DNA of 64,000 bases from Novosphingobium sp. Chol11 (GTDB lineage Bacteria > Pseudomonadota > Alphaproteobacteria > Sphingomonadales > Sphingomonadaceae). The notes below the pieces were generated by a model. It worked only from the letters and a program-made list of their open reading frames with translations, had not been told where the DNA came from and searched no databases. Every line of letters begins with the position of its first letter. Position 1 is the stretch's first letter. Of the stretch, positions 1 to 64,000 are shown in pieces. Made by a program: the position numbers and the translations under genes. The stretch spans positions 1,212,919 to 1,276,918 of the forward strand of contig NZ_OBMU01000001.1 in the NCBI RefSeq assembly GCF_900218065.1, written 5' to 3'.

Positions 1-309
1 GAGGGAGCCGTCGTCTATCTCGGCGGGCTGGTCCTCGCTCTTGGGCCAGAGAAGCGCGACGGTTTCGGCGAGGTCGCCGACATAGTCGCGGCTCATTTCG
101 TAGAGGACCGGATCGGTGCGGGCGCGGATCATCTCTCCGATGGCGGAGGCCTTGACGGCCTTTATGTCGAGATTGCCGGTGAGGGCGGCCAGCGCCCAGC
201 CGCGGTCCGGGTCTGGCGCTTCGCGCATGTAACGAGCGATGAGGTCCAGCTTGCCATTGCGGGATCGGGTGTAGACCAGGCCGTCGAGGAGTTGGGAGAA
301 TTGTCTCAT
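1..309 (-). CDS. ATP-dependent DNA ligase, N-terminal part (cut by window edge)
   Basis: Only the first 103 codons are present; the gene runs off the left edge. The translation begins MRQFSQLLDGLVYTRSRN and continues with a helical segment typical of the N-terminal domain of the bacterial ATP-dependent ligases described as 'cisplatin damage response' or ligase-associated-cluster ligases (LigB of Pseudomonas putida type). The catalytic lysine motif would lie outside the window. The start ATG at 307-309 has an AGAGG ribosome binding site about nine bases upstream. The gene directly upstream encodes the ligase-associated exonuclease on the same strand, which strongly supports the call. Known members of this cluster act in DNA repair together with an Lhr-type helicase and a metallophosphoesterase, neither of which can be seen here. 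Confidence 0.8.
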   Translation of the reverse strand, partial: MRQFSQLLDGLVYTRSRNGKLDLIARYMREAPDPDRGWALAALTGNLDIKAVKASAIGEMIRARTDPVLYEMSRDYVGDLAETVALLWPKSEDQPAEIDDGSL

Positions 310-326
310 AGAGCCAAACCTCTCAC

Positions 327-391
327 CCGTTCGCCCTGCGCTTGTCGAAGGGCTCCTCTTTCTTGAAGAAAGTGAAGGGCAGGCCGAACGG
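327..391. repeat. REP-like hairpin, CTTGTCGAAG family
   Basis: Imperfect inverted repeat: CCGTTCGCCCTGCGCTTG on the left and the complement of CCGTTCGGCCTGCCCTTC on the right, with CTTTCTT/AAGAAAG closing the loop. It lies between the exonuclease stop and the ligase start, so it would form a hairpin inside the bicistronic mRNA. Related copies occur near 8216, 10737 and 11075. Confidence 0.7.
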
Positions 392-414
392 CGAGAGAGA
401 AAGGTCGTCTATCA

Positions 415-1413
415 TCATCCCTCATCCTCGTCCTCGCGGCCGACGAGCTCGAGGGCTCTCGCGCGCATCTGGTGGATCATGCACCAGTGAAGCAGGGCCT
501 CCTCGCGGCCGTGGGTGATCCAGGTTTCGGTGGGTGCGACCTCGCGGATGGTATCGGTCAGTTCGTCCCAGTCGGCATGGTCGGATATGACGAGCGGCAG
601 TTCGACATTCTTCTGCCGGGCACGTTGGCGGACGCGCATCCAACCTGACGCCATGGCGGTGATCGGGTCGGGCAGGCGGCGGCTCCAGCGGTCGTTGAGG
701 GCGGAAGGTGGCGAAACGATGAGATGGCCGCGCATCTCTTTCGCGGGCACGCCGGTAGCAGGACGGAGTTCGCCAAGGTCTATGCCGAAATCCTGATAGA
801 GCGCGCACATGCGCTCCATCGCGCCAGGGATGTAGATGGGATCATGATGCCCGCGTGCCCGAACCTCGCAGATCAGGCGCTGTGCCTTGCCCAGCGCATA
901 GGCGCCGACGAGAACGCAGCGATCGGGGTGCGCGTGAAGCGCGGCGAGCAGGCGGTCGATTTCGCTGCCTGTGTCAGGGTGGCGGAAGACGGGAAGGCCG
1001 AACGTCGCTTCGGTGACGAAGATGTCGCAGGGGACGGGCTCGAACGGCTTGCAGGTCGGGTCTGGGCGGCGCTTGTAGTCGCCGGTCACGACCACGCGCT
1101 CGCCTGCATGTTCTAGCAGGATTTGCGCCGAACCCAGAACATGGCCCGCCGGAATGTAGGAAATGTCCACGCCGCCCATGCGGACCTGCTCGCCATAGCC
1201 GACGGGCGTGCCGCTGGCGGTGCCGTAGCGAAGCGCCATGATGGCGAGTGTCTCTTCGGTAGCCCAGACATGGCCATGGCCGCCGCGCGCATGATCGGCA
1301 TGGCCATGGGTGACGAGCGCGCGCTCTGCGGGTTGGGATGGATCGATCCAGGCGTCGGCAGGGCGGACGTAGATTCCGGTGGGGTGGGGTTCGATCCAAT
1401 GGGGCATATCCAT
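415..1413 (-). CDS. Ligase-associated DNA exonuclease (MBL-fold/beta-CASP type)
   Basis: A 332-residue metallo-beta-lactamase-fold nuclease. The metal-binding HxHxDH motif is THGHADH at residues 35-41. Further ligands are the His of PAGHVLGSAQ, the Asp of TGDYKRRPDP and the C-terminal ISDHADWDEL. This set is characteristic of the family annotated as 'ligase-associated DNA exonuclease', related to mRNA 3'-end processing factors and SNM1/Pso2-type nucleases. It is followed on the same strand by the ATP-dependent ligase, so the two probably form an operon for end processing and sealing. An in-frame ATG two codons in is an alternative start. The function is inferred from family and context. Confidence 0.88.
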   Translation of the reverse strand: MDMPHWIEPHPTGIYVRPADAWIDPSQPAERALVTHGHADHARGGHGHVWATEETLAIMALRYGTASGTPVGYGEQVRMGGVDISYIPAGHVLGSAQILLEHAGERVVVTGDYKRRPDPTCKPFEPVPCDIFVTEATFGLPVFRHPDTGSEIDRLLAALHAHPDRCVLVGAYALGKAQRLICEVRARGHHDPIYIPGAMERMCALYQDFGIDLGELRPATGVPAKEMRGHLIVSPPSALNDRWSRRLPDPITAMASGWMRVRQRARQKNVELPLVISDHADWDELTDTIREVAPTETWITHGREEALLHWCMIHQMRARALELVGREDEDEG

Positions 1414-1457
1414 CCAAGAAGATGGGAAATGCCCCTATTGTTCCGCAAGAGGTCCGG

Positions 1458-2678
1458 TCAGGCGGCCTTCTTGAGCTCCAGTTCCAGCCGGTCCCAGATT
1501 TCGACCAGTGCCTGAACCAGTTCCTGCATCATCTCCACCGTATGGGCCGGACCCGGCGTGAAGCGCAGGCGCTCGGTGCCGCGTGGCACGGTGGGATAGT
1601 TGATGGGCTGCACATAGGCGCCATATTCGGCGAGCAGAATGTCGCTGATCCGCTTGGCCTTTACAGGGTCACCGACCATCAGCGGGACGATGTGCGTGAC
1701 GGACGGCATGACCGGCAGTCCGGATTCCCTCATCAGTCGCTTCAGGGTGGCGGCGGCGGCCTGCTGGCCTTCGCGCTCTTCGCTGGATTGCTTGAGGTGG
1801 CGGACGCTGGCAAGGACGCCAGCGACGAGTACCGGCGAGAGCGAGGTCGTGAAAATGAAACCCGGCGCGTAGCTGCGGATCACGTCGATGATCATCTGAT
1901 CAGCCGCGATATAGCCGCCCATGACGCCGAACGCCTTGCCCAGCGTGCCTTCGATGATAGTCAGACGGTGCGCGACATCATCACGCTCGGAAATGCCGCC
2001 GCCATGTGCGCCATACATGCCGACCGCATGCACTTCGTCGAGATAGGTGAGCGCATTGAACTCGTCCGCCAGATCGCAGATCTCGGCGATGGGGGCCACG
2101 TCGCCGTCCATCGAATAGACGCTTTCGAAGGCGATCAGCTTGGGTGCGTCGGGATCTTCGGCGGCGAGCAGTTCGCGCAGATGATCGACGTCATTGTGAC
2201 GGAAGACGCGCTTTTCGCAGCCCGAATTGCGGATGCCCGCGATCATGGATGCGTGGTTCAGTTCGTCGGAGAAAACGATGCAGCCGGGCAGCAGCTTGGC
2301 GAGCGTGGAGAGCGCCGCTTCGTTCGACACATAGCCGGACGTGAAGAGCAAGGCGCCTTCCTTGCCATGCAGGCTGGCGAGTTCAGCTTCCAGATCGACA
2401 TGATAATGGGTGTTGCCGCCGATGTTGCGGGTGCCGCCGGAGCCTGCGCCGACATCGTGCAGTGCTTCTTCCATCGCCGCGACGACCTTTGGGTGCTGGC
2501 CCATGGCGAGATAGTCGTTGGAGCACCAGACGGTGATGGGCTTCGGACCATTATGGCCGTGGAAGCAGCGGGCGTTAGGGAAGGCACCCTTGTTCCGCAG
2601 GATATCGATGAACACGCGGTAACGGCCTTCGCTGTGAAGCCGGTCGATCGCCTGCGCGAAGATATGCTTGTAGTTCAC
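1458..2678 (-). CDS. hemA: 5-aminolevulinate synthase
   Basis: Condenses glycine and succinyl-CoA to 5-aminolevulinate with pyridoxal phosphate, the first step of heme synthesis in alphaproteobacteria (Shemin pathway). The protein (406 residues from the chosen start) carries the glycine-rich [12 protein letters not shown] segment, the [12 protein letters not shown] motif and the PLP-lysine motif [10 protein letters not shown] chose the GTG at 2676-2678 because AGGG lies six bases upstream and the length then matches typical family members. An ATG ten codons earlier (2706-2708) has its purine-rich stretch too close and sits in the loop of a GGCCCGC/GCGGGCC hairpin (2700-2724). A palindrome further upstream may be an operator. 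Product confidence is high, start moderate. Confidence 0.95.
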
Positions 2679-2785
2679 GTAACGCCCTAGTCCCTTGGTG
2701 GCCCGCATTCCCCTCTTGCGGGCCGTTTACCCGCTGCGCCGCTCCATTACCAGCGATAACCGTTCGCAGCGGTTGGGAGAAATAC

Positions 2786-2800
2786 CTATCACAATGATAG
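2786..2800. promoter_or_regulatory. Palindrome upstream of hemA (possible operator)
   Basis: Perfect dyad CTATCA-CAA-TGATAG, about 110 bases upstream of the hemA start in the murI-hemA interval. Its symmetry, short spacer and AT content fit a protein-binding site better than a terminator. No known regulator consensus was recognised with confidence. Confidence 0.35.
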
Positions 2801-2833
2801 AGGAATTTGCGAGTGGACCAAAGGTCCCACCCT

Positions 2834-3637
2834 TCACAAAGCTTCCATTTGTGTGAGGCCGAAATCGGCGAGCGCGGGCGCGAGTGCTGCGACGCTGTTG
2901 TCGAGCCGGGTGAAGACGGCTTTCCCGGAGGGGCGGGAGGCGGGCCATTCCTGCCCTTGAGTCAGGTAAGCAATGCGGCGGGCGATGCCGTCGCCGCCAT
3001 GGACGAAGGCGAGGGGGCGGGGCGCCGCGGCGGCAAGCTCTGCTTCCACCAGAGGAAAATGGGTGCAGGCGAGGACGACCGTGTCCATGTGGTCGCCGCC
3101 GGGCTGACCGAGCAAGCCCGCGAGCGCATCCCGCGCTATCGCCGGGTCCAGCGGTTCGCCACGCAGCTTGGCTTCCGCGAGCTGGACCAGAGCGGCGGAA
3201 CCGTGGCGCAAAACGGTGCAATCCGCGCCGAACTCGGCGGTAAGGCGATCGACATAGGGCTGGCGTACGGTGGCATCGGTGCCGAGGACGCCGAAGACGC
3301 GGCTTTTGGAAAGAAGCGCGGCGGGCTTGATCGCCGGAACCGTGCCGACGACGGGAATGTCGAGCGCGGCGCGGACGGCGGACAGCGCGATGGTCGAGGC
3401 GGTGTTGCAGGCGATCACGGCCAGGCGCGGGCGGAAACGTTCGACCAGGCGGCCGAGCAGTGCAGGCACGCGAGCGGCGATTTCCGCCTCGCTCTTCGTA
3501 CCATAGGGGAAGCCTGCGCTGTCGGCTGCGTAGACGATAGGCGCGTTGGGCAGTGCGGCACGCGCTGGCGCGAGGATGGAGAGCCCGCCGACGCCGGAAT
3601 CGAAGAAAAGCAGTGGGGCTGATGGTGCGACCTTCAT
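2834..3637 (-). CDS. murI: Glutamate racemase
   Basis: Interconverts L- and D-glutamate, giving the D-Glu of peptidoglycan. The two catalytic cysteines are in ACNTAS and ACTHFP, and the N-terminal FDSGVGG (Asp13) is the family signature. The frame is open for 53 more codons upstream, but that stretch contains an intergenic palindromic repeat (3747-3770) and lacks homology-like features. I therefore start at the ATG at 3635-3637 (267 residues, normal length). An ATG four codons earlier is possible; neither has a strong ribosome binding site. Confidence 0.92.
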   Translation of the reverse strand: MKVAPSAPLLFFDSGVGGLSILAPARAALPNAPIVYAADSAGFPYGTKSEAEIAARVPALLGRLVERFRPRLAVIACNTASTIALSAVRAALDIPVVGTVPAIKPAALLSKSRVFGVLGTDATVRQPYVDRLTAEFGADCTVLRHGSAALVQLAEAKLRGEPLDPAIARDALAGLLGQPGGDHMDTVVLACTHFPLVEAELAAAAPRPLAFVHGGDGIARRIAYLTQGQEWPASRPSGKAVFTRLDNSVAALAPALADFGLTQMEAL

Positions 3638-3746
3638 TATGGCGCACATGTCGCGGGAGAGGGCGGAGCTGTCAATATTTCGGAGCGATTGGGATGCCAG
3701 CGGGTGAGGGTGCCTCGGAGTATCCGGGTTGGGCGCTTGCTCCTGA

Positions 3747-3770
3747 GATGCCAGCGTTCGCTGGCATGAC
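3747..3770. repeat. REP-like palindrome, GCCAGCG...CGCTGGC family
   Basis: Core palindrome ATGCCAGCG-TT-CGCTGGCAT followed by GAC. It sits in the divergent interval between murI and plsY. It is the same family as 61069-61094 and related to 19628-19706 and 44188-44212. Confidence 0.75.
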
Positions 3771-3879
3771 GGAAGATAAATCATGACGGGAAGCAAGGCT
3801 GATCACTTCAGCGCATATGCAAAGCTTGCCCCCGGCAGCGGCAACGCTATGGTCGCGCCGCAATCATTTCGGCGAGATC

Positions 3880-4479
3880 ATGAACCCTCCCTGGCTACTT
3901 CCCGCATTCGTCCTGCTGATTTCCTATCTGCTGGGCTCTATCCCCTTTGGACTGTTGCTGACACGCGTCACGGGAGCCGGGGATTTGCGGCAGATCGGGT
4001 CGGGCAATATCGGCGCGACCAACGTGCTGCGAACCGGGCGCAAGGGGCTGGCGGCGGCTACATTGCTGCTCGACCTGTTGAAAGGCGCGACGGCTGTGCT
4101 GATCGGCGCGGCATTGATCGACAATGGCGGGCCGATGGCGGGGGCGATGGCCTTTATCGGGCATTGCTATCCGCTATGGCTGCGTTTTGCCGGCGGCAAG
4201 GGCGTGGCGACGATGATGGGCGTGGTGACGGCGCTGCACTGGCCTGCGGGGATCGTCTTTGCGGTCGTGTGGCTGGGTGCGCTGTTCGGTACGCGATGGT
4301 CGTCCGTCGGCGGAATGGCAGCGGGGATCAGCGCGCCCATTGCGATGTGGTTCATGGATCGGATCGATCTGGTCCCTGTCACGCTGGCGATGACGCTGAT
4401 CCTGCTGTGGCGGCATCGGGCGAACATCGCCCGGCTGGCGAAAGGCACCGAGCCCAAGATCGGGGCGGCGAAGGGGTGA
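3880..4479 (+). CDS. plsY: Glycerol-3-phosphate acyltransferase PlsY
   Basis: Inner-membrane enzyme that moves the acyl group from acyl-phosphate to glycerol-3-phosphate, the first acylation of phospholipid synthesis. The 199-residue protein has several hydrophobic segments and the family motifs GSIPFGLLLTR near the N-terminus, GSGNIGATNVLR, and GHCYPLWLRFAGGKGVAT in the middle. The ATG at 3880 fits the usual N-terminus (MNPPWLLPAF...). Upstream in-frame codons are not family-like. The stop overlaps the GTG start of dprA by four bases, suggesting translational coupling. Confidence 0.93.
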   Translation: MNPPWLLPAFVLLISYLLGSIPFGLLLTRVTGAGDLRQIGSGNIGATNVLRTGRKGLAAATLLLDLLKGATAVLIGAALIDNGGPMAGAMAFIGHCYPLWLRFAGGKGVATMMGVVTALHWPAGIVFAVVWLGALFGTRWSSVGGMAAGISAPIAMWFMDRIDLVPVTLAMTLILLWRHRANIARLAKGTEPKIGAAKG

Positions 4480-5558
4480 GCGAGCAGGAGCGGTTCGATC
4501 GCCTGCGCCTGATCCGTTCGCCCCGCATAGGGCCGGTGACGTTCCGGCAGTTGATGGCTCGCTTCGGCAAAGCGAGCGAGGCTCTGCGCGCTGTCCCTGA
4601 ACTGGCTGCGCGGGGCGGCGGCAAGGCGGCTGTGGCGGACGCAGGCGCCGTCGAGAAGGAGATCGCCCGCAGCCGGGCGCTTGGCGCGCGCTACCTACTG
4701 ATGGGGGATCAGGATTATCCATTTCTGCTGGAACAGATGGATGGCTCCCCGCCCGCGCTGATCGTGCGGGGCGACGTCGGACTGACGGGGCGGCAATGCG
4801 TGGCGATGGTGGGCGCGCGCAACGCTTCTGCCGCCGCTTGCCGTTTTGCGCGGACGCTGTCGCAGGGACTGGGGCAGCAAGGCGCGGTGGTCGTGTCCGG
4901 CCTTGCGCGGGGTATCGATACGGCGGCGCATCAGGGATCGGTGGCGACGGGCACGATCGCGGTGATTGCGTGCGGCATCGATGTCGTCTTTCCGCCCGAA
5001 AACGCCGAGTTGCAGGAGCAGGTGGCGAGCGTCGGGCTGTTGGTGACGGAGCATCCTCCCGGCACGCAGCCGCTTGCCCGGCATTTTCCCGCGCGCAATC
5101 GCATCATCGCCGGGCTGTCGGCTGGGACGGTGGTGGTCGAGGCCGCGCCGAAGTCAGGTTCGCTCATCACCGCGCGGCTGGCTGTCGAAGCGGGGCGCGA
5201 GGTCATGGCGGTGCCGGGGTCGCCCGCTGATCCTCGGGCGCAAGGATGCAACCAGTTGATCCGCGAGGGCGCGACTTTAGTGCAAAATGGCGCGGACGTG
5301 ATCGAGGCGATCGGCGGGATCGACCCGCGCATGGTGCGGCAGGGGCGGCTCGACTTCAGCGCCGCGCCCGTGTCGTCCGACGTGGCGGGGCAGGAGCGGG
5401 AGGTGGTGCTGGGGCTGCTCGGCCATGCGCCGGTGCCGGTGGATGAGGTGATCCGCCTGTCCGCCCTTAGCCCCGCGATCGTTCAGACCGTGCTGCTGGA
5501 GCTGGAACTCGCGGGCCGGCTGGAGCGGCATGCGGGGGGCAAGGTCAGCCTGTCGTGA
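4476..5558 (+). CDS. dprA: DNA-processing protein DprA
   Basis: Loads RecA onto incoming single-stranded DNA during transformation. The 360-residue protein has the extended Rossmann core with GARNASAAACRFA, SGLARGIDTAAH, HFPARNRIIAGLS and KSGSLITARLA, then a C-terminal winged-helix segment (HAPVPVDEVIRLSALSPAIV). The GTG at 4476 overlaps the plsY TGA (GTGA). The same reading frame is open far upstream, but that part is the shadow of plsY. The window holds no other competence genes, so a role in natural transformation is not shown here. Confidence 0.93.
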   Translation: MSEQERFDRLRLIRSPRIGPVTFRQLMARFGKASEALRAVPELAARGGGKAAVADAGAVEKEIARSRALGARYLLMGDQDYPFLLEQMDGSPPALIVRGDVGLTGRQCVAMVGARNASAAACRFARTLSQGLGQQGAVVVSGLARGIDTAAHQGSVATGTIAVIACGIDVVFPPENAELQEQVASVGLLVTEHPPGTQPLARHFPARNRIIAGLSAGTVVVEAAPKSGSLITARLAVEAGREVMAVPGSPADPRAQGCNQLIREGATLVQNGADVIEAIGGIDPRMVRQGRLDFSAAPVSSDVAGQEREVVLGLLGHAPVPVDEVIRLSALSPAIVQTVLLELELAGRLERHAGGKVSLS

Positions 5559-5632
5559 CACTCTTGACGCAGGGCCTCAGCGCCTTCCAGACTCGCGCGT
5601 GTACGTGAGAGCACTTTAAAACCGGGGCATGA

Positions 5633-8206
5633 ATGCAGCTTGTCATCGTTGAATCGCCAGCCAAGGCGAAGACCATCGAGAAATATCTGGGCGGCGATTT
5701 CCACGTCCTCGCCAGCTATGGCCATATCCGAGACTTGCCGCCCAAGGATGGGTCGGTGGACCCCGACAATGGCTTTGCCATGCAATGGGAAAATTATGGG
5801 GACAAGGGCAAGCAGCTCAAAGCCATCGCCGATGAGGCGAAGAAGGCCGATCGATTGATCCTGGCGACTGACCCTGATCGCGAGGGTGAGGCGATCAGTT
5901 GGCATGTGCAGGAAGTTTTACGGGCGAAGAAGGCGCTGCCGCAGAAGGTGGATCGCGTGACCTTCAACGCGATCACCAAGCAGGCGGTGACCGAAGCGAT
6001 GGCGCAGCCGCGTGCTTTGGACGAGGATCTGATCGACGCCTATCGGGCGCGGCGGGCGCTGGATTATCTGGTGGGCTTCACCTTGTCGCCTGTGCTGTGG
6101 CGCAAGCTGCCGGGCGCGAAGTCGGCCGGGCGCGTTCAGTCCGTCGCCTTGCGCCTCGTCGTTGATCGCGAGCGCGAGATCGAAAGCTTTGTGCCCCAGG
6201 AATATTGGTCAGTCGCGGCCGAGATGGAGCAGGGCGGGCAGGGCTTCACTGCCCGGCTGGTGCGCTGGAAGGGTGAGAAGATCGACCGGCTGACGATCGG
6301 CAAGGAAGGCGACGCCATGGCCGCGAAGGCGGATGTGGAGGCTGGGCGCTTTACCGTCGAAAAGGTTGAGACCAAGCCGGTTTCGCGCAACCCTCCGCCG
6401 CCGTTCACCACCTCGACGTTGCAGCAGGAGGCGGCGCGCAAGCTGGGCTTCTCCGCCAGCCATACGATGCGGGTCGCGCAGCAGCTCTATGAGGACGGCG
6501 CGATCACTTACATGCGTACCGATGGCGTGCAGATGGACGGCAGCGCCATCTCCGCTGCGCGCAAGGCGATCGCGGAGCGCTATGATGGCGGATATCTGCC
6601 GGAAAAGCCGCGCCAATATCAGACCAAAGCCAAGAATGCGCAGGAAGCGCACGAGGCGATTCGTCCTACCGAATTTTCGCGGGACAAGGTCGGGTCGGGC
6701 GATCATGCGCGGCTCTACGACCTGATCTTCAAGCGGGCGCTGGCGAGCCAGATGGCTTCGGCGCGGCTGGAGCGGACGGTTATCGATCTGGTCGACGGCA
6801 CGGGGCAGCATGCGTTGCGGGCGACGGGCCAGGTGGTGATCTTCCCCGGTTTCCTCGCGCTGTATGAAGAAGGGCGGGATGACGCCGAGGATGACGACAG
6901 CAAGCTGCTGCCGCGCCTTGTGACCGGTGATGCGCCTGCCAAAAGACAAGTGACGGCGGAGCAGCATTTCACCCAGCCGCCGCCGCGTTATTCGGAAGCA
7001 TCGCTGGTCAAGAAGCTGGAAGAACTGGGCATTGGGCGCCCTTCCACCTATGCCTCGACGCTTCAGGTGCTGAAGGACCGCGACTATGTGCGGGTGGAGA
7101 AGAACCGCTTCTTCGCCGAGGAGAGCGGGCGTTTGGTGACGGCGTTCCTGGAGCGCTTCTTCGAACGCTATGTGAGCTATGACTTCACGGCGGGTCTGGA
7201 AGACGAGCTGGACGAGATTTCCGGCGGGCGCGCCCAATGGCAGGCGGTGCTGGAAGCCTTCTGGCGTGACTTCAAGCCCAAGACGGCGGAAGTCATGGAG
7301 CAGAAGCCGTCGGACATCACCGCCGAGCTGGACAAATTCCTGGAGCCGATGCTGTTCCCGCCCAAGGCGGACGGCAGCAATCCCCGTGCCTGCCCGATGT
7401 GCGGTGACGGGCAACTGGCGTTGCGTGGTGGACGCTTCGGGGCGTTCATCGCCTGCTCCAACTATCCGGAGTGCAAATATACGCGCAAGTTCGGACAGCC
7501 GGGCGCCAGCGACGGTGGCGAGGACAAGGGGCCGGAGGTGCTGGGGCAGCATCCCGAAACCGGGCAGGATATCGTCCGCAAGTCCGGCCGCTTTGGTCCT
7601 TATATGGAGATGGGCGAGGGCAAGGAGGCCAAGCGCGGGTCAATTCCCAAGGATCTTCCGGACGGCGAACTGACGCTCGACTGGGCGGTTAAGCTGTTGA
7701 GCCTGCCGCGCGAGGTTGGCCTGCATCCCGAAACGGGGAAGCCGATCGTGGCGAATATCGGGCGCTTTGGGCCTTATCTGCTGCACGACGGCAAATATGG
7801 ACGCTTGTCGTCCACCGCCGAGATATTCGAGGTGGGGATGAACAGCGCAGTTGCGAAGCTCGCTGACGCGGTGAACAAGGGACCGCGCGGTGGAGCGTCT
7901 CGCGAGCCGCTCAAGCTGCTCGGCAAGCATCCGCGCACGGAGGCCGAGATCAAGCTGATGGCGGGACGTTACGGGCCTTATGTCACCGATGGCACGACCA
8001 ATGCGACTTTGCCCAAGACGATCGAGCAGGACGCATTGACGCTGGAAGAGGCGGCACAGTTGATCGACGCGCGGGCGGCTGCGGCTCCTGCGAAGAAGGG
8101 GAAGAAGAAGGCGCCCAAGAAGGCAGCGGCAAAGAAGGATGGTGCGGCCAAGAAGCCAGCGGCGAAGAAAGCGCCTGCCAAGAAGAAGGCGGCAGCCTCG
8201 GAGTGA
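5633..8206 (+). CDS. topA: DNA topoisomerase I
   Basis: Type IA topoisomerase that relaxes negative supercoils. From the N-terminus: TOPRIM domain with ESPAKAKTIEKYLG and DPDREGEAISWH, then the catalytic domain with the active tyrosine in ITYMRTDG (about Tyr293). These are followed by a four-cysteine zinc segment (CPMCGDGQ...CSNYPEC, about residues 586-615) and several topoisomerase C-terminal repeats with GRFGPY signatures. The last 40 residues are a Lys/Ala-rich tail, probably a nonspecific DNA-binding extension as in other alphaproteobacterial TopA. Its 857 residues are normal for the group. The spacer after dprA is only 74 bases. Confidence 0.97.
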   Translation: MQLVIVESPAKAKTIEKYLGGDFHVLASYGHIRDLPPKDGSVDPDNGFAMQWENYGDKGKQLKAIADEAKKADRLILATDPDREGEAISWHVQEVLRAKKALPQKVDRVTFNAITKQAVTEAMAQPRALDEDLIDAYRARRALDYLVGFTLSPVLWRKLPGAKSAGRVQSVALRLVVDREREIESFVPQEYWSVAAEMEQGGQGFTARLVRWKGEKIDRLTIGKEGDAMAAKADVEAGRFTVEKVETKPVSRNPPPPFTTSTLQQEAARKLGFSASHTMRVAQQLYEDGAITYMRTDGVQMDGSAISAARKAIAERYDGGYLPEKPRQYQTKAKNAQEAHEAIRPTEFSRDKVGSGDHARLYDLIFKRALASQMASARLERTVIDLVDGTGQHALRATGQVVIFPGFLALYEEGRDDAEDDDSKLLPRLVTGDAPAKRQVTAEQHFTQPPPRYSEASLVKKLEELGIGRPSTYASTLQVLKDRDYVRVEKNRFFAEESGRLVTAFLERFFERYVSYDFTAGLEDELDEISGGRAQWQAVLEAFWRDFKPKTAEVMEQKPSDITAELDKFLEPMLFPPKADGSNPRACPMCGDGQLALRGGRFGAFIACSNYPECKYTRKFGQPGASDGGEDKGPEVLGQHPETGQDIVRKSGRFGPYMEMGEGKEAKRGSIPKDLPDGELTLDWAVKLLSLPREVGLHPETGKPIVANIGRFGPYLLHDGKYGRLSSTAEIFEVGMNSAVAKLADAVNKGPRGGASREPLKLLGKHPRTEAEIKLMAGRYGPYVTDGTTNATLPKTIEQDALTLEEAAQLIDARAAAAPAKKGKKKAPKKAAAKKDGAAKKPAAKKAPAKKKAAASE

Positions 8207-8215
8207 AGTCCGTTG

Positions 8216-8254
8216 CCGTTCGTCCTGAGCCCTTCGGCAGGCCAGGGCGAACGG
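8216..8254. repeat. REP-like inverted repeat, CCGTTCG...CGAACGG
   Basis: Outer arms CCGTTCG/CGAACGG enclose an inner CCTGAGCCCTTCGGCAGG stem-like segment. It lies between convergent topA and the UbiB-like gene and may also help end transcription. It resembles the repeats at 327, 10737 and 11075. Confidence 0.65.
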
Positions 8255-8263
8255 AGGCGAGGA

Positions 8264-9766
8264 CTAGGAGAGCATCAACCCGGCCGTCACCGCTGCTGCG
8301 GACATCAGGATCGCTGCCGCGAGCCACTTTGCGGCGGTGATCAGCGTTCCGTCCGTCAGTCCATTGGCGGCGGCGCCTTCCGCTTCCAGCTTCCGCGTCA
8401 GGGCGCGGAGCATGCGGGGGGCGTCGTCAGCGATCCGCGACAGTTCGAGCAGCAGCGGGACCAGCTTTTCGGGCGACTGGCTGGCTGTCAGGCGATGAGC
8501 AATAAGGCGGGCGCGGGAGCGTTGCAGCGCCTGCGACAAGTCGAAGCCCGGCTCAATCGTGCCCAGCACCCCATCCATGGTGATCAGCGCCTTGAAAATG
8601 AGCGCGAGGTCGGGTGGCAGGACCAACCCTTCCTTGCGGATCAGCGGAAAGAAGTCGGCGACCATGCGGCCCAGCACCAGCGGGCCGGAGCCATGGCGGG
8701 CGATCAACTGCTCCGACGCCATGAGAACGCGCTCGCGTGAGGGACGGTCGCCCTGATGCCAGCCGATGAGCGTGTCCGCCATCGTCTGCGCGTCGTTGGA
8801 ACGCAGGGAAAGGATGAAGGCCAGAAATTCCTGCTGCCGCCGCGCGCTGACATGGCCGATAAGGCCAAGGTCCAGCAGGGCAAGGCGATCGCCCGGCAGG
8901 CAGAGAAGATTGCCGGGATGGGGGTCGCCGTGAAAGCGGCCATTCACCAGCACCATTTCAAGAACGAGGTCGGCGCCGAGATCGGCTATGGCGGCTGGAT
9001 TGATCCCGGCGGCGCGAAGCGCCTCTGCATTGCGGGGCGCTATGCCTTCGACATAATCCATGACCAGCACAGTCTCGCTGCTGAGCGGCCAATGGATTTC
9101 GGGGATGACGACGCGCGGCTGCTCTGCAAGGTCTGCGCGCAGACGGTCGGCATTGCGGCCTTCGCTGGTGAAATCCAGTTCTTCCAAGACCGTGTCCAGC
9201 AATTGCTGGACCAGCGCGCGGGGTTGGAACCGGCGCGCTTCCCTGTTGCTCGCCTCAACGATCCCCGCGAGATGGGAGATGAGGCGGAGATCGGCTTCCA
9301 TCGACTTGCGTATGCCCGGACGGCGGATTTTGACGACGACCTCGCGGCCATTGTGCAGGGCAGCGCGATGCACCTGCGCCATGGAGGCGGCGGCGAGGGG
9401 GGCCTCATCGAACCGGGCGAAGGCCGTCTCCACCGGCTCGCCCAATGCCTCTTCCAACAGGGGACGCAGCGTGGAGAAATCGAGGGTAGGCGCTGCGCTA
9501 TGCAGCTTTTCAAATTCGGATATCCAATCCTCCGGCAGGAGGTCGGCGCGGGTGGCGAGAATCTGGCCGAGTTTCACATAGGTGGGGCCGAGCGCTTCCA
9601 GCGCCTGCCGCGTGCGGCTGGGCAGGTCGGGTGGAGAGGCTCCGTCCCTATCCTTGGCAAGACCCATTCTGGCGAGGAGCAGGTCAAGGCCGAAACGGGT
9701 GGCGACGGCAGTGATTTCAGCCAGCCGCTCACGGTCGCGGGCGGCAACGACGATGGTCTTGAGCAT
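8264..9766 (-). CDS. UbiB/AarF family ABC1 kinase-like protein
   Basis: A 500-residue member of the ABC1/ADCK/UbiB family, atypical kinases linked to ubiquinone biosynthesis and membrane lipid handling. Visible features are the KxGQ motif (YVKLGQILATRADLLP), an Ala-rich nucleotide loop (PLAAASMAQVHRA), the lysine of VVVKIRRPGI, the HGDPHPGNL catalytic-loop motif, and LLDLGLIGHV in the position of DFG. The last 25 residues form a hydrophobic stretch consistent with a membrane anchor. No other ubi gene is nearby, so I do not call it ubiB itself; it could be a paralogue. Confidence 0.88.
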   Translation of the reverse strand: MLKTIVVAARDRERLAEITAVATRFGLDLLLARMGLAKDRDGASPPDLPSRTRQALEALGPTYVKLGQILATRADLLPEDWISEFEKLHSAAPTLDFSTLRPLLEEALGEPVETAFARFDEAPLAAASMAQVHRAALHNGREVVVKIRRPGIRKSMEADLRLISHLAGIVEASNREARRFQPRALVQQLLDTVLEELDFTSEGRNADRLRADLAEQPRVVIPEIHWPLSSETVLVMDYVEGIAPRNAEALRAAGINPAAIADLGADLVLEMVLVNGRFHGDPHPGNLLCLPGDRLALLDLGLIGHVSARRQQEFLAFILSLRSNDAQTMADTLIGWHQGDRPSRERVLMASEQLIARHGSGPLVLGRMVADFFPLIRKEGLVLPPDLALIFKALITMDGVLGTIEPGFDLSQALQRSRARLIAHRLTASQSPEKLVPLLLELSRIADDAPRMLRALTRKLEAEGAAANGLTDGTLITAAKWLAAAILMSAAAVTAGLMLS

Positions 9767-9824
9767 GGCGCGTCAACGAAGCGCCACGCCGATTGTTTCG
9801 GGCGTGCACCTTTTCAGGGCATGA

Positions 9825-10733
9825 TCATTCGACCCAGTCGAGGCCGATGTCGCGATAGATGAAGCGGTCGTCTTCCCAATCTTCCTTCACCTTCACGTGG
9901 AGGTAGAGATGGACCTTGACCCCAAGCAGCTGTGCAAGTTCCGCGCGCGCCTTCGATCCGATTTCCTTCAGCCGCTGCCCCCCCTTACCGAGCACGATGG
10001 CGCGCTGAGTGGGGCGGGCGACCAGGATTTGCTGATGGATTTCAACAGAGCCGTCCTCGCGCTCGCTATATTTCTCGGTATCGACGGCGGCGGCGTAGGG
10101 CAGTTCGGCATGCAGCTGGTGGTAGAGCTGCTCGCGTGTGATCTCAGCAGCAAGCATGCGGTCCGTCGCGTCGGAAACCTGGTCCTCCGGAAAGTGCCAC
10201 GGGCCTTGGGGCATGGCATTGGCGAAGGCGGTCTTGAGTTCAGCAAGGCCGTCGCCGGTTGCTGCGCTGATGAAGAATGTCTCTTCGAAGCCGATGCGTT
10301 CGTAAAGCTTCTGTGTGTGTACCAGCAGCTTCTCCTTTATGGCGATATCAACCTTGTTGAGGATCAGCCATTTGCGTTCCGTCCGGTGGGTCAGCGCTTC
10401 GATGATCGGCTCCATCTTGGGGCCGAGACCCGCCTTCCCATCGACAATGAGCGCGATCAGGTCAGCGCCCTGCGCGCCGCCCCATGCGGCCTGAACCATG
10501 GCGCGATCGAGGCGGCGCTTGGGCGCGAAGATGCCTGGGGTGTCGACAAGGACGATCTGCGTATCACCTTCGATCGCGACGCCCATCACGCGGGTACGGG
10601 TGGTCTGCGCCTTTGGGCTGGTGATCGCGACCTTCTGGCCGACCAGCGCGTTGACCAGCGTGGATTTGCCGGCGTTGGGGGCGCCCACGATGGCGATGAC
10701 GCCGCAGCGTTGATTTTCTATGTCGTGCAACAT
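9825..10733 (-). CDS. era: GTPase Era
   Basis: Ribosome-associated GTPase that binds the 3' end of 16S rRNA during small-subunit maturation. The 302-residue protein has G1 GAPNAGKST, G3 DTPG, G4 NKVD and a C-terminal KH domain containing VLGKGGQRLKEIG. It is the third gene of the lepB-rnc-era operon. Its ribosome binding site GGAG is the outer end of a palindromic repeat (10737-10765), so translation signals and repeat overlap. The distance from rnc (about 400 bases) is unusually long for this operon because of the inserted GIY-YIG relic. Confidence 0.97.
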   Translation of the reverse strand: MLHDIENQRCGVIAIVGAPNAGKSTLVNALVGQKVAITSPKAQTTRTRVMGVAIEGDTQIVLVDTPGIFAPKRRLDRAMVQAAWGGAQGADLIALIVDGKAGLGPKMEPIIEALTHRTERKWLILNKVDIAIKEKLLVHTQKLYERIGFEETFFISAATGDGLAELKTAFANAMPQGPWHFPEDQVSDATDRMLAAEITREQLYHQLHAELPYAAAVDTEKYSEREDGSVEIHQQILVARPTQRAIVLGKGGQRLKEIGSKARAELAQLLGVKVHLYLHVKVKEDWEDDRFIYRDIGLDWVE

Positions 10734-10736
10734 TTA

Positions 10737-10765
10737 CTCCGTTCGCGCTGAGCCTATCGAAGCGC
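10737..10765. repeat. Left 29-bp inverted repeat flanking GIY-YIG relic
   Basis: Begins CTCCGTTCGCGCTGAGCC. Its reverse complement matches 11075-11103 at 27 of 29 positions. The outer GGAG (minus strand) is the era ribosome binding site. Confidence 0.85.
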
Positions 10766-10766
10766 C

Positions 10767-11052
10767 TTACTTCTCTTCTTTCGAGCGCGCTAAGGTGGAG
10801 ATGAGGCTCCAGTCTTCACGAATTAGCGCTAGTTTCTTTGCCCGCCCCAGCCTTTGATCTGACGCTCAGCTTCAAGCGCCTCCATACGGGTTCCGAACTC
10901 TTGCGACCAGATCAGTTTTATCGGGCGGCGATTTTGCGTGTAGCGGGTAGAGTGCTGGTTTCATGCTAGGCGATGCGGATTTCGAGATCATCGGTGTGGC
11001 CGATGTAAAAACTGCGGTCGGCGCAATAGAGCATGTAGGTGTAGAAAGCCAT
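10767..11052 (-). pseudogene. GIY-YIG nuclease pseudogene
   Basis: Read on the minus strand, this encodes a small GIY-YIG endonuclease (UPF0213/YhbQ-like) broken in at least three places. It starts MAFYTYMLYCADRSFYIG, where Y-T-Y and Y-I-G stand for the GIY and YIG motifs. It reaches an in-frame TAG at codon 29 (10966-10968; CAG is expected there before His). It then shifts frame near 10944 into YTQNRRPIKLIWSQEF and GTRMEALEAERQIKGW, and shifts again near 10846 into RAKKLALIREDW, ending at TAA 10767-10769. These blocks match the family layout in order. It lies between two inverted repeats inside the rnc-era gap. Confidence 0.87.
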
Positions 11053-11074
11053 CTTCGCTCAGAAAGGCAATAAA

Positions 11075-11103
11075 GCGCTTCGACAAGCTCAGCGCGAACG
11101 GAG
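11075..11103. repeat. Right 29-bp inverted repeat flanking GIY-YIG relic
   Basis: Begins GCGCTTCGACAAGCTCAG and ends GAACGGAG. It is the inverted partner of 10737-10765 (two mismatches) and carries the CTTCGACAAGCTCAG core typical of a widespread REP-like family. Confidence 0.85.
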
Positions 11104-11129
11104 GTTGGGGAATGTGGGAGAAACGGGGT

Positions 11130-11801
11130 TCAACTGCTCAGCTTGTCCAACAATGCCTTCGCCGCAGCCGTCTCGGCCTCCTGCTTGCTTCCTCCCGTGG
11201 CGCTTGCTTCCCCCGCGCCCTTGATGCTCACCGTTACCGTGAACTTCAGCGCATGATGAGGCCCGGAGCGATCGGTCATCGCATATTCGGGCGGCTTGCG
11301 GCGGTTGGCGGCTGCCCATTCCTGGAGAGCGGACTTGGGATGCTTGGGTGCGCTTTCCTGCGTATCGACCCGGTTGGCCCAAAGGCGGCGGACCAGCGCG
11401 CGGGCGTCGTCCAGGCCCGCTTCAAGGTAGAGCGCGCCGATCAGCGCCTCCATGACGTCACCCAGCACATTGTCGCTGTCTGCCGCGCCATCGTCGCGGG
11501 CCTGCTTGCCAAGGACGAGATGCGTCGGCACGCCAGCCGCGCGCGCAACGTCGGCGCAGGTCTCACCCGACACCAATGCGTTGAAGCGGCGTGAGAGCTT
11601 GCCTTCGGGTTCACTGGCGAACCGCTCATAGACCCATTCGCTGACGATCAGGCCCAGCACGCGATCGCCCAGAAACTCAAGCCGCTCATAATTGACGGCG
11701 TTCGCGCTGCCATGGGTGAGCGCCTGACGAAAGGGCGCTTCATCCTTAGGTGCTCGTCCGATCAGCCCGGCGAGCCAGCCAGACGTGTCGGCCTTTGTCA
11801 A
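11130..11801 (-). CDS. rnc: Ribonuclease III
   Basis: Cleaves double-stranded RNA in rRNA and mRNA processing. The signature ERLEFLGDRVLGL carries the first metal ligands, and a second glutamate lies in DVMEALIGALYLEAG. A double-stranded-RNA-binding domain fills the C-terminal third (PKSALQEWAAANRRKPPEY...GSKQEAETAAAKALL). The protein is 223 residues if it starts at TTG 11799-11801, which overlaps the lepB stop (TTGA). The frame continues upstream inside lepB, but that part is lepB's shadow. The overlap supports coupled translation from lepB. Confidence 0.95.
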   Translation of the reverse strand: MTKADTSGWLAGLIGRAPKDEAPFRQALTHGSANAVNYERLEFLGDRVLGLIVSEWVYERFASEPEGKLSRRFNALVSGETCADVARAAGVPTHLVLGKQARDDGAADSDNVLGDVMEALIGALYLEAGLDDARALVRRLWANRVDTQESAPKHPKSALQEWAAANRRKPPEYAMTDRSGPHHALKFTVTVSIKGAGEASATGGSKQEAETAAAKALLDKLSS

Positions 11802-12622
11802 AAGCCTTCCCCGATGCGGTTCCAGCGCGCGGCGGTGAACCATGTCCAGGGGAGCAGCCAATTGGCGCTGCCGTCGGTCGAGAAGACGGAGATCATCGCC
11901 TTTCCAACGAGATTTTCCTCCGGCACCAGTCCGATGCCGCCGCCTTCGACCGCCGGGAAACGGCTGTCTGCGCTGCGATCGCGGTTGTCGCCCATCATGA
12001 AGAGATGGCCTTCGGGCACCAGCACCGTGTCGCGATCGTCGGCCGCGCCATCGGGAACGAGGTCGAGGACGTTGTAGCTTTTGCCGCCCGGCAGTGTTTC
12101 GCGATATTGCGGATAGCGGCACTGACGGCCGCCGCTCGGCGCATCTTCCTCGAACTTCGGACGGTAGCAGGGGGAAGGGCTGCCCTCCTTCGCGGCGGCG
12201 TCCAGCATGTTGGGCGAGACGGGAATGACGAGGTCGGCGACCTTCTGCTTCCGAATGGCCTGACCGTTCAGATAGACCGTGCCGCCGCGCACCGAGATCA
12301 TGTCGCCGGGCAAGCCGATGACCCGCTTGATATAATCATTCTTCTGGTTCGGCGGCGCCTTGAACACTACCACGTCCCCGCGCTTCGGCGTCGAGGCGAG
12401 AATGCGCCCCGGGATCAGCGGCAGGTTGAACGGCAACGAGTAGCGCGAATAGCCATAAGGCCATTTGGCGACGAGCAGATAGTCGCCGATCAGCAGTCGC
12501 GGCTGCATCGATTCAGACGGAATATTGAACGGAGAAACGATGAAGCTGCGCAGGACAAAGACGAACACCGCCAGCTTAGCGAGAAACCATAGGAAATCCC
12601 GCGTTTCGGATTTTGCGCTCAT
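11798..12622 (-). CDS. lepB: Signal peptidase I
   Basis: Inner-membrane serine protease that removes signal peptides. From the chosen ATG (12620-12622) the 274-residue protein has one N-terminal membrane segment (residues 10-30). The nucleophile Ser38 is in IPSESM, the general-base lysine in DYIKRVIGLPGD, and the conserved GDNRDRSADSR box follows. An upstream in-frame ATG would add 27 residues before the membrane segment and is less likely. First gene of lepB-rnc-era. Confidence 0.95.
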   Translation of the reverse strand: MSAKSETRDFLWFLAKLAVFVFVLRSFIVSPFNIPSESMQPRLLIGDYLLVAKWPYGYSRYSLPFNLPLIPGRILASTPKRGDVVVFKAPPNQKNDYIKRVIGLPGDMISVRGGTVYLNGQAIRKQKVADLVIPVSPNMLDAAAKEGSPSPCYRPKFEEDAPSGGRQCRYPQYRETLPGGKSYNVLDLVPDGAADDRDTVLVPEGHLFMMGDNRDRSADSRFPAVEGGGIGLVPEENLVGKAMISVFSTDGSANWLLPWTWFTAARWNRIGEGF

Positions 12623-12800
12623 GCTATGTTGTCTAATCCTTCGATCCGCCTTGAAAACAGGCCGTTGCGGCTTTTGCTGCGTTGTAAACCCGCCGTCAAG
12701 CATAGCGGGCGGTGCATTGGCCGTTACGCTTGGGTAAGAAGGACGAGAATCGACAGGTGCAGTGTCGTCATCAGCAACGAATAAGAGGATTTACGCTTCC

Positions 12801-14306
12801 ATGCCCAGCCCTGCACTGGAGGCCATTGCGGCACTCCCGCGGCCTGAACTGAAGACCGTTTTCGCTTCGGACCCTGACCGGTTGAGCAAGTTCACGCTTA
12901 CGCAGGGGCCTTTGCGGTTCGATTGGTCGAAGACGCACCTGACCAGCGAATTGCTGGAAGGATTTCTGAAGCTGGCGGAGGAAAAGGACTTCGCCAAATG
13001 GCGCGACGCCCTTTTCGCGGGCGAGCCCATCAACAATAGTGAAGGCCGCGCGGCAGAGCATCCCGCAGAACGGGGCGAGGGCAATGCGGAAAGCGTTTCG
13101 CGCGCCAAGATGCTGCATGCCCGCATGCGCGCTCTGATCGATGCGATCGAAGGTGAGGCGCTGGGCCCCATACGTCATATACTGCACATCGGGATCGGCG
13201 GATCGGCGCTGGGGCCGGACCTGATCGTGGATGCGCTGGGTGGGGACGGCGCGCGCTATGATGTCGCGATCGTCTCCAATGTAGATGGCACGGCCCTGGA
13301 GCGGGCGATTGCGCGTTTTGATCCCGAAGCGACCCTGATCGCGGTCGCGTCAAAGACCTTCACCACCACCGAAACCATGCTGAACGCGGCGAGCGCGATC
13401 AACTGGCTGGTAGAGGCGGGCGTGGAGGACCCCTATGGCAAGGTGATCGCGTTGACCGCCAGTCCGGACAAGGCGATCGAGTGGGGCGTGGACGAAACGC
13501 GTATCCTGCCATTTTCCGAGACAGTGGGCGGGCGCTATTCGCTCTGGTCTTCGATCGGCTTTCCGGCCGCGTTGGCGCTTGGCTGGGATGCGTTCGAAAG
13601 CCTGCTTGAGGGCGCGGCGGCCATGGACCGGCATTTCCGGCTGTCCGATCCGGCGCAGAACGCTCCGCTGATCGCTGCTTTCGTGGACCAATATTATGGC
13701 CGCATCATGGGATGCCAGACACGCGCTCTGTTCGCCTACGACGAGCGCTTGCGGTTGCTGCCTTCCTACCTCCAGCAACTGGAGATGGAGAGCAATGGCA
13801 AGAGCGTCACGCGCGATGGCAAGCCGGTCGAAGGGCCGACAGCGCCGATCACATGGGGCGGCGTCGGCACGGATGCGCAACATGCGGTGTTCCAGCTGCT
13901 GCATCAGGGGACCATCGTGGCCCCGGTCGAATTTGTCGCTTCGATCGATCCCGGCCACGCTCTGGACCCGGCGCATCACCGCGCATTGCTGGTGAACTGC
14001 TTTGCCCAAGGGGCGGCGCTGATGCGGGGCAAGGAGAATGATGCCGATCCCGCGCGGGCTTATCCCGGCAACCGTCCATCCACCACGATCCTGCTGGAAG
14101 ATGTGACGCCGGACGCGCTGGGCGCATTGATCGCCTTTTATGAGCATCGGACCTTTGCCAATGCGGTGCTGATGGGGATCAATCCATTCGATCAGTTTGG
14201 CGTCGAATTGGGCAAGGAGATCGCCAAGTCCATCGAGGCGGAAGGGACGAAGGGCTTTGATCCATCGACCATGGCGCTGATCGATCTGGCGCTGGGCGGA
14301 GCCTGA
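12801..14306 (+). CDS. pgi: Glucose-6-phosphate isomerase
   Basis: Interconverts glucose-6-phosphate and fructose-6-phosphate. Family signatures are HIGIGGSALGP in the phosphate-binding domain, SKTFTTTETMLNA, the active-site region MESNGKSV with catalytic Glu, and GGVGTDAQHAVFQLLHQG. Length is 501 residues from the ATG at 12801, which has AAGAGGA about twelve bases upstream. A GTG 13 codons earlier (12762) is a weaker alternative. Divergent from lepB. Confidence 0.95.
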   Translation: MPSPALEAIAALPRPELKTVFASDPDRLSKFTLTQGPLRFDWSKTHLTSELLEGFLKLAEEKDFAKWRDALFAGEPINNSEGRAAEHPAERGEGNAESVSRAKMLHARMRALIDAIEGEALGPIRHILHIGIGGSALGPDLIVDALGGDGARYDVAIVSNVDGTALERAIARFDPEATLIAVASKTFTTTETMLNAASAINWLVEAGVEDPYGKVIALTASPDKAIEWGVDETRILPFSETVGGRYSLWSSIGFPAALALGWDAFESLLEGAAAMDRHFRLSDPAQNAPLIAAFVDQYYGRIMGCQTRALFAYDERLRLLPSYLQQLEMESNGKSVTRDGKPVEGPTAPITWGGVGTDAQHAVFQLLHQGTIVAPVEFVASIDPGHALDPAHHRALLVNCFAQGAALMRGKENDADPARAYPGNRPSTTILLEDVTPDALGALIAFYEHRTFANAVLMGINPFDQFGVELGKEIAKSIEAEGTKGFDPSTMALIDLALGGA

Positions 14307-14328
14307 AGCCATCAAAAGCCGTTTGTAA

Positions 14329-14370
14329 CTCCGCTGGATAGCCGCCATATCCGGCCACGATCCAGCGGAG
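14329..14370 (+). promoter_or_regulatory. Hairpin covering the gor ribosome binding site
   Basis: Two perfect 11-base arms, CTCCGCTGGAT (14329-14339) and ATCCAGCGGAG (14360-14370), with a 20-base loop. The last four bases of the right arm, GGAG, are the best ribosome binding site for gor, six bases before its ATG (14377). If the hairpin forms, it hides this site. It lacks the T-run expected of a terminator for pgi. Confidence 0.6.
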
Positions 14371-14376
14371 ACCAGC

Positions 14377-15723
14377 ATGAGCGACTATGATTTCGACCTT
14401 TTTGTCATCGGCGCGGGTTCCGGCGGCGTCCGGGCGTCGCGCGTGGCGGCGGCGCATGGCGCCAAGGTCGCGGTCGCAGAGGAATATCGGGTCGGCGGCA
14501 CCTGCGTCATTCGCGGCTGCGTGCCCAAGAAGCTGCTGATCTATGGCGCGCACTTTGCCGAGGATTTGAAGGACGCGCGCCGTTTCGGCTGGAGCGTCCC
14601 GGATTGCGACTTCGAATGGAAAGTGCTGCGTGACAATGTGCTGGCCGATGTGGATCGGCTGGAGGGCCTCTATCGCAATACGCTCGACAGTCACAAGGTC
14701 GAGCTGATTTCCGATCGGGCGACCATCACCGGGCCGCATTCGGTCAAGCTGGCAAGTGGCCGCGAAGTGACCGCGAAATATATATTGGTCGCGACCGGCG
14801 CCTGGCCTTCAGTGCCCGAACTGGAAGGCGCCGAACATGGCATCACGTCCAATGAAGCCTTCCACCTGGAGAATGCGCCCAAGCGGATGGTGATCGTTGG
14901 CGGCGGTTATATCGCCAATGAATTTGCGGGCATTTTCCATCAGCTTGGCAGCCACGTGACCATCGTCAACCGGTCCTCCACGCTGCTGCGGGGCTATGAC
15001 GAGCAGATCCGCGATCGGCTGCTCCAGATTTCCACGATGAAGGGCATCCAGTTCCGCTTCAATGCGGAGATGGAGCGGATCGAAAAGAATGACGACGGCA
15101 CCCTTTGCATGCATTTCAGCAACGGCGATCCCATCCCCTGCGATACGGTGATGTTCGCCACGGGCCGCCAGCCGCATGTCGAGGGGCTGGGCCTGGAGAA
15201 TGCGGGCGTCGAGTTGGACGACAAGGGCGCGATCAAGGTCGACGACTATAGCCGCACCAGTTGCGAGAGCATCTATGCCGTGGGCGACGTCACCAACCGC
15301 TTGCAGCTTACGCCGGTTGCCATTCGGGAGGGACATGCCTTTGCCGATACGGTGTTTGGCGATAATCCGCGGACGGTAGACTATAATTGCGTGCCCTCGG
15401 CCGTGTTCAGCCATCCGCCATTGGCTGGCGTCGGCCTGACCGAAGCGCAGGCGAAGAACAAGCTGGGCACCGTCAAAGTCTATACGTCCGACTTCCGGCC
15501 GATGAAGAATGTGCTGGCGGGGCGGGACGAGCGGGCGCTTTACAAGATGGTGGTGGACGCGACGACGAACCGGGTTGTCGGTCTGCACATGATCGGCCCG
15601 GATGCGCCGGAGATTTTGCAGGCCGCGGCCGTTGCGGTGAAGGCTGGCCTTACCAAGGAACAGTTTGATGACACGGTGGCGCTGCATCCCAGCATGGCAG
15701 AGGAACTTGTTCTGCTGAAGTGA
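14377..15723 (+). CDS. gor: Glutathione-disulfide reductase
   Basis: NADPH-dependent flavoprotein that reduces oxidised glutathione. It shows the FAD-binding GAGSGGVRASRVAA, the redox-active disulfide GGTCVIRGCVPKK, the second nucleotide fold GGGYIANEFAG followed by NRSSTLLRG (arginine typical of NADPH preference), the FAD motif YAVGDVTNRLQLTPVA, and the C-terminal HPSMAEELV with the active-site His-Glu pair. It has 448 residues, normal length. It follows pgi after 70 bases that contain the hairpin over its ribosome binding site. Trypanothione or mycothione reductases are related, but the motifs fit glutathione reductase best. Confidence 0.93.
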   Translation: MSDYDFDLFVIGAGSGGVRASRVAAAHGAKVAVAEEYRVGGTCVIRGCVPKKLLIYGAHFAEDLKDARRFGWSVPDCDFEWKVLRDNVLADVDRLEGLYRNTLDSHKVELISDRATITGPHSVKLASGREVTAKYILVATGAWPSVPELEGAEHGITSNEAFHLENAPKRMVIVGGGYIANEFAGIFHQLGSHVTIVNRSSTLLRGYDEQIRDRLLQISTMKGIQFRFNAEMERIEKNDDGTLCMHFSNGDPIPCDTVMFATGRQPHVEGLGLENAGVELDDKGAIKVDDYSRTSCESIYAVGDVTNRLQLTPVAIREGHAFADTVFGDNPRTVDYNCVPSAVFSHPPLAGVGLTEAQAKNKLGTVKVYTSDFRPMKNVLAGRDERALYKMVVDATTNRVVGLHMIGPDAPEILQAAAVAVKAGLTKEQFDDTVALHPSMAEELVLLK

Positions 15724-15751
15724 TCGATAGATTGCGAATAAGCGCCGCGAG

Positions 15752-16468
15752 TCAGTCGTTATCTGCAAAAGTTACGACAAGCGCGTCGCGCCACGCGGGC
15801 GAGCCTGGTTCGACCGCGTGAATTTCTGTCACGCCATGCAGGATGCGGTGATCGTCGATCAGCACGCTATCACCGGGCACGGCCAACGTGAACTCGCCGA
15901 GTGGCGTGCCATCAGGCGCACCTATGCGGGTGACGCCTTCGCTGACGTTGCGGCGCTCTATGAGCATGACGAAGACCCAATCGACGCCGTCCCGATGCAG
16001 TCCTTCAGGCGTGGGCCGCCCGACGTCATCTTCGCACGTCTCGATACGGAACTGGTGCATTTCCACATGCCAGCGCTTTGAACCCGCCTGATCGAAGGCC
16101 GCTGCGCAAAAAGCGAGGATGGCCTGCATGACCGGACTGTCGATCGTGTCCTGGTGAACCGGATCGAACCAACGCTGCACGTCGCCGTTCAAGGGGTTGT
16201 AGTCGCGGCTTTGGAAATGCGGCTGGTGCGGCTTGCGCGTGAAATGGCCCTGCCTCGCTTCGAAGGCCGCGTGACGGCGACGTCGGTAGCGGCCGCCGTC
16301 GGCCATGTAGAGATCAGGGCCAAGATCGTCCCAGCTTCGCGCGAACGAGTTCCATGCCACATCCCCGACGTTCAGTCTTGCGAGCATCTCCGGCCCGGCC
16401 ACACGCGCAAAGCCACAGCTGGTGAGCTCTTCCTGAAGATCGCGCGTGTCGGAGGTCAGTTGATGCAT
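15752..16468 (-). CDS. 2OG-Fe dioxygenase family protein
   Basis: A 238-residue protein of the 2OG-Fe oxygenase family that includes bacterial amino-acid hydroxylases such as isoleucine dioxygenase. The iron triad is visible: His and Asp in GLHRDGVDWVF and the distal His in RILHGVTEI. A conserved substrate-side segment FNPVHQD-like (WFDPVHQDTI) precedes them. The substrate cannot be told from sequence. AGAGG eleven bases upstream supports the start, though a short CGCCT/AGGCG stem overlaps it. It lies immediately downstream of, and on the same strand as, the PccR-like regulator (75-base gap), so the two could be co-transcribed. Confidence 0.8.
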   Translation of the reverse strand: MHQLTSDTRDLQEELTSCGFARVAGPEMLARLNVGDVAWNSFARSWDDLGPDLYMADGGRYRRRRHAAFEARQGHFTRKPHQPHFQSRDYNPLNGDVQRWFDPVHQDTIDSPVMQAILAFCAAAFDQAGSKRWHVEMHQFRIETCEDDVGRPTPEGLHRDGVDWVFVMLIERRNVSEGVTRIGAPDGTPLGEFTLAVPGDSVLIDDHRILHGVTEIHAVEPGSPAWRDALVVTFADND

Positions 16469-16543
16469 GTGTCGCCTCTTAGGCGGCCCGAAAAGGGATC
16501 GACAGAGCCAGTTCGCACAAGCTGGGATGAACCGCGGTGCGCC

Positions 16544-17959
16544 TCAGCCAATCCAATAGGGTACGATCTGCCGGTTGTCCGGATCGACCCGGATCGGCCT
16601 GTCAGCGGGCGGAAAGGCGCGCTGGTCGCAGCTTTGGCGCGGGCAGAGGCGGCAGGTGATGCCGATCGGCGTGGCGGCACCTTCCATTTCAAGCTGAAGG
16701 CCGTCTGCATAGACGAAATTAGCTGCATGCGCGACTTCGCACCCCAGCACGACGGCGAAGCGGCGGGGGGTGCGCGAATAGCTGCCGGACGGCTTCACCA
16801 ATCCCTTCGCCATCGAGACATAGCGCACGCCGTCTGGTGTCTCGCCGAGCTGGACGTTGATGCGGTCCGGGATGGCGACGGCCTCATGCACGTTCCAGAG
16901 CGGGCAGGCCCCGCCGAAACGCGCGAACTGGAGACGGGTGGCGCTGTGCCGCTTCGTGATATTGCCCGCCATGTCGACACGGCAGAAGAAGAAGGGAATG
17001 CCGCGAAGGCCGGGCCGTTGGAGGGTCGAGAGGCGATGGCACGCCTGTTCGAAGCTGACCCCGAAGCGCCGCGCAAGCCGGTCGATATCATGGCGCACTT
17101 CCCGCGCAGCCGCGCGGAACTGGGCATAGGGCATCAGCAGCGCGCCAGCCGCATAATTGCCAAGCCCTATGGCGAGCAGCCGGTCGGCGCCTTCCACGGG
17201 CAGGGCCGCACGATTGACCACATCCGCGATCACCGTCTGCCCCTCCAGCATCATCAGCTGGTGCGACAGCATGAACTTTCGGCTTTCCACTGGCAGGGCG
17301 GCATTTATGAACAGGCGGCGATCATTGGATGAATAGGCACGCAGCGCGGAATCCGGTGTGTCGGCAATCAGCGTTTCGATGCCATGCCGCCGGGCGAGCG
17401 CTTCGACCAGCATTCCTTCGTCAAGAACCTGTCCGGCAGTGACGCTGGAGGCCATGTCCTCCGCCAGGCAATCAAGGACGTGCACATAATTGCCAGCCTC
17501 ATGGAACCAGTCGCGCGCAGCCTCCCAGGGTAGGCGGGCCTGCACCTCATGATCGTTGGCGATCGCCTCCTCGATCATGTTGATACGTTCATTCGCACGC
17601 ATATGAGCGTTGTAGAGGTCGAGATAGCGGGCGGCGAATTCGGGAAATTGCAGGTGCAGCTTCTCGATCCGCTCCGGGTCCATCAGCGGGCCGGGCAACT
17701 CCGGGTGGGCCAGCGCATAAGTGAAAGCGCCGAGCAGTTGTTCCTCTTCCCGGCTGTCGAAGCTCGCCCAATCGGTTGGGAAGGCGCTGGCCACGGCTGC
17801 CTTCACCTTGGCCGTCAGGGGGCGGTCGTCATTTTCCAATTGGCTGAGATAAGAGACCGAAATACCCAAGGCCAAGGCCATCGTCGCCTGGTCCATGCGA
17901 TGGTCCAGCCGCAGCTGCCGCAGCCGCGGACCTGCGAAAATGCGATTGCCTCTTGCCAT
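16544..17959 (-). CDS. ScfR/PccR-type short-chain fatty acyl-CoA regulator
   Basis: A 471-residue regulator with an N-terminal XRE helix-turn-helix (about residues 10-65, [21 protein letters not shown]), a middle region related to the IrrE/ImmA peptidase fold but without an obvious HExxH, and a C-terminal DUF2083-like domain with the cysteine cluster CRLCPRQSC. This layout matches RamB and PccR, which sense acyl-CoA and control acetate/propionate genes. It is divergent from the propionyl-CoA operon and shares the TTTGCAAA-rich interval. The upstream in-frame ATG (18008-18010) lies inside the operator, so I start at 17957-17959. TTGCAA-N17-TATGAG just upstream would give an almost leaderless mRNA. 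Confidence 0.88.
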
Positions 17960-17972
17960 GGGGCGCTCATAA

Positions 17973-18017
17973 TTTGCGAAATCGTGATTTGCAAATTGGC
18001 AAATTTGCATTTGCGAA
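17973..18017. promoter_or_regulatory. TTTGCAAA-type operator array between regulator and pccB
   Basis: Five 8-mers in 45 bases: TTTGCGAA (17973), TTTGCAAA (17988), TTGGCAAA (17996), TTTGCATT (18004) and TTTGCGAA (18010). PccR of Rhodobacter sphaeroides is reported to bind paired TTTGCAAA elements, so this is a probable binding site for the divergent regulator. It overlaps a candidate regulator promoter (TTGCAA 17989-17994 and TATGAG 17966-17971, minus strand), suggesting autoregulation. Confidence 0.75.
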
Positions 18018-18081
18018 AAGCGTGAAAGATGGGAAAGGGGCAGCTGTAGTCATCCGTGCCGTCACCGGAGAGATATTCTAT

Positions 18082-19614
18082 ATGTCGAAGCTCGCTATCA
18101 TCGAACAGCTGGAAGCCAAGCGCGAGGCCGCGCGCCTGGGCGGTGGCCAGCGCCGGATCGACGCGCAGCATGCCAAGGGCAAGCTGACCGCGCGGGAGCG
18201 TCTGGAAGTGCTGCTGGACGAGGACAGCTTTGAAGAGCTGGATATGTATGTCGAGCATAATTGCGTCGACTTCGGCATGAACGAGCAGCATATCCCGGGC
18301 GATGGCGTCGTCACGGGATCGGGTACGATCAACGGCCGTCTCGTGTTCGTCTTCAGCCAGGATTTCACCGTCTACGGCGGCGCCGTGTCGGAACGGCACG
18401 CGATGAAGATCTGCAAGATCATGGACATGGCGCTGAAGGTCGGCGCGCCCGTGATCGGCCTGAACGACTCCGGCGGCGCGCGCATTCAGGAAGGCGTGGC
18501 CTCGCTCGCCGGTTATGCTGAAATTTTCCAGCGCAACGTGCTTGCCTCGGGCGTTGTGCCGCAGATCAGCGTGATCATGGGTCCCTGTGCGGGCGGCGCG
18601 GTCTATTCGCCTGCGATGACCGACTTCATCTTCATGGTGAAGGATTCAAGCTTCATGTTCGTGACCGGCCCGGACGTGGTGAAGACGGTGACGAATGAGG
18701 TCGTGACCCAGGAGGAATTGGGCGGCGCGGTGACGCACACGACCAAGTCGGGCGTTGCGGATGTCGCGTTCGAAAATGACATCGAGGCGCTGCTCGCGGT
18801 GCGCGATTTCGTGGACTTCCTGCCTGCTTCGAACAAGGAGCCGGTGCCTGAGCGCCCGAGTGCCGATCCTTGGGATCGTATCGAGGAAAGCCTCGACACG
18901 CTGATCCCGGCGAATGCGAACCAGCCCTATGACATGCATGAACTGATCCGCAAGGTCGTGGACGAGGGCGACTTTTTCGAAGTGCAGCCCGCGCACGCAG
19001 GCAACATTCTGTGCGGTTTCGGCCGGATCGAGGGCAAGACGGTCGGCATCATCGCCAACCAGCCGATGGTATTGGCCGGGGTGCTGGACATCAACTCGTC
19101 CAAGAAAGCCGGTCGCTTTGTTCGTTTCTGCGACGCGTTTGAAATTCCGATCGTCACTTTCGTGGATGTGCCGGGCTTCCTTCCGGGCACGGCTCAGGAA
19201 CATTCGGGCATCATCAAGCATGGCGCGAAGCTGCTGTTCGCTTATGCAGAAGCGACCGTGCCGAAGATCACCGTCATCACGCGCAAGGCCTATGGCGGTG
19301 CTTACGACGTGATGAGCTCAAAGCATCTGCGCGGCGATTTGAACTATGCCTGGCCGACCGCCGAAATCGCGGTCATGGGGGCGAAAGGCGCGGTGGAAAT
19401 CATCTTCCGGGGCAAGACGCCCGAAGAGATCGCCGAGAAGACGAAGGAATATGAAGACCGCTTTGCCAACCCGTTCGTGGCGGCGGGCAAGGGCTTCATC
19501 GACGAGGTGATCCAGCCGCACTCGACCCGCAAGCGGATCGCGCTTGGCTTGCGCAAGCTGCGCAACAAGGCGCTGGAGAATCCCTGGAAGAAGCACGACA
19601 ACATTCCGCTTTGA
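18082..19614 (+). CDS. pccB: Propionyl-CoA carboxylase beta subunit
   Basis: Carboxyltransferase subunit that moves CO2 from biotin to propionyl-CoA, giving methylmalonyl-CoA. The 510-residue protein has both carboxyltransferase halves: [17 protein letters not shown] and [16 protein letters not shown] (acyl-CoA pocket) in the first, and [29 protein letters not shown] in the second. The ATG at 18082 gives the usual N-terminus and has GGAGAGA upstream; the open frame before it runs through the operator. First gene of the pccB-mce-scpA-bioB-pccA operon. Confidence 0.95.
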
Positions 19615-19627
19615 TGCCCCAGCGGCC

Positions 19628-19706
19628 GTCATCCCAGCGAAAGCTGGGATCTCAGGCGGTTATGTGGAACGTAAAGGCACGAGACCCCAGCTTTCGCTGG
19701 GGTGAC
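19628..19706. repeat. Paired REP-like hairpins (GTCATCCCAGC ... GCTGGGGTGAC)
   Basis: Two hairpins in inverted orientation: ATCCCAGC-GAAA-GCTGGGAT (19631-19650) and ACCCCAGC-TTTC-GCTGGGGT (19684-19703), with outer GTC and GAC. They fill most of the pccB-mce gap. Single copies of the family are at 44188 and, in a variant form, at 3747 and 61069. Confidence 0.8.
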
Positions 19707-19723
19707 CAGACAGGTGAAGTGAT

Positions 19724-20161
19724 ATGAAGCTCGGCCGCTTGAACCATATCGGCGTTGCAACGCCTTCGCTCGAAGCGTCGCTTGCCTATTATCGCGACGT
19801 CATGGGCGCGACACTGACGCATGAGCCCTTTGACTTGCCGGCGCAAGGCGTGAAGGTGTGCTTCGTGGATACGCCGGGCGAAAATGGCACTGAGGGCACC
19901 CAGATCGAACTGATCGAACCTTTGGGGGAGAACAGCCCGATCCATGGTTTCATCGCCAAGAACCCGGCGGGCGGCCAGCATCATATGTGCTATGAGGTGC
20001 CGGACATTCACGAAGCCAAGGCCTGGTTCGAAGGGCTGGGCAAGAAGGTGCTGGGCGAACCGCGCATCGGAGCGCATGGGACTTTGATCTTCTTCGTGCA
20101 CCCCAAGGACATGAACGGGGTGCTGACCGAGATCATGGAGACGCCGAAAGAGGCGCACTGA
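19724..20161 (+). CDS. mce: Methylmalonyl-CoA epimerase
   Basis: Converts (S)- to (R)-methylmalonyl-CoA for the mutase. A 145-residue glyoxalase/VOC-fold protein with the N-terminal metal-binding His in LNHIGVATPS, a QIELIEPLGENSPI segment, HHMCYEVPDI with a second ligand His, and a C-terminal HPKDMNGVLTEI. Gene order between carboxylase and mutase supports the specificity over other glyoxalase-fold enzymes. The start is preceded by weak AGGTGA. Confidence 0.94.
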   Translation: MKLGRLNHIGVATPSLEASLAYYRDVMGATLTHEPFDLPAQGVKVCFVDTPGENGTEGTQIELIEPLGENSPIHGFIAKNPAGGQHHMCYEVPDIHEAKAWFEGLGKKVLGEPRIGAHGTLIFFVHPKDMNGVLTEIMETPKEAH

Positions 20162-20165
20162 TATC

Positions 20166-20311
20166 TATCCTCTCCCGCGCGCGGGAGAGGATACGAAGCC
20201 TTGTCAGCTTGCTGGCTAGGCGACGTTGGAGAGGGCTTAGGCCCTCACCGCTGCGACTAAGGTCTGCTACGCAGCCCCAAGTCTCGCTGCCTCTCCCGCC
20301 TGCGGGAGAGG
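20166..20311. repeat. Cluster of palindromic repeats, CCTCTCCCGC...GCGGGAGAGG family
   Basis: Three palindromes in 146 bases between mce and scpA: a perfect 28-bp palindrome (20166-20193, core CTCTCCCGCGCGCGGGAGAG), GAGGGC-TTAG-GCCCTC in the middle, and CCTCTCCCGC-CT-GCGGGAGAGG (20290-20311). The two ends mirror each other, as in a small non-coding repeat element. Confidence 0.75.
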
Positions 20312-20331
20312 ATTTGGATGGGTAAGGACAG

Positions 20332-22485
20332 ATGACCGACAAGCCGACGCTGGATCAGTGGGCCGCCGCCTCCGCCAAGGAGGTAAAGGGCAAGGACCTG
20401 AACTGGGATACCCCGGAAGGGATCACCGTCAAGCCGCTCTATACGGCGGAGGACGTGACCGTCGATCCCGGCTTGCCGGGTTTTGCGCCGTTCACGCGCG
20501 GCGTGCGCGCTTCCATGTATGCGGGGCGCCCTTGGACCATCCGCCAATATGCGGGCTTTTCGACTGCCGAGGAGTCCAACGCCTTCTATCGCCGCAACCT
20601 GGCGGCGGGGCAGAAGGGGCTCAGCGTCGCCTTCGACCTTGCCACCCATCGCGGCTATGACAGCGATCATCCCCGCGTCGTCGGCGATGTCGGCAAGGCG
20701 GGCGTGGCGATCGACAGCGTCGAGGACATGAAGATCCTGTTCGATGGCATCCCGCTCGACCAGATGTCCGTGTCCATGACGATGAACGGCGCGGTGATCC
20801 CGATCCTGTCCTTCTTCATCGTTGCCGGCGAAGAGCAGGGCGTCGACCGCAAGCTGCTGGACGGAACCATTCAGAACGACATTCTGAAGGAGTTCATGGT
20901 CCGCAACACCTATATCTACCCGCCCGAACCGAGCATGCGGATCATCTCCGACATTTTCGGCTATACCAGCCGCGAGATGCCGAAGTTCAACAGCATCTCC
21001 ATTTCCGGCTACCATATGCAGGAAGCTGGCGCGACGCAGGTGCAGGAACTGGCCTTCACCATCGCGGACGGTATCGAATATGTGAAATATGGCGTCGCGT
21101 CGGGGCTCGACATCGACAAGTTCGCGGGGCGTTTGAGCTTCTTCTTCGCGATCGGCATGAACTTCTTCATGGAAGTGGCGAAGCTGCGTGCCGCCCGCGT
21201 TCTGTGGCATCGCGCCATGACGAAGCTGGGCGCGCAGGACGAACGTAGCAAGATGCTGCGCACACACTGCCAGACTTCGGGCGTGTCGCTGACCGAGCAA
21301 GACCCCTATAACAACGTTATCCGCACCACCATCGAAGCGATGGCGGCGATGCTTGGCGGCACGCAGTCGCTGCACACCAACGCGCTGGATGAGGCGATTG
21401 CCCTCCCCACCGATTTTTCCGCACGTATCGCGCGCAACACGCAGATCGTGATCCAGGAAGAGACGGGGATGACGAAGGTCGTCGATCCTCTGGGCGGCAG
21501 CTATTATATCGAGGCGCTGACCCAGCAGCTGGTCGATGCCGCGCAGGAGATCATCGACCGCGTCGAGGGCGAGGGGGGCATGGCGAAGGCCGTGGCGGCA
21601 GGCTGGCCCAAGGCGATGATCGAGGAAGCGGCGGCTGCTCGCCAGGCGCGGGTCGATCGCGGTGAGGATGTCATCGTCGGCGTCAACAAATATCGCCTGG
21701 CGAACGAAGACCTGTTGGAAACGCTGGAGGTCGACAATAGCAAGGTGCGCGAGGCACAGATCGCCCGCATCAACAGGGTCAAGGCCGGGCGTGACGAGGC
21801 AAGGTGCCAGGCGGCGCTCCAGGCGCTGCGCGACGGTGCCGCCAAGCCGTCGAGCATCGATAACAACCTGCTGGCCTTAGCCGTGGAATGCGCCCGTGCG
21901 CGGGCCACGCTGGGGGAAATCTCCTCGGCCATGGAAGACAGCTTCGATCGCTATGGCACGGTGCCGACGCCGGTGAAGGGCGTCTATTCCAAACCTTATG
22001 CGCAGGACAGCCGCTGGAAACAGGTTCTTGACGGTGTGCAGGCCGTCGAGCGGCGCCTCGGCCGCAAGCCGAAACTACTCATCGCCAAGATGGGGCAGGA
22101 CGGCCACGACCGGGGCGCCAACGTGATCGCGTCGGCTTTCGGGGATATGGGCTTTGACGTGGTATCGGGTCCGCTGTTCCAGACACCGGAGGAGACCGTG
22201 GTGCTAGCGTTGGACAGCGGTGCCGATGTGGTCGGCGCCTCGTCGCTCGCGGCCGGGCACAAGACGCTCATCCCCGAGCTCATCAGGCAGCTTCGGGAAA
22301 AGGGCCGCAACGACATCAAGGTCATCGCGGGTGGCGTCATCCCGCCGCAGGACTATGACTATCTCCGTGACGCGGGCGTGCAGGGGATTTATGGACCCGG
22401 TTCCAACGTCGTGGAATGCGCCGCAGACGTGCTGCGCCTCCTCGGCCATAACATGCCCCCGGCGGGGCTGGAGGAAGCCGCTTGA
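20332..22485 (+). CDS. scpA: Methylmalonyl-CoA mutase
   Basis: Adenosylcobalamin-dependent isomerase converting (R)-methylmalonyl-CoA to succinyl-CoA. The 717-residue protein has the N-terminal TIM-barrel catalytic domain ([34 protein letters not shown]) and a C-terminal B12-binding domain with the base-off DxHxxG motif in [11 protein letters not shown]. It is the single large-subunit form active as a homodimer. Its TGA overlaps the TTG start of bioB. No MeaB chaperone is in the window. Confidence 0.95.
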
Positions 22486-23483
22486 CCGAGATCACTCCTC
22501 GCACTGACTGGACGCGCGACGAGATCGCCGCGCTGTTCTGCCTGCCCTTCAACGACTTGATGTTCGAGGCGCAGTCGATCCATCGCACCAACTTTCCGCG
22601 CAATGAGGTCCAGCTATCGACCCTGCTGTCGATCAAGACCGGCGGTTGCCCGGAAGATTGCGGCTATTGCAGCCAGTCGACGGAAGCGGAAAGCGGCCTC
22701 AAAGCCACCAAGCTGATGGACGTGCAGGCTGTCTTGCAGGCGGCGGCGCAGGCCAAGGACCACGGTTCAGGCCGTTTCTGCATGGGCGCAGCGTGGCGCA
22801 ATCCCAAGGAACGGGACATGCCCAAGCTCATCGAGATGGTGAAGGGCGTGCGCCAGATGGGCATGGAAACCTGCATGACGCTGGGCATGCTGTCGTCCGA
22901 TCAGGCGAAGCAGCTCGCGGATGCGGGGCTCGATTACTACAATCACAACATCGATACCTCGCCGGAAAATTACGCGAACGTCATCACGACCCGGACGTTC
23001 GAGGATCGCATCGAAACGCTGGAAAATGTGCGTTCGGCAGGGATCAATGTGTGCTGCGGCGGGATCGTCGGCATGGGCGAGACACGGAGTGACCGGATCG
23101 GTTTCCTTCACGCGCTGGCGACCATGCCGCATCCCGAAAGCGTGCCGATTAATGCGCTGGTGCCTGTCGAAGGCACGGTGCTTGGGGACATGCTGAAGGG
23201 CACGCCGCTCGCGAAGATCGACGAGGTGGAGTTCGTGCGGACCGTCGCGGTGGCGCGGATCGTCATGCCGCAATCGATGGTGCGGCTTTCCGCCGGTCGC
23301 GAGAGCATGAGCGAGGCCTGTCAGGCGCTATGCTTCATGGCGGGTGCGAACAGCATCTTTACCGGCGACAAACTGCTGACCGCGGCCAATGCCGGTGACG
23401 ACAAGGATAGCGCGCTGCTTTCAAAGCTCGGGATGACGCCGATGATGGCGCAACCGCACGGGCATCTGGAGGCGGCGGAATAG
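22482..23483 (+). CDS. bioB: Biotin synthase
   Basis: Radical-SAM enzyme that inserts sulfur into dethiobiotin. The [4Fe-4S] motif is [12 protein letters not shown] (Cys56, 60, 63). Cysteines and arginine for the second cluster are in [29 protein letters not shown] and MVRLSAGRE. It has 333 residues and a TTG start overlapping the scpA stop (TTGA), indicating coupled translation. Its place inside the propionyl-CoA operon, away from other bio genes, suggests it supplies biotin for PccA. Confidence 0.94.
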
Positions 23484-23496
23484 TTTCCCCTCATAT

Positions 23497-23585
23497 GTCA
23501 TGCTGAACGTGTTTCAGCATCCATCAAGCCTCCGCAGTCTTCGGTGTGAGAGGCGAAATGGAGCCTGAAACAAGTTCAGGGTGAC
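23497..23585. repeat. Paired REP-like hairpins (GTCATGCTGAA ... TTCAGGGTGAC)
   Basis: Two stem-loops in inverted orientation, TGCTGAA-CGTG-TTTCAGCA (23501-23519) and CCTGAA-ACAAG-TTCAGG (23564-23580), with outer GTCA and TGAC. They lie between bioB and pccA. The arrangement copies that at 19628-19706 but with a different stem sequence. Confidence 0.7.
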
Positions 23586-23648
23586 GCCGAGGGACGGAGA
23601 AGGGTTAGCCCGACTGGGCAACACAATAGGACTGGGCAAGGACAGATA

Positions 23649-25634
<1,986 letters not shown>

Positions 25635-25648
25635 GGTTGGTGGTCATG

Positions 25649-25680
25649 GCGCGGCAGGGGCCATTTCCCTGCCGCGCTTT
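25649..25680 (+). terminator. Terminator after pccA
   Basis: Perfect 11-bp stem GCGCGGCAGGG/CCCTGCCGCGC (25649-25659 and 25667-25677) with a 7-base loop, then TTT. It ends the propionyl-CoA operon. Confidence 0.75.
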
Positions 25681-25844
25681 CCCGCCATTACGCACGCGCC
25701 AAAGGGGAGATAGGGCCCGGGGTGAGCTTATCACGGCTCCCACTGGTCAGCGTCTGGCATTGGCCGCTGCTGCGATGTCCATCCGCTTGATCAAGGGTGG
25801 CTGCACCCTCGACGCTCGCAGATGATGCCGCTATCGCATCACCG

Positions 25845-26888
25845 ATGACCAATTTTGCTCCGCTTCGCCTCCGCCTCGACGGGGGTGCGCTCGTAAATAA
25901 TTGGCGATGGTTGCAACGGCGTAGCGGGACTGCGGCGTGCGGGGCAGCGATCAAAGCGGATGGCTACGGCACAGGTGCTGTGGAGGTCATGCGCCGCCTG
26001 CTCGATGCGGGATGCCGCGACTTCTTCGTATCGAGTTGGACAGAAGCGGCTTCCCTTGAACATCTGTTGCAGGACGGAATCAACCTGTCCGTTTTCCACG
26101 GCGTGCGTGCCGAGGACATGGGTAGGGCACTCTCGTCAAAGGCTCGCCCGGTGCTCTGCACTGCCAATCAGATCGGACGCTGGAAGTCTGCCAGCGGCGG
26201 CGTTTGTGACGTGATGGTCGATACGGGCATGAACCGGCTCGGGCTCGACTGGCGGAGCGATGTCGCTGCACAAATGAGCGGGCTGTCGGTCGACACATTG
26301 CTCAGCCACTTGGCATCGGGCGACGAGGATACGGATCTTAGCGCGCAGCAACTTGAGCGATTCAGCAACTTGCGCGCTCATGTTCCAGCGCGTCGATATA
26401 GTCTCGCCAACAGCGCAGGCATCTGCCTGGGACAAGCCTATGCATTTGATCTGACACGTCCCGGGCTCGCGCTTTATGGCGGGATACCCCGGCCGGAGGC
26501 GTCAGAGGGAATCGCTCAAGTGGTCTTTCCGCAGGCGCAGGTGCTGCAACGGCGTTTTGTCCCTTCCGGAGACAGCATCGGCTATAACGCGACCCATCTC
26601 GCCAGGACGGACACGGAAATAGCCGTGCTTAACCTTGGCTATGCCGATGGTTATCTGCGCTGCTTCTCGGGGCGTGGCGTGGTCAGCGCTGGGGAAACGG
26701 ACTTGCCTGTCGTGGGCCGCGTGTCGATGGACCTGATCGCTGTGGATGTCTCCGCGATGCCGTCGGTCAAGGAGGGGGATTGGCTGGATATCGATTATGA
26801 CTTGCCCGCCGCTTCCGCTCTATCGGGCCTGTCGCAATATGAGTTGCTGACGAGCCTTGGTCCCCGTTTCGATCGGGTCTGGTTCTAG
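25845..26888 (+). CDS. alr: Alanine racemase
   Basis: PLP enzyme making D-alanine for peptidoglycan. The PLP lysine is in AAIKADGYG (Lys37 from the chosen start) and the second catalytic tyrosine in DSIGYNATH. The fold-III barrel is followed by a beta domain with RVSMDLIAVDV. At 347 residues it is slightly short but complete. The ATG at 25845 gives the usual N-terminus; a GTG 16 codons earlier (25797) is possible. The 160 bases between the pccA terminator and this start show no other gene. Confidence 0.9.
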   Translation: MTNFAPLRLRLDGGALVNNWRWLQRRSGTAACGAAIKADGYGTGAVEVMRRLLDAGCRDFFVSSWTEAASLEHLLQDGINLSVFHGVRAEDMGRALSSKARPVLCTANQIGRWKSASGGVCDVMVDTGMNRLGLDWRSDVAAQMSGLSVDTLLSHLASGDEDTDLSAQQLERFSNLRAHVPARRYSLANSAGICLGQAYAFDLTRPGLALYGGIPRPEASEGIAQVVFPQAQVLQRRFVPSGDSIGYNATHLARTDTEIAVLNLGYADGYLRCFSGRGVVSAGETDLPVVGRVSMDLIAVDVSAMPSVKEGDWLDIDYDLPAASALSGLSQYELLTSLGPRFDRVWF

Positions 26889-26898
26889 GTGGCGACGC

Positions 26899-26921
26899 GC
26901 CGCCGGGGGTGAACCGGCGGC
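26899..26921. terminator. Terminator between convergent alr and thiolase gene
   Basis: Stem GCCGCCGG/CCGGCGGC with a 7-base loop, followed by CTTATTT. It lies in the 44-base gap between the two stops and may work for both strands. Confidence 0.6.
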
Positions 26922-26932
26922 CTTATTTCAGT

Positions 26933-28105
26933 TCAACGTTCGATGCACATGGCGACGCCCATGCCGCCCCCGACGCACAGGGTTGCAAGTCCCTTCTTCG
27001 CATCGCGCTTCTGCATCTCATACAGCAGCGTGGTCAGCACCCGGGCGCCGGACGCGCCCACCGGATGGCCGATGGCGATTGCGCCGCCATTCACATTGAC
27101 CTTGCCGGCGTCCCATCCCAGTTCCTGACCGACCGCCAGTGCCTGTGCGGCGAAGGCTTCATTGGCTTCGATCAGGTCGAGGTCGCCAAGTGACCAGCCC
27201 GCCTTGGCCAGAGCATTGCGGGTTGCCGGAGCGGGGCCGATGCCCATGATTGCGGGATCGACGCCGCAGGTCGCAAAGCTGGCGATGCGGCCCAGAATGG
27301 TGGCGCCGCGCTGAGCGGCATCGGCTGAGGTCATGAGAACCAGAGCGGCAGCGCCGTCATTGATGCCACTGGCATTGCCCGCAGTGACCGTGCCATCCTT
27401 CTTGAACGCGGGTCGCAAACTCTGCATCGCTTCGAGCGTCGCGCCAGCGCGGATATATTCGTCCGCATCGACGACAGTGTCGCCCTTTCGTCCCTTCACG
27501 GTGACGGGAACGATTTCATCCTTGAACCGGCCGGACGCGCGCGCGGCTTCGGCCTTGTTCTGGCTGGCGACGGCAAACTGGTCCTGCGTCTCGCGGCTGA
27601 TCTGATATTTCTCCGCCAGATTTTCCGCCGTGACGCCCATGTGATAATTGTTGAACGCGTCCGTCAGGCCATCATGCGTCATCGTGTCGATCAGCGAGAT
27701 CGGGCCCATCTTCGCGCCAGCCCGCAGATATTGGGCGTGCGGGGCGAGCGACATGCTTTCCTGTCCGCCTGCCACCATGATCCGAGCCTCGCCCGCCTTG
27801 ATCGCTTGTGCAGCCAGCGCCACGGCACGCAAACCCGATCCACACAGCTGGTTAAGGCCGATCGCCGTCCGCTCCACCGGAATGCCTGCGTTCACCGCAG
27901 CTTGACGCGCAGGGTTCTGACCCTGAGCGGCCGTCAGGATTTGGCCGAGGATCACCTCATCCACCTCTTCGGGTGCCACGCCAGCCTGGCTCAGCGCCGC
28001 AACGATGGCGGTGCGTCCCAATTCATGTGCCGGCGTCGTGCCGAAGGCACCCATGAAGCTGCCCACGGCAGTACGCTTGGCGGCGGTGATGACGATGTCT
28101 GACAC
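26933..28105 (-). CDS. phaA: Acetyl-CoA C-acetyltransferase (thiolase)
   Basis: Condenses two acetyl-CoA to acetoacetyl-CoA or the reverse. The 390-residue biosynthetic-type thiolase shows the nucleophilic cysteine in [19 protein letters not shown], the histidine in [13 protein letters not shown], and the second cysteine in [13 protein letters not shown]. It lies on the same strand as, and just downstream of, a PhaC-like gene and near phaR, so a role in polyhydroxybutyrate supply is likely. The symbol rests on this context; atoB-type degradation is the alternative. No phaB reductase is in the window. Confidence 0.88.
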
Positions 28106-28150
28106 AATCCTGATCCTTGATGAAAAGGGCGGTTCCGCGCCGCAATATCA

Positions 28151-29239
28151 TCAACCCCCGTGCGTTGAAAGCCAAAGGGACAAGGGCTCCCAAAGCAGCT
28201 GGCGGGCGCTGCTGCCGACGATCATGCCGACATGGCCAAGTTGGAGGGTGAAGCCGTCCGCAAGGTCGGGCGCTGCGGTGGCGGGGACGATCCGGTCAGT
28301 GGCCGACCAGACGGAGAATGTGGGGCGTCCAAGGCCCGCCAGATCGATTTTCCTCCCATCGATCTGCCATTCGCCACGTCCTGTAAGATTGCTTCCATAG
28401 AAGCTCTCGAACAATTCCTCTCCCGCTGCGAATGTCAGTGGCGGGCCGCCATTTGCCCAATCTTCGACCGCCAGAAATGCGCGCTCGGCCTCGGAGCCGG
28501 GCTCCATTCCAGCAAAAGCAGCATATTTGCGGATGGTGCGTGCTGGGTCCATCGCCCAAAAACCCGATTGCAGAACCTCCATCGGCACATAGCCGAGACG
28601 CTCGCTTGTCGCCTTGGCGCCCCGCCAAAGCGACGCGATAAGGTCGCGATCCGCGTCGGGGAAGCCGTCGAACTGCCAAGGCGCAGCGATGGTGGCGACT
28701 GCTGCGACATCGGCCAGGGCCGCAGCGCCAAGCGCCAGGCTGCCGCCAAGGCAGTATCCTACCAGGATCGGCGGGTGGGGGAGTGACTTCAGCATCGGGA
28801 TCAGGCGCTCGGTAACATGCTCTGCCAGGCCCAGCTTTGCATCCTCTGTGCCGGGACTGCCCCAATCGATGAGGTAAGCGTCATGTCCTGCTGCAGCCAT
28901 GTGGCGCAACATGGATCGTCCCTCCGACAGGTCCAGCACCTGCGGAGGGTTGATAAGCGATGGTATGAAGATCACCGGCGCCTTGCCACTATCTGCGCCG
29001 TAACGCAGCAATCTGGCACTTCCTGCCGCAGCAAAGACCGATGGCGCGGGGGGCGACGGAGGCCTTTGGGCTTCCTGATATTTGCGCAACCCCTGAAAGG
29101 CCGCACGCCGCAAATCAGCATTGCCTTCCGTTTCACGCCATAAAATGTCGAGAAACAAGGGCAATGGGCGTGGGCCATGTTGCGGTGCGGCAACCCCTTG
29201 TGCTAATGCGGAAAGTGCAGGTGTGGGAGAGGAATCCAT
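28151..29239 (-). CDS. PhaC-like alpha/beta hydrolase (short PHA synthase type)
   Basis: A 362-residue alpha/beta-hydrolase with the layout of polyhydroxyalkanoate synthases: lipase-like box GYCLGGSLALG with Cys163 in place of serine, Asp in SATDRIVP, and His in LGHVGMIVGSS. Length and the GHVG context resemble class III PhaC, but no PhaE partner is visible. A divergent role is possible. The start ATG (29237-29239) overlaps the phaR ATG on the other strand at a CATG. It has no clear ribosome binding site, and in-frame ATGs further upstream would lie inside phaR. Confidence 0.75.
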   Translation of the reverse strand: MDSSPTPALSALAQGVAAPQHGPRPLPLFLDILWRETEGNADLRRAAFQGLRKYQEAQRPPSPPAPSVFAAAGSARLLRYGADSGKAPVIFIPSLINPPQVLDLSEGRSMLRHMAAAGHDAYLIDWGSPGTEDAKLGLAEHVTERLIPMLKSLPHPPILVGYCLGGSLALGAAALADVAAVATIAAPWQFDGFPDADRDLIASLWRGAKATSERLGYVPMEVLQSGFWAMDPARTIRKYAAFAGMEPGSEAERAFLAVEDWANGGPPLTFAAGEELFESFYGSNLTGRGEWQIDGRKIDLAGLGRPTFSVWSATDRIVPATAAPDLADGFTLQLGHVGMIVGSSARQLLWEPLSLWLSTHGG

Positions 29240-29837
29240 GGCCAAAACCAAGACCGCCAATGAATCAGAGCCGGTCATCATCAAGAAATATGCGAACAGG
29301 CGTCTCTATAACACGGAAACGTCGAGTTACATCACATTGGATTTGCTGTCGCAAATGACTCGTGAGGGGCGCGAGTTCGTGGTCGTGGACGCAAAAACGG
29401 GTGAGGACATCACGCATAATGTCCTGACGCAGATCATCATGGAGGAAGAGCAGCGGGGCAAGAACATGCTGCCGGTCAACTTCCTGCGGCAGCTGATCGC
29501 CATGTATGGCGATTCCATGCAGTCGATGGTCCCGCAATATCTGGAAGCGTCGATGGACGCGTTCCGGAAGAACCAGATGCAGTTCCAGGAAGCGATGAAG
29601 GGCGCCTTTGGTGGCGGTCCGCTCGCGGAAATCGCCAAGCGCAACATGCAGATGTTCGAAGCGGCCGCCAACGCATTCGGCAAGGTTCCCGGCATGCCCA
29701 ACATGCCAGGTATGCCGGGTATGCCCGGTGCTGTCGCTCCCGCGCCAGCCGCTTCCGAAAGCAGCAAGGACGATGAGATCGCGGATCTGAAGGCGCAGCT
29801 CTCCGCCCTCAATGCGAAGATCGACAAGCTGGGCTGA
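29238..29837 (+). CDS. phaR: Polyhydroxyalkanoate synthesis regulator PhaR
   Basis: Repressor that binds PHA granules and DNA and controls phasin genes. The N-terminal DNA-binding/PHB-accumulation domain is obvious (IIKKYANRRLYNTETSSYITLDLLSQM, residues 14-40), followed by the PHB-binding region. A flexible MPGMPGMPG repeat near residue 155 leads to a C-terminal coiled-coil-like segment. It has 199 residues from ATG 29238, with GAGAGGA upstream. The frame is open upstream but that is shadow of the divergent gene. Confidence 0.92.
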   Translation: MAKTKTANESEPVIIKKYANRRLYNTETSSYITLDLLSQMTREGREFVVVDAKTGEDITHNVLTQIIMEEEQRGKNMLPVNFLRQLIAMYGDSMQSMVPQYLEASMDAFRKNQMQFQEAMKGAFGGGPLAEIAKRNMQMFEAAANAFGKVPGMPNMPGMPGMPGAVAPAPAASESSKDDEIADLKAQLSALNAKIDKLG

Positions 29838-29918
29838 GCAGCGCGTTCGGGGTCGACGGGACGGCGCGCTTGCCTTATGGCGCGCCATCCTTTCAAGTCG
29901 AAGAACAAGGCCTGACCC

Positions 29919-31445
29919 GTGAAGCACGCCCTTTCCGTTACCCGTGAACAGGATTTCGCCGCCTGGTATCAGGCCGTCATCTCCGAAGCCGACATGGCCG
30001 AGGAAAGCGGCGTGCGCGGCAGCATGGTCATCCGGCCCTGGGGCTATGGCATCTGGGAACGCATCCAAAAGCTGCTCGACGAGCGGATCAAGGCGACCGG
30101 CCACGAAAACTGCTATTTCCCCCTCTTCATCCCGCTTTCCTATTTTGAAAAGGAAGCGGAGCATGTGGACGGCTTCGCCAAGGAAATGGCGGTCGTCACG
30201 CATCACCGCTTGATCCAGAAGGACGGCAAGCTGGTGCCCGATCCGGAGGCGAAGCTGGAGGAGCCGCTTGTGGTTCGTCCGACGTCCGAAACGGTGATCG
30301 GCGCAGCATTTTCGCGCTGGGTGCAAAGCTGGCGCGACTTGCCGGTGCTGATCAACCAGTGGGCCAATGTGGTCCGCTGGGAAATGCGCACCCGCATGTT
30401 CCTGCGCACCGCCGAGTTCCTCTGGCAGGAAGGGCATACGGCTCACACCACCGTCGATGAGGCGATGGAAGAGACGATGAAGATGCTGGAGGTCTATCGC
30501 AGCTTCGCGGAGGAATGCGTCGCGCTGCCGGTGGTGGCTGGCGAGAAGCCGGAGAATGAACGCTTTCCCGGCGCCGTTGCGACCTATTCGATCGAAGCGA
30601 TGATGCAGGATGGCAAAGCGCTTCAGGCTGGCACGTCGCATTTCCTGGGCACCACCTTCTCCCAGGCGCAGAGCATCAAGTTCCAGAATGCGGAAGGGCA
30701 GCAGGAGCTGGCCCAGACGACCAGCTGGGGCATGTCGACCCGCATGATCGGCGGCCTCATCATGGTGCATGGCGACGATGACGGGTTGCGCGTACCGCCG
30801 CGTCTGGCGCCCTACCAAGTCGTTGTCGTGCCGATGCTGCGCGACAATGACGAGGATGCTGCGATCCTCGATTATTGCGGCGATCTGGTCGCAGCGTTGA
30901 ACAAGCAAGATGTGTTCCGCGAACCCGTCCGCGCGCTTCTGGACAAGCGGCCTGCCAAGGCGGCGAACAAGCGCTGGAGCTGGGTCAAGAAAGGCGCGCC
31001 GATCGTGATCGAAGTGGGCGGCCGTGATGTTGCGGGCGGCAATGTATCAGTGCTGCGCCGCGACCGGCTGTATCGCGAGGATGGCAAGCTCGATAGCCAG
31101 ATCGTTGCGAAGGGCGACTTCCTGGGCGCCGCGACCGGAATGCTGGAGGATATTCAGCAGGCGCTGTTCGCGGATGCTCAGGCGCGGCTGCACGGGAACA
31201 TCGATAAGTCGATCACATCCCTGGATGCGCTCAAAGCCTATTTTGCCGCGAGCAAGAAGCAGGGGTGGGCGCTGGTGCAATGGGCCAAGCCCACGGGTCC
31301 GGCTCTCGACAAGGTGATCGAGTGGCTGAAGGGCGAGAAGCTCACGCTGCGCAACGTTCCGCTGGATGCGGACGCTGCCGATGGGGCTTGCATCTTTACC
31401 GGTGACAAGGCGGTGGAGCGAGTGCTCGTGGGGCGCAGCTACTAA
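29919..31445 (+). CDS. proS: Prolyl-tRNA synthetase (eukaryote/archaeal-like form)
   Basis: Charges tRNA-Pro. The 508-residue protein has class II motifs (RPTSETVIGAAFSRW; RWEMRTRMFLRTAEFLWQEGHTAH), a HXGH-independent anticodon domain and a C-terminal extension ending in a tyrosine. The N-terminal block GVRGSMVIRPWGYGIWERIQ and absence of the long insertion domain between motifs 2 and 3 place it in the eukaryote/archaeal-like ProRS group, not the E. coli-like group. The GTG at 29919 has AAGG upstream. Confidence 0.92.
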   Translation: MKHALSVTREQDFAAWYQAVISEADMAEESGVRGSMVIRPWGYGIWERIQKLLDERIKATGHENCYFPLFIPLSYFEKEAEHVDGFAKEMAVVTHHRLIQKDGKLVPDPEAKLEEPLVVRPTSETVIGAAFSRWVQSWRDLPVLINQWANVVRWEMRTRMFLRTAEFLWQEGHTAHTTVDEAMEETMKMLEVYRSFAEECVALPVVAGEKPENERFPGAVATYSIEAMMQDGKALQAGTSHFLGTTFSQAQSIKFQNAEGQQELAQTTSWGMSTRMIGGLIMVHGDDDGLRVPPRLAPYQVVVVPMLRDNDEDAAILDYCGDLVAALNKQDVFREPVRALLDKRPAKAANKRWSWVKKGAPIVIEVGGRDVAGGNVSVLRRDRLYREDGKLDSQIVAKGDFLGAATGMLEDIQQALFADAQARLHGNIDKSITSLDALKAYFAASKKQGWALVQWAKPTGPALDKVIEWLKGEKLTLRNVPLDADAADGACIFTGDKAVERVLVGRSY

Positions 31446-31450
31446 TCAAT

Positions 31451-31476
31451 CTCCCCTCCCGCTAGCGGGAGGGGAG
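31451..31476. terminator. Perfect 26-bp palindrome between convergent proS and hslU
   Basis: Arms CTCCCCTCCCGC and GCGGGAGGGGAG around TA, lying six bases after the proS stop and four before the hslU stop. Same CTCCCGC/GCGGGAG family as the intergenic repeats; it probably serves as a two-way terminator. Confidence 0.6.
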
Positions 31477-31479
31477 CAG

Positions 31480-32781
31480 TTACAGCACATATTTGCTGAG
31501 GTCGGTGTTCCGCGCGACGTCGTTCAGCTGCTCCCCTACATAGGCCGCGTCAATCACCAGCGTCTCGCCCTGGCGGTCCTCGGCGTCGAAGCTCACATCT
31601 TCCAGCAGCTTTTCCATCACGGTCTGCAAACGGCGGGCACCGATATTTTCGACCTCGCTGTTCACTTCCGCAGCGATCTTCGCCACTGCGCGGATGCCGT
31701 CCGCCGTGAGGTCGATCGTCACGCCCTCGGTCGCCAGCAGCGCGCGATATTGCGCAACAAGGCTGGCCTTCGTGTCCGACAGAATCGACACGAAATCATC
31801 TTCCGTCAGCGCCTTCAATTCGACGCGGATAGGCAGGCGACCCTGAAGCTCCGGCAGCAGGTCACTGGGTTTCGCCACATGAAACGCGCCCGATGCAATG
31901 AACAGGATGTGGTCCGTCTTCAGCGGCCCATATTTGGTCGATACCGTGGTGCCCTCAATCAACGGCAAGAGGTCGCGCTGCACGCCCTCGCGGCTCACTG
32001 ACCCGCCGCGCACGTCGCTAACGGCGATCTTGTCGATCTCATCCAGGAAGACGATGCCATTCTGCTCAGCACTGACAATCGCCACGCGGGCGACATCGTC
32101 CTGATCCAGCCGCTTGTCCTGTTCTTCCTCGACCAGCTTGTCCCATGCATCGGCGACGCGCAGCTTGCGGCGCTTTTTTTGCGTCTGACCGAAAGCCTTG
32201 GACATCATATCGCTTAGGTTGATCATGCCGACCTGGCCGCCCATGCCGGGTATCTCCATCGGCATGGAAGGGCTGTCGGCGACTTCCACCTCGACCTCGA
32301 CATCGTTCATCTGGTCGTTCTCGATCCGCTGGCGGAAGGAGAGGCGGGTCGCTTCGCTCGCTTCCTTGCCGGTGAGGGCGTCGAGCAGGCGGTTCATCGC
32401 GGCCTCCGACGCAGCTTCCCGCACGGCTTCGCGGCGGCGATCCTTTTCCAGGCGCACCGCTTCCTCAACCAGATCGCGAACGATCTGCTCCACGTCGCGG
32501 CCGACATAGCCCACTTCGGTGAACTTCGTCGCTTCGACCTTCACGAACGGCGCGTCTGCGAGCTTGGCGAGGCGGCGGCTGATCTCGGTCTTGCCGCAGC
32601 CGGTGGGGCCGATCATGAGGATATTCTTGGGCGTCACCTCGTCACGCAGGTCGGGCGACAGGCGCTGCCGGCGCCAGCGGTTGCGCAGGGCGACGGCCAC
32701 AGCGCGCTTGGCGTCGGCCTGGCCGATGATGTGCGCATCGAGGGCGGAAACAATGGCCTTGGGTGTCAGATTGTCGTTCAT
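31480..32781 (-). CDS. hslU: ATP-dependent protease ATPase subunit HslU
   Basis: AAA+ unfoldase of the HslUV protease. It shows the [22 protein letters not shown]-terminus, Walker [16 protein letters not shown], the intermediate domain, Walker [13 protein letters not shown], sensor region [10 protein letters not shown] and the C-terminal hook ending YVL that docks into HslV. It has 433 residues from ATG 32779-32781; the extra upstream frame would run through a repeat. Downstream of hslV and separated from it by a 109-bp repeat. Confidence 0.97.
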
Positions 32782-32793
32782 CTTCTTCTCACT

Positions 32794-32902
32794 CCCCTCC
32801 CGTAAGCGGGAGGGGCCGGGGGTGGACGATTGCGAAAGCAATCGGCTTCAACTTTTCGGGATAGGAGGAACGCCCACCCCGCCCTCCCGCTTGCGGGAGG
32901 GG
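32794..32902. repeat. Palindromic repeat element inside hslV-hslU operon
   Basis: Element of 109 bp bounded by two palindromes, CCCCTCCCG...CGGGAGGGG (32794-32815) and CCCTCCCGC...GCGGGAGGGG (32882-32902). Inner inverted arms are GGGGTGG-like and CCACCCC, and the centre carries ATTGC-GAAA-GCAAT. It occupies nearly the whole gap between hslV and hslU. Confidence 0.78.
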
Positions 32903-32909
32903 CTTCACA

Positions 32910-33476
32910 TCATGTCACGCTCGCCAGTTCCTCGACCACCAGCTGGTCATTGGTGTAGACGCAGATGTCAGCCGCCACGGCCATCGCCTTGCGCGCGAGG
33001 GTCTCTGCATCTTCCTCATATTCAACAAGAGCGCGGGCTGCTGCGAGCGCGAAATTGCCGCCTGACCCGATGGCCGCCACGCCGCCGATCGGTTCCAGTA
33101 CGTCGCCATTGCCGGTCAGGATCAGCGTGACTTCCTTGTCCGCGACGATCATCATCGCTTCCAGATTGCGCAGATATTTATCGGTCCGCCAATCCTTTGC
33201 CAGCTCAACTGCCGCGCGCATGAGCTGCCCATTATGGCGCTCCAATTTCGCTTCAAGCCGCTCAAACAAGGTAAAGGCGTCAGCCGTCGCCCCCGCAAAT
33301 CCGCCGATGACAGAACCGTCGTGCAAGCGGCGGACCTTGCGCGCATTGGGCTTCATCACCGTTTGACCCATGGAAACCTGGCCGTCCCCAGCCACGATAA
33401 CCTTTCCATTTTTTCGCACGGACATGATGGTGGTGCCATGCCAGACCGGCATGCTGCTTGAGCGTTGGTCGTTCAT
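32910..33476 (-). CDS. hslV: ATP-dependent protease peptidase subunit HslV
   Basis: Proteasome-like peptidase. The catalytic N-terminal threonine after propeptide removal is Thr15 in [10 protein letters not shown]. Other conserved blocks are [28 protein letters not shown] and [19 protein letters not shown]. It has 188 residues from ATG 33474-33476; an ATG eight codons later would give a shorter propeptide. A heat-shock-type promoter may overlap the start. Confidence 0.96.
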
Positions 33477-33484
33477 GGCGCGGC

Positions 33485-33513
33485 ATATGGGATCGAATGG
33501 GCTACCGCGCAAG
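33485..33513 (-). promoter_or_regulatory. Possible sigma-32 promoter of hslVU
   Basis: On the minus strand CTTG (33510-33513) is followed after 18 bases by CCCATAT (33485-33491), close to the heat-shock consensus CTTG...CCCATnT. The -10 box is only eight bases before the annotated hslV ATG, so either the transcript is nearly leaderless or an internal start is used. Confidence 0.3.
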
Positions 33514-33651
33514 CATAGTAGCCGGAGGCGCTGGTCCGTGTCATTTTCTGGACGGATTTATGACAATCGGTTCAGGAACCAATCCCGTTCAATTGACTTT
33601 GTGCAGAGCCGCAAAGATCATGTCCGGACGGTGAATGGAAGGAAATTTCGC

Positions 33652-33840
33652 ATGTCTCTAAAGGCCAGAGCGCGGGAGAAGGTCGAACGAGCGGGGATTT
33701 CCAACTATATGTTCGACCATGACATTCTGGTGATGTGCGGCGTGCGCTACACCATCGCAGCTTGCGATTGTGGCGAGCCGGATTGCGACGGTGTCAAGCT
33801 GGAAAGAAGCGCGGCCATGGTAGGCCGCGTCCTTCAATAA
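33652..33840 (+). CDS. Small cysteine-containing protein of unknown function
   Basis: A 62-residue protein, basic at the N-terminus, with four cysteines: one in VMCGVRY and three in ACDCGEPDCDG, a spacing that could bind metal or iron-sulfur. AAGGA nine bases before the ATG supports translation. I do not recognise a family. A weak TTGACT sits at 33593-33598. It is divergent from hslV and followed by a small lipoprotein gene on the other strand. Confidence 0.6.
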   Translation: MSLKARAREKVERAGISNYMFDHDILVMCGVRYTIAACDCGEPDCDGVKLERSAAMVGRVLQ

Positions 33841-33867
33841 TCGTCGGCAAGGGAAGGCCGCCTGGCC

Positions 33868-33993
33868 CTACATCGCCCTTTCACCGGCCCGGCCGACCGA
33901 TTCAATGTCGCGGCCAACGCCCTTGACCGTGTTGCATGCTGCCAATGAGGTGAGAAGGAGCCCTGTGATCATGAGGGCAATGGTCTGACGCAT
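33868..33993 (-). CDS. Entericidin-like small lipoprotein
   Basis: A 41-residue protein with signal peptide MRQTIALMITGLLLTSLAAC; LAAC is a lipobox with Cys20 as lipidation site. The short mature part NTVKGVGRDIESVGRAGERAM closely follows the entericidin A/B pattern (CNTxxGxGxDIxxxGxxxxxA). GGGAG nine bases upstream of the ATG is a good ribosome binding site. Entericidin B is a bacteriolytic small lipoprotein and A its counterpart; many proteobacteria carry a single copy of unknown role. No partner gene is seen here. Confidence 0.82.
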   Translation of the reverse strand: MRQTIALMITGLLLTSLAACNTVKGVGRDIESVGRAGERAM

Positions 33994-34129
33994 CGATAGT
34001 CGCTCCCTTTATTGGTCCAGCTACTAAAATCTGATGCCGAAAAGGCAATATGCGCAATTTGCGCCTCTCTGCGATGGCTGCCTTGACAGGAGCGTTGGCC
34101 GATGCCAATGGCCGCATCCTCCTTATCAG

Positions 34130-34204
34130 GGGCGCGTAGCTCAGCGGTAGAGCACACCCTTCACACGGGTGGGGTCACAGGTTCAATCCCTGTCGCGCCC
34201 ACCA
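34130..34204 (+). tRNA. tRNA-Val (anticodon CAC)
   Basis: Acceptor stem GGGCGCG/CGCGCCC, D arm GCTC/GAGC, anticodon arm CACCC-TTCACAC-GGGTG with anticodon CAC, T arm ACAGG-TTCAATC-CCTGT, discriminator A and encoded CCA (34202-34204). No integrase or attachment-site duplication next to it. Confidence 0.97.
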
Positions 34205-34319
34205 TGATCTACCTAGGTCATGGTGAGAAATATTATGTCCCTAGATTGATCTTTTCATCTGCTCCGCGTTAACTCGCGGCGGTATATTCGGCCGCCTTGG
34301 CCGAGGCGAAAGGATAAGG

Positions 34320-36554
34320 ATGTCCTCTTTGGTGAAGGGCAGCGCAGCCGTTTTGGCACTGCTTGCAAGCGCTGCGGTTCCGGCGTCGGCAAAACAGCAA
34401 CTGACGCTGGAGCGTGTCTTTGCAAATCCAGACCTTTCCGGCTCTCAGCCCCGAGCATTGAAGCTCTCCCCGGATGGCAAGCTAGTCACTCTGCTCAAGC
34501 CTCGCACGGACGAGAAGGAACGGCTGGACCTCTGGGCCATCGACAGCGCGACCGGGGCGGAGCGCATGCTGGTGGATTCAAGGAAGACCGGCAGCGGCGC
34601 GGAGCTTTCCGAAGCGGAAAAGATGCAGCGCGAGCGGGACCGCTCCATCGCTGGCAGCACGGGGATCGCGACCTATGACTGGGCTCCCAATGGCAAGAGC
34701 ATCCTCGTCCCGGTGGATGGCGATCTTTACCTCGCGTCGCTCGATGGCCAGGTCACACGTCTCACCAACAGTCCGCCCAGTGAACTGAACGGCATCGTCA
34801 GTCCCAAGGGGGGCTTCGTTTCCTTCGTGCGGGACGGCAACCTGTTCGTCCAGCCGATCGGCGGGAAGGAACGGCAGGTGACGCAGGGCGCCAGCGAAAC
34901 GGTCAGCTGGGGCGTGGCCGAGTTCGTGGCGCAGGAAGAAATGGATCGGCGTACCGGCTATTGGTGGTCGCCGGACGATCAGTTGATAGCAGTTGCGCGC
35001 GTGGATGAAGGTCCGGTCAGCATCGTCACCCGGACGGCGACCGGTGGCGAGGGCACGAAGGTCTATCAGCAACGCTATCCTGCTGCAGGGACACCCAATG
35101 CGCTGGTCGATCTCTATGTCATGCGGCCGGATGGCCGTGGGCAAGTGAAGGTCGACCTGGGCGACGACAGCGACATCTATCTCGCACGGGTCGATTGGTC
35201 GAAAGACGGCCGGACACTCTATGTCCAGCGGCAGAGCCGTGACCAGAAGCGGCTCGATCTGCTGGCGGTCGATCCAGCGACGGGCAAATCGAGGATCGTC
35301 CTCACCGAACGCGCGAAAAGTTCGATCAACCTGAGCAACAATTTCAGGCCGCTGAGCGATGGTAGCTTCCTGTGGTGGTCGGAGAAAAGCGGGCATGGTC
35401 ATCTCTATCATGTCCGCGGCGGCAAGTGGGTAGCTCTCACCAGCGGTGCCTGGGAAGTGCGAGACGTGGTCGCGGTGGATGAGCGGCAAGGCGCCGTCTA
35501 TTTCACCGGCAATCGCGAAACGCCTCTGGAGCAGCAGCTTTACGCCGCTTCCCTGTCAGGCAAGGGCGCGTTGCGGCAGTTGACCGGCGATGGCTGGTGG
35601 AACGATGCGGTGATGGACAGCGGCGCGACGCATCTTGTCATCTCCCGCAGCAACACGGACCAGCCCAAACAGGTCTATCTTGCCGACAGCAATGGCAAGC
35701 AGATCCGCTGGCTGTCCGAGAATGCCCTGACAGGGAATCATCCCTACGCCCCTTACCGCGCCAGTCATGCGAAGACGCGTTTTGGCACGATCAAGGCGGC
35801 GGACGGGTCAACCCTCCACACCCGGATCATGACGCCACCGCTGGAGCCGGGCAAGCGATACCCTGTATTCATGCTTCACTATGGTGGACCGGGAGCGGGG
35901 CGGGTCGTCACCAATCAATGGGGATCGCCCATCTACCAATATCTGGTGGACCGTGGCTGGATCGTCTTCGCGATCGATAACCGGGGGACGCCGGATCGCG
36001 GCAAGGCATTCGAGGATCAGCTGTACCACGCCATGGGGACTGTGGAGATCGACGACCAGCTGAAGGGCGTCGAATGGCTGAAAGCGCAGCCCTATGTCGA
36101 TGCGAAGCGGATCGCCACCTATGGCTGGTCCTATGGCGGCTATTTGTCGGTCAAGCTTTTAGAAAAGGCGCCCGGGCTCTTCTCGGCTGCTATTGCGGGT
36201 GCGCCTGTTACCCGCTGGGAGCTTTACGACACCCATTATACCGAGCGCTATCTGGGCAAGCCGCAGGACCGGCCAAGCGCCTATCCGGCATCAGGAGCGG
36301 TCGAGGATGCCATCAAGATCAAGGACCCGATGTTGCTGATCCATGGCATGTCAGATGACAATGTCGTGTTCGACAACGCTACCGCCCTGATGGCCCGGAT
36401 GCAGAGCGCCGCTATTCCCTTCGAGATGATGGTCTATCCCGGCCAGACGCATCGCGTCGGTGGCCCCGGCATCAGCGTCCACCTGTGGCGCACGATCGAG
36501 GATTTCCTCCGCCGCAATGGAGCCGCGCCCGAAGAACCGCAGCCGGACAAATAA
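34320..36554 (+). CDS. Exported S9-family dipeptidyl/prolyl peptidase (DPP4-like)
   Basis: A 744-residue serine peptidase with a signal peptide (MSSLVKGSAAVLALLASAAVPASA), an eight-bladed beta-propeller domain of the DPP IV N-terminal type, and an alpha/beta-hydrolase domain. The propeller ends with the Glu motif region AEFVAQEEMDR, which in DPP IV binds the substrate N-terminus. The catalytic triad is Ser in YGWSYGGY, Asp in HGMSDDNVVFDN and His in GQTHRVGG. It probably acts in the periplasm on X-Pro peptides. AAGGATAAGG lies just before the ATG. Confidence 0.9.
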   Translation: MSSLVKGSAAVLALLASAAVPASAKQQLTLERVFANPDLSGSQPRALKLSPDGKLVTLLKPRTDEKERLDLWAIDSATGAERMLVDSRKTGSGAELSEAEKMQRERDRSIAGSTGIATYDWAPNGKSILVPVDGDLYLASLDGQVTRLTNSPPSELNGIVSPKGGFVSFVRDGNLFVQPIGGKERQVTQGASETVSWGVAEFVAQEEMDRRTGYWWSPDDQLIAVARVDEGPVSIVTRTATGGEGTKVYQQRYPAAGTPNALVDLYVMRPDGRGQVKVDLGDDSDIYLARVDWSKDGRTLYVQRQSRDQKRLDLLAVDPATGKSRIVLTERAKSSINLSNNFRPLSDGSFLWWSEKSGHGHLYHVRGGKWVALTSGAWEVRDVVAVDERQGAVYFTGNRETPLEQQLYAASLSGKGALRQLTGDGWWNDAVMDSGATHLVISRSNTDQPKQVYLADSNGKQIRWLSENALTGNHPYAPYRASHAKTRFGTIKAADGSTLHTRIMTPPLEPGKRYPVFMLHYGGPGAGRVVTNQWGSPIYQYLVDRGWIVFAIDNRGTPDRGKAFEDQLYHAMGTVEIDDQLKGVEWLKAQPYVDAKRIATYGWSYGGYLSVKLLEKAPGLFSAAIAGAPVTRWELYDTHYTERYLGKPQDRPSAYPASGAVEDAIKIKDPMLLIHGMSDDNVVFDNATALMARMQSAAIPFEMMVYPGQTHRVGGPGISVHLWRTIEDFLRRNGAAPEEPQPDK

Positions 36555-36652
36555 AGGCTATCGGCGCCCAAAGCTCCTTCATGCTGGACAATTGGCGGGA
36601 CAACGCTATGGCGCGCCCTTGCGCAATTTTGCATGGAGTGGAGTCTTTAGTC

Positions 36653-37678
36653 ATGGGTTACAAGGTCGTCGTCGTTGGTGCCACGGGCAATGTGGGCCGC
36701 GAAATGCTGACCATTCTCGCCGAGCGCGAGTTCCCGATTGACGAGATCGCGGCGGTCGCATCGCCCCGGTCGCAGGGCACCGAAATCGATTTCGGTGACA
36801 CCGGCAAGACGCTCAAATGCCAGAATATCCAGCATTTCGATTTCACCGGCTGGGACATCGCCCTGTTCGCCGCGGGCTCTGGCCCGACGGCTGAATATGC
36901 GCCCAAGGCGGCGGCGGCTGGCTGCGTGGTGATCGACAATAGCTCGCTCTATCGCATGGACCCGGACGTGCCGCTGATCGTGCCCGAAGTGAACCCGGAC
37001 GCCATCGATGGCTATACTAAGAAGAACATCATCGCGAACCCGAACTGCTCGACCGCGCAGATGGTCGTTGCGCTCAAGCCCCTGCACGACGCCGCGAAGA
37101 TCAAGCGCGTGGTCGTCGCGACCTACCAGTCCGTATCAGGCGCGGGCAAGGAAGGCATGGACGAGCTGTTCGAACAGTCGCGCAACATCTTCGTCGGCGA
37201 TCCGGCCGAGCCCAAGAAGTTCACCAAGCAGATCGCCTTCAACGTGATCCCGCACATCGACGTTTTCCTGGAGGATGGCTCCACCAAGGAAGAGTGGAAG
37301 ATGGTCGCGGAAACCAAGAAGATCCTCGATCCCAAGGTGAAAGTCACGGCGACCTGCGTGCGCGTGCCCGTGTTCGTCGGCCATTCCGAAGCGCTGAACA
37401 TCGAGTTCGAAAACGAGATTTCGGCCAAGGAAGCGCAGGACATCCTGCGGGAAGCGCCGGGCGTGATGCTCGTCGACAAGCGCGAGGATGGCGGATACGT
37501 CACCCCGGTCGAGTGCGTGGGTGACTATGCGACCTTCGTCAGCCGCGTTCGCGAGGACTCGACCATCGACAATGGCCTCTCGCTCTGGTGCGTCAGCGAC
37601 AATCTGCGCAAGGGTGCAGCGCTCAACGCGGTTCAGATCGCCGAACTGCTGGGCCGCCGTCACTTGAAGAAGGGCTGA
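36653..37678 (+). CDS. asd: Aspartate-semialdehyde dehydrogenase
   Basis: NADPH-dependent step from aspartyl phosphate to aspartate semialdehyde, leading to lysine/diaminopimelate, threonine and methionine. NADP fold GATGNVGREML at the N-terminus, active cysteine in NPNCSTAQM (about Cys132), GAGKEGMDEL and the histidine region VRVPVFVGHSE. It has 341 residues from ATG 36653, with GGAG nine bases upstream; a longer open frame reaches into the previous gene and is not used. Confidence 0.95.
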   Translation: MGYKVVVVGATGNVGREMLTILAEREFPIDEIAAVASPRSQGTEIDFGDTGKTLKCQNIQHFDFTGWDIALFAAGSGPTAEYAPKAAAAGCVVIDNSSLYRMDPDVPLIVPEVNPDAIDGYTKKNIIANPNCSTAQMVVALKPLHDAAKIKRVVVATYQSVSGAGKEGMDELFEQSRNIFVGDPAEPKKFTKQIAFNVIPHIDVFLEDGSTKEEWKMVAETKKILDPKVKVTATCVRVPVFVGHSEALNIEFENEISAKEAQDILREAPGVMLVDKREDGGYVTPVECVGDYATFVSRVREDSTIDNGLSLWCVSDNLRKGAALNAVQIAELLGRRHLKKG

Positions 37679-37687
37679 GGCCAACTG

Positions 37688-38392
37688 ATGACGTCCGGCG
37701 CTGCCGCTATTTGGAATAGCCTTCCGATAGCGCAGCGCCGGATGATCCTGCTGCTGGTCAGCGCCGTCGCCGCCGCCCAGATCAATCAGCCATTTCCCGA
37801 ACTCGCACCATTACAGCATGGCCCGACCATGGCCCTTGCGCTCGCCGCGCCATGGCTCTTGCGTCGCTGGCCGATGACGGACGGGGCAGTCGCCTGCATT
37901 TTTCTGTTCCTGCTCCTGCACACATTGGGCGGGCGCTACATCTATTCTCATGTGCCTTATGACGATTGGGCGCTTGGCCTGACCGGCCATGATCTTTCGA
38001 GCACATTTGGGTGGCAGCGTAATGGCTATGACCGGCTTGTCCATTTCGCCTTCGGGCTGATGCTCACCCATCCATTGGCACAGATTGCAAGGCGACAGGG
38101 CGGCATGGCTGTTGGCTGGAGCCTCGCTTTCAGTTTCGTCACCATCGGCTTCATCAGTGCGCTTTACGAAAGCTTCGAATGGCTGCTGACGCTGGTGGCC
38201 GAGGGAGAAACGGCTGACTGGTATAACGGCCAGCAAGGCGACGTCTGGGATCCGCAGAAGGACATGGCCGCCGCTCAGGCAGGAGCATTCATCGCGCTGA
38301 TGATATTGAGCCTGCGCCGGCATCGACAATGCGACATCAAGGCCATATCGAGCATCGCCACACAGCAAGAGAATGATGATGACCGACCTTGA
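37688..38392 (+). CDS. DUF2238 (YjdF-like) membrane protein
   Basis: A 234-residue protein with about six hydrophobic segments. It matches the DUF2238/YjdF family through GYDRLVHFAFG, the SALYESFEWL helix, and GQQGDVWDPQKDM. The polar residues within membrane segments are conserved, but no biochemical role is established. GAGG upstream. Its last 20 bases overlap the start of the next gene. Confidence 0.85.
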   Translation: MTSGAAAIWNSLPIAQRRMILLLVSAVAAAQINQPFPELAPLQHGPTMALALAAPWLLRRWPMTDGAVACIFLFLLLHTLGGRYIYSHVPYDDWALGLTGHDLSSTFGWQRNGYDRLVHFAFGLMLTHPLAQIARRQGGMAVGWSLAFSFVTIGFISALYESFEWLLTLVAEGETADWYNGQQGDVWDPQKDMAAAQAGAFIALMILSLRRHRQCDIKAISSIATQQENDDDRP

Positions 38393-39140
38393 ACTGAAGA
38401 AAGTGGAAGTCGAAGGGCTCGGCGGTCTTCCTATCGCCGTGCATATTGCCGGGGAGGGGCGCGATCTTGTCCTCATCCACGGCTATTTCTCCAACGCCTG
38501 GACCAACTGGGTGCGTTACGGCCATACCGCGCGGCTTGTGGAGGCGGGTTTCCGATTGATCATGCCGGACCTGCGCGGGCATGGCGAAAGCGGCAAGCCA
38601 CATGATCCTGCCGCCTATCCGCCAGATGCCCTCACGGAGGACAATCTGGCTGTCATCGACCAGCTTGGCCTCACTGATTATGATCTAGGCGGCTATTCGC
38701 TCGGCGCGCGGACCACGGTGCGGATGCTGGCGCGAGGCGCGACCCCGCGCCGGGTGATCCTTGCGGGCATGGGCCTGCGTGGACTGGTCAACACGCTCGA
38801 CAAGGGCGGCTATTATCGCAATGTTCTCACCAATCTCGGCACGTTCGAGCGCGGCACGTCCGAATGGATGACCGAAGCCTTCCTGAAGACGACGAAGGGC
38901 GATCCGGTCGCGCTGCTGCAAATCCTGAACACCTTCGTGGACACGTCGGCCGAGACGATCGCGGCCTTTGCGCAGCCCACCGAAGTCATCTGCGGCGTCG
39001 ATGATCAGGATAATGGCGTGGCACAGGAACTCGTCGATACGCTTCCTAACGCTCGTTACGTCGAGATACCGGGCAATCACATGGCTGCGGTCACGAAGAA
39101 GGAACTGGGACAGGCAATGGTGGAGTTCCTGACCTCCTGA
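38373..39140 (+). CDS. Alpha/beta-fold hydrolase
   Basis: A 255-residue hydrolase with oxyanion segment LIHGYFSNAW, MPDLRGHGES, nucleophile Ser in GGYSLGART and C-terminal His in IPGNHMAAV. The motif set resembles esterases and C-C hydrolases, and the substrate cannot be predicted. The start is one of three consecutive ATG codons (38373, 38376, 38379) after AAGAG, overlapping the upstream membrane-protein gene. Confidence 0.85.
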   Translation: MMMTDLELKKVEVEGLGGLPIAVHIAGEGRDLVLIHGYFSNAWTNWVRYGHTARLVEAGFRLIMPDLRGHGESGKPHDPAAYPPDALTEDNLAVIDQLGLTDYDLGGYSLGARTTVRMLARGATPRRVILAGMGLRGLVNTLDKGGYYRNVLTNLGTFERGTSEWMTEAFLKTTKGDPVALLQILNTFVDTSAETIAAFAQPTEVICGVDDQDNGVAQELVDTLPNARYVEIPGNHMAAVTKKELGQAMVEFLTS

Positions 39141-39154
39141 CCGACCGCAACCGT

Positions 39155-40609
39155 TTACCGGAATGGCGGCTCGTTGAACGCCCGCAACTTGCGGCTGTGC
39201 AGTTTGGGCCCTTCCTGCCGCAGCAGTTCGCACGTCATCAGGCCGATCCTTAAATGCCCGGCGATAGCTTCCTCATAGAAGCGGTTCGCCTGGCCCGGCA
39301 GCTTGAGTTCGCCGTGGATCGGCTTGTCCGACACGCAGAGCAATGTTCCGTAAGGAACTCTGAAGCGGTAGCCCTGAGCCGCGATGGTCGCGGACTCCAT
39401 GTCGATCCCCACCGCGCGCGACAGGCTGAAGCGCAGCGCCGAACTGGAATAGCGCAGTTCCCAGTTCCGGTCGTCCGTCGTCACCACGGTTCCGGTCCGC
39501 AGCCTGCGCTTGAAATCCTCGCCGCCACTGCCGCCGAGCACGGCTTCTGCGGACTTGGCCAGGGCGACCTGAACCTCGGCGATCGCTGGCACCGGAATTT
39601 CCGGCGGCAGCATCTCGTCCAGCACCTTGTCGTCGCGCAGATAGGCATGGGCGAGGACATAGTCGCCGATCCGCTGACTGGGGCGCAGTCCGCCGCAATG
39701 GCCGATCATCAGCCAGGCTTCCGGCCGCAGCACTGCCAGATGGTCGCAGATCGTCTTCGCATTGGCCGGGCCGACGCCGATATTGACCAGCGTGATGCCG
39801 CTGCGATTGGGCGCGATCAGGTGATAGGCGGGCATCTGATGCTTGCGCCAGGCACTGTCCGCAATCATCCGCGCGGGATCGGCGGTCTCCCGCGTTACAT
39901 AAACGCCGCCCGCGCCAGAGAGCGCAGTATAGGGCGTGCCGTCCCGCTGAAGCTCGGCGCAGGCCCATGCCACGAACTCATCGACATAACGGTGATAATT
40001 GGTGAACAGAATGTAGCGTTGGATATGCTCCGGCGGCGTTCCGGTATAATGTTTGAGCCGCGCTAGCGAGAAATCGGTGCGCAGCCCATCGAACAGCGCC
40101 AGCGGCCTTTGTCCCATTGCGTTCGGGGTAAACAGCCCATCGGCAATCTCATCCCCGATCTCCGCCAGTTCAGTGGCGGGGAAATGCCGCGCCAGTTCCG
40201 TCGGAGGCGTTCCGTCCAGGGCGCTGATGTCCAGCCCATCCAGCACATAGGGGAATGGGATCAGTTGATGGCTGAGAGCGGTCTCCACCTCGACCCCATA
40301 GTCGCGCACCAGCAGGTCGATCTGCTCGGCCAGATAATCGCCGAACATCTCCGGCCGGGTTACTGTCGTGACGTAGAGGCCGGGCTTGGACAGGCGGGCA
40401 AAGGACCGCCCGGGCGGCGGCGCATCGGTTTCGGCATGATGGGTGATGCGCAGTTCGGGATAGCAGAAACGCCGGTCGGTTCTTGCTTCGGGCGGAGGCA
40501 CGCTGCCATCGCGGGCATAGGCCTGCATGGCGTCGCGCAGGTTGCCGATTGACGTCTGATAGATCCGGTCGAGTTGCGCGACCGCTGCGCTGCCGATGCT
40601 TTTGGTCAT
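39155..40609 (-). CDS. amn: AMP nucleosidase
   Basis: Hydrolyses AMP to adenine and ribose-5-phosphate. The 484-residue protein has the AMP-nucleosidase N-terminal domain (about residues 1-170) and a nucleoside-phosphorylase-type catalytic domain with VNIGVGPANAKTICDHL, MIGHCGGLRPSQRIGDYVLA and a C-terminal GIDMESATIAAQGYRFRVPYGTLL motif. AAGG five bases before the start. Convergent with the hydrolase gene. Confidence 0.93.
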   Translation of the reverse strand: MTKSIGSAAVAQLDRIYQTSIGNLRDAMQAYARDGSVPPPEARTDRRFCYPELRITHHAETDAPPPGRSFARLSKPGLYVTTVTRPEMFGDYLAEQIDLLVRDYGVEVETALSHQLIPFPYVLDGLDISALDGTPPTELARHFPATELAEIGDEIADGLFTPNAMGQRPLALFDGLRTDFSLARLKHYTGTPPEHIQRYILFTNYHRYVDEFVAWACAELQRDGTPYTALSGAGGVYVTRETADPARMIADSAWRKHQMPAYHLIAPNRSGITLVNIGVGPANAKTICDHLAVLRPEAWLMIGHCGGLRPSQRIGDYVLAHAYLRDDKVLDEMLPPEIPVPAIAEVQVALAKSAEAVLGGSGGEDFKRRLRTGTVVTTDDRNWELRYSSSALRFSLSRAVGIDMESATIAAQGYRFRVPYGTLLCVSDKPIHGELKLPGQANRFYEEAIAGHLRIGLMTCELLRQEGPKLHSRKLRAFNEPPFR

Positions 40610-40651
40610 CGAACCTTGCTACCGCACTAATGTGACGGTGGAAAGGCGGGT

Positions 40652-40682
40652 TGCCGCGCGACCGGATCATCGTCGCGCGGCA
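40652..40682. terminator. Hairpin downstream of peroxiredoxin gene
   Basis: Perfect 11-bp stem TGCCGCGCGAC/GTCGCGCGGCA with a 9-base loop, between the minus-strand peroxiredoxin stop and the amn start. It has no long T-run, so it is a possible terminator or attenuator only. Confidence 0.5.
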
Positions 40683-40689
40683 GCCAAGG

Positions 40690-41172
40690 TCAAAGCTGCT
40701 CCAGCAGATGATCGGCCGAGGAAAGTTTGAACTCGCCGGGCGCCTCGACATTCAGTTCCGTCACCACGCCATCCTTGACGATCATGGAAAAGCGCTGGCC
40801 CCGCGTACCCATGCCGAACTTGTTGCCATCCATCGTCAGGCCCGCTGCCTTGACGAAGTCGCCATTGCCATCCGCCAGCATGGTCACCTTATCATCGGCT
40901 CCTGCTGACTTGCCCCACGCGCCCATGACGAACGCATCATTGACGGCGGTGCAGGCGATCTCGTCCACGCCTTTTTGCTTCAGCGCATCTGCCTTTTCCA
41001 CAAAGCCGGGCAGATGCTTGGCCGAGCAGGTCGGCGTGAAGGCGCCCGGAACGGAGAAGAGCGCTACCGTCCGGCCTTTGAAAAATTCGTCGGAAGACAC
41101 CTGCTCGGGCCCATTTTCCGTCATCTTGGCAAAGGTGGTGGCGGGGATGCGATCCCCTTTCGCGATGGTCAT
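40690..41172 (-). CDS. Peroxiredoxin (Prx5/redoxin family)
   Basis: Thiol peroxidase of 160 residues from ATG 41170-41172, with GGAG upstream. The peroxidatic cysteine is in VPGAFTPTCSAKHLPGF. GTRGQRFSMIVKDGVV and the C-terminal segment are typical of the Prx5 group. A further cysteine is in DEIACTAVND, in the region often aligned with one-cysteine types. It reduces hydrogen peroxide or organic peroxides, probably with glutathione/glutaredoxin or thioredoxin. Confidence 0.9.
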   Translation of the reverse strand: MTIAKGDRIPATTFAKMTENGPEQVSSDEFFKGRTVALFSVPGAFTPTCSAKHLPGFVEKADALKQKGVDEIACTAVNDAFVMGAWGKSAGADDKVTMLADGNGDFVKAAGLTMDGNKFGMGTRGQRFSMIVKDGVVTELNVEAPGEFKLSSADHLLEQL

Positions 41173-41308
41173 ATCCTGTCTCCTGCCGTTGATGGAGCGG
41201 GAGGTCGGCGCTTGCAGGTCCTGTGTCAAGGCTCCCAACGTGCCGCATCGCCCCCGATGAGCGACAGCCTGCCATTGGAAAAGCTGGCGGGCAGCGTATA
41301 TTCATCTC

Positions 41309-41869
41309 ATGGATCAGCTTCGCTCCTATGCCGGCCAGTTCCTGCTCGCTCTGCCGGGTATGGAAGACATGCGCTTCGATCATTCGGTGATCGCCATTTG
41401 CGTCCATGATGAAAATGGCGCCCTAGGCATAGCGGTCGGCGATGAGATCGAGGGGGTGGGCCTCCACGAGCTTCTTGAAAGCTTCGACATCGACCCTGCC
41501 AATGTTCCCGACATGCCGGTGCTAAGAGGCGGGCCGGTCGAGCCGCGCCGGGGTTTTGTGCTGCATTCCCTGGACTGGAAGGGGCATGACATGGTCGAGG
41601 TAGGTGCCGACTGGGGACTCTCCGGATCGCTCGAGATTTTGAAGGCGATCGCCGAAGGGACCGGTCCCAGCCGTTATATCGTCGCGCTTGGCTATGCGGG
41701 ATGGGGCGCCGGGCAGCTGGACCAGGAAATGACCGGCGAAAGCTGGTTTCCGGCAACCTGCAGCGCGGACATATTGTTTGACGTTCCGGCTGAAAAGAAA
41801 TGGGCGGCCGCCTATGCCGCAGCCGGAGTCGATGCGTCTCATCTGGTAAGCGGCGCTGGTTCGGCCTGA
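41309..41869 (+). CDS. YqgE/AlgH family protein
   Basis: UPF0301 protein of 186 residues. Signature blocks are GQFLLALPGMEDMRFDHSVIAIC near the N-terminus, LRGGPVEPRRGFVLHS, and YAGWGAGQLDQEM. AlgH was linked to alginate regulation in Pseudomonas, but the molecular function is not known. No clear ribosome binding site before the chosen ATG. Confidence 0.9.
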   Translation: MDQLRSYAGQFLLALPGMEDMRFDHSVIAICVHDENGALGIAVGDEIEGVGLHELLESFDIDPANVPDMPVLRGGPVEPRRGFVLHSLDWKGHDMVEVGADWGLSGSLEILKAIAEGTGPSRYIVALGYAGWGAGQLDQEMTGESWFPATCSADILFDVPAEKKWAAAYAAAGVDASHLVSGAGSA

Positions 41870-42053
41870 GCACGCCTACAGATCCCAGGAATATTTTTCC
41901 GGTTCAGCTGCGCAACGATCGCGCGGAACAGGGCTTGTTTCCACATCGAAACTGAACAGTTCCAGGTAAATTCCCGGTAACTGCCTTCATTTACAATGCG
42001 GCAAGCGCGCAGGCGCACCTTCATCCTCGGGAATTTGCTCGGGGGTTCAAGTC

Positions 42054-42605
42054 ATGAAGAAGTTTGTCGCGGCAGTGATTGCCGCAGCGATGCCGCTGGC
42101 GCCCGCCAGCGCCGCGCCTTGCTGGAAGAAGGTTGCGGTAGAGGCGGCGCAGATCCGGGATTTCGAAATGATGCTGATGGTGTCGGCGCTGCGTTGCCGC
42201 TCCACCGGCAGCAACTTCCTGGCTGACTATAATCGCTTCATCAGGGAAAAGCGTGATGCGCTGACGCAGGTCAATGATGAGCTGCGCGAACATTTCCGTT
42301 CCGTCGCTGGCCCGATCGGCGCGCTTGGGGCTTACGACAATTATGTGACCAGTCTTGCCAATGTCTATGGCGCTGGAGCGGAAGGGCTCGCCTGCCGCGA
42401 TCTTCAGTCGATCACCGATGCGGCCAATGCGCTCCCCGCCACTCGCGCGGCGCTGCTTGAGCTGTCGGATGCTGCCGGTACTACGCCGCATCTTTCGGGC
42501 GCGCGCTGCGATGTCGTCATGGCGATCGCGGGCCAGGAAGCGGAGCAATCCGCCGACGACGTCGAGACGAGGGTCGCGGTTGCCTCTCGCAGCGGCGAAG
42601 AGTGA
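42054..42605 (+). CDS. Exported protein of unknown function with four cysteines
   Basis: A 183-residue protein with a clear signal peptide (MKKFVAAVIAAAMPLAPASAAP), so the mature protein is periplasmic. It has four cysteines (in APCWKK, LRCRST, LACRDLQ and ARCDVV) that could form two disulfides. A largely helical centre includes DFEMMLMVSALRCRSTGSNFL. I do not recognise a domain. GGGG lies ten bases before the ATG. It has its own 184-base upstream gap and is followed by ahcY. Confidence 0.75.
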   Translation: MKKFVAAVIAAAMPLAPASAAPCWKKVAVEAAQIRDFEMMLMVSALRCRSTGSNFLADYNRFIREKRDALTQVNDELREHFRSVAGPIGALGAYDNYVTSLANVYGAGAEGLACRDLQSITDAANALPATRAALLELSDAAGTTPHLSGARCDVVMAIAGQEAEQSADDVETRVAVASRSGEE

Positions 42606-42722
42606 CATAAAGAAAACTTTATATTGAGTTGCCATCAACGGCGGCGATTGGTAAAGCGCAGGCCATCGCCGTCTCGTCATGCGAGCGGCTCCGGCACATT
42701 CTAAACCGATGGAGACACGCTC

Positions 42723-44132
42723 GTGGCCACAGCACCCGCCACCCAGGCGCAGGACTATGTGATCGCCGACATCAACCTTGCCGCGTTCGGCCGCAAGGAA
42801 ATCGAGATCGCCGAAACCGAAATGCCCGGCCTCATGGCGCTGCGCGACGAGTTCGGCGCGGCCAAGCCGCTGAAGGGCGCGCGCATCACCGGGTCGCTGC
42901 ACATGACGATCCAGACCGCCGTGCTGATCGAGACGCTGGCTGACCTCGGCGCCGAAATCCGCTGGGCCTCGTGCAACATCTTCTCGACGCAGGACCATGC
43001 CGCCGCCGCCATCGCCGCGCGCGGCATTCCCGTCTTCGCCGTCAAGGGCGAGACGCTGGAAGAATATTGGGACTATGTCATCCGCATCTTCGATTGGGGT
43101 GACACGACCTGCAACATGATCCTGGACGATGGCGGCGACGCCACCATGTTCGCGCTGTGGGGCGCGCGTGTCGAAGCTGGCGAAGAACTGTTCACGCCCG
43201 GCAATGAGGAAGAGGAAATCTTCGTCGCGACGCTGAAGCGCTTCCTGGCCGAGCGTCCGGGCTACCTGACCAAGACCGTCGCTGCGATCAAGGGCGTTTC
43301 GGAAGAGACCACCACCGGCGTTCACCGCCTTTATGAACTGGCGAAGAAGGGCAAGCTGCCCTTCCCGGCGATCAACGTCAACGACAGCGTCACCAAGTCG
43401 AAGTTCGACAATCTTTATGGCTGCAAGGAATCGCTGGTCGACGCTATCCGCCGCGCCACCGACGTCATGCTCGCGGGCAAGGTCGCGTGCGTCGCGGGCT
43501 TCGGCGATGTCGGCAAGGGTTCCGCCGCATCGCTGCGCAATGGCGGCGCCCGCGTGCTGGTGACTGAAGTCGATCCGATCTGCGCGCTGCAGGCCGCGAT
43601 GGAAGGCTATGAAGTGGTGACGATGGAAGAGGCCGCTCCGCGCGCCGACATCTTCGTGACCGCAACGGGCAACGAAGCCGTCATCACCGTCGATCACATG
43701 CGCGCGATGAAGAATATGGCGATCGTGTCCAACATCGGCCATTTCGACAGCGAGATCGAAATTGCTGGCCTCAGCAACATGAAGTGGACCGAGATCAAGC
43801 CGCAGGTCGATGAGGTCGAGTTCCCCGATGGCAAGAAGATCATCGTCCTTGCCAAGGGCCGCCTGGTGAACCTGGGCTGCGCGACGGGTCATCCCAGCTT
43901 CGTCATGTCCTCGTCCTTCACCAATCAGGTGCTGGCGCAAATCGAACTGTGGACCAAGTCGGACCAGTATAAGAATGAAGTCTATGTGCTGCCCAAGCAT
44001 CTGGACGAGAAGGTCGCGGCTCTGCACCTAGAGAAGCTGGGCGTAAAGCTGTCCAAGCTGACGCCCAAGCAGGCGGCCTATATCGGCGTTACGCCGGAAG
44101 GCCCGTTCAAGCCGGATCACTACCGCTACTAA
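42723..44132 (+). CDS. ahcY: Adenosylhomocysteinase
   Basis: Cleaves S-adenosylhomocysteine to homocysteine and adenosine in the methyl cycle. The 469-residue protein has the Cys/His substrate residues ([29 protein letters not shown]), the lysine/asparagine motif [16 protein letters not shown], and the NAD-binding [12 protein letters not shown]. Its terminal lysine/tyrosine motif KPDHYRY is typical. The GTG start has GGAG eight bases upstream. The 117-base leader contains a CGGCGAT/ATCGCCG stem (about 42643-42672) that could be regulatory, but it matches no riboswitch class I know. Confidence 0.96.
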
Positions 44133-44139
44133 GAAATCG

Positions 44140-44171
44140 AAAAGGGGGAGGCGAAAGTCTCCCCCCTTTTT
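44140..44171 (+). terminator. Rho-independent terminator of ahcY
   Basis: Stem AAAAGGGGGAG against CTCCCCCC followed by TTTTT, loop GCGAAAGT, seven bases after the ahcY stop. Classic intrinsic terminator. Confidence 0.92.
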
Positions 44172-44187
44172 GAATATTTAGCACATC

Positions 44188-44212
44188 GTCATCCCAGCGG
44201 AAGCTGGGACCT
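44188..44212. repeat. REP-like hairpin, GTCATCCCAGC family
   Basis: GTCATCCCAGC-GGAA-GCTGGGACCT, a single copy of the family paired at 19628-19706. It lies between the ahcY terminator and divL. Confidence 0.7.
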
Positions 44213-44294
44213 AATGGAATGACGAGGGAATGGGCCGCTTGCAAGCAGCCGTGCATTTCTTCCAACTCCCCGCTTCACGCTGCCGTCCACTTGC

Positions 44295-44310
44295 GTTAAT
44301 CCCCGGATAA
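44295..44310 (-). promoter_or_regulatory. CtrA-box-like site upstream of divL
   Basis: Minus-strand reading TTAT-N7-TTAAC, one base off the CtrA consensus TTAA-N7-TTAAC, 46 bases before the divL ATG. The site is short, so chance occurrence is possible. Confidence 0.3.
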
Positions 44311-44355
44311 TCATGCAGAAGGGGCGCGGGTCGTGATGAGGGGTGAGCAGGCGCA

Positions 44356-46704
44356 ATGACGTCATTGACCCCTTTTGCCGCGGTCATCTTGGGGATCGTT
44401 CTGGCCATATGGCTCGCCGCCGCCGTCTGGGCGTTGTCGACCGGCCAGCGCATGCGGCGTGAAGGCACGCAGGTGCAGGGCAAATATGACCGCCTGTCCA
44501 GCTTGCTCGCCTCGGCTCCGGCCGCGCCGGTCATCATTCATGCCGATGGCCGGATAGAGGCCGCCGACCGGCTCGCCAAATGGCTCGGCAAGGATCGCGT
44601 TCCCGCCTTCGTGTCCGAGTTGACTGCGCCCGATGGCGGTTTAGAGCCGGACGATGCATCGGCTCTCGCCCAGGAAATAGCGGCAGCACAGCGGGCGGGG
44701 CGGAGCTTTTCCCTCGCGGTGCGGGGTGAGGGTTCATCCCGGCTCTTGCTTGTTCGCGGGGCGCCTGCGGGCCCGGTGCTTGCCGAAAGCGGCGGCGTTG
44801 TGCTCTGGATATTCGACGCCACCGACAGCCAGTCGGAAATCCAGGCACTGACGAGCAAGGTCGAACAGTTGCGCGACGCTCTGGAGGCGCTCGCCGGCTT
44901 GGTCGAAGCCGCGCCATTCCCGATGTGGCATCGCACGCCTGACATGCGCCTCAGCCTCGTCAACGCAGCCTATGTCCGCGCGGTGGACGGCCCGAGCGCC
45001 GCCGATGTCATCGCGCAAGGCACCGAACTGGTGGAAGCGATCGGCGGCCTCAGTCCCGAGGGGGCTGCGGAACAGGCACTCGCCGAAGATCGCACCGTCG
45101 AGCGCATGGTCCCTGCAACCATAGATGGCGAGCGCCGCACGATGCGGGTGGTCGACGTTCCGCTCGGCGACGCGGGTGTGGCCGGTTTTGCCATAGACCA
45201 GAACGAGCTTGAGCAAGCCCGCCTCGAACATCGCCGCCTTGAGGCGGCTCAGCGCGACCTGCTCGACCGCCTGTCCGCTGGCGTTGCGCGTTTCGGCCCG
45301 GATCGGACGCTGGGCTTCTGGAACCAGCCGTTCATGAGCCTCTTCGGCCTTGATCAGGAACATCTGGCCGACCATCCGGTGTTCGAACGGGTGCTTGACC
45401 GCATGCGCGAGGCCCGCCGTCTGCCGGAGCATCGCGACTTTCCCGCCTGGCGCGCGGAACGGCGTGACTGGTTCCTCTCGCCCGATCCGCGCGAGGAAAA
45501 TTGGCTGCTCGCCGATGGCACGCACTTGCGCGTCTATGCGCAACCGCTGCCCGATGGCGGCTTGCTCCTTATCTTCGAGGATCGAACCGAGCAGGTGCAG
45601 CTGTCCAGCGCCCGCGACACGCTGCTCCGTGTGCGGACGGCGACGTTCGACAATCTCTTCGAATCCATCGGCGTTTTCTCTTCCGATGGCCGCTTGTCGC
45701 TTTGGAACAGCCGCTTCCGCTCAATCTGGGACATTTCCGAAGATTTACTGGCGCAGCATCCGCGCATCGACGAGCTTCTCCGTGCCGTCCAATCCCGCCT
45801 TGCCAAGCCGCAGCAGGCCAATCTCGTCCGTGAACTGGTCCGCGCGGCGACCGTCGAGCGCAAGCAGCGCGTCGGCCATGTCGGTTTCGCGGACGGCCGC
45901 ATTTTCGAATTTGCCGCCATCCCGCTGCCGGATGGCAACGCGCTCTTCACGATGCTGGACGTCACCGATAGCCGCCGGGTCGAACAGGTGCTGCGCGACC
46001 GCAACGAAGCGCTTGAGCAGGCCGATCGGGTCAAGACGGCATTCGTTACCAATATGAGCTACGAACTGCGCACGCCGCTCACCACCATCGCGGGCTTCGC
46101 CGAGATGATGAGCGCGGGCTATGCCGGGGACATCAGCGATTCCGCGAAAGAATATGTCGACGGCATCCTCCAGAGCACCAATCGCCTCGCCATGCTGATC
46201 GACAATGTGCTCGACCTGACGCAGGGGGAGGCCGGGACGCTGCCGATCGATCGCGCGCCTGTCGACCTCGCAGCCTTGGCAGAGGAAAGCGTCGCCCGGA
46301 TCAAGGGCGAGGCAATCGCGAAGGGCATCGACCTTGCCGTCTCCCTGCATGAAACGCTGGGACAGGTGGAAGGCGACAGCCGCCGGATCGGCCAAGCGCT
46401 CGACCATTTGCTCGAAAACGCGGTTTGCTACAGCGGCCGGGGAGCCCGCGTCTTGCTGCACGGCGACGGGAGCCCCGCCTCAGCGCGGTTGGTGGTGTCC
46501 GACAATGGCCCCGGCATCAGCGCAAAGCGCCGCACCACGATCTTCGATGCGGCGGCCCGTGCTGAACAGGCGCGGAGCGGCGAAAAGGCCGGTATCGGCC
46601 TCCCCCTCGCTAAGCAACTTGCGGAAGCGCATGGCGGCAGCCTTGAACTGGTATCGGAGCCGGGACAGGGCACCATGGCGGTGATCGAGATCCCCCGTGG
46701 CTGA
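44356..46704 (+). CDS. divL: DivL-type PAS kinase with Tyr at the phospho-acceptor site
   Basis: A 782-residue membrane kinase: one N-terminal membrane segment (residues 5-27), several PAS-like domains (about 40-540), then an HisKA/HATPase core. The dimerisation box reads NMSYELRTPL, so Tyr569 stands where histidine kinases have the phospho-accepting His. The rest of the core is kept: DHLLENAVCYS (N box), SDNGPGIS, and GIGLPLAKQLAEAHGG. In Caulobacter, DivL has exactly this His-to-Tyr change, a similar length and architecture, and controls CckA-CtrA through DivK. The call follows from these features; function here is inferred. It overlaps tsaE by eight bases. Confidence 0.87.
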   Translation: MTSLTPFAAVILGIVLAIWLAAAVWALSTGQRMRREGTQVQGKYDRLSSLLASAPAAPVIIHADGRIEAADRLAKWLGKDRVPAFVSELTAPDGGLEPDDASALAQEIAAAQRAGRSFSLAVRGEGSSRLLLVRGAPAGPVLAESGGVVLWIFDATDSQSEIQALTSKVEQLRDALEALAGLVEAAPFPMWHRTPDMRLSLVNAAYVRAVDGPSAADVIAQGTELVEAIGGLSPEGAAEQALAEDRTVERMVPATIDGERRTMRVVDVPLGDAGVAGFAIDQNELEQARLEHRRLEAAQRDLLDRLSAGVARFGPDRTLGFWNQPFMSLFGLDQEHLADHPVFERVLDRMREARRLPEHRDFPAWRAERRDWFLSPDPREENWLLADGTHLRVYAQPLPDGGLLLIFEDRTEQVQLSSARDTLLRVRTATFDNLFESIGVFSSDGRLSLWNSRFRSIWDISEDLLAQHPRIDELLRAVQSRLAKPQQANLVRELVRAATVERKQRVGHVGFADGRIFEFAAIPLPDGNALFTMLDVTDSRRVEQVLRDRNEALEQADRVKTAFVTNMSYELRTPLTTIAGFAEMMSAGYAGDISDSAKEYVDGILQSTNRLAMLIDNVLDLTQGEAGTLPIDRAPVDLAALAEESVARIKGEAIAKGIDLAVSLHETLGQVEGDSRRIGQALDHLLENAVCYSGRGARVLLHGDGSPASARLVVSDNGPGISAKRRTTIFDAAARAEQARSGEKAGIGLPLAKQLAEAHGGSLELVSEPGQGTMAVIEIPRG

Positions 46705-47155
46705 CCACAGCCTTACCATGCCCGATGAAGCCGCCATGCTGGCTCTAGGCCGCCATCTGGCCGACGTCGCGCGTATCGGCGACGTCATTGCGCTGGAGGG
46801 CGGGCTCGGCGCGGGCAAGACGACGCTCGCGCGTGGCATATTGGAAGGGCTCGGTCTGGAAGGCGAGGCGCCAAGCCCCAGCTTCGCGATCGTCCAGCCC
46901 TATGATGTGCCGGAGGTGAAGCTGCCCGTCGCCCATGTCGATCTCTATCGCCTCGACGATGCCGAGGAAGCAGAGGAACTGGCGCTCGACGAATATCTGA
47001 TGGACAGCCTGCTGATCGTCGAATGGCCTGACCGCCTCGGGCCGGATGCATGGCCGCATGCGCTGCGGCTCCACATCGACATCGAACCCGATGGCGCTCG
47101 GCGCTTGACAGTCCGCGTGCCGGACGCTTGGACAGAGCGATGGTCGCAGATATGA
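46697..47155 (+). CDS. tsaE: tRNA threonylcarbamoyladenosine biosynthesis ATPase TsaE
   Basis: ATPase that works with TsaB-TsaD to make t6A37 in tRNA. The 152-residue protein has Walker A EGGLGAGKTTLARGIL, SPSFAIVQPYD (switch-like) and a C-terminal LLIVEWPDRLG segment. The GTG start lies within the last codons of divL, and the stop overlaps amgK (ATGA). Confidence 0.93.
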   Translation: MADHSLTMPDEAAMLALGRHLADVARIGDVIALEGGLGAGKTTLARGILEGLGLEGEAPSPSFAIVQPYDVPEVKLPVAHVDLYRLDDAEEAEELALDEYLMDSLLIVEWPDRLGPDAWPHALRLHIDIEPDGARRLTVRVPDAWTERWSQI

Positions 47156-48138
47156 TCCCGCCCGCTTCCGCTCCCGCCTTTCTCTCAGCTGCGGGGTGGG
47201 CGAATGCCGCGATCGTCCCATTGGCGGGCGATGCATCCTTCCGCCGCTACTTCCGCGTGATCGACGGCGCGCGCCGGGCCGTGCTGATGGACGCGCCGCC
47301 GCCGCACGAAGACCCGCGCCCCTTTATCGCAATCGCTGAACATCTGGTGGGACAGGGCTTCGCTGCCCCCGCGATCCTTGCTCGCGACCTTGAACAGGGT
47401 CTGGTCCTTATCGAGGATTTTGGTGATTTGCGGGTCAAGGAACATCTCGACGATGTCCCCGCGGACGAGCTTGGCGTGTATCGCAGGGCGGTCGAACTGC
47501 TGGCCGATCTTCATCGCACGCCCGCCGCCGACCTGCCGCCCTATGATCGCGCGGTCTATCAACGCGAAGCGGGGCTGCTTACCGAATGGTACTGCCCCGC
47601 GATCAGCCTTCCAGTCGATGCGGAGGCTTATGTCCGCGCCTGGGATGCCGTGTTGCCGATCGTTGAGCAATCGGCCAGCCCCGCCGTCACAGTGCTGCGC
47701 GATTACCATGCCGAAAATATCATGCTGATCGATCGCCCCGAAGTGCGCGGGCTTGGCCTGCTTGATTTTCAGGACGCGCTTGCAGGGCATCCTTCCTATG
47801 ATCTGGTATCGCTGCTTCAGGACGCCCGGCGCGATGTGCCGCCGGAAGTAGAAGCAGCGATGATCGTCCATTACAAGTCGATCGCGAACCCTCCGGCCGA
47901 CTTCGATGCTGCCTATGCGGTGTTGGGTGCGCAGCGGAATGCCAAGATCATCGGCATCTTCACGCGGCTTTGGAAGCGGGACGGAAAGCCACGCTACCTG
48001 TCCTTCCTGCCGCGCATGTGGGACCTTCTGGAACGCGATCTCGCGCATCCCGCGCTTGCGCCCGTTGCGCAATGGTTCGCCGGCAATATACCAGCGGAAA
48101 AGCGGCACCTCGCGCTTCAGGATCAGGCGGCGGCATGA
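47152..48138 (+). CDS. amgK: N-acetylmuramate/N-acetylglucosamine kinase AmgK
   Basis: Anomeric sugar kinase giving MurNAc-1-phosphate in peptidoglycan recycling. A 328-residue aminoglycoside-phosphotransferase-fold protein with an N-terminal nucleotide loop (GDASFRRYFRV), catalytic loop LRDYHAENIM and metal motif LLDFQDALAGH. Followed immediately by murU, the partner enzyme, which fixes its identity among phosphotransferases. Its ATG overlaps the tsaE stop; an ATG four codons earlier is possible. Confidence 0.9.
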   Translation: MIPPASAPAFLSAAGWANAAIVPLAGDASFRRYFRVIDGARRAVLMDAPPPHEDPRPFIAIAEHLVGQGFAAPAILARDLEQGLVLIEDFGDLRVKEHLDDVPADELGVYRRAVELLADLHRTPAADLPPYDRAVYQREAGLLTEWYCPAISLPVDAEAYVRAWDAVLPIVEQSASPAVTVLRDYHAENIMLIDRPEVRGLGLLDFQDALAGHPSYDLVSLLQDARRDVPPEVEAAMIVHYKSIANPPADFDAAYAVLGAQRNAKIIGIFTRLWKRDGKPRYLSFLPRMWDLLERDLAHPALAPVAQWFAGNIPAEKRHLALQDQAAA

Positions 48139-48845
48139 TCGACACGGCAATGCTGATGGCGGCGGGGCTCGGCAAGCGGATGCGCCCGCTCACCGCCACC
48201 CGGCCAAAGCCCCTGGTGAAGGTCGCGGGCAAGCCGCTCATGGATCATGCACTGGATCGGCTGTCCGCTGGCGGCATCCGCAAGGTGGTGGTCAATGTCC
48301 ATTACCTTGCCGACACGGTCGAGGCGCACCTGAACGCCCATTCGAACGGCATGAATGTGTTGATCTCCGATGAGCGGGCAAAGCTGCTGGAAACCGGCGG
48401 CGGGCTCATCCATGCGCGTTCTCTGCTCGGGGACGATCCTTTCTTCTGCGCGAATAGCGACAATCTCTGGATCGACGGGCCGCAGGAAACACTGGGCATG
48501 ATGCAGCGGATTTGGGACGCCGAGCGGATGGATGCCCTACTGCTGCTGGTGCCGCTCGCGCGCGCCCATTGCCATAGCGGACCGGGTGATTTCCACATGG
48601 ACCCTTCGGGACGATTGAGCCGCCGCAAGACGAGCCATGTCGCGCCCTTCGTCTTCACCGGCGTTCAAATACTTTCGCCCAGCCTGCTGGTCGATCCGCC
48701 GTCCGATGTCTTTTCTACGAATATATTCTGGAATCGCGCCATAGAAGCCGGGCGCCTCTACGGCGTTTCACATCAAGGCCTCTGGTTCGATGTCGGCACG
48801 CCGGGCGCCATTCCTTTGGTGGAGTCGATGCTCGCCCATGGGTGA
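48135..48845 (+). CDS. murU: N-acetylmuramate alpha-1-phosphate uridylyltransferase
   Basis: Transfers UMP to MurNAc-1-phosphate to give UDP-MurNAc, bypassing the fosfomycin-sensitive de novo route. The 236-residue nucleotidyltransferase has the signature MLMAAGLGKRMRPLTATRPKPLVKVAGKPL, then ETGGGLIHA and NSDNLWID (metal site). The C-terminal segment FSTNIFWNRAIEAGRLYGVSHQG follows. ATG overlaps the amgK stop by four bases. Confidence 0.92.
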   Translation: MIDTAMLMAAGLGKRMRPLTATRPKPLVKVAGKPLMDHALDRLSAGGIRKVVVNVHYLADTVEAHLNAHSNGMNVLISDERAKLLETGGGLIHARSLLGDDPFFCANSDNLWIDGPQETLGMMQRIWDAERMDALLLLVPLARAHCHSGPGDFHMDPSGRLSRRKTSHVAPFVFTGVQILSPSLLVDPPSDVFSTNIFWNRAIEAGRLYGVSHQGLWFDVGTPGAIPLVESMLAHG

Positions 48846-51813
48846 TCCCACCCGGCCCGCACTGTTCAATATTCCCGCCCACCGCGCCTTTTCCGACGCC
48901 TTGGCAGCGGGCATCATCGCGCAGCATGGCGGCGATCCGATGGCGCTGGCGCAGGGCATGATCCTGCTGCCTACCAATCGCGCCATCCGCGCCGTCAGCG
49001 ACGCCTTCGTGCGCCGTTCAGGCGGCGGTCTGCTTCTCCCAAGATTAGTAGCGATCGGCGATCCCGATCTTGGCGAACAGGCGGGCGGCGCGCTCGATCC
49101 GCTGGCGGAGGGAGAGGCCATCCCGCCCGCCATCGCACCGATGCGGCGCCAAATGATCCTGGCGCGCATGGTTCAACAGGCATCCGGCCAGCCGATGGAC
49201 GCCGCGCAGGCGATAAAGCTCGGTCAGGCGCTCGGCACTGTTCTCGACCAGATGCAGGTGGAGCGGGTGCCGATCACGGCCTTGTCCGATCTGACGCTTT
49301 CGGACGTACTGTCTGGACATTGGCAAAGATCGCTGGATCTTTTCTCCATCCTCATTCGGCGCTGGCCCGACGAACTGGCGCGGCTTGGCCTCATCGACCT
49401 TGCTGACCGGCGCAACCGGTTGTTCGACGGCCTCGCAAGGCGCTGGGCTCAGCAGCCTCCTTCCGGCTTCGTCATCGCCGCTGGCATAGCGACGACAGCG
49501 CCAGCGGTCGCAGGCTTGCTCCGGCGTATATCCGTCCTGCCGCGCGGCAGCGTGGTTTTTGCCGGTCTCGATCATGAAATGGATGAGGCGGCGTGGGAGG
49601 CGATCGGACCCTTTGCCCCGGACCCGGTGACCGGCCGAGCCCCGCCCGCCCATGAAACGCATCCCCAATATGCCTTGAAGCTCTTGCTCGACCGCATGAG
49701 CGCGACGCGGGACGATGTTGCTTTGTGGCGCTGGGGCAGTGAGCATGACGCGCGCGCTGTCCGCAGCCGCAACATTTCCAACGCGATGCTTCCGCCGCGT
49801 CTGACCAGCCGTTGGCGCGACCTCAAGACCGCCGACCGCTCGCTCGGCGGAGTGGAGGCGCTTGAGGTGGCGACACCGGGCGAAGAAGCGCAGGCCATCG
49901 CCATCGCCTTGCGTGAAGCCGTGGAAACGCCGGGCCGCACTGCGGCGCTTGTCACGCCTGACCGGCAACTCGCCACCCGCGTGTCGGCGCATCTTGCCCG
50001 CTGGGGCATCGCCGCCGACGATTCCGCTGGCCTTCCGCTGTCGCGCTTGCCGCCGGGCACCTTGCTCATCGCGCTGGCCCAGACGGTTGCGGAACGCTTC
50101 GCGCCCGTCGCGCTGCTTACGTTGCTCAAGCATCCGCTCGTCATGCACGGGGAAGGGCGGCTGCCCTGGTTGGAGGGTGTTCGCGGGCTCGATCTGCTCT
50201 TGCGCGGTCCCCGCCCGCCCGCAGGTCTAGGCGGCATCGACCTGCTCCTCACCGAACGGGAGGGAGAGGACCGCCAGCGGGCCTTGCGCGCCCAGACCCG
50301 CTCTTGGTGGGCGGACGCGCGCGCGCTCCTCGAACCGCTTGAGCAAGGCTTCGCCTCTGCCCCGACCTTCGCAGCACAACTCGCCGTGCTTCGTGAGCAA
50401 GCCAGCCTGCTGACGGCTGACGCCATCTGGGCAGGGGTGCAAGGTCACGCCGCCGCCGACCTGTTTGCGGAAATGGAGCAGGCGGCGGGAGAGGGGCCGC
50501 AACAGGCGGACATCCGTTCCCTGCCGACGCTGCTCGACCATATGCTGGGCGGCGCATCCGTGCGTCCGGTTCAGGGAGGCCATCCGCGCATCGCCATCCT
50601 CGGCCTGATCGAAGCGCAACTGGTGCAGGCCGACCTCATGATCCTGGGCGGCCTTAATGAGGGCACCTGGCCCGGCCTGCCGTCGCCCGATCCATGGCTC
50701 GCGCCCCGCATTCGCCGCGAGCTTGGCCTACCGGGCCTCGAAACCCGCATCGGTCGGGCGGCGCACGATTTCGCCAGCGCATTGGGTGCGCCTCACGTCC
50801 TCATCACCCGTGCGCGCAGAGGTTCAGGCGGCCCTGCCATCGCCTCCCGCTTCTGGCTGCGTCTCAAGGCCATGGCCGGTCCACAATGGAAAAGCGCGGA
50901 TCGCTACGGCGCGCTGGCCCAGCTTCTCGACCGCCCAGCGCGGCACCAACCCAGCCGCCGCCCGGCGCCCGTGCCGCCCGCATCCGTCCGGCCGAAGCTC
51001 ATTCCCGTGACCGAGGTCGATCGGCTGAAGGCCGACCCCTTCGCCTTCTACGCCAAGCGAATCCTGCGCCTCAACAGGCTGGACCCTGTCGATGCGGACG
51101 CTGGCCCGGCATGGCGCGGCACCGCTGTTCACGAAATCCTGCAACATTGGGCGGAAGCCGGAAGGCGCGATCCGGCGGATCTTGAGGCACGTGCCCGCGC
51201 CATGTTTGACCGGCCGGACGTTCATCCGCTGCTCAAGGCGCTGTGGCAGCCAAGATTGATCGAAGCCGTCCGCTGGATCGCGGCGGAAGTCGCCGCCGAC
51301 CAGGCAGCGGGCCGCACCATCCTGGCCGTGGAAACGGACGGCCGCGCGGACATTGCTGGCGTCACCCTGACCGGAAAGGCCGACCGCATCGATCGCATGC
51401 CGGACGGCACGCTCGCCATCGTCGACTACAAGACCGGCAAGCCGCCGAGCGCCAAGCAGGTGAAGGCCGGCTATTCGCTCCAGCTCGGCCTGCTCGGCCT
51501 CATCGCCGAAAAGGGCGGCTTTCCCGCGATCACGGAGCCCGGCGCGGCCGGATGCTTCGAATATTGGTCGCTTGCCAAGAAGAATGATGCGTTCGGCTAC
51601 CGTGAAAGTCCCGTCGATCCCATGGGCAAGCGGGACAAGATCGTGACATCGTCTTTCACCGCGCTCGTCCATGACTGGTTCGACAAGATAGCGGGCGATT
51701 ATCTGACCGGCACAGCCCCGTTCGACGCCCAGATCAATCCCGAAGTGGCCAATTACGGCGATTATGACCAGCTGATGCGGCTGGAAGAATGGTATGGCCG
51801 CGACGATGGCTAG
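48838..51813 (+). CDS. addB: Double-strand break repair protein AddB
   Basis: Nuclease-bearing partner of AddA in the helicase-nuclease that resects broken ends and loads RecA. The 991-residue protein lacks an intact N-terminal Walker A (LLPTNRAIRAV), as in alphaproteobacterial AddB. It carries LGGLNEGTWPGLPSPDPWLAPRIRRELGLP and a C-terminal PD-(D/E)XK nuclease (GTAVHEILQHW; VTLTGKADRIDRM; AIVDYKTGK). It overlaps murU by eight bases and addA by twenty. Confidence 0.93.
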   Translation: MGDPTRPALFNIPAHRAFSDALAAGIIAQHGGDPMALAQGMILLPTNRAIRAVSDAFVRRSGGGLLLPRLVAIGDPDLGEQAGGALDPLAEGEAIPPAIAPMRRQMILARMVQQASGQPMDAAQAIKLGQALGTVLDQMQVERVPITALSDLTLSDVLSGHWQRSLDLFSILIRRWPDELARLGLIDLADRRNRLFDGLARRWAQQPPSGFVIAAGIATTAPAVAGLLRRISVLPRGSVVFAGLDHEMDEAAWEAIGPFAPDPVTGRAPPAHETHPQYALKLLLDRMSATRDDVALWRWGSEHDARAVRSRNISNAMLPPRLTSRWRDLKTADRSLGGVEALEVATPGEEAQAIAIALREAVETPGRTAALVTPDRQLATRVSAHLARWGIAADDSAGLPLSRLPPGTLLIALAQTVAERFAPVALLTLLKHPLVMHGEGRLPWLEGVRGLDLLLRGPRPPAGLGGIDLLLTEREGEDRQRALRAQTRSWWADARALLEPLEQGFASAPTFAAQLAVLREQASLLTADAIWAGVQGHAAADLFAEMEQAAGEGPQQADIRSLPTLLDHMLGGASVRPVQGGHPRIAILGLIEAQLVQADLMILGGLNEGTWPGLPSPDPWLAPRIRRELGLPGLETRIGRAAHDFASALGAPHVLITRARRGSGGPAIASRFWLRLKAMAGPQWKSADRYGALAQLLDRPARHQPSRRPAPVPPASVRPKLIPVTEVDRLKADPFAFYAKRILRLNRLDPVDADAGPAWRGTAVHEILQHWAEAGRRDPADLEARARAMFDRPDVHPLLKALWQPRLIEAVRWIAAEVAADQAAGRTILAVETDGRADIAGVTLTGKADRIDRMPDGTLAIVDYKTGKPPSAKQVKAGYSLQLGLLGLIAEKGGFPAITEPGAAGCFEYWSLAKKNDAFGYRESPVDPMGKRDKIVTSSFTALVHDWFDKIAGDYLTGTAPFDAQINPEVANYGDYDQLMRLEEWYGRDDG

Positions 51814-54800
51814 GAAGACCTCCGCTCTCCAACCGCTCGCAGGCGCCCAGGCGCGCGCCGCGTCGCCGGACGCGCATGTGTGGCTTTCCGCGTCGGCAGG
51901 CACGGGCAAGACCCATGTCCTGACGGCTCGCGTGTTCCGTCTGCTGCTGCAAGGCGTCAGGCCAGAAAATATCCTTTGCCTCACCTTCACCAAAGCGGGC
52001 GCGGCGGAAATGGCCGACCGCATCCATGACCGCCTCGCCGCATGGGTCCAGATGGAAGAAGGCGAGCTGTTCGAGGATCTCGAAGCCCTGCATGAGGATA
52101 GCGGCCCGGAAGCACGCGACCGTGCCCGCCGCCTCTTCGCCGAAGTGCTGGAATCGACGGGCGGGGGCCTCCGCATCCAGACGATCCACGGATTCTGCCA
52201 GCAACTGCTGACCGCCTTTCCGCTCGAAGCCGATCTGCCCCCTGGCTTCCGCCCGCTCGATCAGCGCGAGCAGGCGGCGCTTGCCCGCGAGACGCTGGCG
52301 GACCTTGCCGTCCGCGCGCAGGATCAGGGCGATGACAGCCTCATGGAAGCGCTCCAGGCAATCAGCCTGCGTCTCGGTGAAGGCGGCGCTGAACAGTTCC
52401 TGCTGCGCTGCGCCGCTCATCTTCCTGCGCTGGAGCAACTGCCTGAAGACATAGCTCCTTGGCTCTACCGCGAACTCGATCTGCCCAAGGGTGACGTCAT
52501 GGCGCACCTCGCCAGCCAGTGCGAAGATGCGCAGTTCGACATGCGAACCCTTGCCTGGATCGCGCAGGCGAATGCCGATTGGGGCACCGGCCGCGCCCTC
52601 GAACGCTGCGACCGCATAGCCCGTTGGCGGGCCATGACCGCGCATGAGCGGGCTGAAGCGCTCGCCGACCTGCACGGATCATGGGCCAAGGCCGATGGCG
52701 ACATCATCTCGGCCAAGGGCTGGGTCCCGCCCATCGATGGTTATGGCGAGGCAAGCGCCCGCCTCCATTCCCGCTGCGCCGAGCTTCTGAGCCTCAAGGC
52801 GCTCGCAGCCTATGCCGATCTGCTCGCCCAAGCCCTCCACGCAGGCCGCGCCTATGCCCGCGCCTATCATGAGGCCAAGCAGCTTGCCGGGGCCGTCGAC
52901 TTCAACGACCTCATCGCCCGCACCGCCGACCTTCTGTCCCAGCCCGGCATAGCCGACTGGATCCGCTACAAGCTCGACCAGCGCATCGACCATATCATGG
53001 TGGATGAGGCGCAGGACACCAATGTCAGCCAGTGGCAGATCGTCGGCGCGCTTGCGGCCGAATTCTTCGCGGGTGAGGGCGCGAAGGGCGATCGGGTCCG
53101 TACGGTCTTCACCGTGGGCGATTTCAAGCAGGCGATCTTCGGCTTCCAGGGCACCAGCCCCCAGGCTTTCGCCGCCGCGCAGATCTCATTCCAGCGGCAC
53201 GCCGAAGATGCCGACCACATCTTCCACGATCTATCGCTCGAACGCAGCTTCCGCTCGACACCCGCCGTCCTCGACGTGGTCGATCAAACGATCGCGACGC
53301 TCAGCGCCGAGCGGCTGGGCCTGCGGGCTGGCGCCGTCCAGCATATCAGCGCCAATCGCTTCCCTGGAGAGGTGCTGCTGTGGAAACCCACCATCGCGGG
53401 CCTGTCCGAAGAAGCGGAAGGGGAGGAGGATTGGGCCGCCGATCAGGAACGGCAGCTCGCCCAGAATATCGCGCGGCAAATCCGTCAATGGATCGATGAC
53501 GGTATGATGCTGGAGAGCCGTGGCCGCCCGGTCACTGCTGGCGACATCATGATCCTCGTCCGCCGCCGTAGTGAGCTTGCACGGCTGATCGTCGCGCGTC
53601 TCTACGAGGAAGGAGTGGCCGTCGCCGGGATCGACCGACTTCGCCTCAACGCGCCGCTCGCCGTGCGCGACCTGCTTTCCGCACTGCGTTTCGCCGTCCA
53701 GCCGGAAGATGACCTCAATCTCGCCGCGCTGCTGGTGTCCCCGCTGATCGGCTGGTCGCAGGATGATCTCATGACCCGCGCCATGAACCGGCGCGTCGGC
53801 CTGTGGCAGCATCTTACCCGCACGCTGGACGATGAGTTGCTCGCCCCGCTGCGCGCCTTGCTGACCCGCGCCGACCTGACCACACCCTATCGCTATCTTG
53901 AGGCCATCCTGTCAGGACCGATGGAGGGACGCCGCCGCCTGATCGAAAGGCTCGGTATCGAAGCCGCCGATCCGATCGAGGAACTGCTCAACGCCGCGCT
54001 CACCTTCGAAGCGGACGACCATCCCTCCCTGCAGCGTTTCGTCGACTGGTTCGACCGCGGGGAGGTGGAGATCGTCCGTGACGCCGCCGCCCAAGGGGAC
54101 TCGCTGCGCTTGCTGACGGTGCACGGGGCCAAGGGCTTGCAGGCGCCGGTCGTCATCCTTGCGGACGCTTGCCTTGATCCCGACGCGGGCGCGCGTACCG
54201 ACTCGCTGGAATGGAACGGCCTGCCCATCCTCGCTCCGCGCAAGTCCGAACGGATCGGTCCCATTGGCCAGGTTCTGGAAGAGGCCAAAGCCGCAGAACG
54301 GGAAGAGCATTGGCGGCTGCTCTACGTCGCCCTGACCCGCGCCGAGGAACGGCTGGTGGTCACAGGTTCGCTCGGGCCGCGCGCGCGCGGGATGGCGCAG
54401 CCGGAAAGCTGGTTCACCGCCGTTGAGAACGCGCTGGCTGCTCTTGGCGCGGAATGGGAGGATGATCCGCTCTGGGGCGCCCGCCGACGCTGGCAAGGGA
54501 CCGAGGCGCTGCATCCCCGCGCGCCCGAGAAGACTGCAGCCATCGAGAAGGTCACCACCGCCGAACCCGCATGGCTCCGCCAGCCTGCGCCTGAGGAAGC
54601 GCGGCCACCCCGCCCACTCGCGCCATCAGCGCCAGTGGAGGACGACGTGCCCTATCCCCCACCAACGCCCGCGATGAAGGCGGCAAGCGATCGCGGCCGC
54701 TGGCTTCACGCCTTGTTCGAGCGGCTCCCGGATGTTCCGCTAAGCGAGCGTCATGAGCGCGCCGATCTGTGGTTGGAGCAGCAGGGCGCGACCGACGCCT

Positions 54801-55234
54801 CCTTGCGTCATGACGTCATCGCGCAGGCACTTCGCGTGATCGAGGATAGCCGTTTCGCCGCGCTTTTTGCGCCGGGAGCCCTTGCCGAAGCGCCGGTCGC
54901 GGCGGTGGTGGGCGACATGGTGATATCCGGCACCGTGGATCGGCTCTGCGTTGGCCCCGATCTGGTGCAGGTGGTCGATTTCAAGACCGGTCGCATCGCG
55001 CCCCTCAACGTCGATGAAGTTCCCACTGCGCATGTCCGGCAAATGGCGGCCTATGCCGCCGCCCTGCAAGTGATCTTCCCCGGCCGCAGGATAGAAGCCG
55101 CACTGCTCTACAGCAGCGCCCCGCGCCTCATCACGCTTCCGCCCGAACTTCTGGCAGCGCACAAGCCGGGCTTTTCGCCCGCGCAGGAGAATTTGCCGCT
55201 CTCACCCGTTGAGACGGATGCGTCACCATCCTAG
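51794..55234 (+). CDS. addA: Double-strand break repair helicase AddA
   Basis: A 1146-residue UvrD/RecB-family helicase with C-terminal nuclease. Motif [16 protein letters not shown], motif Ia [13 protein letters not shown], motif [12 protein letters not shown], motif III-like [12 protein letters not shown], motif [18 protein letters not shown], motif [15 protein letters not shown]. Nuclease motif GTVDRLCV...VVDFKTGR is near residue 1060. ATG 51794 has GGAAG six bases upstream; ATG 51806 is an alternative. No Chi sequence can be inferred. Confidence 0.95.
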
Positions 55235-55262
55235 ATATCCGCCAACTCAAGGAGATATATTT

Positions 55263-55583
55263 ATGGCAACCAAGGCAGTCACCGACTCCAGCTTTCAGGC
55301 GGACGTGATCGACGCAGACAAGCCTGTGCTTGTCGATTTCTGGGCGGAATGGTGCGGCCCCTGCAAGATGATCGGCCCCGCCCTGGAAGAAATCTCCGAG
55401 GAACTGGCCGATCAGGTCACGATTGCAAAGGTCAACATCGACGAAAATCCGGACGCGCCCGGCAAATATGGCGTGCGCGGCATTCCGACGATGATCCTGT
55501 TCAAAAATGGCGAAGCAGCCGCCACCAAGGTGGGCGCAGCTCCCAAGAGCGCCCTCAAAGGCTGGATCGAAAGCGTCCTTTAA
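55263..55583 (+). CDS. trxA: Thioredoxin
   Basis: Small disulfide reductase of 106 residues with active site WCGPC (Cys31, Cys34) and cis-proline motif GIPT. AAGGAG eight bases before the ATG is a near-perfect ribosome binding site, suggesting strong translation. It follows addA after 28 bases and is closed by a hairpin. Confidence 0.97.
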
Positions 55584-55594
55584 ACCTTCTTATT

Positions 55595-55618
55595 CCCTCT
55601 CCCCTTCAGGGGAGAGGG
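55595..55618. terminator. Hairpin between convergent trxA and phosphatase gene
   Basis: CCCTCTCCCC-TTCA-GGGGAGAGGG, ten-base perfect arms, twelve bases after the trxA stop. Weak T-run on either side; likely a bidirectional terminator and related to the CTCCC/GGGAG repeat family. Confidence 0.6.
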
Positions 55619-55657
55619 TTAGGGAGAGGGGAAGCGCCACTTCTTCCCCGATAGATG

Positions 55658-56455
55658 CTAGCGAAACAAAACCCCCGCCGCCAAATCCCACAAACGCGGC
55701 GAAGAAGCCCCCAGCAACCCGCGCCGCATGTCGCCCACCATATAAGGCGACCCATCCAGCCGCTGGCAACAACCGCCAGCCTCGTTCAGGAACAGCGTCC
55801 CGGCGGCATGGTCCCACGGCAATGTTCGTGCAAAGACCGAAACGTCGTTCTGCCCCAGCACCAGCCGGGGATATTGCTCCGCCGCACAGCGGGGGATGTC
55901 CACGACCGCAAACTTCCCCTCCGCGCGCTTCTGAATATCCGCGCGTTCCTCGTCGGACATGAAATAGACCGCCAGCGCCGCGATCGGAAGCGGATCGCCG
56001 CTCTCCTTCGCTCGCACCTGCTCGCCATCGATATAGCTTCCAGCACCCAATGTCGCATGACATAGACGGCCCGTCAGCGGGTCCAATATCCATCCTGCCA
56101 AAGTCGTCCCTGCATCCGCCAGGGCGATCATGATGCCGAAGGGCGGCCGTCCAGCGGCGAAATTGCCGGTCCCGTCGATCGGGTCGATGATCCAGTTGAG
56201 CCCGTCGCCCGCGCGCTCCAATATTGCCGGATCGGCAGCACAGGCCTCTTCGCCGATGATCGCCGCGTCGGGCAATATCCGGCTCAGCCCCTCGGCCAAC
56301 CTGATCTCGCTTTCCTTGTCGGCGATGGTGACGAAGTCGTCCGCCGCTTTCTCGCTAATTTCCTCTGTGCGGAGGTTCTGATAGCGCGGCATGACAATGT
56401 CCCGCGCGACTTCACGCATCAGCGCGACGACATCGTCATGCAGTTCGATCGGCAT
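55658..56455 (-). CDS. Inositol monophosphatase family phosphatase (HisN-like)
   Basis: A 265-residue Mg-dependent phosphatase. Metal motif IGEEACA, then WIIDPIDGTGNF and C-terminal PWDHAAGTLFLNEAGG. Members of this family serve as histidinol-phosphatase (HisN), inositol-1-phosphatase or 3'-phosphoadenosine phosphatase. Coupling to argJ (TGATG overlap) suggests amino-acid synthesis, so HisN is the best guess but not proven. Confidence 0.85.
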   Translation of the reverse strand: MPIELHDDVVALMREVARDIVMPRYQNLRTEEISEKAADDFVTIADKESEIRLAEGLSRILPDAAIIGEEACAADPAILERAGDGLNWIIDPIDGTGNFAAGRPPFGIMIALADAGTTLAGWILDPLTGRLCHATLGAGSYIDGEQVRAKESGDPLPIAALAVYFMSDEERADIQKRAEGKFAVVDIPRCAAEQYPRLVLGQNDVSVFARTLPWDHAAGTLFLNEAGGCCQRLDGSPYMVGDMRRGLLGASSPRLWDLAAGVLFR

Positions 56456-57681
56456 CAGCTGCGATAATCCGCGTTGATCGAGATATATCCGTGCGTCAGG
56501 TCGCAGGTCCAGACCGTCGCTCGGCCCTCGCCCAGGCCAATGTCCACGCCGATCTGGATATCCTGTCCTTTCAGATGCGCGGCAACCGGCGCTTCATCAT
56601 ATCCTTCCAGCGCAAGCCCGCCGGACGCCACCTGCGTCGCGCCGAACCGGATCGACAGCTTGTCGCGATCCGCTGGTTCGCCTGCCTTGCCGACTGCCAT
56701 GACGACGCGGCCCCAATTGGCGTCCTCGCCCGCGATTGCCGTTTTTACCAGCGGCGAGTTGGCGATGGACATCGCGATCCGGTGCGCGCTCGCGTCGCTC
56801 TCCGCGCCTTCCACGTTGATCTCGATAAATTTCGACGCGCCCTCGCCATCGCGCACCACCAGATGGGCCAATTGCAGGCATAGGTCGCTCAGCGCGGCGT
56901 GAAACGCATCCGCTCCGGCATCATCCATCGATGTGAGCGGAGCATTGCCTGCCTGGCCCGAGGCGAAAGCCAGCACCGTGTCGCTGGTCGATGTATCGCT
57001 GTCGACCGTGATGCAGGAAAAGGTCCGCCGGTTCGCCGCCGACAGCATCTGCTGCAACAGCTTCGGGTCGATCGCCGCATCCGTGAAGATATAGCCGAGC
57101 ATCGTCGCCATATCGGGCGCTATCATGCCCGATCCCTTGATGATCCCGACCAGCTCCACCCGCGTCCCGCCGATCATGGCGCTCGTCCGCGCGCCCTTGG
57201 CATAGGTGTCGGTCGTGCCGATCGTCTTGGCCGCATCTTCCCAGTCGCAGGGCTCAGCGGAAAAGGCTGCCTCCAGCCCCGCCTCCGCCTTGTCCACCGG
57301 CAAAGGCACGCCGATCACCCCGGTGGAAGATACGAATACATCCGAGGGAAGACACCCCAAATGATTGGCAACCTTCGCCGCGATCGCTTCGACCGCGGCC
57401 CGCCCACGATGCCCAGTGAACGCGTTGGCGTTACCCGCATTGACCACCAGAGCCCGGGCCGATCCAAGCGGAATGGCATCGCGGCACCATTCAACTTCGG
57501 GGGAGGGGCACTTGCTTTGCGTCGTCACGCCAGCAACAGTCGTGCCTTCGGCCAACTCGACATAGGTCAGGTCGCACCTGTCCCAATTCTTGTACCGGGC
57601 TTTAGCTACACGCGCCGTGACGCCCGCGATGGCGGGAAGATCGGGAAAGCTTGGCGGAGCGAGGGGGGAAGCCTGTGTCAT
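56455..57681 (-). CDS. argJ: Glutamate N-acetyltransferase / ornithine acetyltransferase
   Basis: Arginine pathway enzyme that moves acetyl from acetylornithine to glutamate and may also make N-acetylglutamate. The 408-residue precursor cleaves itself before the threonine of GSGMIAPDMATMLGY. It contains VVNAGNANAFTG, FVSSTGVIGVPLP and NWGRVVMAVGKAG. The stop overlaps the ATG of the phosphatase gene by one base. Confidence 0.95.
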   Translation of the reverse strand: MTQASPLAPPSFPDLPAIAGVTARVAKARYKNWDRCDLTYVELAEGTTVAGVTTQSKCPSPEVEWCRDAIPLGSARALVVNAGNANAFTGHRGRAAVEAIAAKVANHLGCLPSDVFVSSTGVIGVPLPVDKAEAGLEAAFSAEPCDWEDAAKTIGTTDTYAKGARTSAMIGGTRVELVGIIKGSGMIAPDMATMLGYIFTDAAIDPKLLQQMLSAANRRTFSCITVDSDTSTSDTVLAFASGQAGNAPLTSMDDAGADAFHAALSDLCLQLAHLVVRDGEGASKFIEINVEGAESDASAHRIAMSIANSPLVKTAIAGEDANWGRVVMAVGKAGEPADRDKLSIRFGATQVASGGLALEGYDEAPVAAHLKGQDIQIGVDIGLGEGRATVWTCDLTHGYISINADYRS

Positions 57682-57795
57682 GCGCGCGGCTTAGCGTGTT
57701 TGCGTAAAGCGTCAACGGCGAAGCGTGTTAACCACCTTTGTGCATGGCGCTCGGCCGCACGGTACGTAAACTGCGCCTCCGAAAGGGGGCAAATC

Positions 57796-58209
57796 TTGCC
57801 ACAGCTTCATTCGCGCGTCGCAGCCTTGCTGCTGACGCTTTTCGCCGCCGACGGCGTCCTTGCTCAAACAGAGCCCGTAAGCGGCAGTTGGTCATGCTGG
57901 AACGATCGGAAAGGCGACCGCTATTGCCGCACGACCTCCACAGTGCGCATGAGCCGCCAGCGGGTCGCCCCGCGCACTCTACCGCCCCGACCCATTTTCC
58001 GTGCGCCACCGCCGGTATTCAACCCGGTGCCCCTCTCGCGCGTAGGCATGGCTCCACCCATCCAGACGGTGCCCACCAGTAACCGCTGCCCGCGCACTTA
58101 CCCTCAGCGGTCGCGCTGGCCAGCGAGGCAGCAGGTGAGCCCCGGTCCCAAGGTCATCGATGTCGAAGCCACCCTGCGCGCGCGAGACGGCAGGCCCGTG
58201 TGCCGGTGA
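57796..58209 (+). CDS. Small secreted Arg/Pro-rich protein, unknown function
   Basis: Protein of 137 residues with a TTG start (57796) after GGGGGCAA. Signal peptide: MPQLHSRVAALLLTLFAADGVLA. The mature part begins QTEPVSGSWSCW, includes DRKGDRYCRTTST and later RCPRTYP and PVCR, so four cysteines, and has a proline/arginine-rich centre. No family recognised. The frame is open far upstream, but that region is the antisense of argJ. It sits just before the secA promoter. Confidence 0.6.
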   Translation: MPQLHSRVAALLLTLFAADGVLAQTEPVSGSWSCWNDRKGDRYCRTTSTVRMSRQRVAPRTLPPRPIFRAPPPVFNPVPLSRVGMAPPIQTVPTSNRCPRTYPQRSRWPARQQVSPGPKVIDVEATLRARDGRPVCR

Positions 58210-58221
58210 CGCGCTCATCAA

Positions 58222-58250
58222 TTGACTATCCCACGGCCAAACCCTAAATC
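58222..58250 (+). promoter_or_regulatory. Promoter of secA
   Basis: TTGACT (58222-58227), 17-base spacer, TAAATC (58245-58250); a housekeeping-type promoter 64 bases before the secA ATG. Confidence 0.6.
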
Positions 58251-58313
58251 GCCGCGCATATCCGTGTGCGTTGCCTTAACAGGGTGCGCGCTCCCCTTTT
58301 GTCAGGAACTTGC

Positions 58314-61058
58314 ATGTTCGGCGCACTCGCCAAGTCCATCTTCGGATCGTCCAACGAACGTTACGTAAAGTCGCTGGGCAGGATCGTCGAACGCATCGCT
58401 TCTTTTGAACCTGCCATTTCGGCGATGAGCGATGAGGAACTGACCGCCCAGACCGCGCGCTTCCGTGAGCGCTTGGCGCAGGGCGAAACCCTTGACGACC
58501 TGCTGCCCGAAGCCTTCGCCACCGTGCGCGAAGCCGCCAAGCGGACGCTGGGCCAGCGTCATTACGATGTGCAGATGGTCGGCGGCATCGTCCTCCATCG
58601 CGGCGAAATCGCCGAAATGCGTACCGGTGAGGGCAAGACGCTGGTCGCGACGCTCGCCACCTATCTCAACGCGCTGGAGGGGAAGGGCGTCCATGTCGTC
58701 ACCGTGAACGACTATCTCGCCAGCCGCGACTGCGACTGGATGGGTCAGGTTTACCGCTTCCTTGGGCTCACCACCGGCGTGATCGTGCCGAACCTCAGCG
58801 AGGATCAGCGGCGAGAGGCTTACAACGCCGACATCACCTACGCGACGAACAACGAACTCGGCTTCGACTATCTGCGCGACAATATGAAATATGACCGCGC
58901 GTCGATGGTGCAGCGGCCCTTCAACTTCGCCATCGTCGACGAAGTGGACTCGATCCTCATCGACGAAGCGCGCACGCCGCTGATCATCTCCGGTCCGACC
59001 GACGACAAGTCGGAGCTTTACGTCTCGGTCGACGCCATCGTGAAGCAACTCGATGATGCCGATTATGAAAAGGATGAGAAGCAGCGCTCCGTCACCCTGA
59101 CCGAAGACGGGACGGAAAAGATCGAGCGGCTGCTGGAAGAGGCGGGCCTGCTCGAAGGCGCGAATCTCTACGATTTTGAGAACACCGCCGTCGTCCACCA
59201 CGTCAACCAGGCTCTGCGCGCGAACATGATGTTCCGCCGCGACATCGATTACATCGTGAAAGACGGCAAGGTCATCATCATCGATGAGTTCACTGGTCGC
59301 ATGATGGACGGCCGCCGTTGGTCCGATGGCCTGCACCAGGCGGTGGAAGCAAAGGAAGGCGTCCAGATCGAGCCGGAAAACCAGACGCTGGCCTCCATCA
59401 CCTTCCAGAATTATTTCCGCATGTACCCGAAGCTCGGCGGCATGACCGGTACGGCCGCGACCGAAGCGACCGAATTCTACGAAATCTACAAGATGAACGT
59501 CGTCACCATTCCGACCAATCGGCCGGTACAGCGTGTCGATGAAGAAGACAGCTTCTACAAGAATCTGGAAGACAAGTTCCGCGGCATCGCCAAGACGATC
59601 AAGATCCATGCCGAAAAGGGCCAGCCGGTCCTCGTCGGCACCGTGTCGATCGAAAAGTCGGAAATGCTATCCGAATTCCTTAACCAGGAAGGGGTGAAGC
59701 ACGCCGTCCTCAACGCCCGCTTCCATGAGAGCGAGGCCCATATCGTGGCGCAGGCGGGGCGGAAGGGCGCCGTCACCATCGCCACCAACATGGCTGGCCG
59801 CGGCACTGACATCAAATTGGGCGGCAACCTGGAATTCCGCGTCGAAGACGAACTGCGCGACATGCCCGAAGGCCCGGAACGCGATGCCGCGATCGCGCGG
59901 ATCGACGCGGAGATCGAAGCCGAAAAGCAGGAAGTGCTCGCCGCCGGTGGCCTCTTCGTACTCGGCACCGAACGGCACGAAAGCCGCCGCATCGACAATC
60001 AGCTGCGCGGCCGCTCGGGGCGTCAGGGCGATCCCGGCCTGTCTCGCTTCTACCTCAGCCTTGACGATGACCTGATGCGCATCTTCGGCCCTGACACGAT
60101 GTTCGCCAAGATGATCCGCTCGAACCTTGAGGATGGCGAAGCGCTGCCCCCGTCCAAATGGCTCAGCAAGGCGATCGAGACCGCGCAGAGGAAGGTCGAG
60201 GCGCGCAACTACGACATCCGCAAGCAGGTCGTCGAATATGACGACGTCATGAATGATCAGCGCAAGGTCATCTACGAACAGCGCAGCGACATCATGGACG
60301 CCGATACGGTGGACGATGTCGTCACCGACATGCGCCATGAAACCGTCAACGACCTTGTCGGTGCCTCCTGCCCGCCGGGCACTTATCCGGAACAGTGGGA
60401 CATTGAGCGGCTGAAGCTTCGCACTGCCGAGATCCTCGGACTGGAGCCGGACTTCGATGCCTGGTTGACTGAGGACGCTGTCGATCCGGAAATGATCGAG
60501 GAGCGCCTCACAGCGCTCGCCGATGAAGCCGTGGCCGAAAAAGTCGCGAGCATCGATCCTGAAAACTGGCACATGATCGAAAAATCGATCCTGCTGCAAA
60601 GCCTGGACCATCATTGGAAGGAGCATCTGTCGACCCTGGATGCTCTCCGCCAGGTCGTTCACTTGCGCGCCTATGCACAGAAGACGCCGATCAACGAATA
60701 TAAGCAGGAAGCCTTCGCCCTGTTCGAACGCATGCTCGGGAACATCCGCGAGGATGTCACCGGCTCCATCGCGCGCGTTCAGTTCCGCATGGACGGCGGC
60801 GATATCGCGCCCTTGCCCGATTTCGACCTGCCGGTGCTCCCGGACTTCATCACCACGCATATCGACCCCTTCTCAGGCGAAGATAATAGCGGGGACATCG
60901 ACGCCGGGCAGCTTGGCGGCATCACCACGACGCTGCCGCGCCCGCCGGTCGGCAACGCTGCGCCGGGTGAGTTTGACAACCTGAACATCAGCCGCAATGC
61001 GCCATGCCCCTGCGGCTCGGGCCAGAAGTACAAGCACTGCCACGGCGCGCTCGCCTAA
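58314..61058 (+). CDS. secA: Protein translocase ATPase SecA
   Basis: Motor of the Sec export pathway. The 914-residue protein has Walker [37 protein letters not shown], the second helicase domain ([27 protein letters not shown]) and a C-terminal zinc motif [14 protein letters not shown] used for SecB and phospholipid contact. ATG 58314 has AGGAA upstream; a GTG 16 codons before is rejected. Preceded by a recognisable promoter. Confidence 0.97.
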
Positions 61059-61068
61059 GCAATTGACC

Positions 61069-61094
61069 GTCATGCCAGCGAACGCTGGCATCTC
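61069..61094. repeat. REP-like palindrome, GCCAGCG...CGCTGGC family
   Basis: GTC, then core ATGCCAGCG-AA-CGCTGGCAT (61072-61091), then CTC, ten bases after the secA stop. Inverted relative to the copy at 3747-3770. Confidence 0.75.
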
Positions 61095-61181
61095 GGGCGG
61101 CCATGTGCAGCGCTGAGAGATCGCGCCTGCACCTCATCGAACGATGAGGGAGCATGCCAATAGTTCGAAAAGACGCGGCGG

Positions 61182-61607
61182 TCAGTCCCGCCGCTCGTCC
61201 CGACCATCCCCATGCAGCTTGGCCCAAAGATCCCCCGTCCCGGCCTCCTGCGCCTTTGTCACATATTGCGCAGCCACCAGCCAGCCCTTGATCGGACGCA
61301 GCGGCAGCACGGTTGTCAATATCAGGACCGGTATCCCCACCGCGATATGCACCCACAGGGGCGGGCGCGCCAGGATTTCCAGCATGACGATGAAGATCAC
61401 GCCGGGGACGCAGGCGAACAACTGCACGAACACGGCAGGCCCGTCTGCCGGATCGGCAAAGGAATAATTCAGCCCGCACACCTCGCAATGATCGCGGATC
61501 GTCAGGAACCCGCGGAATATATGCCCTTCGCCGCATCGCGGGCACCGGCCCAGCGCCCCCGTTTCGATCGGCGATCGCTTCGGCCAGTTGTTTGACGGTT
61601 GAACCAT
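61182..61607 (-). CDS. DUF983 family membrane protein
   Basis: Protein of 141 residues with a zinc-ribbon-like pair, RCPRCGEGHIF and DHCEVCGLNYSF, followed by two hydrophobic segments. This matches DUF983, often found near cytochrome oxidase genes, though not here. Function unknown. ATG 61605-61607 with AGGA nearby; an upstream frame extension of 31 residues is less likely. Confidence 0.85.
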   Translation of the reverse strand: MVQPSNNWPKRSPIETGALGRCPRCGEGHIFRGFLTIRDHCEVCGLNYSFADPADGPAVFVQLFACVPGVIFIVMLEILARPPLWVHIAVGIPVLILTTVLPLRPIKGWLVAAQYVTKAQEAGTGDLWAKLHGDGRDERRD

Positions 61608-61689
61608 GTCCTGTTTTCCCTTGCCCAATCTGGCCTTCCTTCGCAGCGTCCATGTGATGGCAGGGCTATGGAAATCAACTAGCCTTTTT

Positions 61690-61834
61690 GTCCCACCCAT
61701 GGATTAAGCGGGTGGATAAGCAGGACGCCGGGTTGACGTTACGGCACGGCGGGCGAAGCGCCTTCCATGGATTGCGGCCGTCAACAATCTCTGTTACACG
61801 CGCGGCGATTTGGATGCCCGACAGCATACAAGTC
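61690..61834 (+). ncRNA. Candidate structured RNA ending in an orphan terminator
   Basis: No convincing gene lies here, yet a strong plus-strand terminator follows at 61835. The interval holds a CCACCC/GGGTGG stem (61693-61698 and 61710-61715) and a perfect GTTGACG/CGTCAAC pair (61732-61738 and 61779-61785) enclosing a GGCG-AAG-CGCC hairpin. The transcript would start near the DUF983 promoter region on the opposite strand. The exact start is unknown. The only plus ORF through it would have to read through the terminator. Confidence 0.4.
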
Positions 61835-61869
61835 GCGCCCCCGGCATTCCCTTGCCCGGGGGCGCTTTT
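61835..61869 (+). terminator. Strong orphan intrinsic terminator
   Basis: Ten-base stem GCGCCCCCGG/CCGGGGGCGC (61835-61844, 61856-61865), loop of 11, then TTTT. Its orientation does not serve either flanking minus-strand gene. Confidence 0.82.
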
Positions 61870-61904
61870 ATTTCTTCACTGACCGCTTCGTCTCTGCGCG
61901 CGAC

Positions 61905-62141
61905 TTAATGCGCTGGCTTTTCCGCAGCCGGGTCGCCAGGCATGTCGAAATTTTCCATGGCATCGTGCAGCACCTGATCGGGACAGGAAGCCGCGAGTGC
62001 TCTCACCTTGTACCGCAGCGCCAATTCCCGATGCGCCGCGATCTCTTCGGCCGGGGCGTGCCGGGCCAAGGCGCTGTTTACCTTGTCCGCTTCTTCCCGC
62101 GCTCGCCGGAAAAGATAGGGTGCATCCGTTTGCCCAGACAT
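61905..62141 (-). CDS. Small conserved-type protein, unknown function
   Basis: Protein of 78 residues from ATG 62139-62141, which has a perfect GGAGG ribosome binding site. It is mostly helical and charged (LFRRAREEADKVNSALARHAPAEEIAAHRELALRYKVRALAA). No membrane segment, signal or known motif. The earlier in-frame start (62186) lacks a ribosome binding site. Confidence 0.7.
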   Translation of the reverse strand: MSGQTDAPYLFRRAREEADKVNSALARHAPAEEIAAHRELALRYKVRALAASCPDQVLHDAMENFDMPGDPAAEKPAH

Positions 62142-62239
62142 CGCAACCTCCAGATCGTGAAGAGGCATGATAGCATGCCAGTTCACGATACTCTCTAACG
62201 CGGGTTAAGGCGAGGCGTAGCTGCGATCATCTGCAAAAC

Positions 62240-62327
62240 TGGCGGAAGGGGTGGGATTCGAACCCACGGATGCTTGCGCATCGGCGGTTTTCAAGACCGC
62301 TGCAATCGACCACTCTGCCACCCTTCC
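62240..62327 (-). tRNA. tRNA-Ser (anticodon TGA)
   Basis: Acceptor stem GGAAGGG/CCCTTCC, anticodon arm GCGGT-CTTGAAA-ACCGC with anticodon TGA, the long variable arm typical of tRNA-Ser (CGATGC...GCATC), T arm GTGGG-TTCGAAT-CCCAC, discriminator G and encoded CCA. Confidence 0.97.
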
Positions 62328-62524
62328 GTTCCGGGCATTCCGATGCCTGCTTTGCGTCGCGCGGCCGTCCATGCCTGGAACCCGCTTCCTAGCGAAGCTT
62401 TGCGCCATGCCAAGCGTAAAATGACCAAATCCGCTTTCAGTGCGTTGTTGTCACGATCGCAGCGACAAGGGGGATTTCGCCTTCCGCCCTCGCTGTGCCA
62501 CAAAGGGATGAGGGAGATTCTCTA

Positions 62525-63571
62525 ATGCGTTCAACCATTCACTCGCTTCTGCTGCGTCTTGCCGTGGTCACGGCGGGCAGTCTGATGGCGGGTCCTGGTA
62601 TGACGCAGGACATGGCTCAGGACGCGGGCTTTCGCAGCTATCTCGAAACGCTGCGGCCAAAGGCGCGCGCCATGGGCATCCGTTCCTCGACGCTGGATTC
62701 CGTGTTTCCGTCGCTCACCCCCAATCCGCGCGTCATTCAACTGGACCAGAACCAGCCGGGGGGCGGGGCCTATTCGCCCATTCCCAATTTCGAACCTTAC
62801 AGACGCCAGCATGTGGACGCCGCGCGGATCAGCCGTGGCCGCACGGCCTATCAGGCGAACCGCGCCCGCCTTGCCCGGATCGAAGCGGAGACTGGCGTCC
62901 CTGAGGAAATCATGGTCGCCATCTATGGGCATGAAACCAACTATGGCTCCTATACGGGTGACTTCGACCTGATCCGCTCACTCGCGACCTTGTCCTATGA
63001 AGGACGCCGCCGCAGCCTGTTCGAACCGGAGTTGCTGGCGACGCTCAAGATGCTCGACAATGGCGTGCCGCGCAGCCGCCTGGTCGGCAGCTGGGCAGGG
63101 GCGACGGGTTATCCGCAATTCCTGCCCAGCGTCTATCTGCGCCTGGGCAAGGATGGCGACGGCGATGGCCGTGTCGACATCTGGAACAGCGAAGCGGACG
63201 CGCTCGCTTCGATCGCCAATTATTTCGTGAACGCCGGTTGGCGGCGCGGGCAGCCATGGGGCGTTGCCGTGTCCGTACCCGCGAATTTCAACCGCGCCAG
63301 CGTTACGGCCCGACTTTCCCCGGCCCGCTGCCCCCGCGTGTTCAACCGCCACAGCCGTTGGCTCAGCATGGCCGAATGGCGCAGCCGGGGCATCGTTCCA
63401 ACGGGCAGCAGCCGGCTTGCCGACACGACGTTAGCCACGCTGCTGGAGCCCGATGGCCCCGGCAAGACTGCCTATCTGCTGACGAGCAATTACCGCGCCA
63501 TCCTCGATTATAATTGCTCCAACTTCTACGCGCTCTCGGTCGGGCTCCTCGCCGACGCGGTCAGGCAATAG
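62525..63571 (+). CDS. Lytic murein transglycosylase (MltB family)
   Basis: Periplasmic enzyme that cleaves peptidoglycan glycan strands with 1,6-anhydroMurNAc formation. The 348-residue protein has an N-terminal signal region (LLLRLAVVTAGSLMAGP). The catalytic glutamate is in IYGHETNYGSYTG, and SWAGATGYPQFLPSVYLRLGKDGDGDGRVDIW follows, with a calcium-like DGDGDG loop. ATG 62525 with GGGAG nine bases upstream. There is no lipobox, so it is probably soluble. Confidence 0.9.
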   Translation: MRSTIHSLLLRLAVVTAGSLMAGPGMTQDMAQDAGFRSYLETLRPKARAMGIRSSTLDSVFPSLTPNPRVIQLDQNQPGGGAYSPIPNFEPYRRQHVDAARISRGRTAYQANRARLARIEAETGVPEEIMVAIYGHETNYGSYTGDFDLIRSLATLSYEGRRRSLFEPELLATLKMLDNGVPRSRLVGSWAGATGYPQFLPSVYLRLGKDGDGDGRVDIWNSEADALASIANYFVNAGWRRGQPWGVAVSVPANFNRASVTARLSPARCPRVFNRHSRWLSMAEWRSRGIVPTGSSRLADTTLATLLEPDGPGKTAYLLTSNYRAILDYNCSNFYALSVGLLADAVRQ

Positions 63572-63686
63572 GGCCGCGTTCAAAGGCCGCGCCGCGTCAC
63601 ACCTCTTGAGAATGTATCCGTCATGGCTAATGACAGGGGGCGGGGCATTCTCATCACCCGAATCCATCAGTGCGAAGGCAGTCCTC

Positions 63687-64000
63687 ATGAACAAGTCACT
63701 TGCCGCCATCCTCTTCGTCGGATTGCTGGCCCAGCCTCTCACGGCTGCGGCGCCTCCTTATACCAGCGAGGCGCCTATCGCTTATATGAAGGACCTGTCG
63801 TCGGGCGCAGTGCTGTATGACAAGGGCGGCGAGACACGCATCCCGCCTGCCTCCATGGCGAAGATGATGACAGCGCACGTCGCCTTCCGCCTGATCCAGA
63901 AAGGCGACCTGAAGCTCGACACGAAATTCACCGTTCGCCCCGAAACCTGGAAACAGTGGCATGGCCCGGCTGCTGGTTCGACCATGTTCCTGTCGGCGGG
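63687..64000 (+). CDS. D-alanyl-D-alanine carboxypeptidase, N-terminal part (cut by window edge)
   Basis: Only the first 104 codons are present. A signal peptide (MNKSLAAILFVGLLAQPLTAAA) is followed by an S11-type penicillin-binding domain with the active-site SxxK as SMAK in IPPASMAKMMTAHVAF. Low-molecular-mass PBPs of this kind trim peptidoglycan pentapeptides. The SxN and KTG motifs would lie beyond the window. Confidence 0.9.
   Translation, partial: MNKSLAAILFVGLLAQPLTAAAPPYTSEAPIAYMKDLSSGAVLYDKGGETRIPPASMAKMMTAHVAFRLIQKGDLKLDTKFTVRPETWKQWHGPAAGSTMFLSA

Follow-up and report, generated by a model that had tools for sequence, protein, structure and literature searches.

A putative small RNA with two fixed hairpin loops in most Sphingobium genomes examined

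Which transcript is ended by a strong plus-strand terminator whose two neighbouring genes both lie on the minus strand? The question is raised by a locus downstream of secA in Novosphingobium sp. Chol11, within a stretch of 64,000 nucleotides that was analysed as a whole and is called the window here. A sequence-only reading had proposed that a non-coding RNA of 100–180 bases ends at this terminator, with nested inverted repeats in the bases preceding it. The terminator and its neighbourhood comprise the following features:

58266–61058, plus strand: secA, a syntenic marker of the position, from Pfam and locus comparison
61182–61700, minus strand: DUF983 gene, the divergent neighbour (PF06170, 4.2e-29); longest ORF, start uncertain
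61835–61865, plus strand: hairpin 2, the terminator stem-loop, from covariation and terminator analysis
61848–61855, plus strand: TCCCTTGC within the loop of hairpin 2
61866–61873, plus strand: terminator T-run, from sequence and terminator analysis
61905–62186, minus strand: ORF of 93 aa, the convergent neighbour; no Pfam match, its relatives adjoining the RNA elsewhere

The plus-strand terminator was borne out: a stem of 10 pairs (61835–61844 / 61856–61865; loop CATTCCCTTGC) is followed by the tail TTTTATTT and constitutes an intrinsic terminator. No plus-strand gene directly precedes it, as had also been noticed. The DUF983 gene, which sits between the end of secA and the RNA, is transcribed away from the terminator, and the 93-aa ORF runs towards it. 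Just 3′ of secA, at 61072–61091, there is an inverted repeat ATGCCAGCGAACGCTGGCAT without a T-run, which is perhaps the 3′ end of secA or a repeat element.

A small RNA gene with a length of about 65 bases appears to end at the terminator; in it, hairpin 1, whose loop is CCGACA, directly precedes the terminator hairpin and its UCCCUUGC loop:

61806–61873, plus strand: small RNA, A-type member of the family, from the model match, the conservation limits and the count of G-U against A-C; inferred start 61806 or 61807, end within the T-run
61806–61835, plus strand: hairpin 1, stem CGATTTG / CAAGTCG and inner stem TGC / GCA, from fold, alignments and covariation
61818–61823, plus strand: hexaloop CCGACA of hairpin 1

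Conservation, paired changes, a promoter-like sequence that is itself conserved and a conserved position give strong support to a non-coding RNA ending at this terminator, and the RNA gene itself is very probably real. The proposed length of 100–180 bases did not hold: 29 of 33 match rows in the DNA search begin at query 127 or later, which corresponds to 61806 or later, and a covariance model matches at 61806–61868 with 57.4 bits. Folding also spoke against a long RNA with nested inverted repeats, since the segment 61690–61875 (186 nt) gave z = -1.60, with 18 of 200 shuffles folding equally well, compared with z = -3.26 and 0 of 200 shuffles for the last 76 nt (61798–61873). The conserved hairpin at 61806–61835 was absent from the earlier reading.

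Judged by sequence, this RNA is one of a family carried by most Sphingobium genomes examined, usually in two copies. The DNA search matched 26 of 61 genomes, including the window's own, all of them in its genus; a second copy in the window's genome matched query 123–179 with 81% identity. Two covariance models were built, R1 from 10 copies of the B-type described below and R2 from 87 matches in 86 loci. R1 (at E ≤ 0.001) and R2 each matched 80 of the 94 genus genomes, and 14 of the 94 gave no match to the models. R2 matches numbered one in 19 positive genomes, two in 48, three in 12 and four in 1, so that 61 of the 80 hold two or more, some of the extra matches being weak; the window's genome has two. 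One weak extra match inside the training set of R2, L284, is without the hexaloop. Among the 80 loci listed by a pattern scan of genome contigs, at least that many being present, 6 carried the family at E 1.3e-7 or better, five from Sphingobium and one from a Sphingomonadales bacterium.

Among 199 genomes of the taxonomic family, R1 matched 11 at E ≤ 0.001, of which two belong to the genus and nine lie outside it. One of these nine is a clear true member (G211, locus L035), and the other eight (L036–L043) have a terminator-like hairpin and no CCGACA loop in the stretch examined; L039 reads CACGACAGC. R2 matched 8 of 298 family genomes, namely four in the genus, G211 and three without the loop (L036, L291 and L292), and in 296 genomes of the order it gave 7 matches at E ≤ 1e-4, all in the genus and none outside; these out-of-genus searches scored 17–26 candidates per genome, so absence there is not proven. 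Terminator-like hairpins with CCCTT loops were seen in other sphingomonad genera (L036–L038, L040–L043, L291 and L292), L036, L037, L038 and L042 appearing to follow the same gene end (IGRTYL...), and sphingomonads may share a habit of terminator loops. In L047 (G255), near 1500, a small TTTGCCCGACAGCAAA hairpin stands directly after another terminator-like hairpin. In the window's genome (G000), the pattern for terminators with a CCCTTG loop gave 9 versus 2, a weak result in which two of the 9 are this RNA family, and the 10-mer GCCCGACAGC by itself is frequent, with 73 sites versus 30 for the reversed pattern.

Copies of the RNA recur at certain places: between secA and DUF983, as in the window, at uvrA, between cstA and xdhC, and on some plasmids. 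DUF983 was matched in 70 of 94 genomes, and 30 DUF983 loci were compared; secA stands beside DUF983 in 14 of the 30, all 14 of which carry the RNA (A-type), and the other 16 have neither secA nor the RNA within the stretch covered. The B-type adjoins uvrA and/or a 120-aa ORF without a Pfam match, and the C-type lies between cstA (PF02554) and xdhC (PF02625, PF13478) in 34 loci. A few copies with C-like stems are located elsewhere or on plasmids (L045, L225–L227, L269 and L281). A hand tally among the loci compared, part of which were retrieved with one search pattern, placed the A-type in 17 genomes and the cstA–xdhC copy in 33 others, with zero overlap.

The plasmid copies are carried by pSHV1 of S. 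herbicidovorans, one plasmid of Sphingobium sp. EP60837 and two of Sphingobium sp. TKS; in the PLSDB typing, three of these four are conjugative and pTK3 is mobilizable. The copy on pTK3 (L297) is near genes for a DNA polymerase Y family protein, a damage-inducible protein and an SOS-associated peptidase. One B-type copy searched against a phage collection at E 0.01 gave no match. At B-type loci (e.g. L026, L015 and L198), the sequence GTT(C/A)-N7-GTT(C/A) is found 62–69 bases before the hexaloop, beside uvrA, in 29 rows that include some places twice; it is absent from the window's genome. This sequence resembles the alphaproteobacterial LexA box, and DNA damage is a possible signal for the B-type RNA. 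Another motif, TCCGTNACGGA, was found in 16 of 457 loci, preceding A-type RNAs and following B-type RNAs (sites include L008 1429, L241 1932, L015 1480 and L030 1465), with only a degenerate form in the window, and is a possible regulator site.

Upstream of the RNA in the window, two promoter-like elements were located:

61772–61777, plus strand: -35-like element TTGCGG
61795–61800, plus strand: -10-like element TACACG, 17 bases after the -35-like element

They follow the pattern TTGNNN-N16-18-TA. When only distinct upstream regions were counted and rows without CCGACA were skipped, this pattern stood at a fixed distance before the RNA in all 19 A-type and A-like plasmid regions (reversed control 0/19) and in 31 of 35 C-like ones (control 4/35). 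In the remaining regions, mostly B-type, it was found in 1 of 29, the same as in the control (1/29). The positions of TTGCGG and TACACG place the start of the RNA at 61806 or 61807. A strict consensus scan of 60500–63000 found no promoter-like site. At the other end, the 12 bases around the point where hairpin 2 ends include on average 7.8 T in A-type sequences, 6.1 in those of B-type and 4.5 in those of C-type, with sequences unclassed by the rules of the count skipped; the few T in the C-type suggest that its copies may not end there. A-type copies have both a promoter-like sequence and a T-run, C-type copies have a promoter-like sequence and few T, and B-type copies have a T-run and no promoter pattern that was found. 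The arms of the GTTGACG/CGTCAAC stem, which the sequence-only reading had offered for a conservation check, are present in the window (61733–61739 and 61779–61785), with the right arm inside the inferred promoter spacer and outside the RNA; the stem failed the check, as TTGACG and CGTCAA co-occur in 2 of 17 A-type sequences.

The structure was examined in a model-fitted alignment of 87 rows, 80 of them distinct, which leans to its model. In it, each of the 20 pairs has changed on both sides at least once without loss of pairing, 95.6% of the cells pair, and the covariation score is 0.478, compared with 0.191 (sd 0.008) for shuffled alignments and 0.057–0.103 with the partners slid. Alignment with MAFFT, under the structure that RNAalifold itself proposed, gave both-side changes at 3 of 20 pairs for 9 A-type and A-like plasmid sequences and at 8 of 15 pairs for 33 C-type and other sequences; all of these are in hairpin 2, so the both-side changes of hairpin 1 rest on the model-fitted alignment. 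The cells at the 20 pairs comprise 1362 Watson-Crick, 108 G-U and 6 A-C. Since G-U pairs are A-C mismatches on the opposite strand, these counts assign the structured RNA to the plus strand and rule out a minus-strand RNA. The loops are far more constant than the stems: 79 of the 80 distinct rows, all but L284, preserve CCGACA, which is unchanged in L270, L273 and L275 though the pairs closing it differ there, and the terminator loop keeps CCCTTG in 75 and TCCCTTGC in 69 of the 80. The family, its strand, its two hairpins with fixed loops, the promoter-like sequences of the A- and C-types and the recurring positions are established at the level of sequence comparison.

The likeliest reading, to which we assign a probability of about 0.55, is that these are sibling small RNAs that pair with mRNAs through their fixed loops. 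The RNA at 61806–61873 (plus strand) would be read from its own promoter, starting at hairpin 1 and stopping at its own terminator. The family would act in trans by base pairing with mRNAs near their starts, with the CCGACA loop as the pairing seed and the UCCCUUGC loop probably as a second one; Hfq would sit on the U-tail, and copies under different promoters would feed one regulatory output. Two traits of trans-encoded sibling sRNAs, several similar copies per genome and no conserved reading frame, are seen in this family. Transcription, Hfq, base pairing, the targets and the redundancy of the copies we infer.

Complements of hairpin 1 ahead of ATG were sought by pattern in 16 genomes; each genome yielded 36–106 sites versus 2–13 for the reversed control, and the matched strings look dominated by coding sequence. 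Nine seed words were compared in the start regions of 314 ortholog pairs, drawn from 800 kb each of G000 and G010 with crude gene starts. TGTCGG was conserved in 9 pairs and GCAAGGG in 5. Permuted words averaged 2.6 and 1.1, respectively, and came as high in 2 of 59 and 0 of 104 cases; one GCAAGGG site precedes a gene that is presumably mscL. The other seven words, including longer complements of the CCGACA loop, were not raised in these 314 pairs, permuted words reaching the observed count in from 30 of 150 to 14 of 19 cases. Because nine words were tried without correction for their number, the starts were crudely called and some matches look wrong, the conservation of TGTCGG and GCAAGGG is a hint only of pairing. 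In addition, loops of the TCCCTTG kind are found in terminators from further sphingomonad genera, and the second loop may therefore be a feature of terminators in general. The missing promoter pattern of the B-type, the few T of the C-type and the 14 genus genomes without a match likewise weigh against this reading.

CsrB-type RNAs titrate an RNA-binding protein, and the invariant CCGACA hexaloop could likewise be a protein recognition element, with the copies of the RNA as decoys. The hexaloop is fixed though its closing pairs differ, C-type copies keep both hairpins without a clear T-run, and the target searches gave no convincing mRNA partner, all of which would suit a decoy. We nevertheless consider it unlikely, as a single hexaloop in each RNA, at about two copies per genome, makes for a small sponge, no candidate protein is known, and pairing seeds are equally expected to have fixed loops. 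More doubtful still is the extended form in which CCGACA is the code of a putative Sphingobium RNA-binding regulator and the copies at secA, uvrA and cstA and on conjugative plasmids are competing decoys; if so, plasmids could tune the post-transcriptional network of the host by carrying the same hairpin.

The locus would need no functional RNA if converging genes were simply separated there by a conserved transcription terminator or boundary, as hairpin 2 with its T-run and the similar loops of terminators in other genera might suggest. This is improbable, because hairpin 1 is equally conserved and covaries, a promoter-like sequence lies just upstream, the A-type copy has no preceding plus-strand gene, and the hairpin persists in C-type copies, where a clear T-run is missing. 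The neighbours are particular to each type, as would be expected of a leader, antisense or promoter-interference RNA acting in cis on DUF983, uvrA, cstA or xdhC; however, the same RNA adjoins unrelated genes and is also found on plasmids, and the neighbours at the A position are on the opposite strand, which leaves little room for a cis element. A short coding gene is hardly credible and was rejected: ATG, GTG or TTG precedes CCC GAC AGC (Pro-Asp-Ser) in many copies, but no reading frame is conserved among them, as after these codons the frames diverge by insertions and deletions and end after from 7 to more than 30 codons, L002 and L031 read TAG there, and the stem changes are compensatory. 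Just as hard to credit is a mobile or repetitive DNA element forming hairpins by chance; the several positions and the plasmid copies would fit it, but there are just one to four matches per positive genome, the fixed positions are common to different species, and the G-U bias marks selection on RNA.

Sphingobium species degrade pollutants such as herbicides. The RNA is carried by most of the genus and has fixed loops, positions that recur and copies on plasmids, which makes it a good candidate for a central regulator. It is small and easily deleted, and its loops give sharp, testable predictions. A literature search, in full text for open-licence papers only, found no report of this RNA, and its titles and abstract beginnings contained none on a small RNA of Sphingobium.

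The Rfam search of the window gave no family at gathering score for this RNA. The lowest E-value among the Rfam matches in the stretch belonged to sX13 of Xanthomonadaceae (RF02232), which scored 19.5 bits (gathering score 50; E 0.072) and reads as a chance match. Identity with RF00519 (alphaR8 / SuhB / MmgR) was rejected, with no match at gathering score (41 bits) across the window and none up to E 10 in 61700–61890 or at the RNA in L002 and L003. The RF00519 copy L375 of the same genome, which reads TGCCTTTCAGGCATCCTCTCC, scores 55.6 bits. Ten RF00519 matches at E ≤ 0.01 were observed in this genome, exceeding the four siblings described in Caulobacter in the available excerpts.

LhrC has UCCC loops. 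According to partial descriptions, LhrC1-5 of Listeria and NgncR_162/163 of Neisseria are alike in having several similar RNAs per genome with fixed loops; they belong to other phyla or classes, and the likeness is one of description. Closer are the alphaR8 RNAs (SuhB of Sphingopyxis, MmgR, and SisA-D of Caulobacter; RF00519). In the accessible part of their descriptions, these alphaproteobacterial RNAs are short, combine a 5′ hairpin with a terminator and occur in several copies per genome at unrelated positions. SuhB is given there as 61 nt and Hfq-dependent (PMC6563040), and SisA-D as siblings with a shared 10-mer (PMC12559287). They differ from the Sphingobium RNA in that L375 has another loop and a conserved, unpaired C-rich stretch, TCCTCTCC in the copies read, between hairpin and terminator; this stretch is absent here, where hairpins 1 and 2 are adjacent. 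On sequence grounds, the RNA described here has a well-supported gene and belongs to an uncatalogued family. That family is new and its kind is known: SuhB and SisA-D, as far as these partial accounts go, are nearest to it in kind and not in family.
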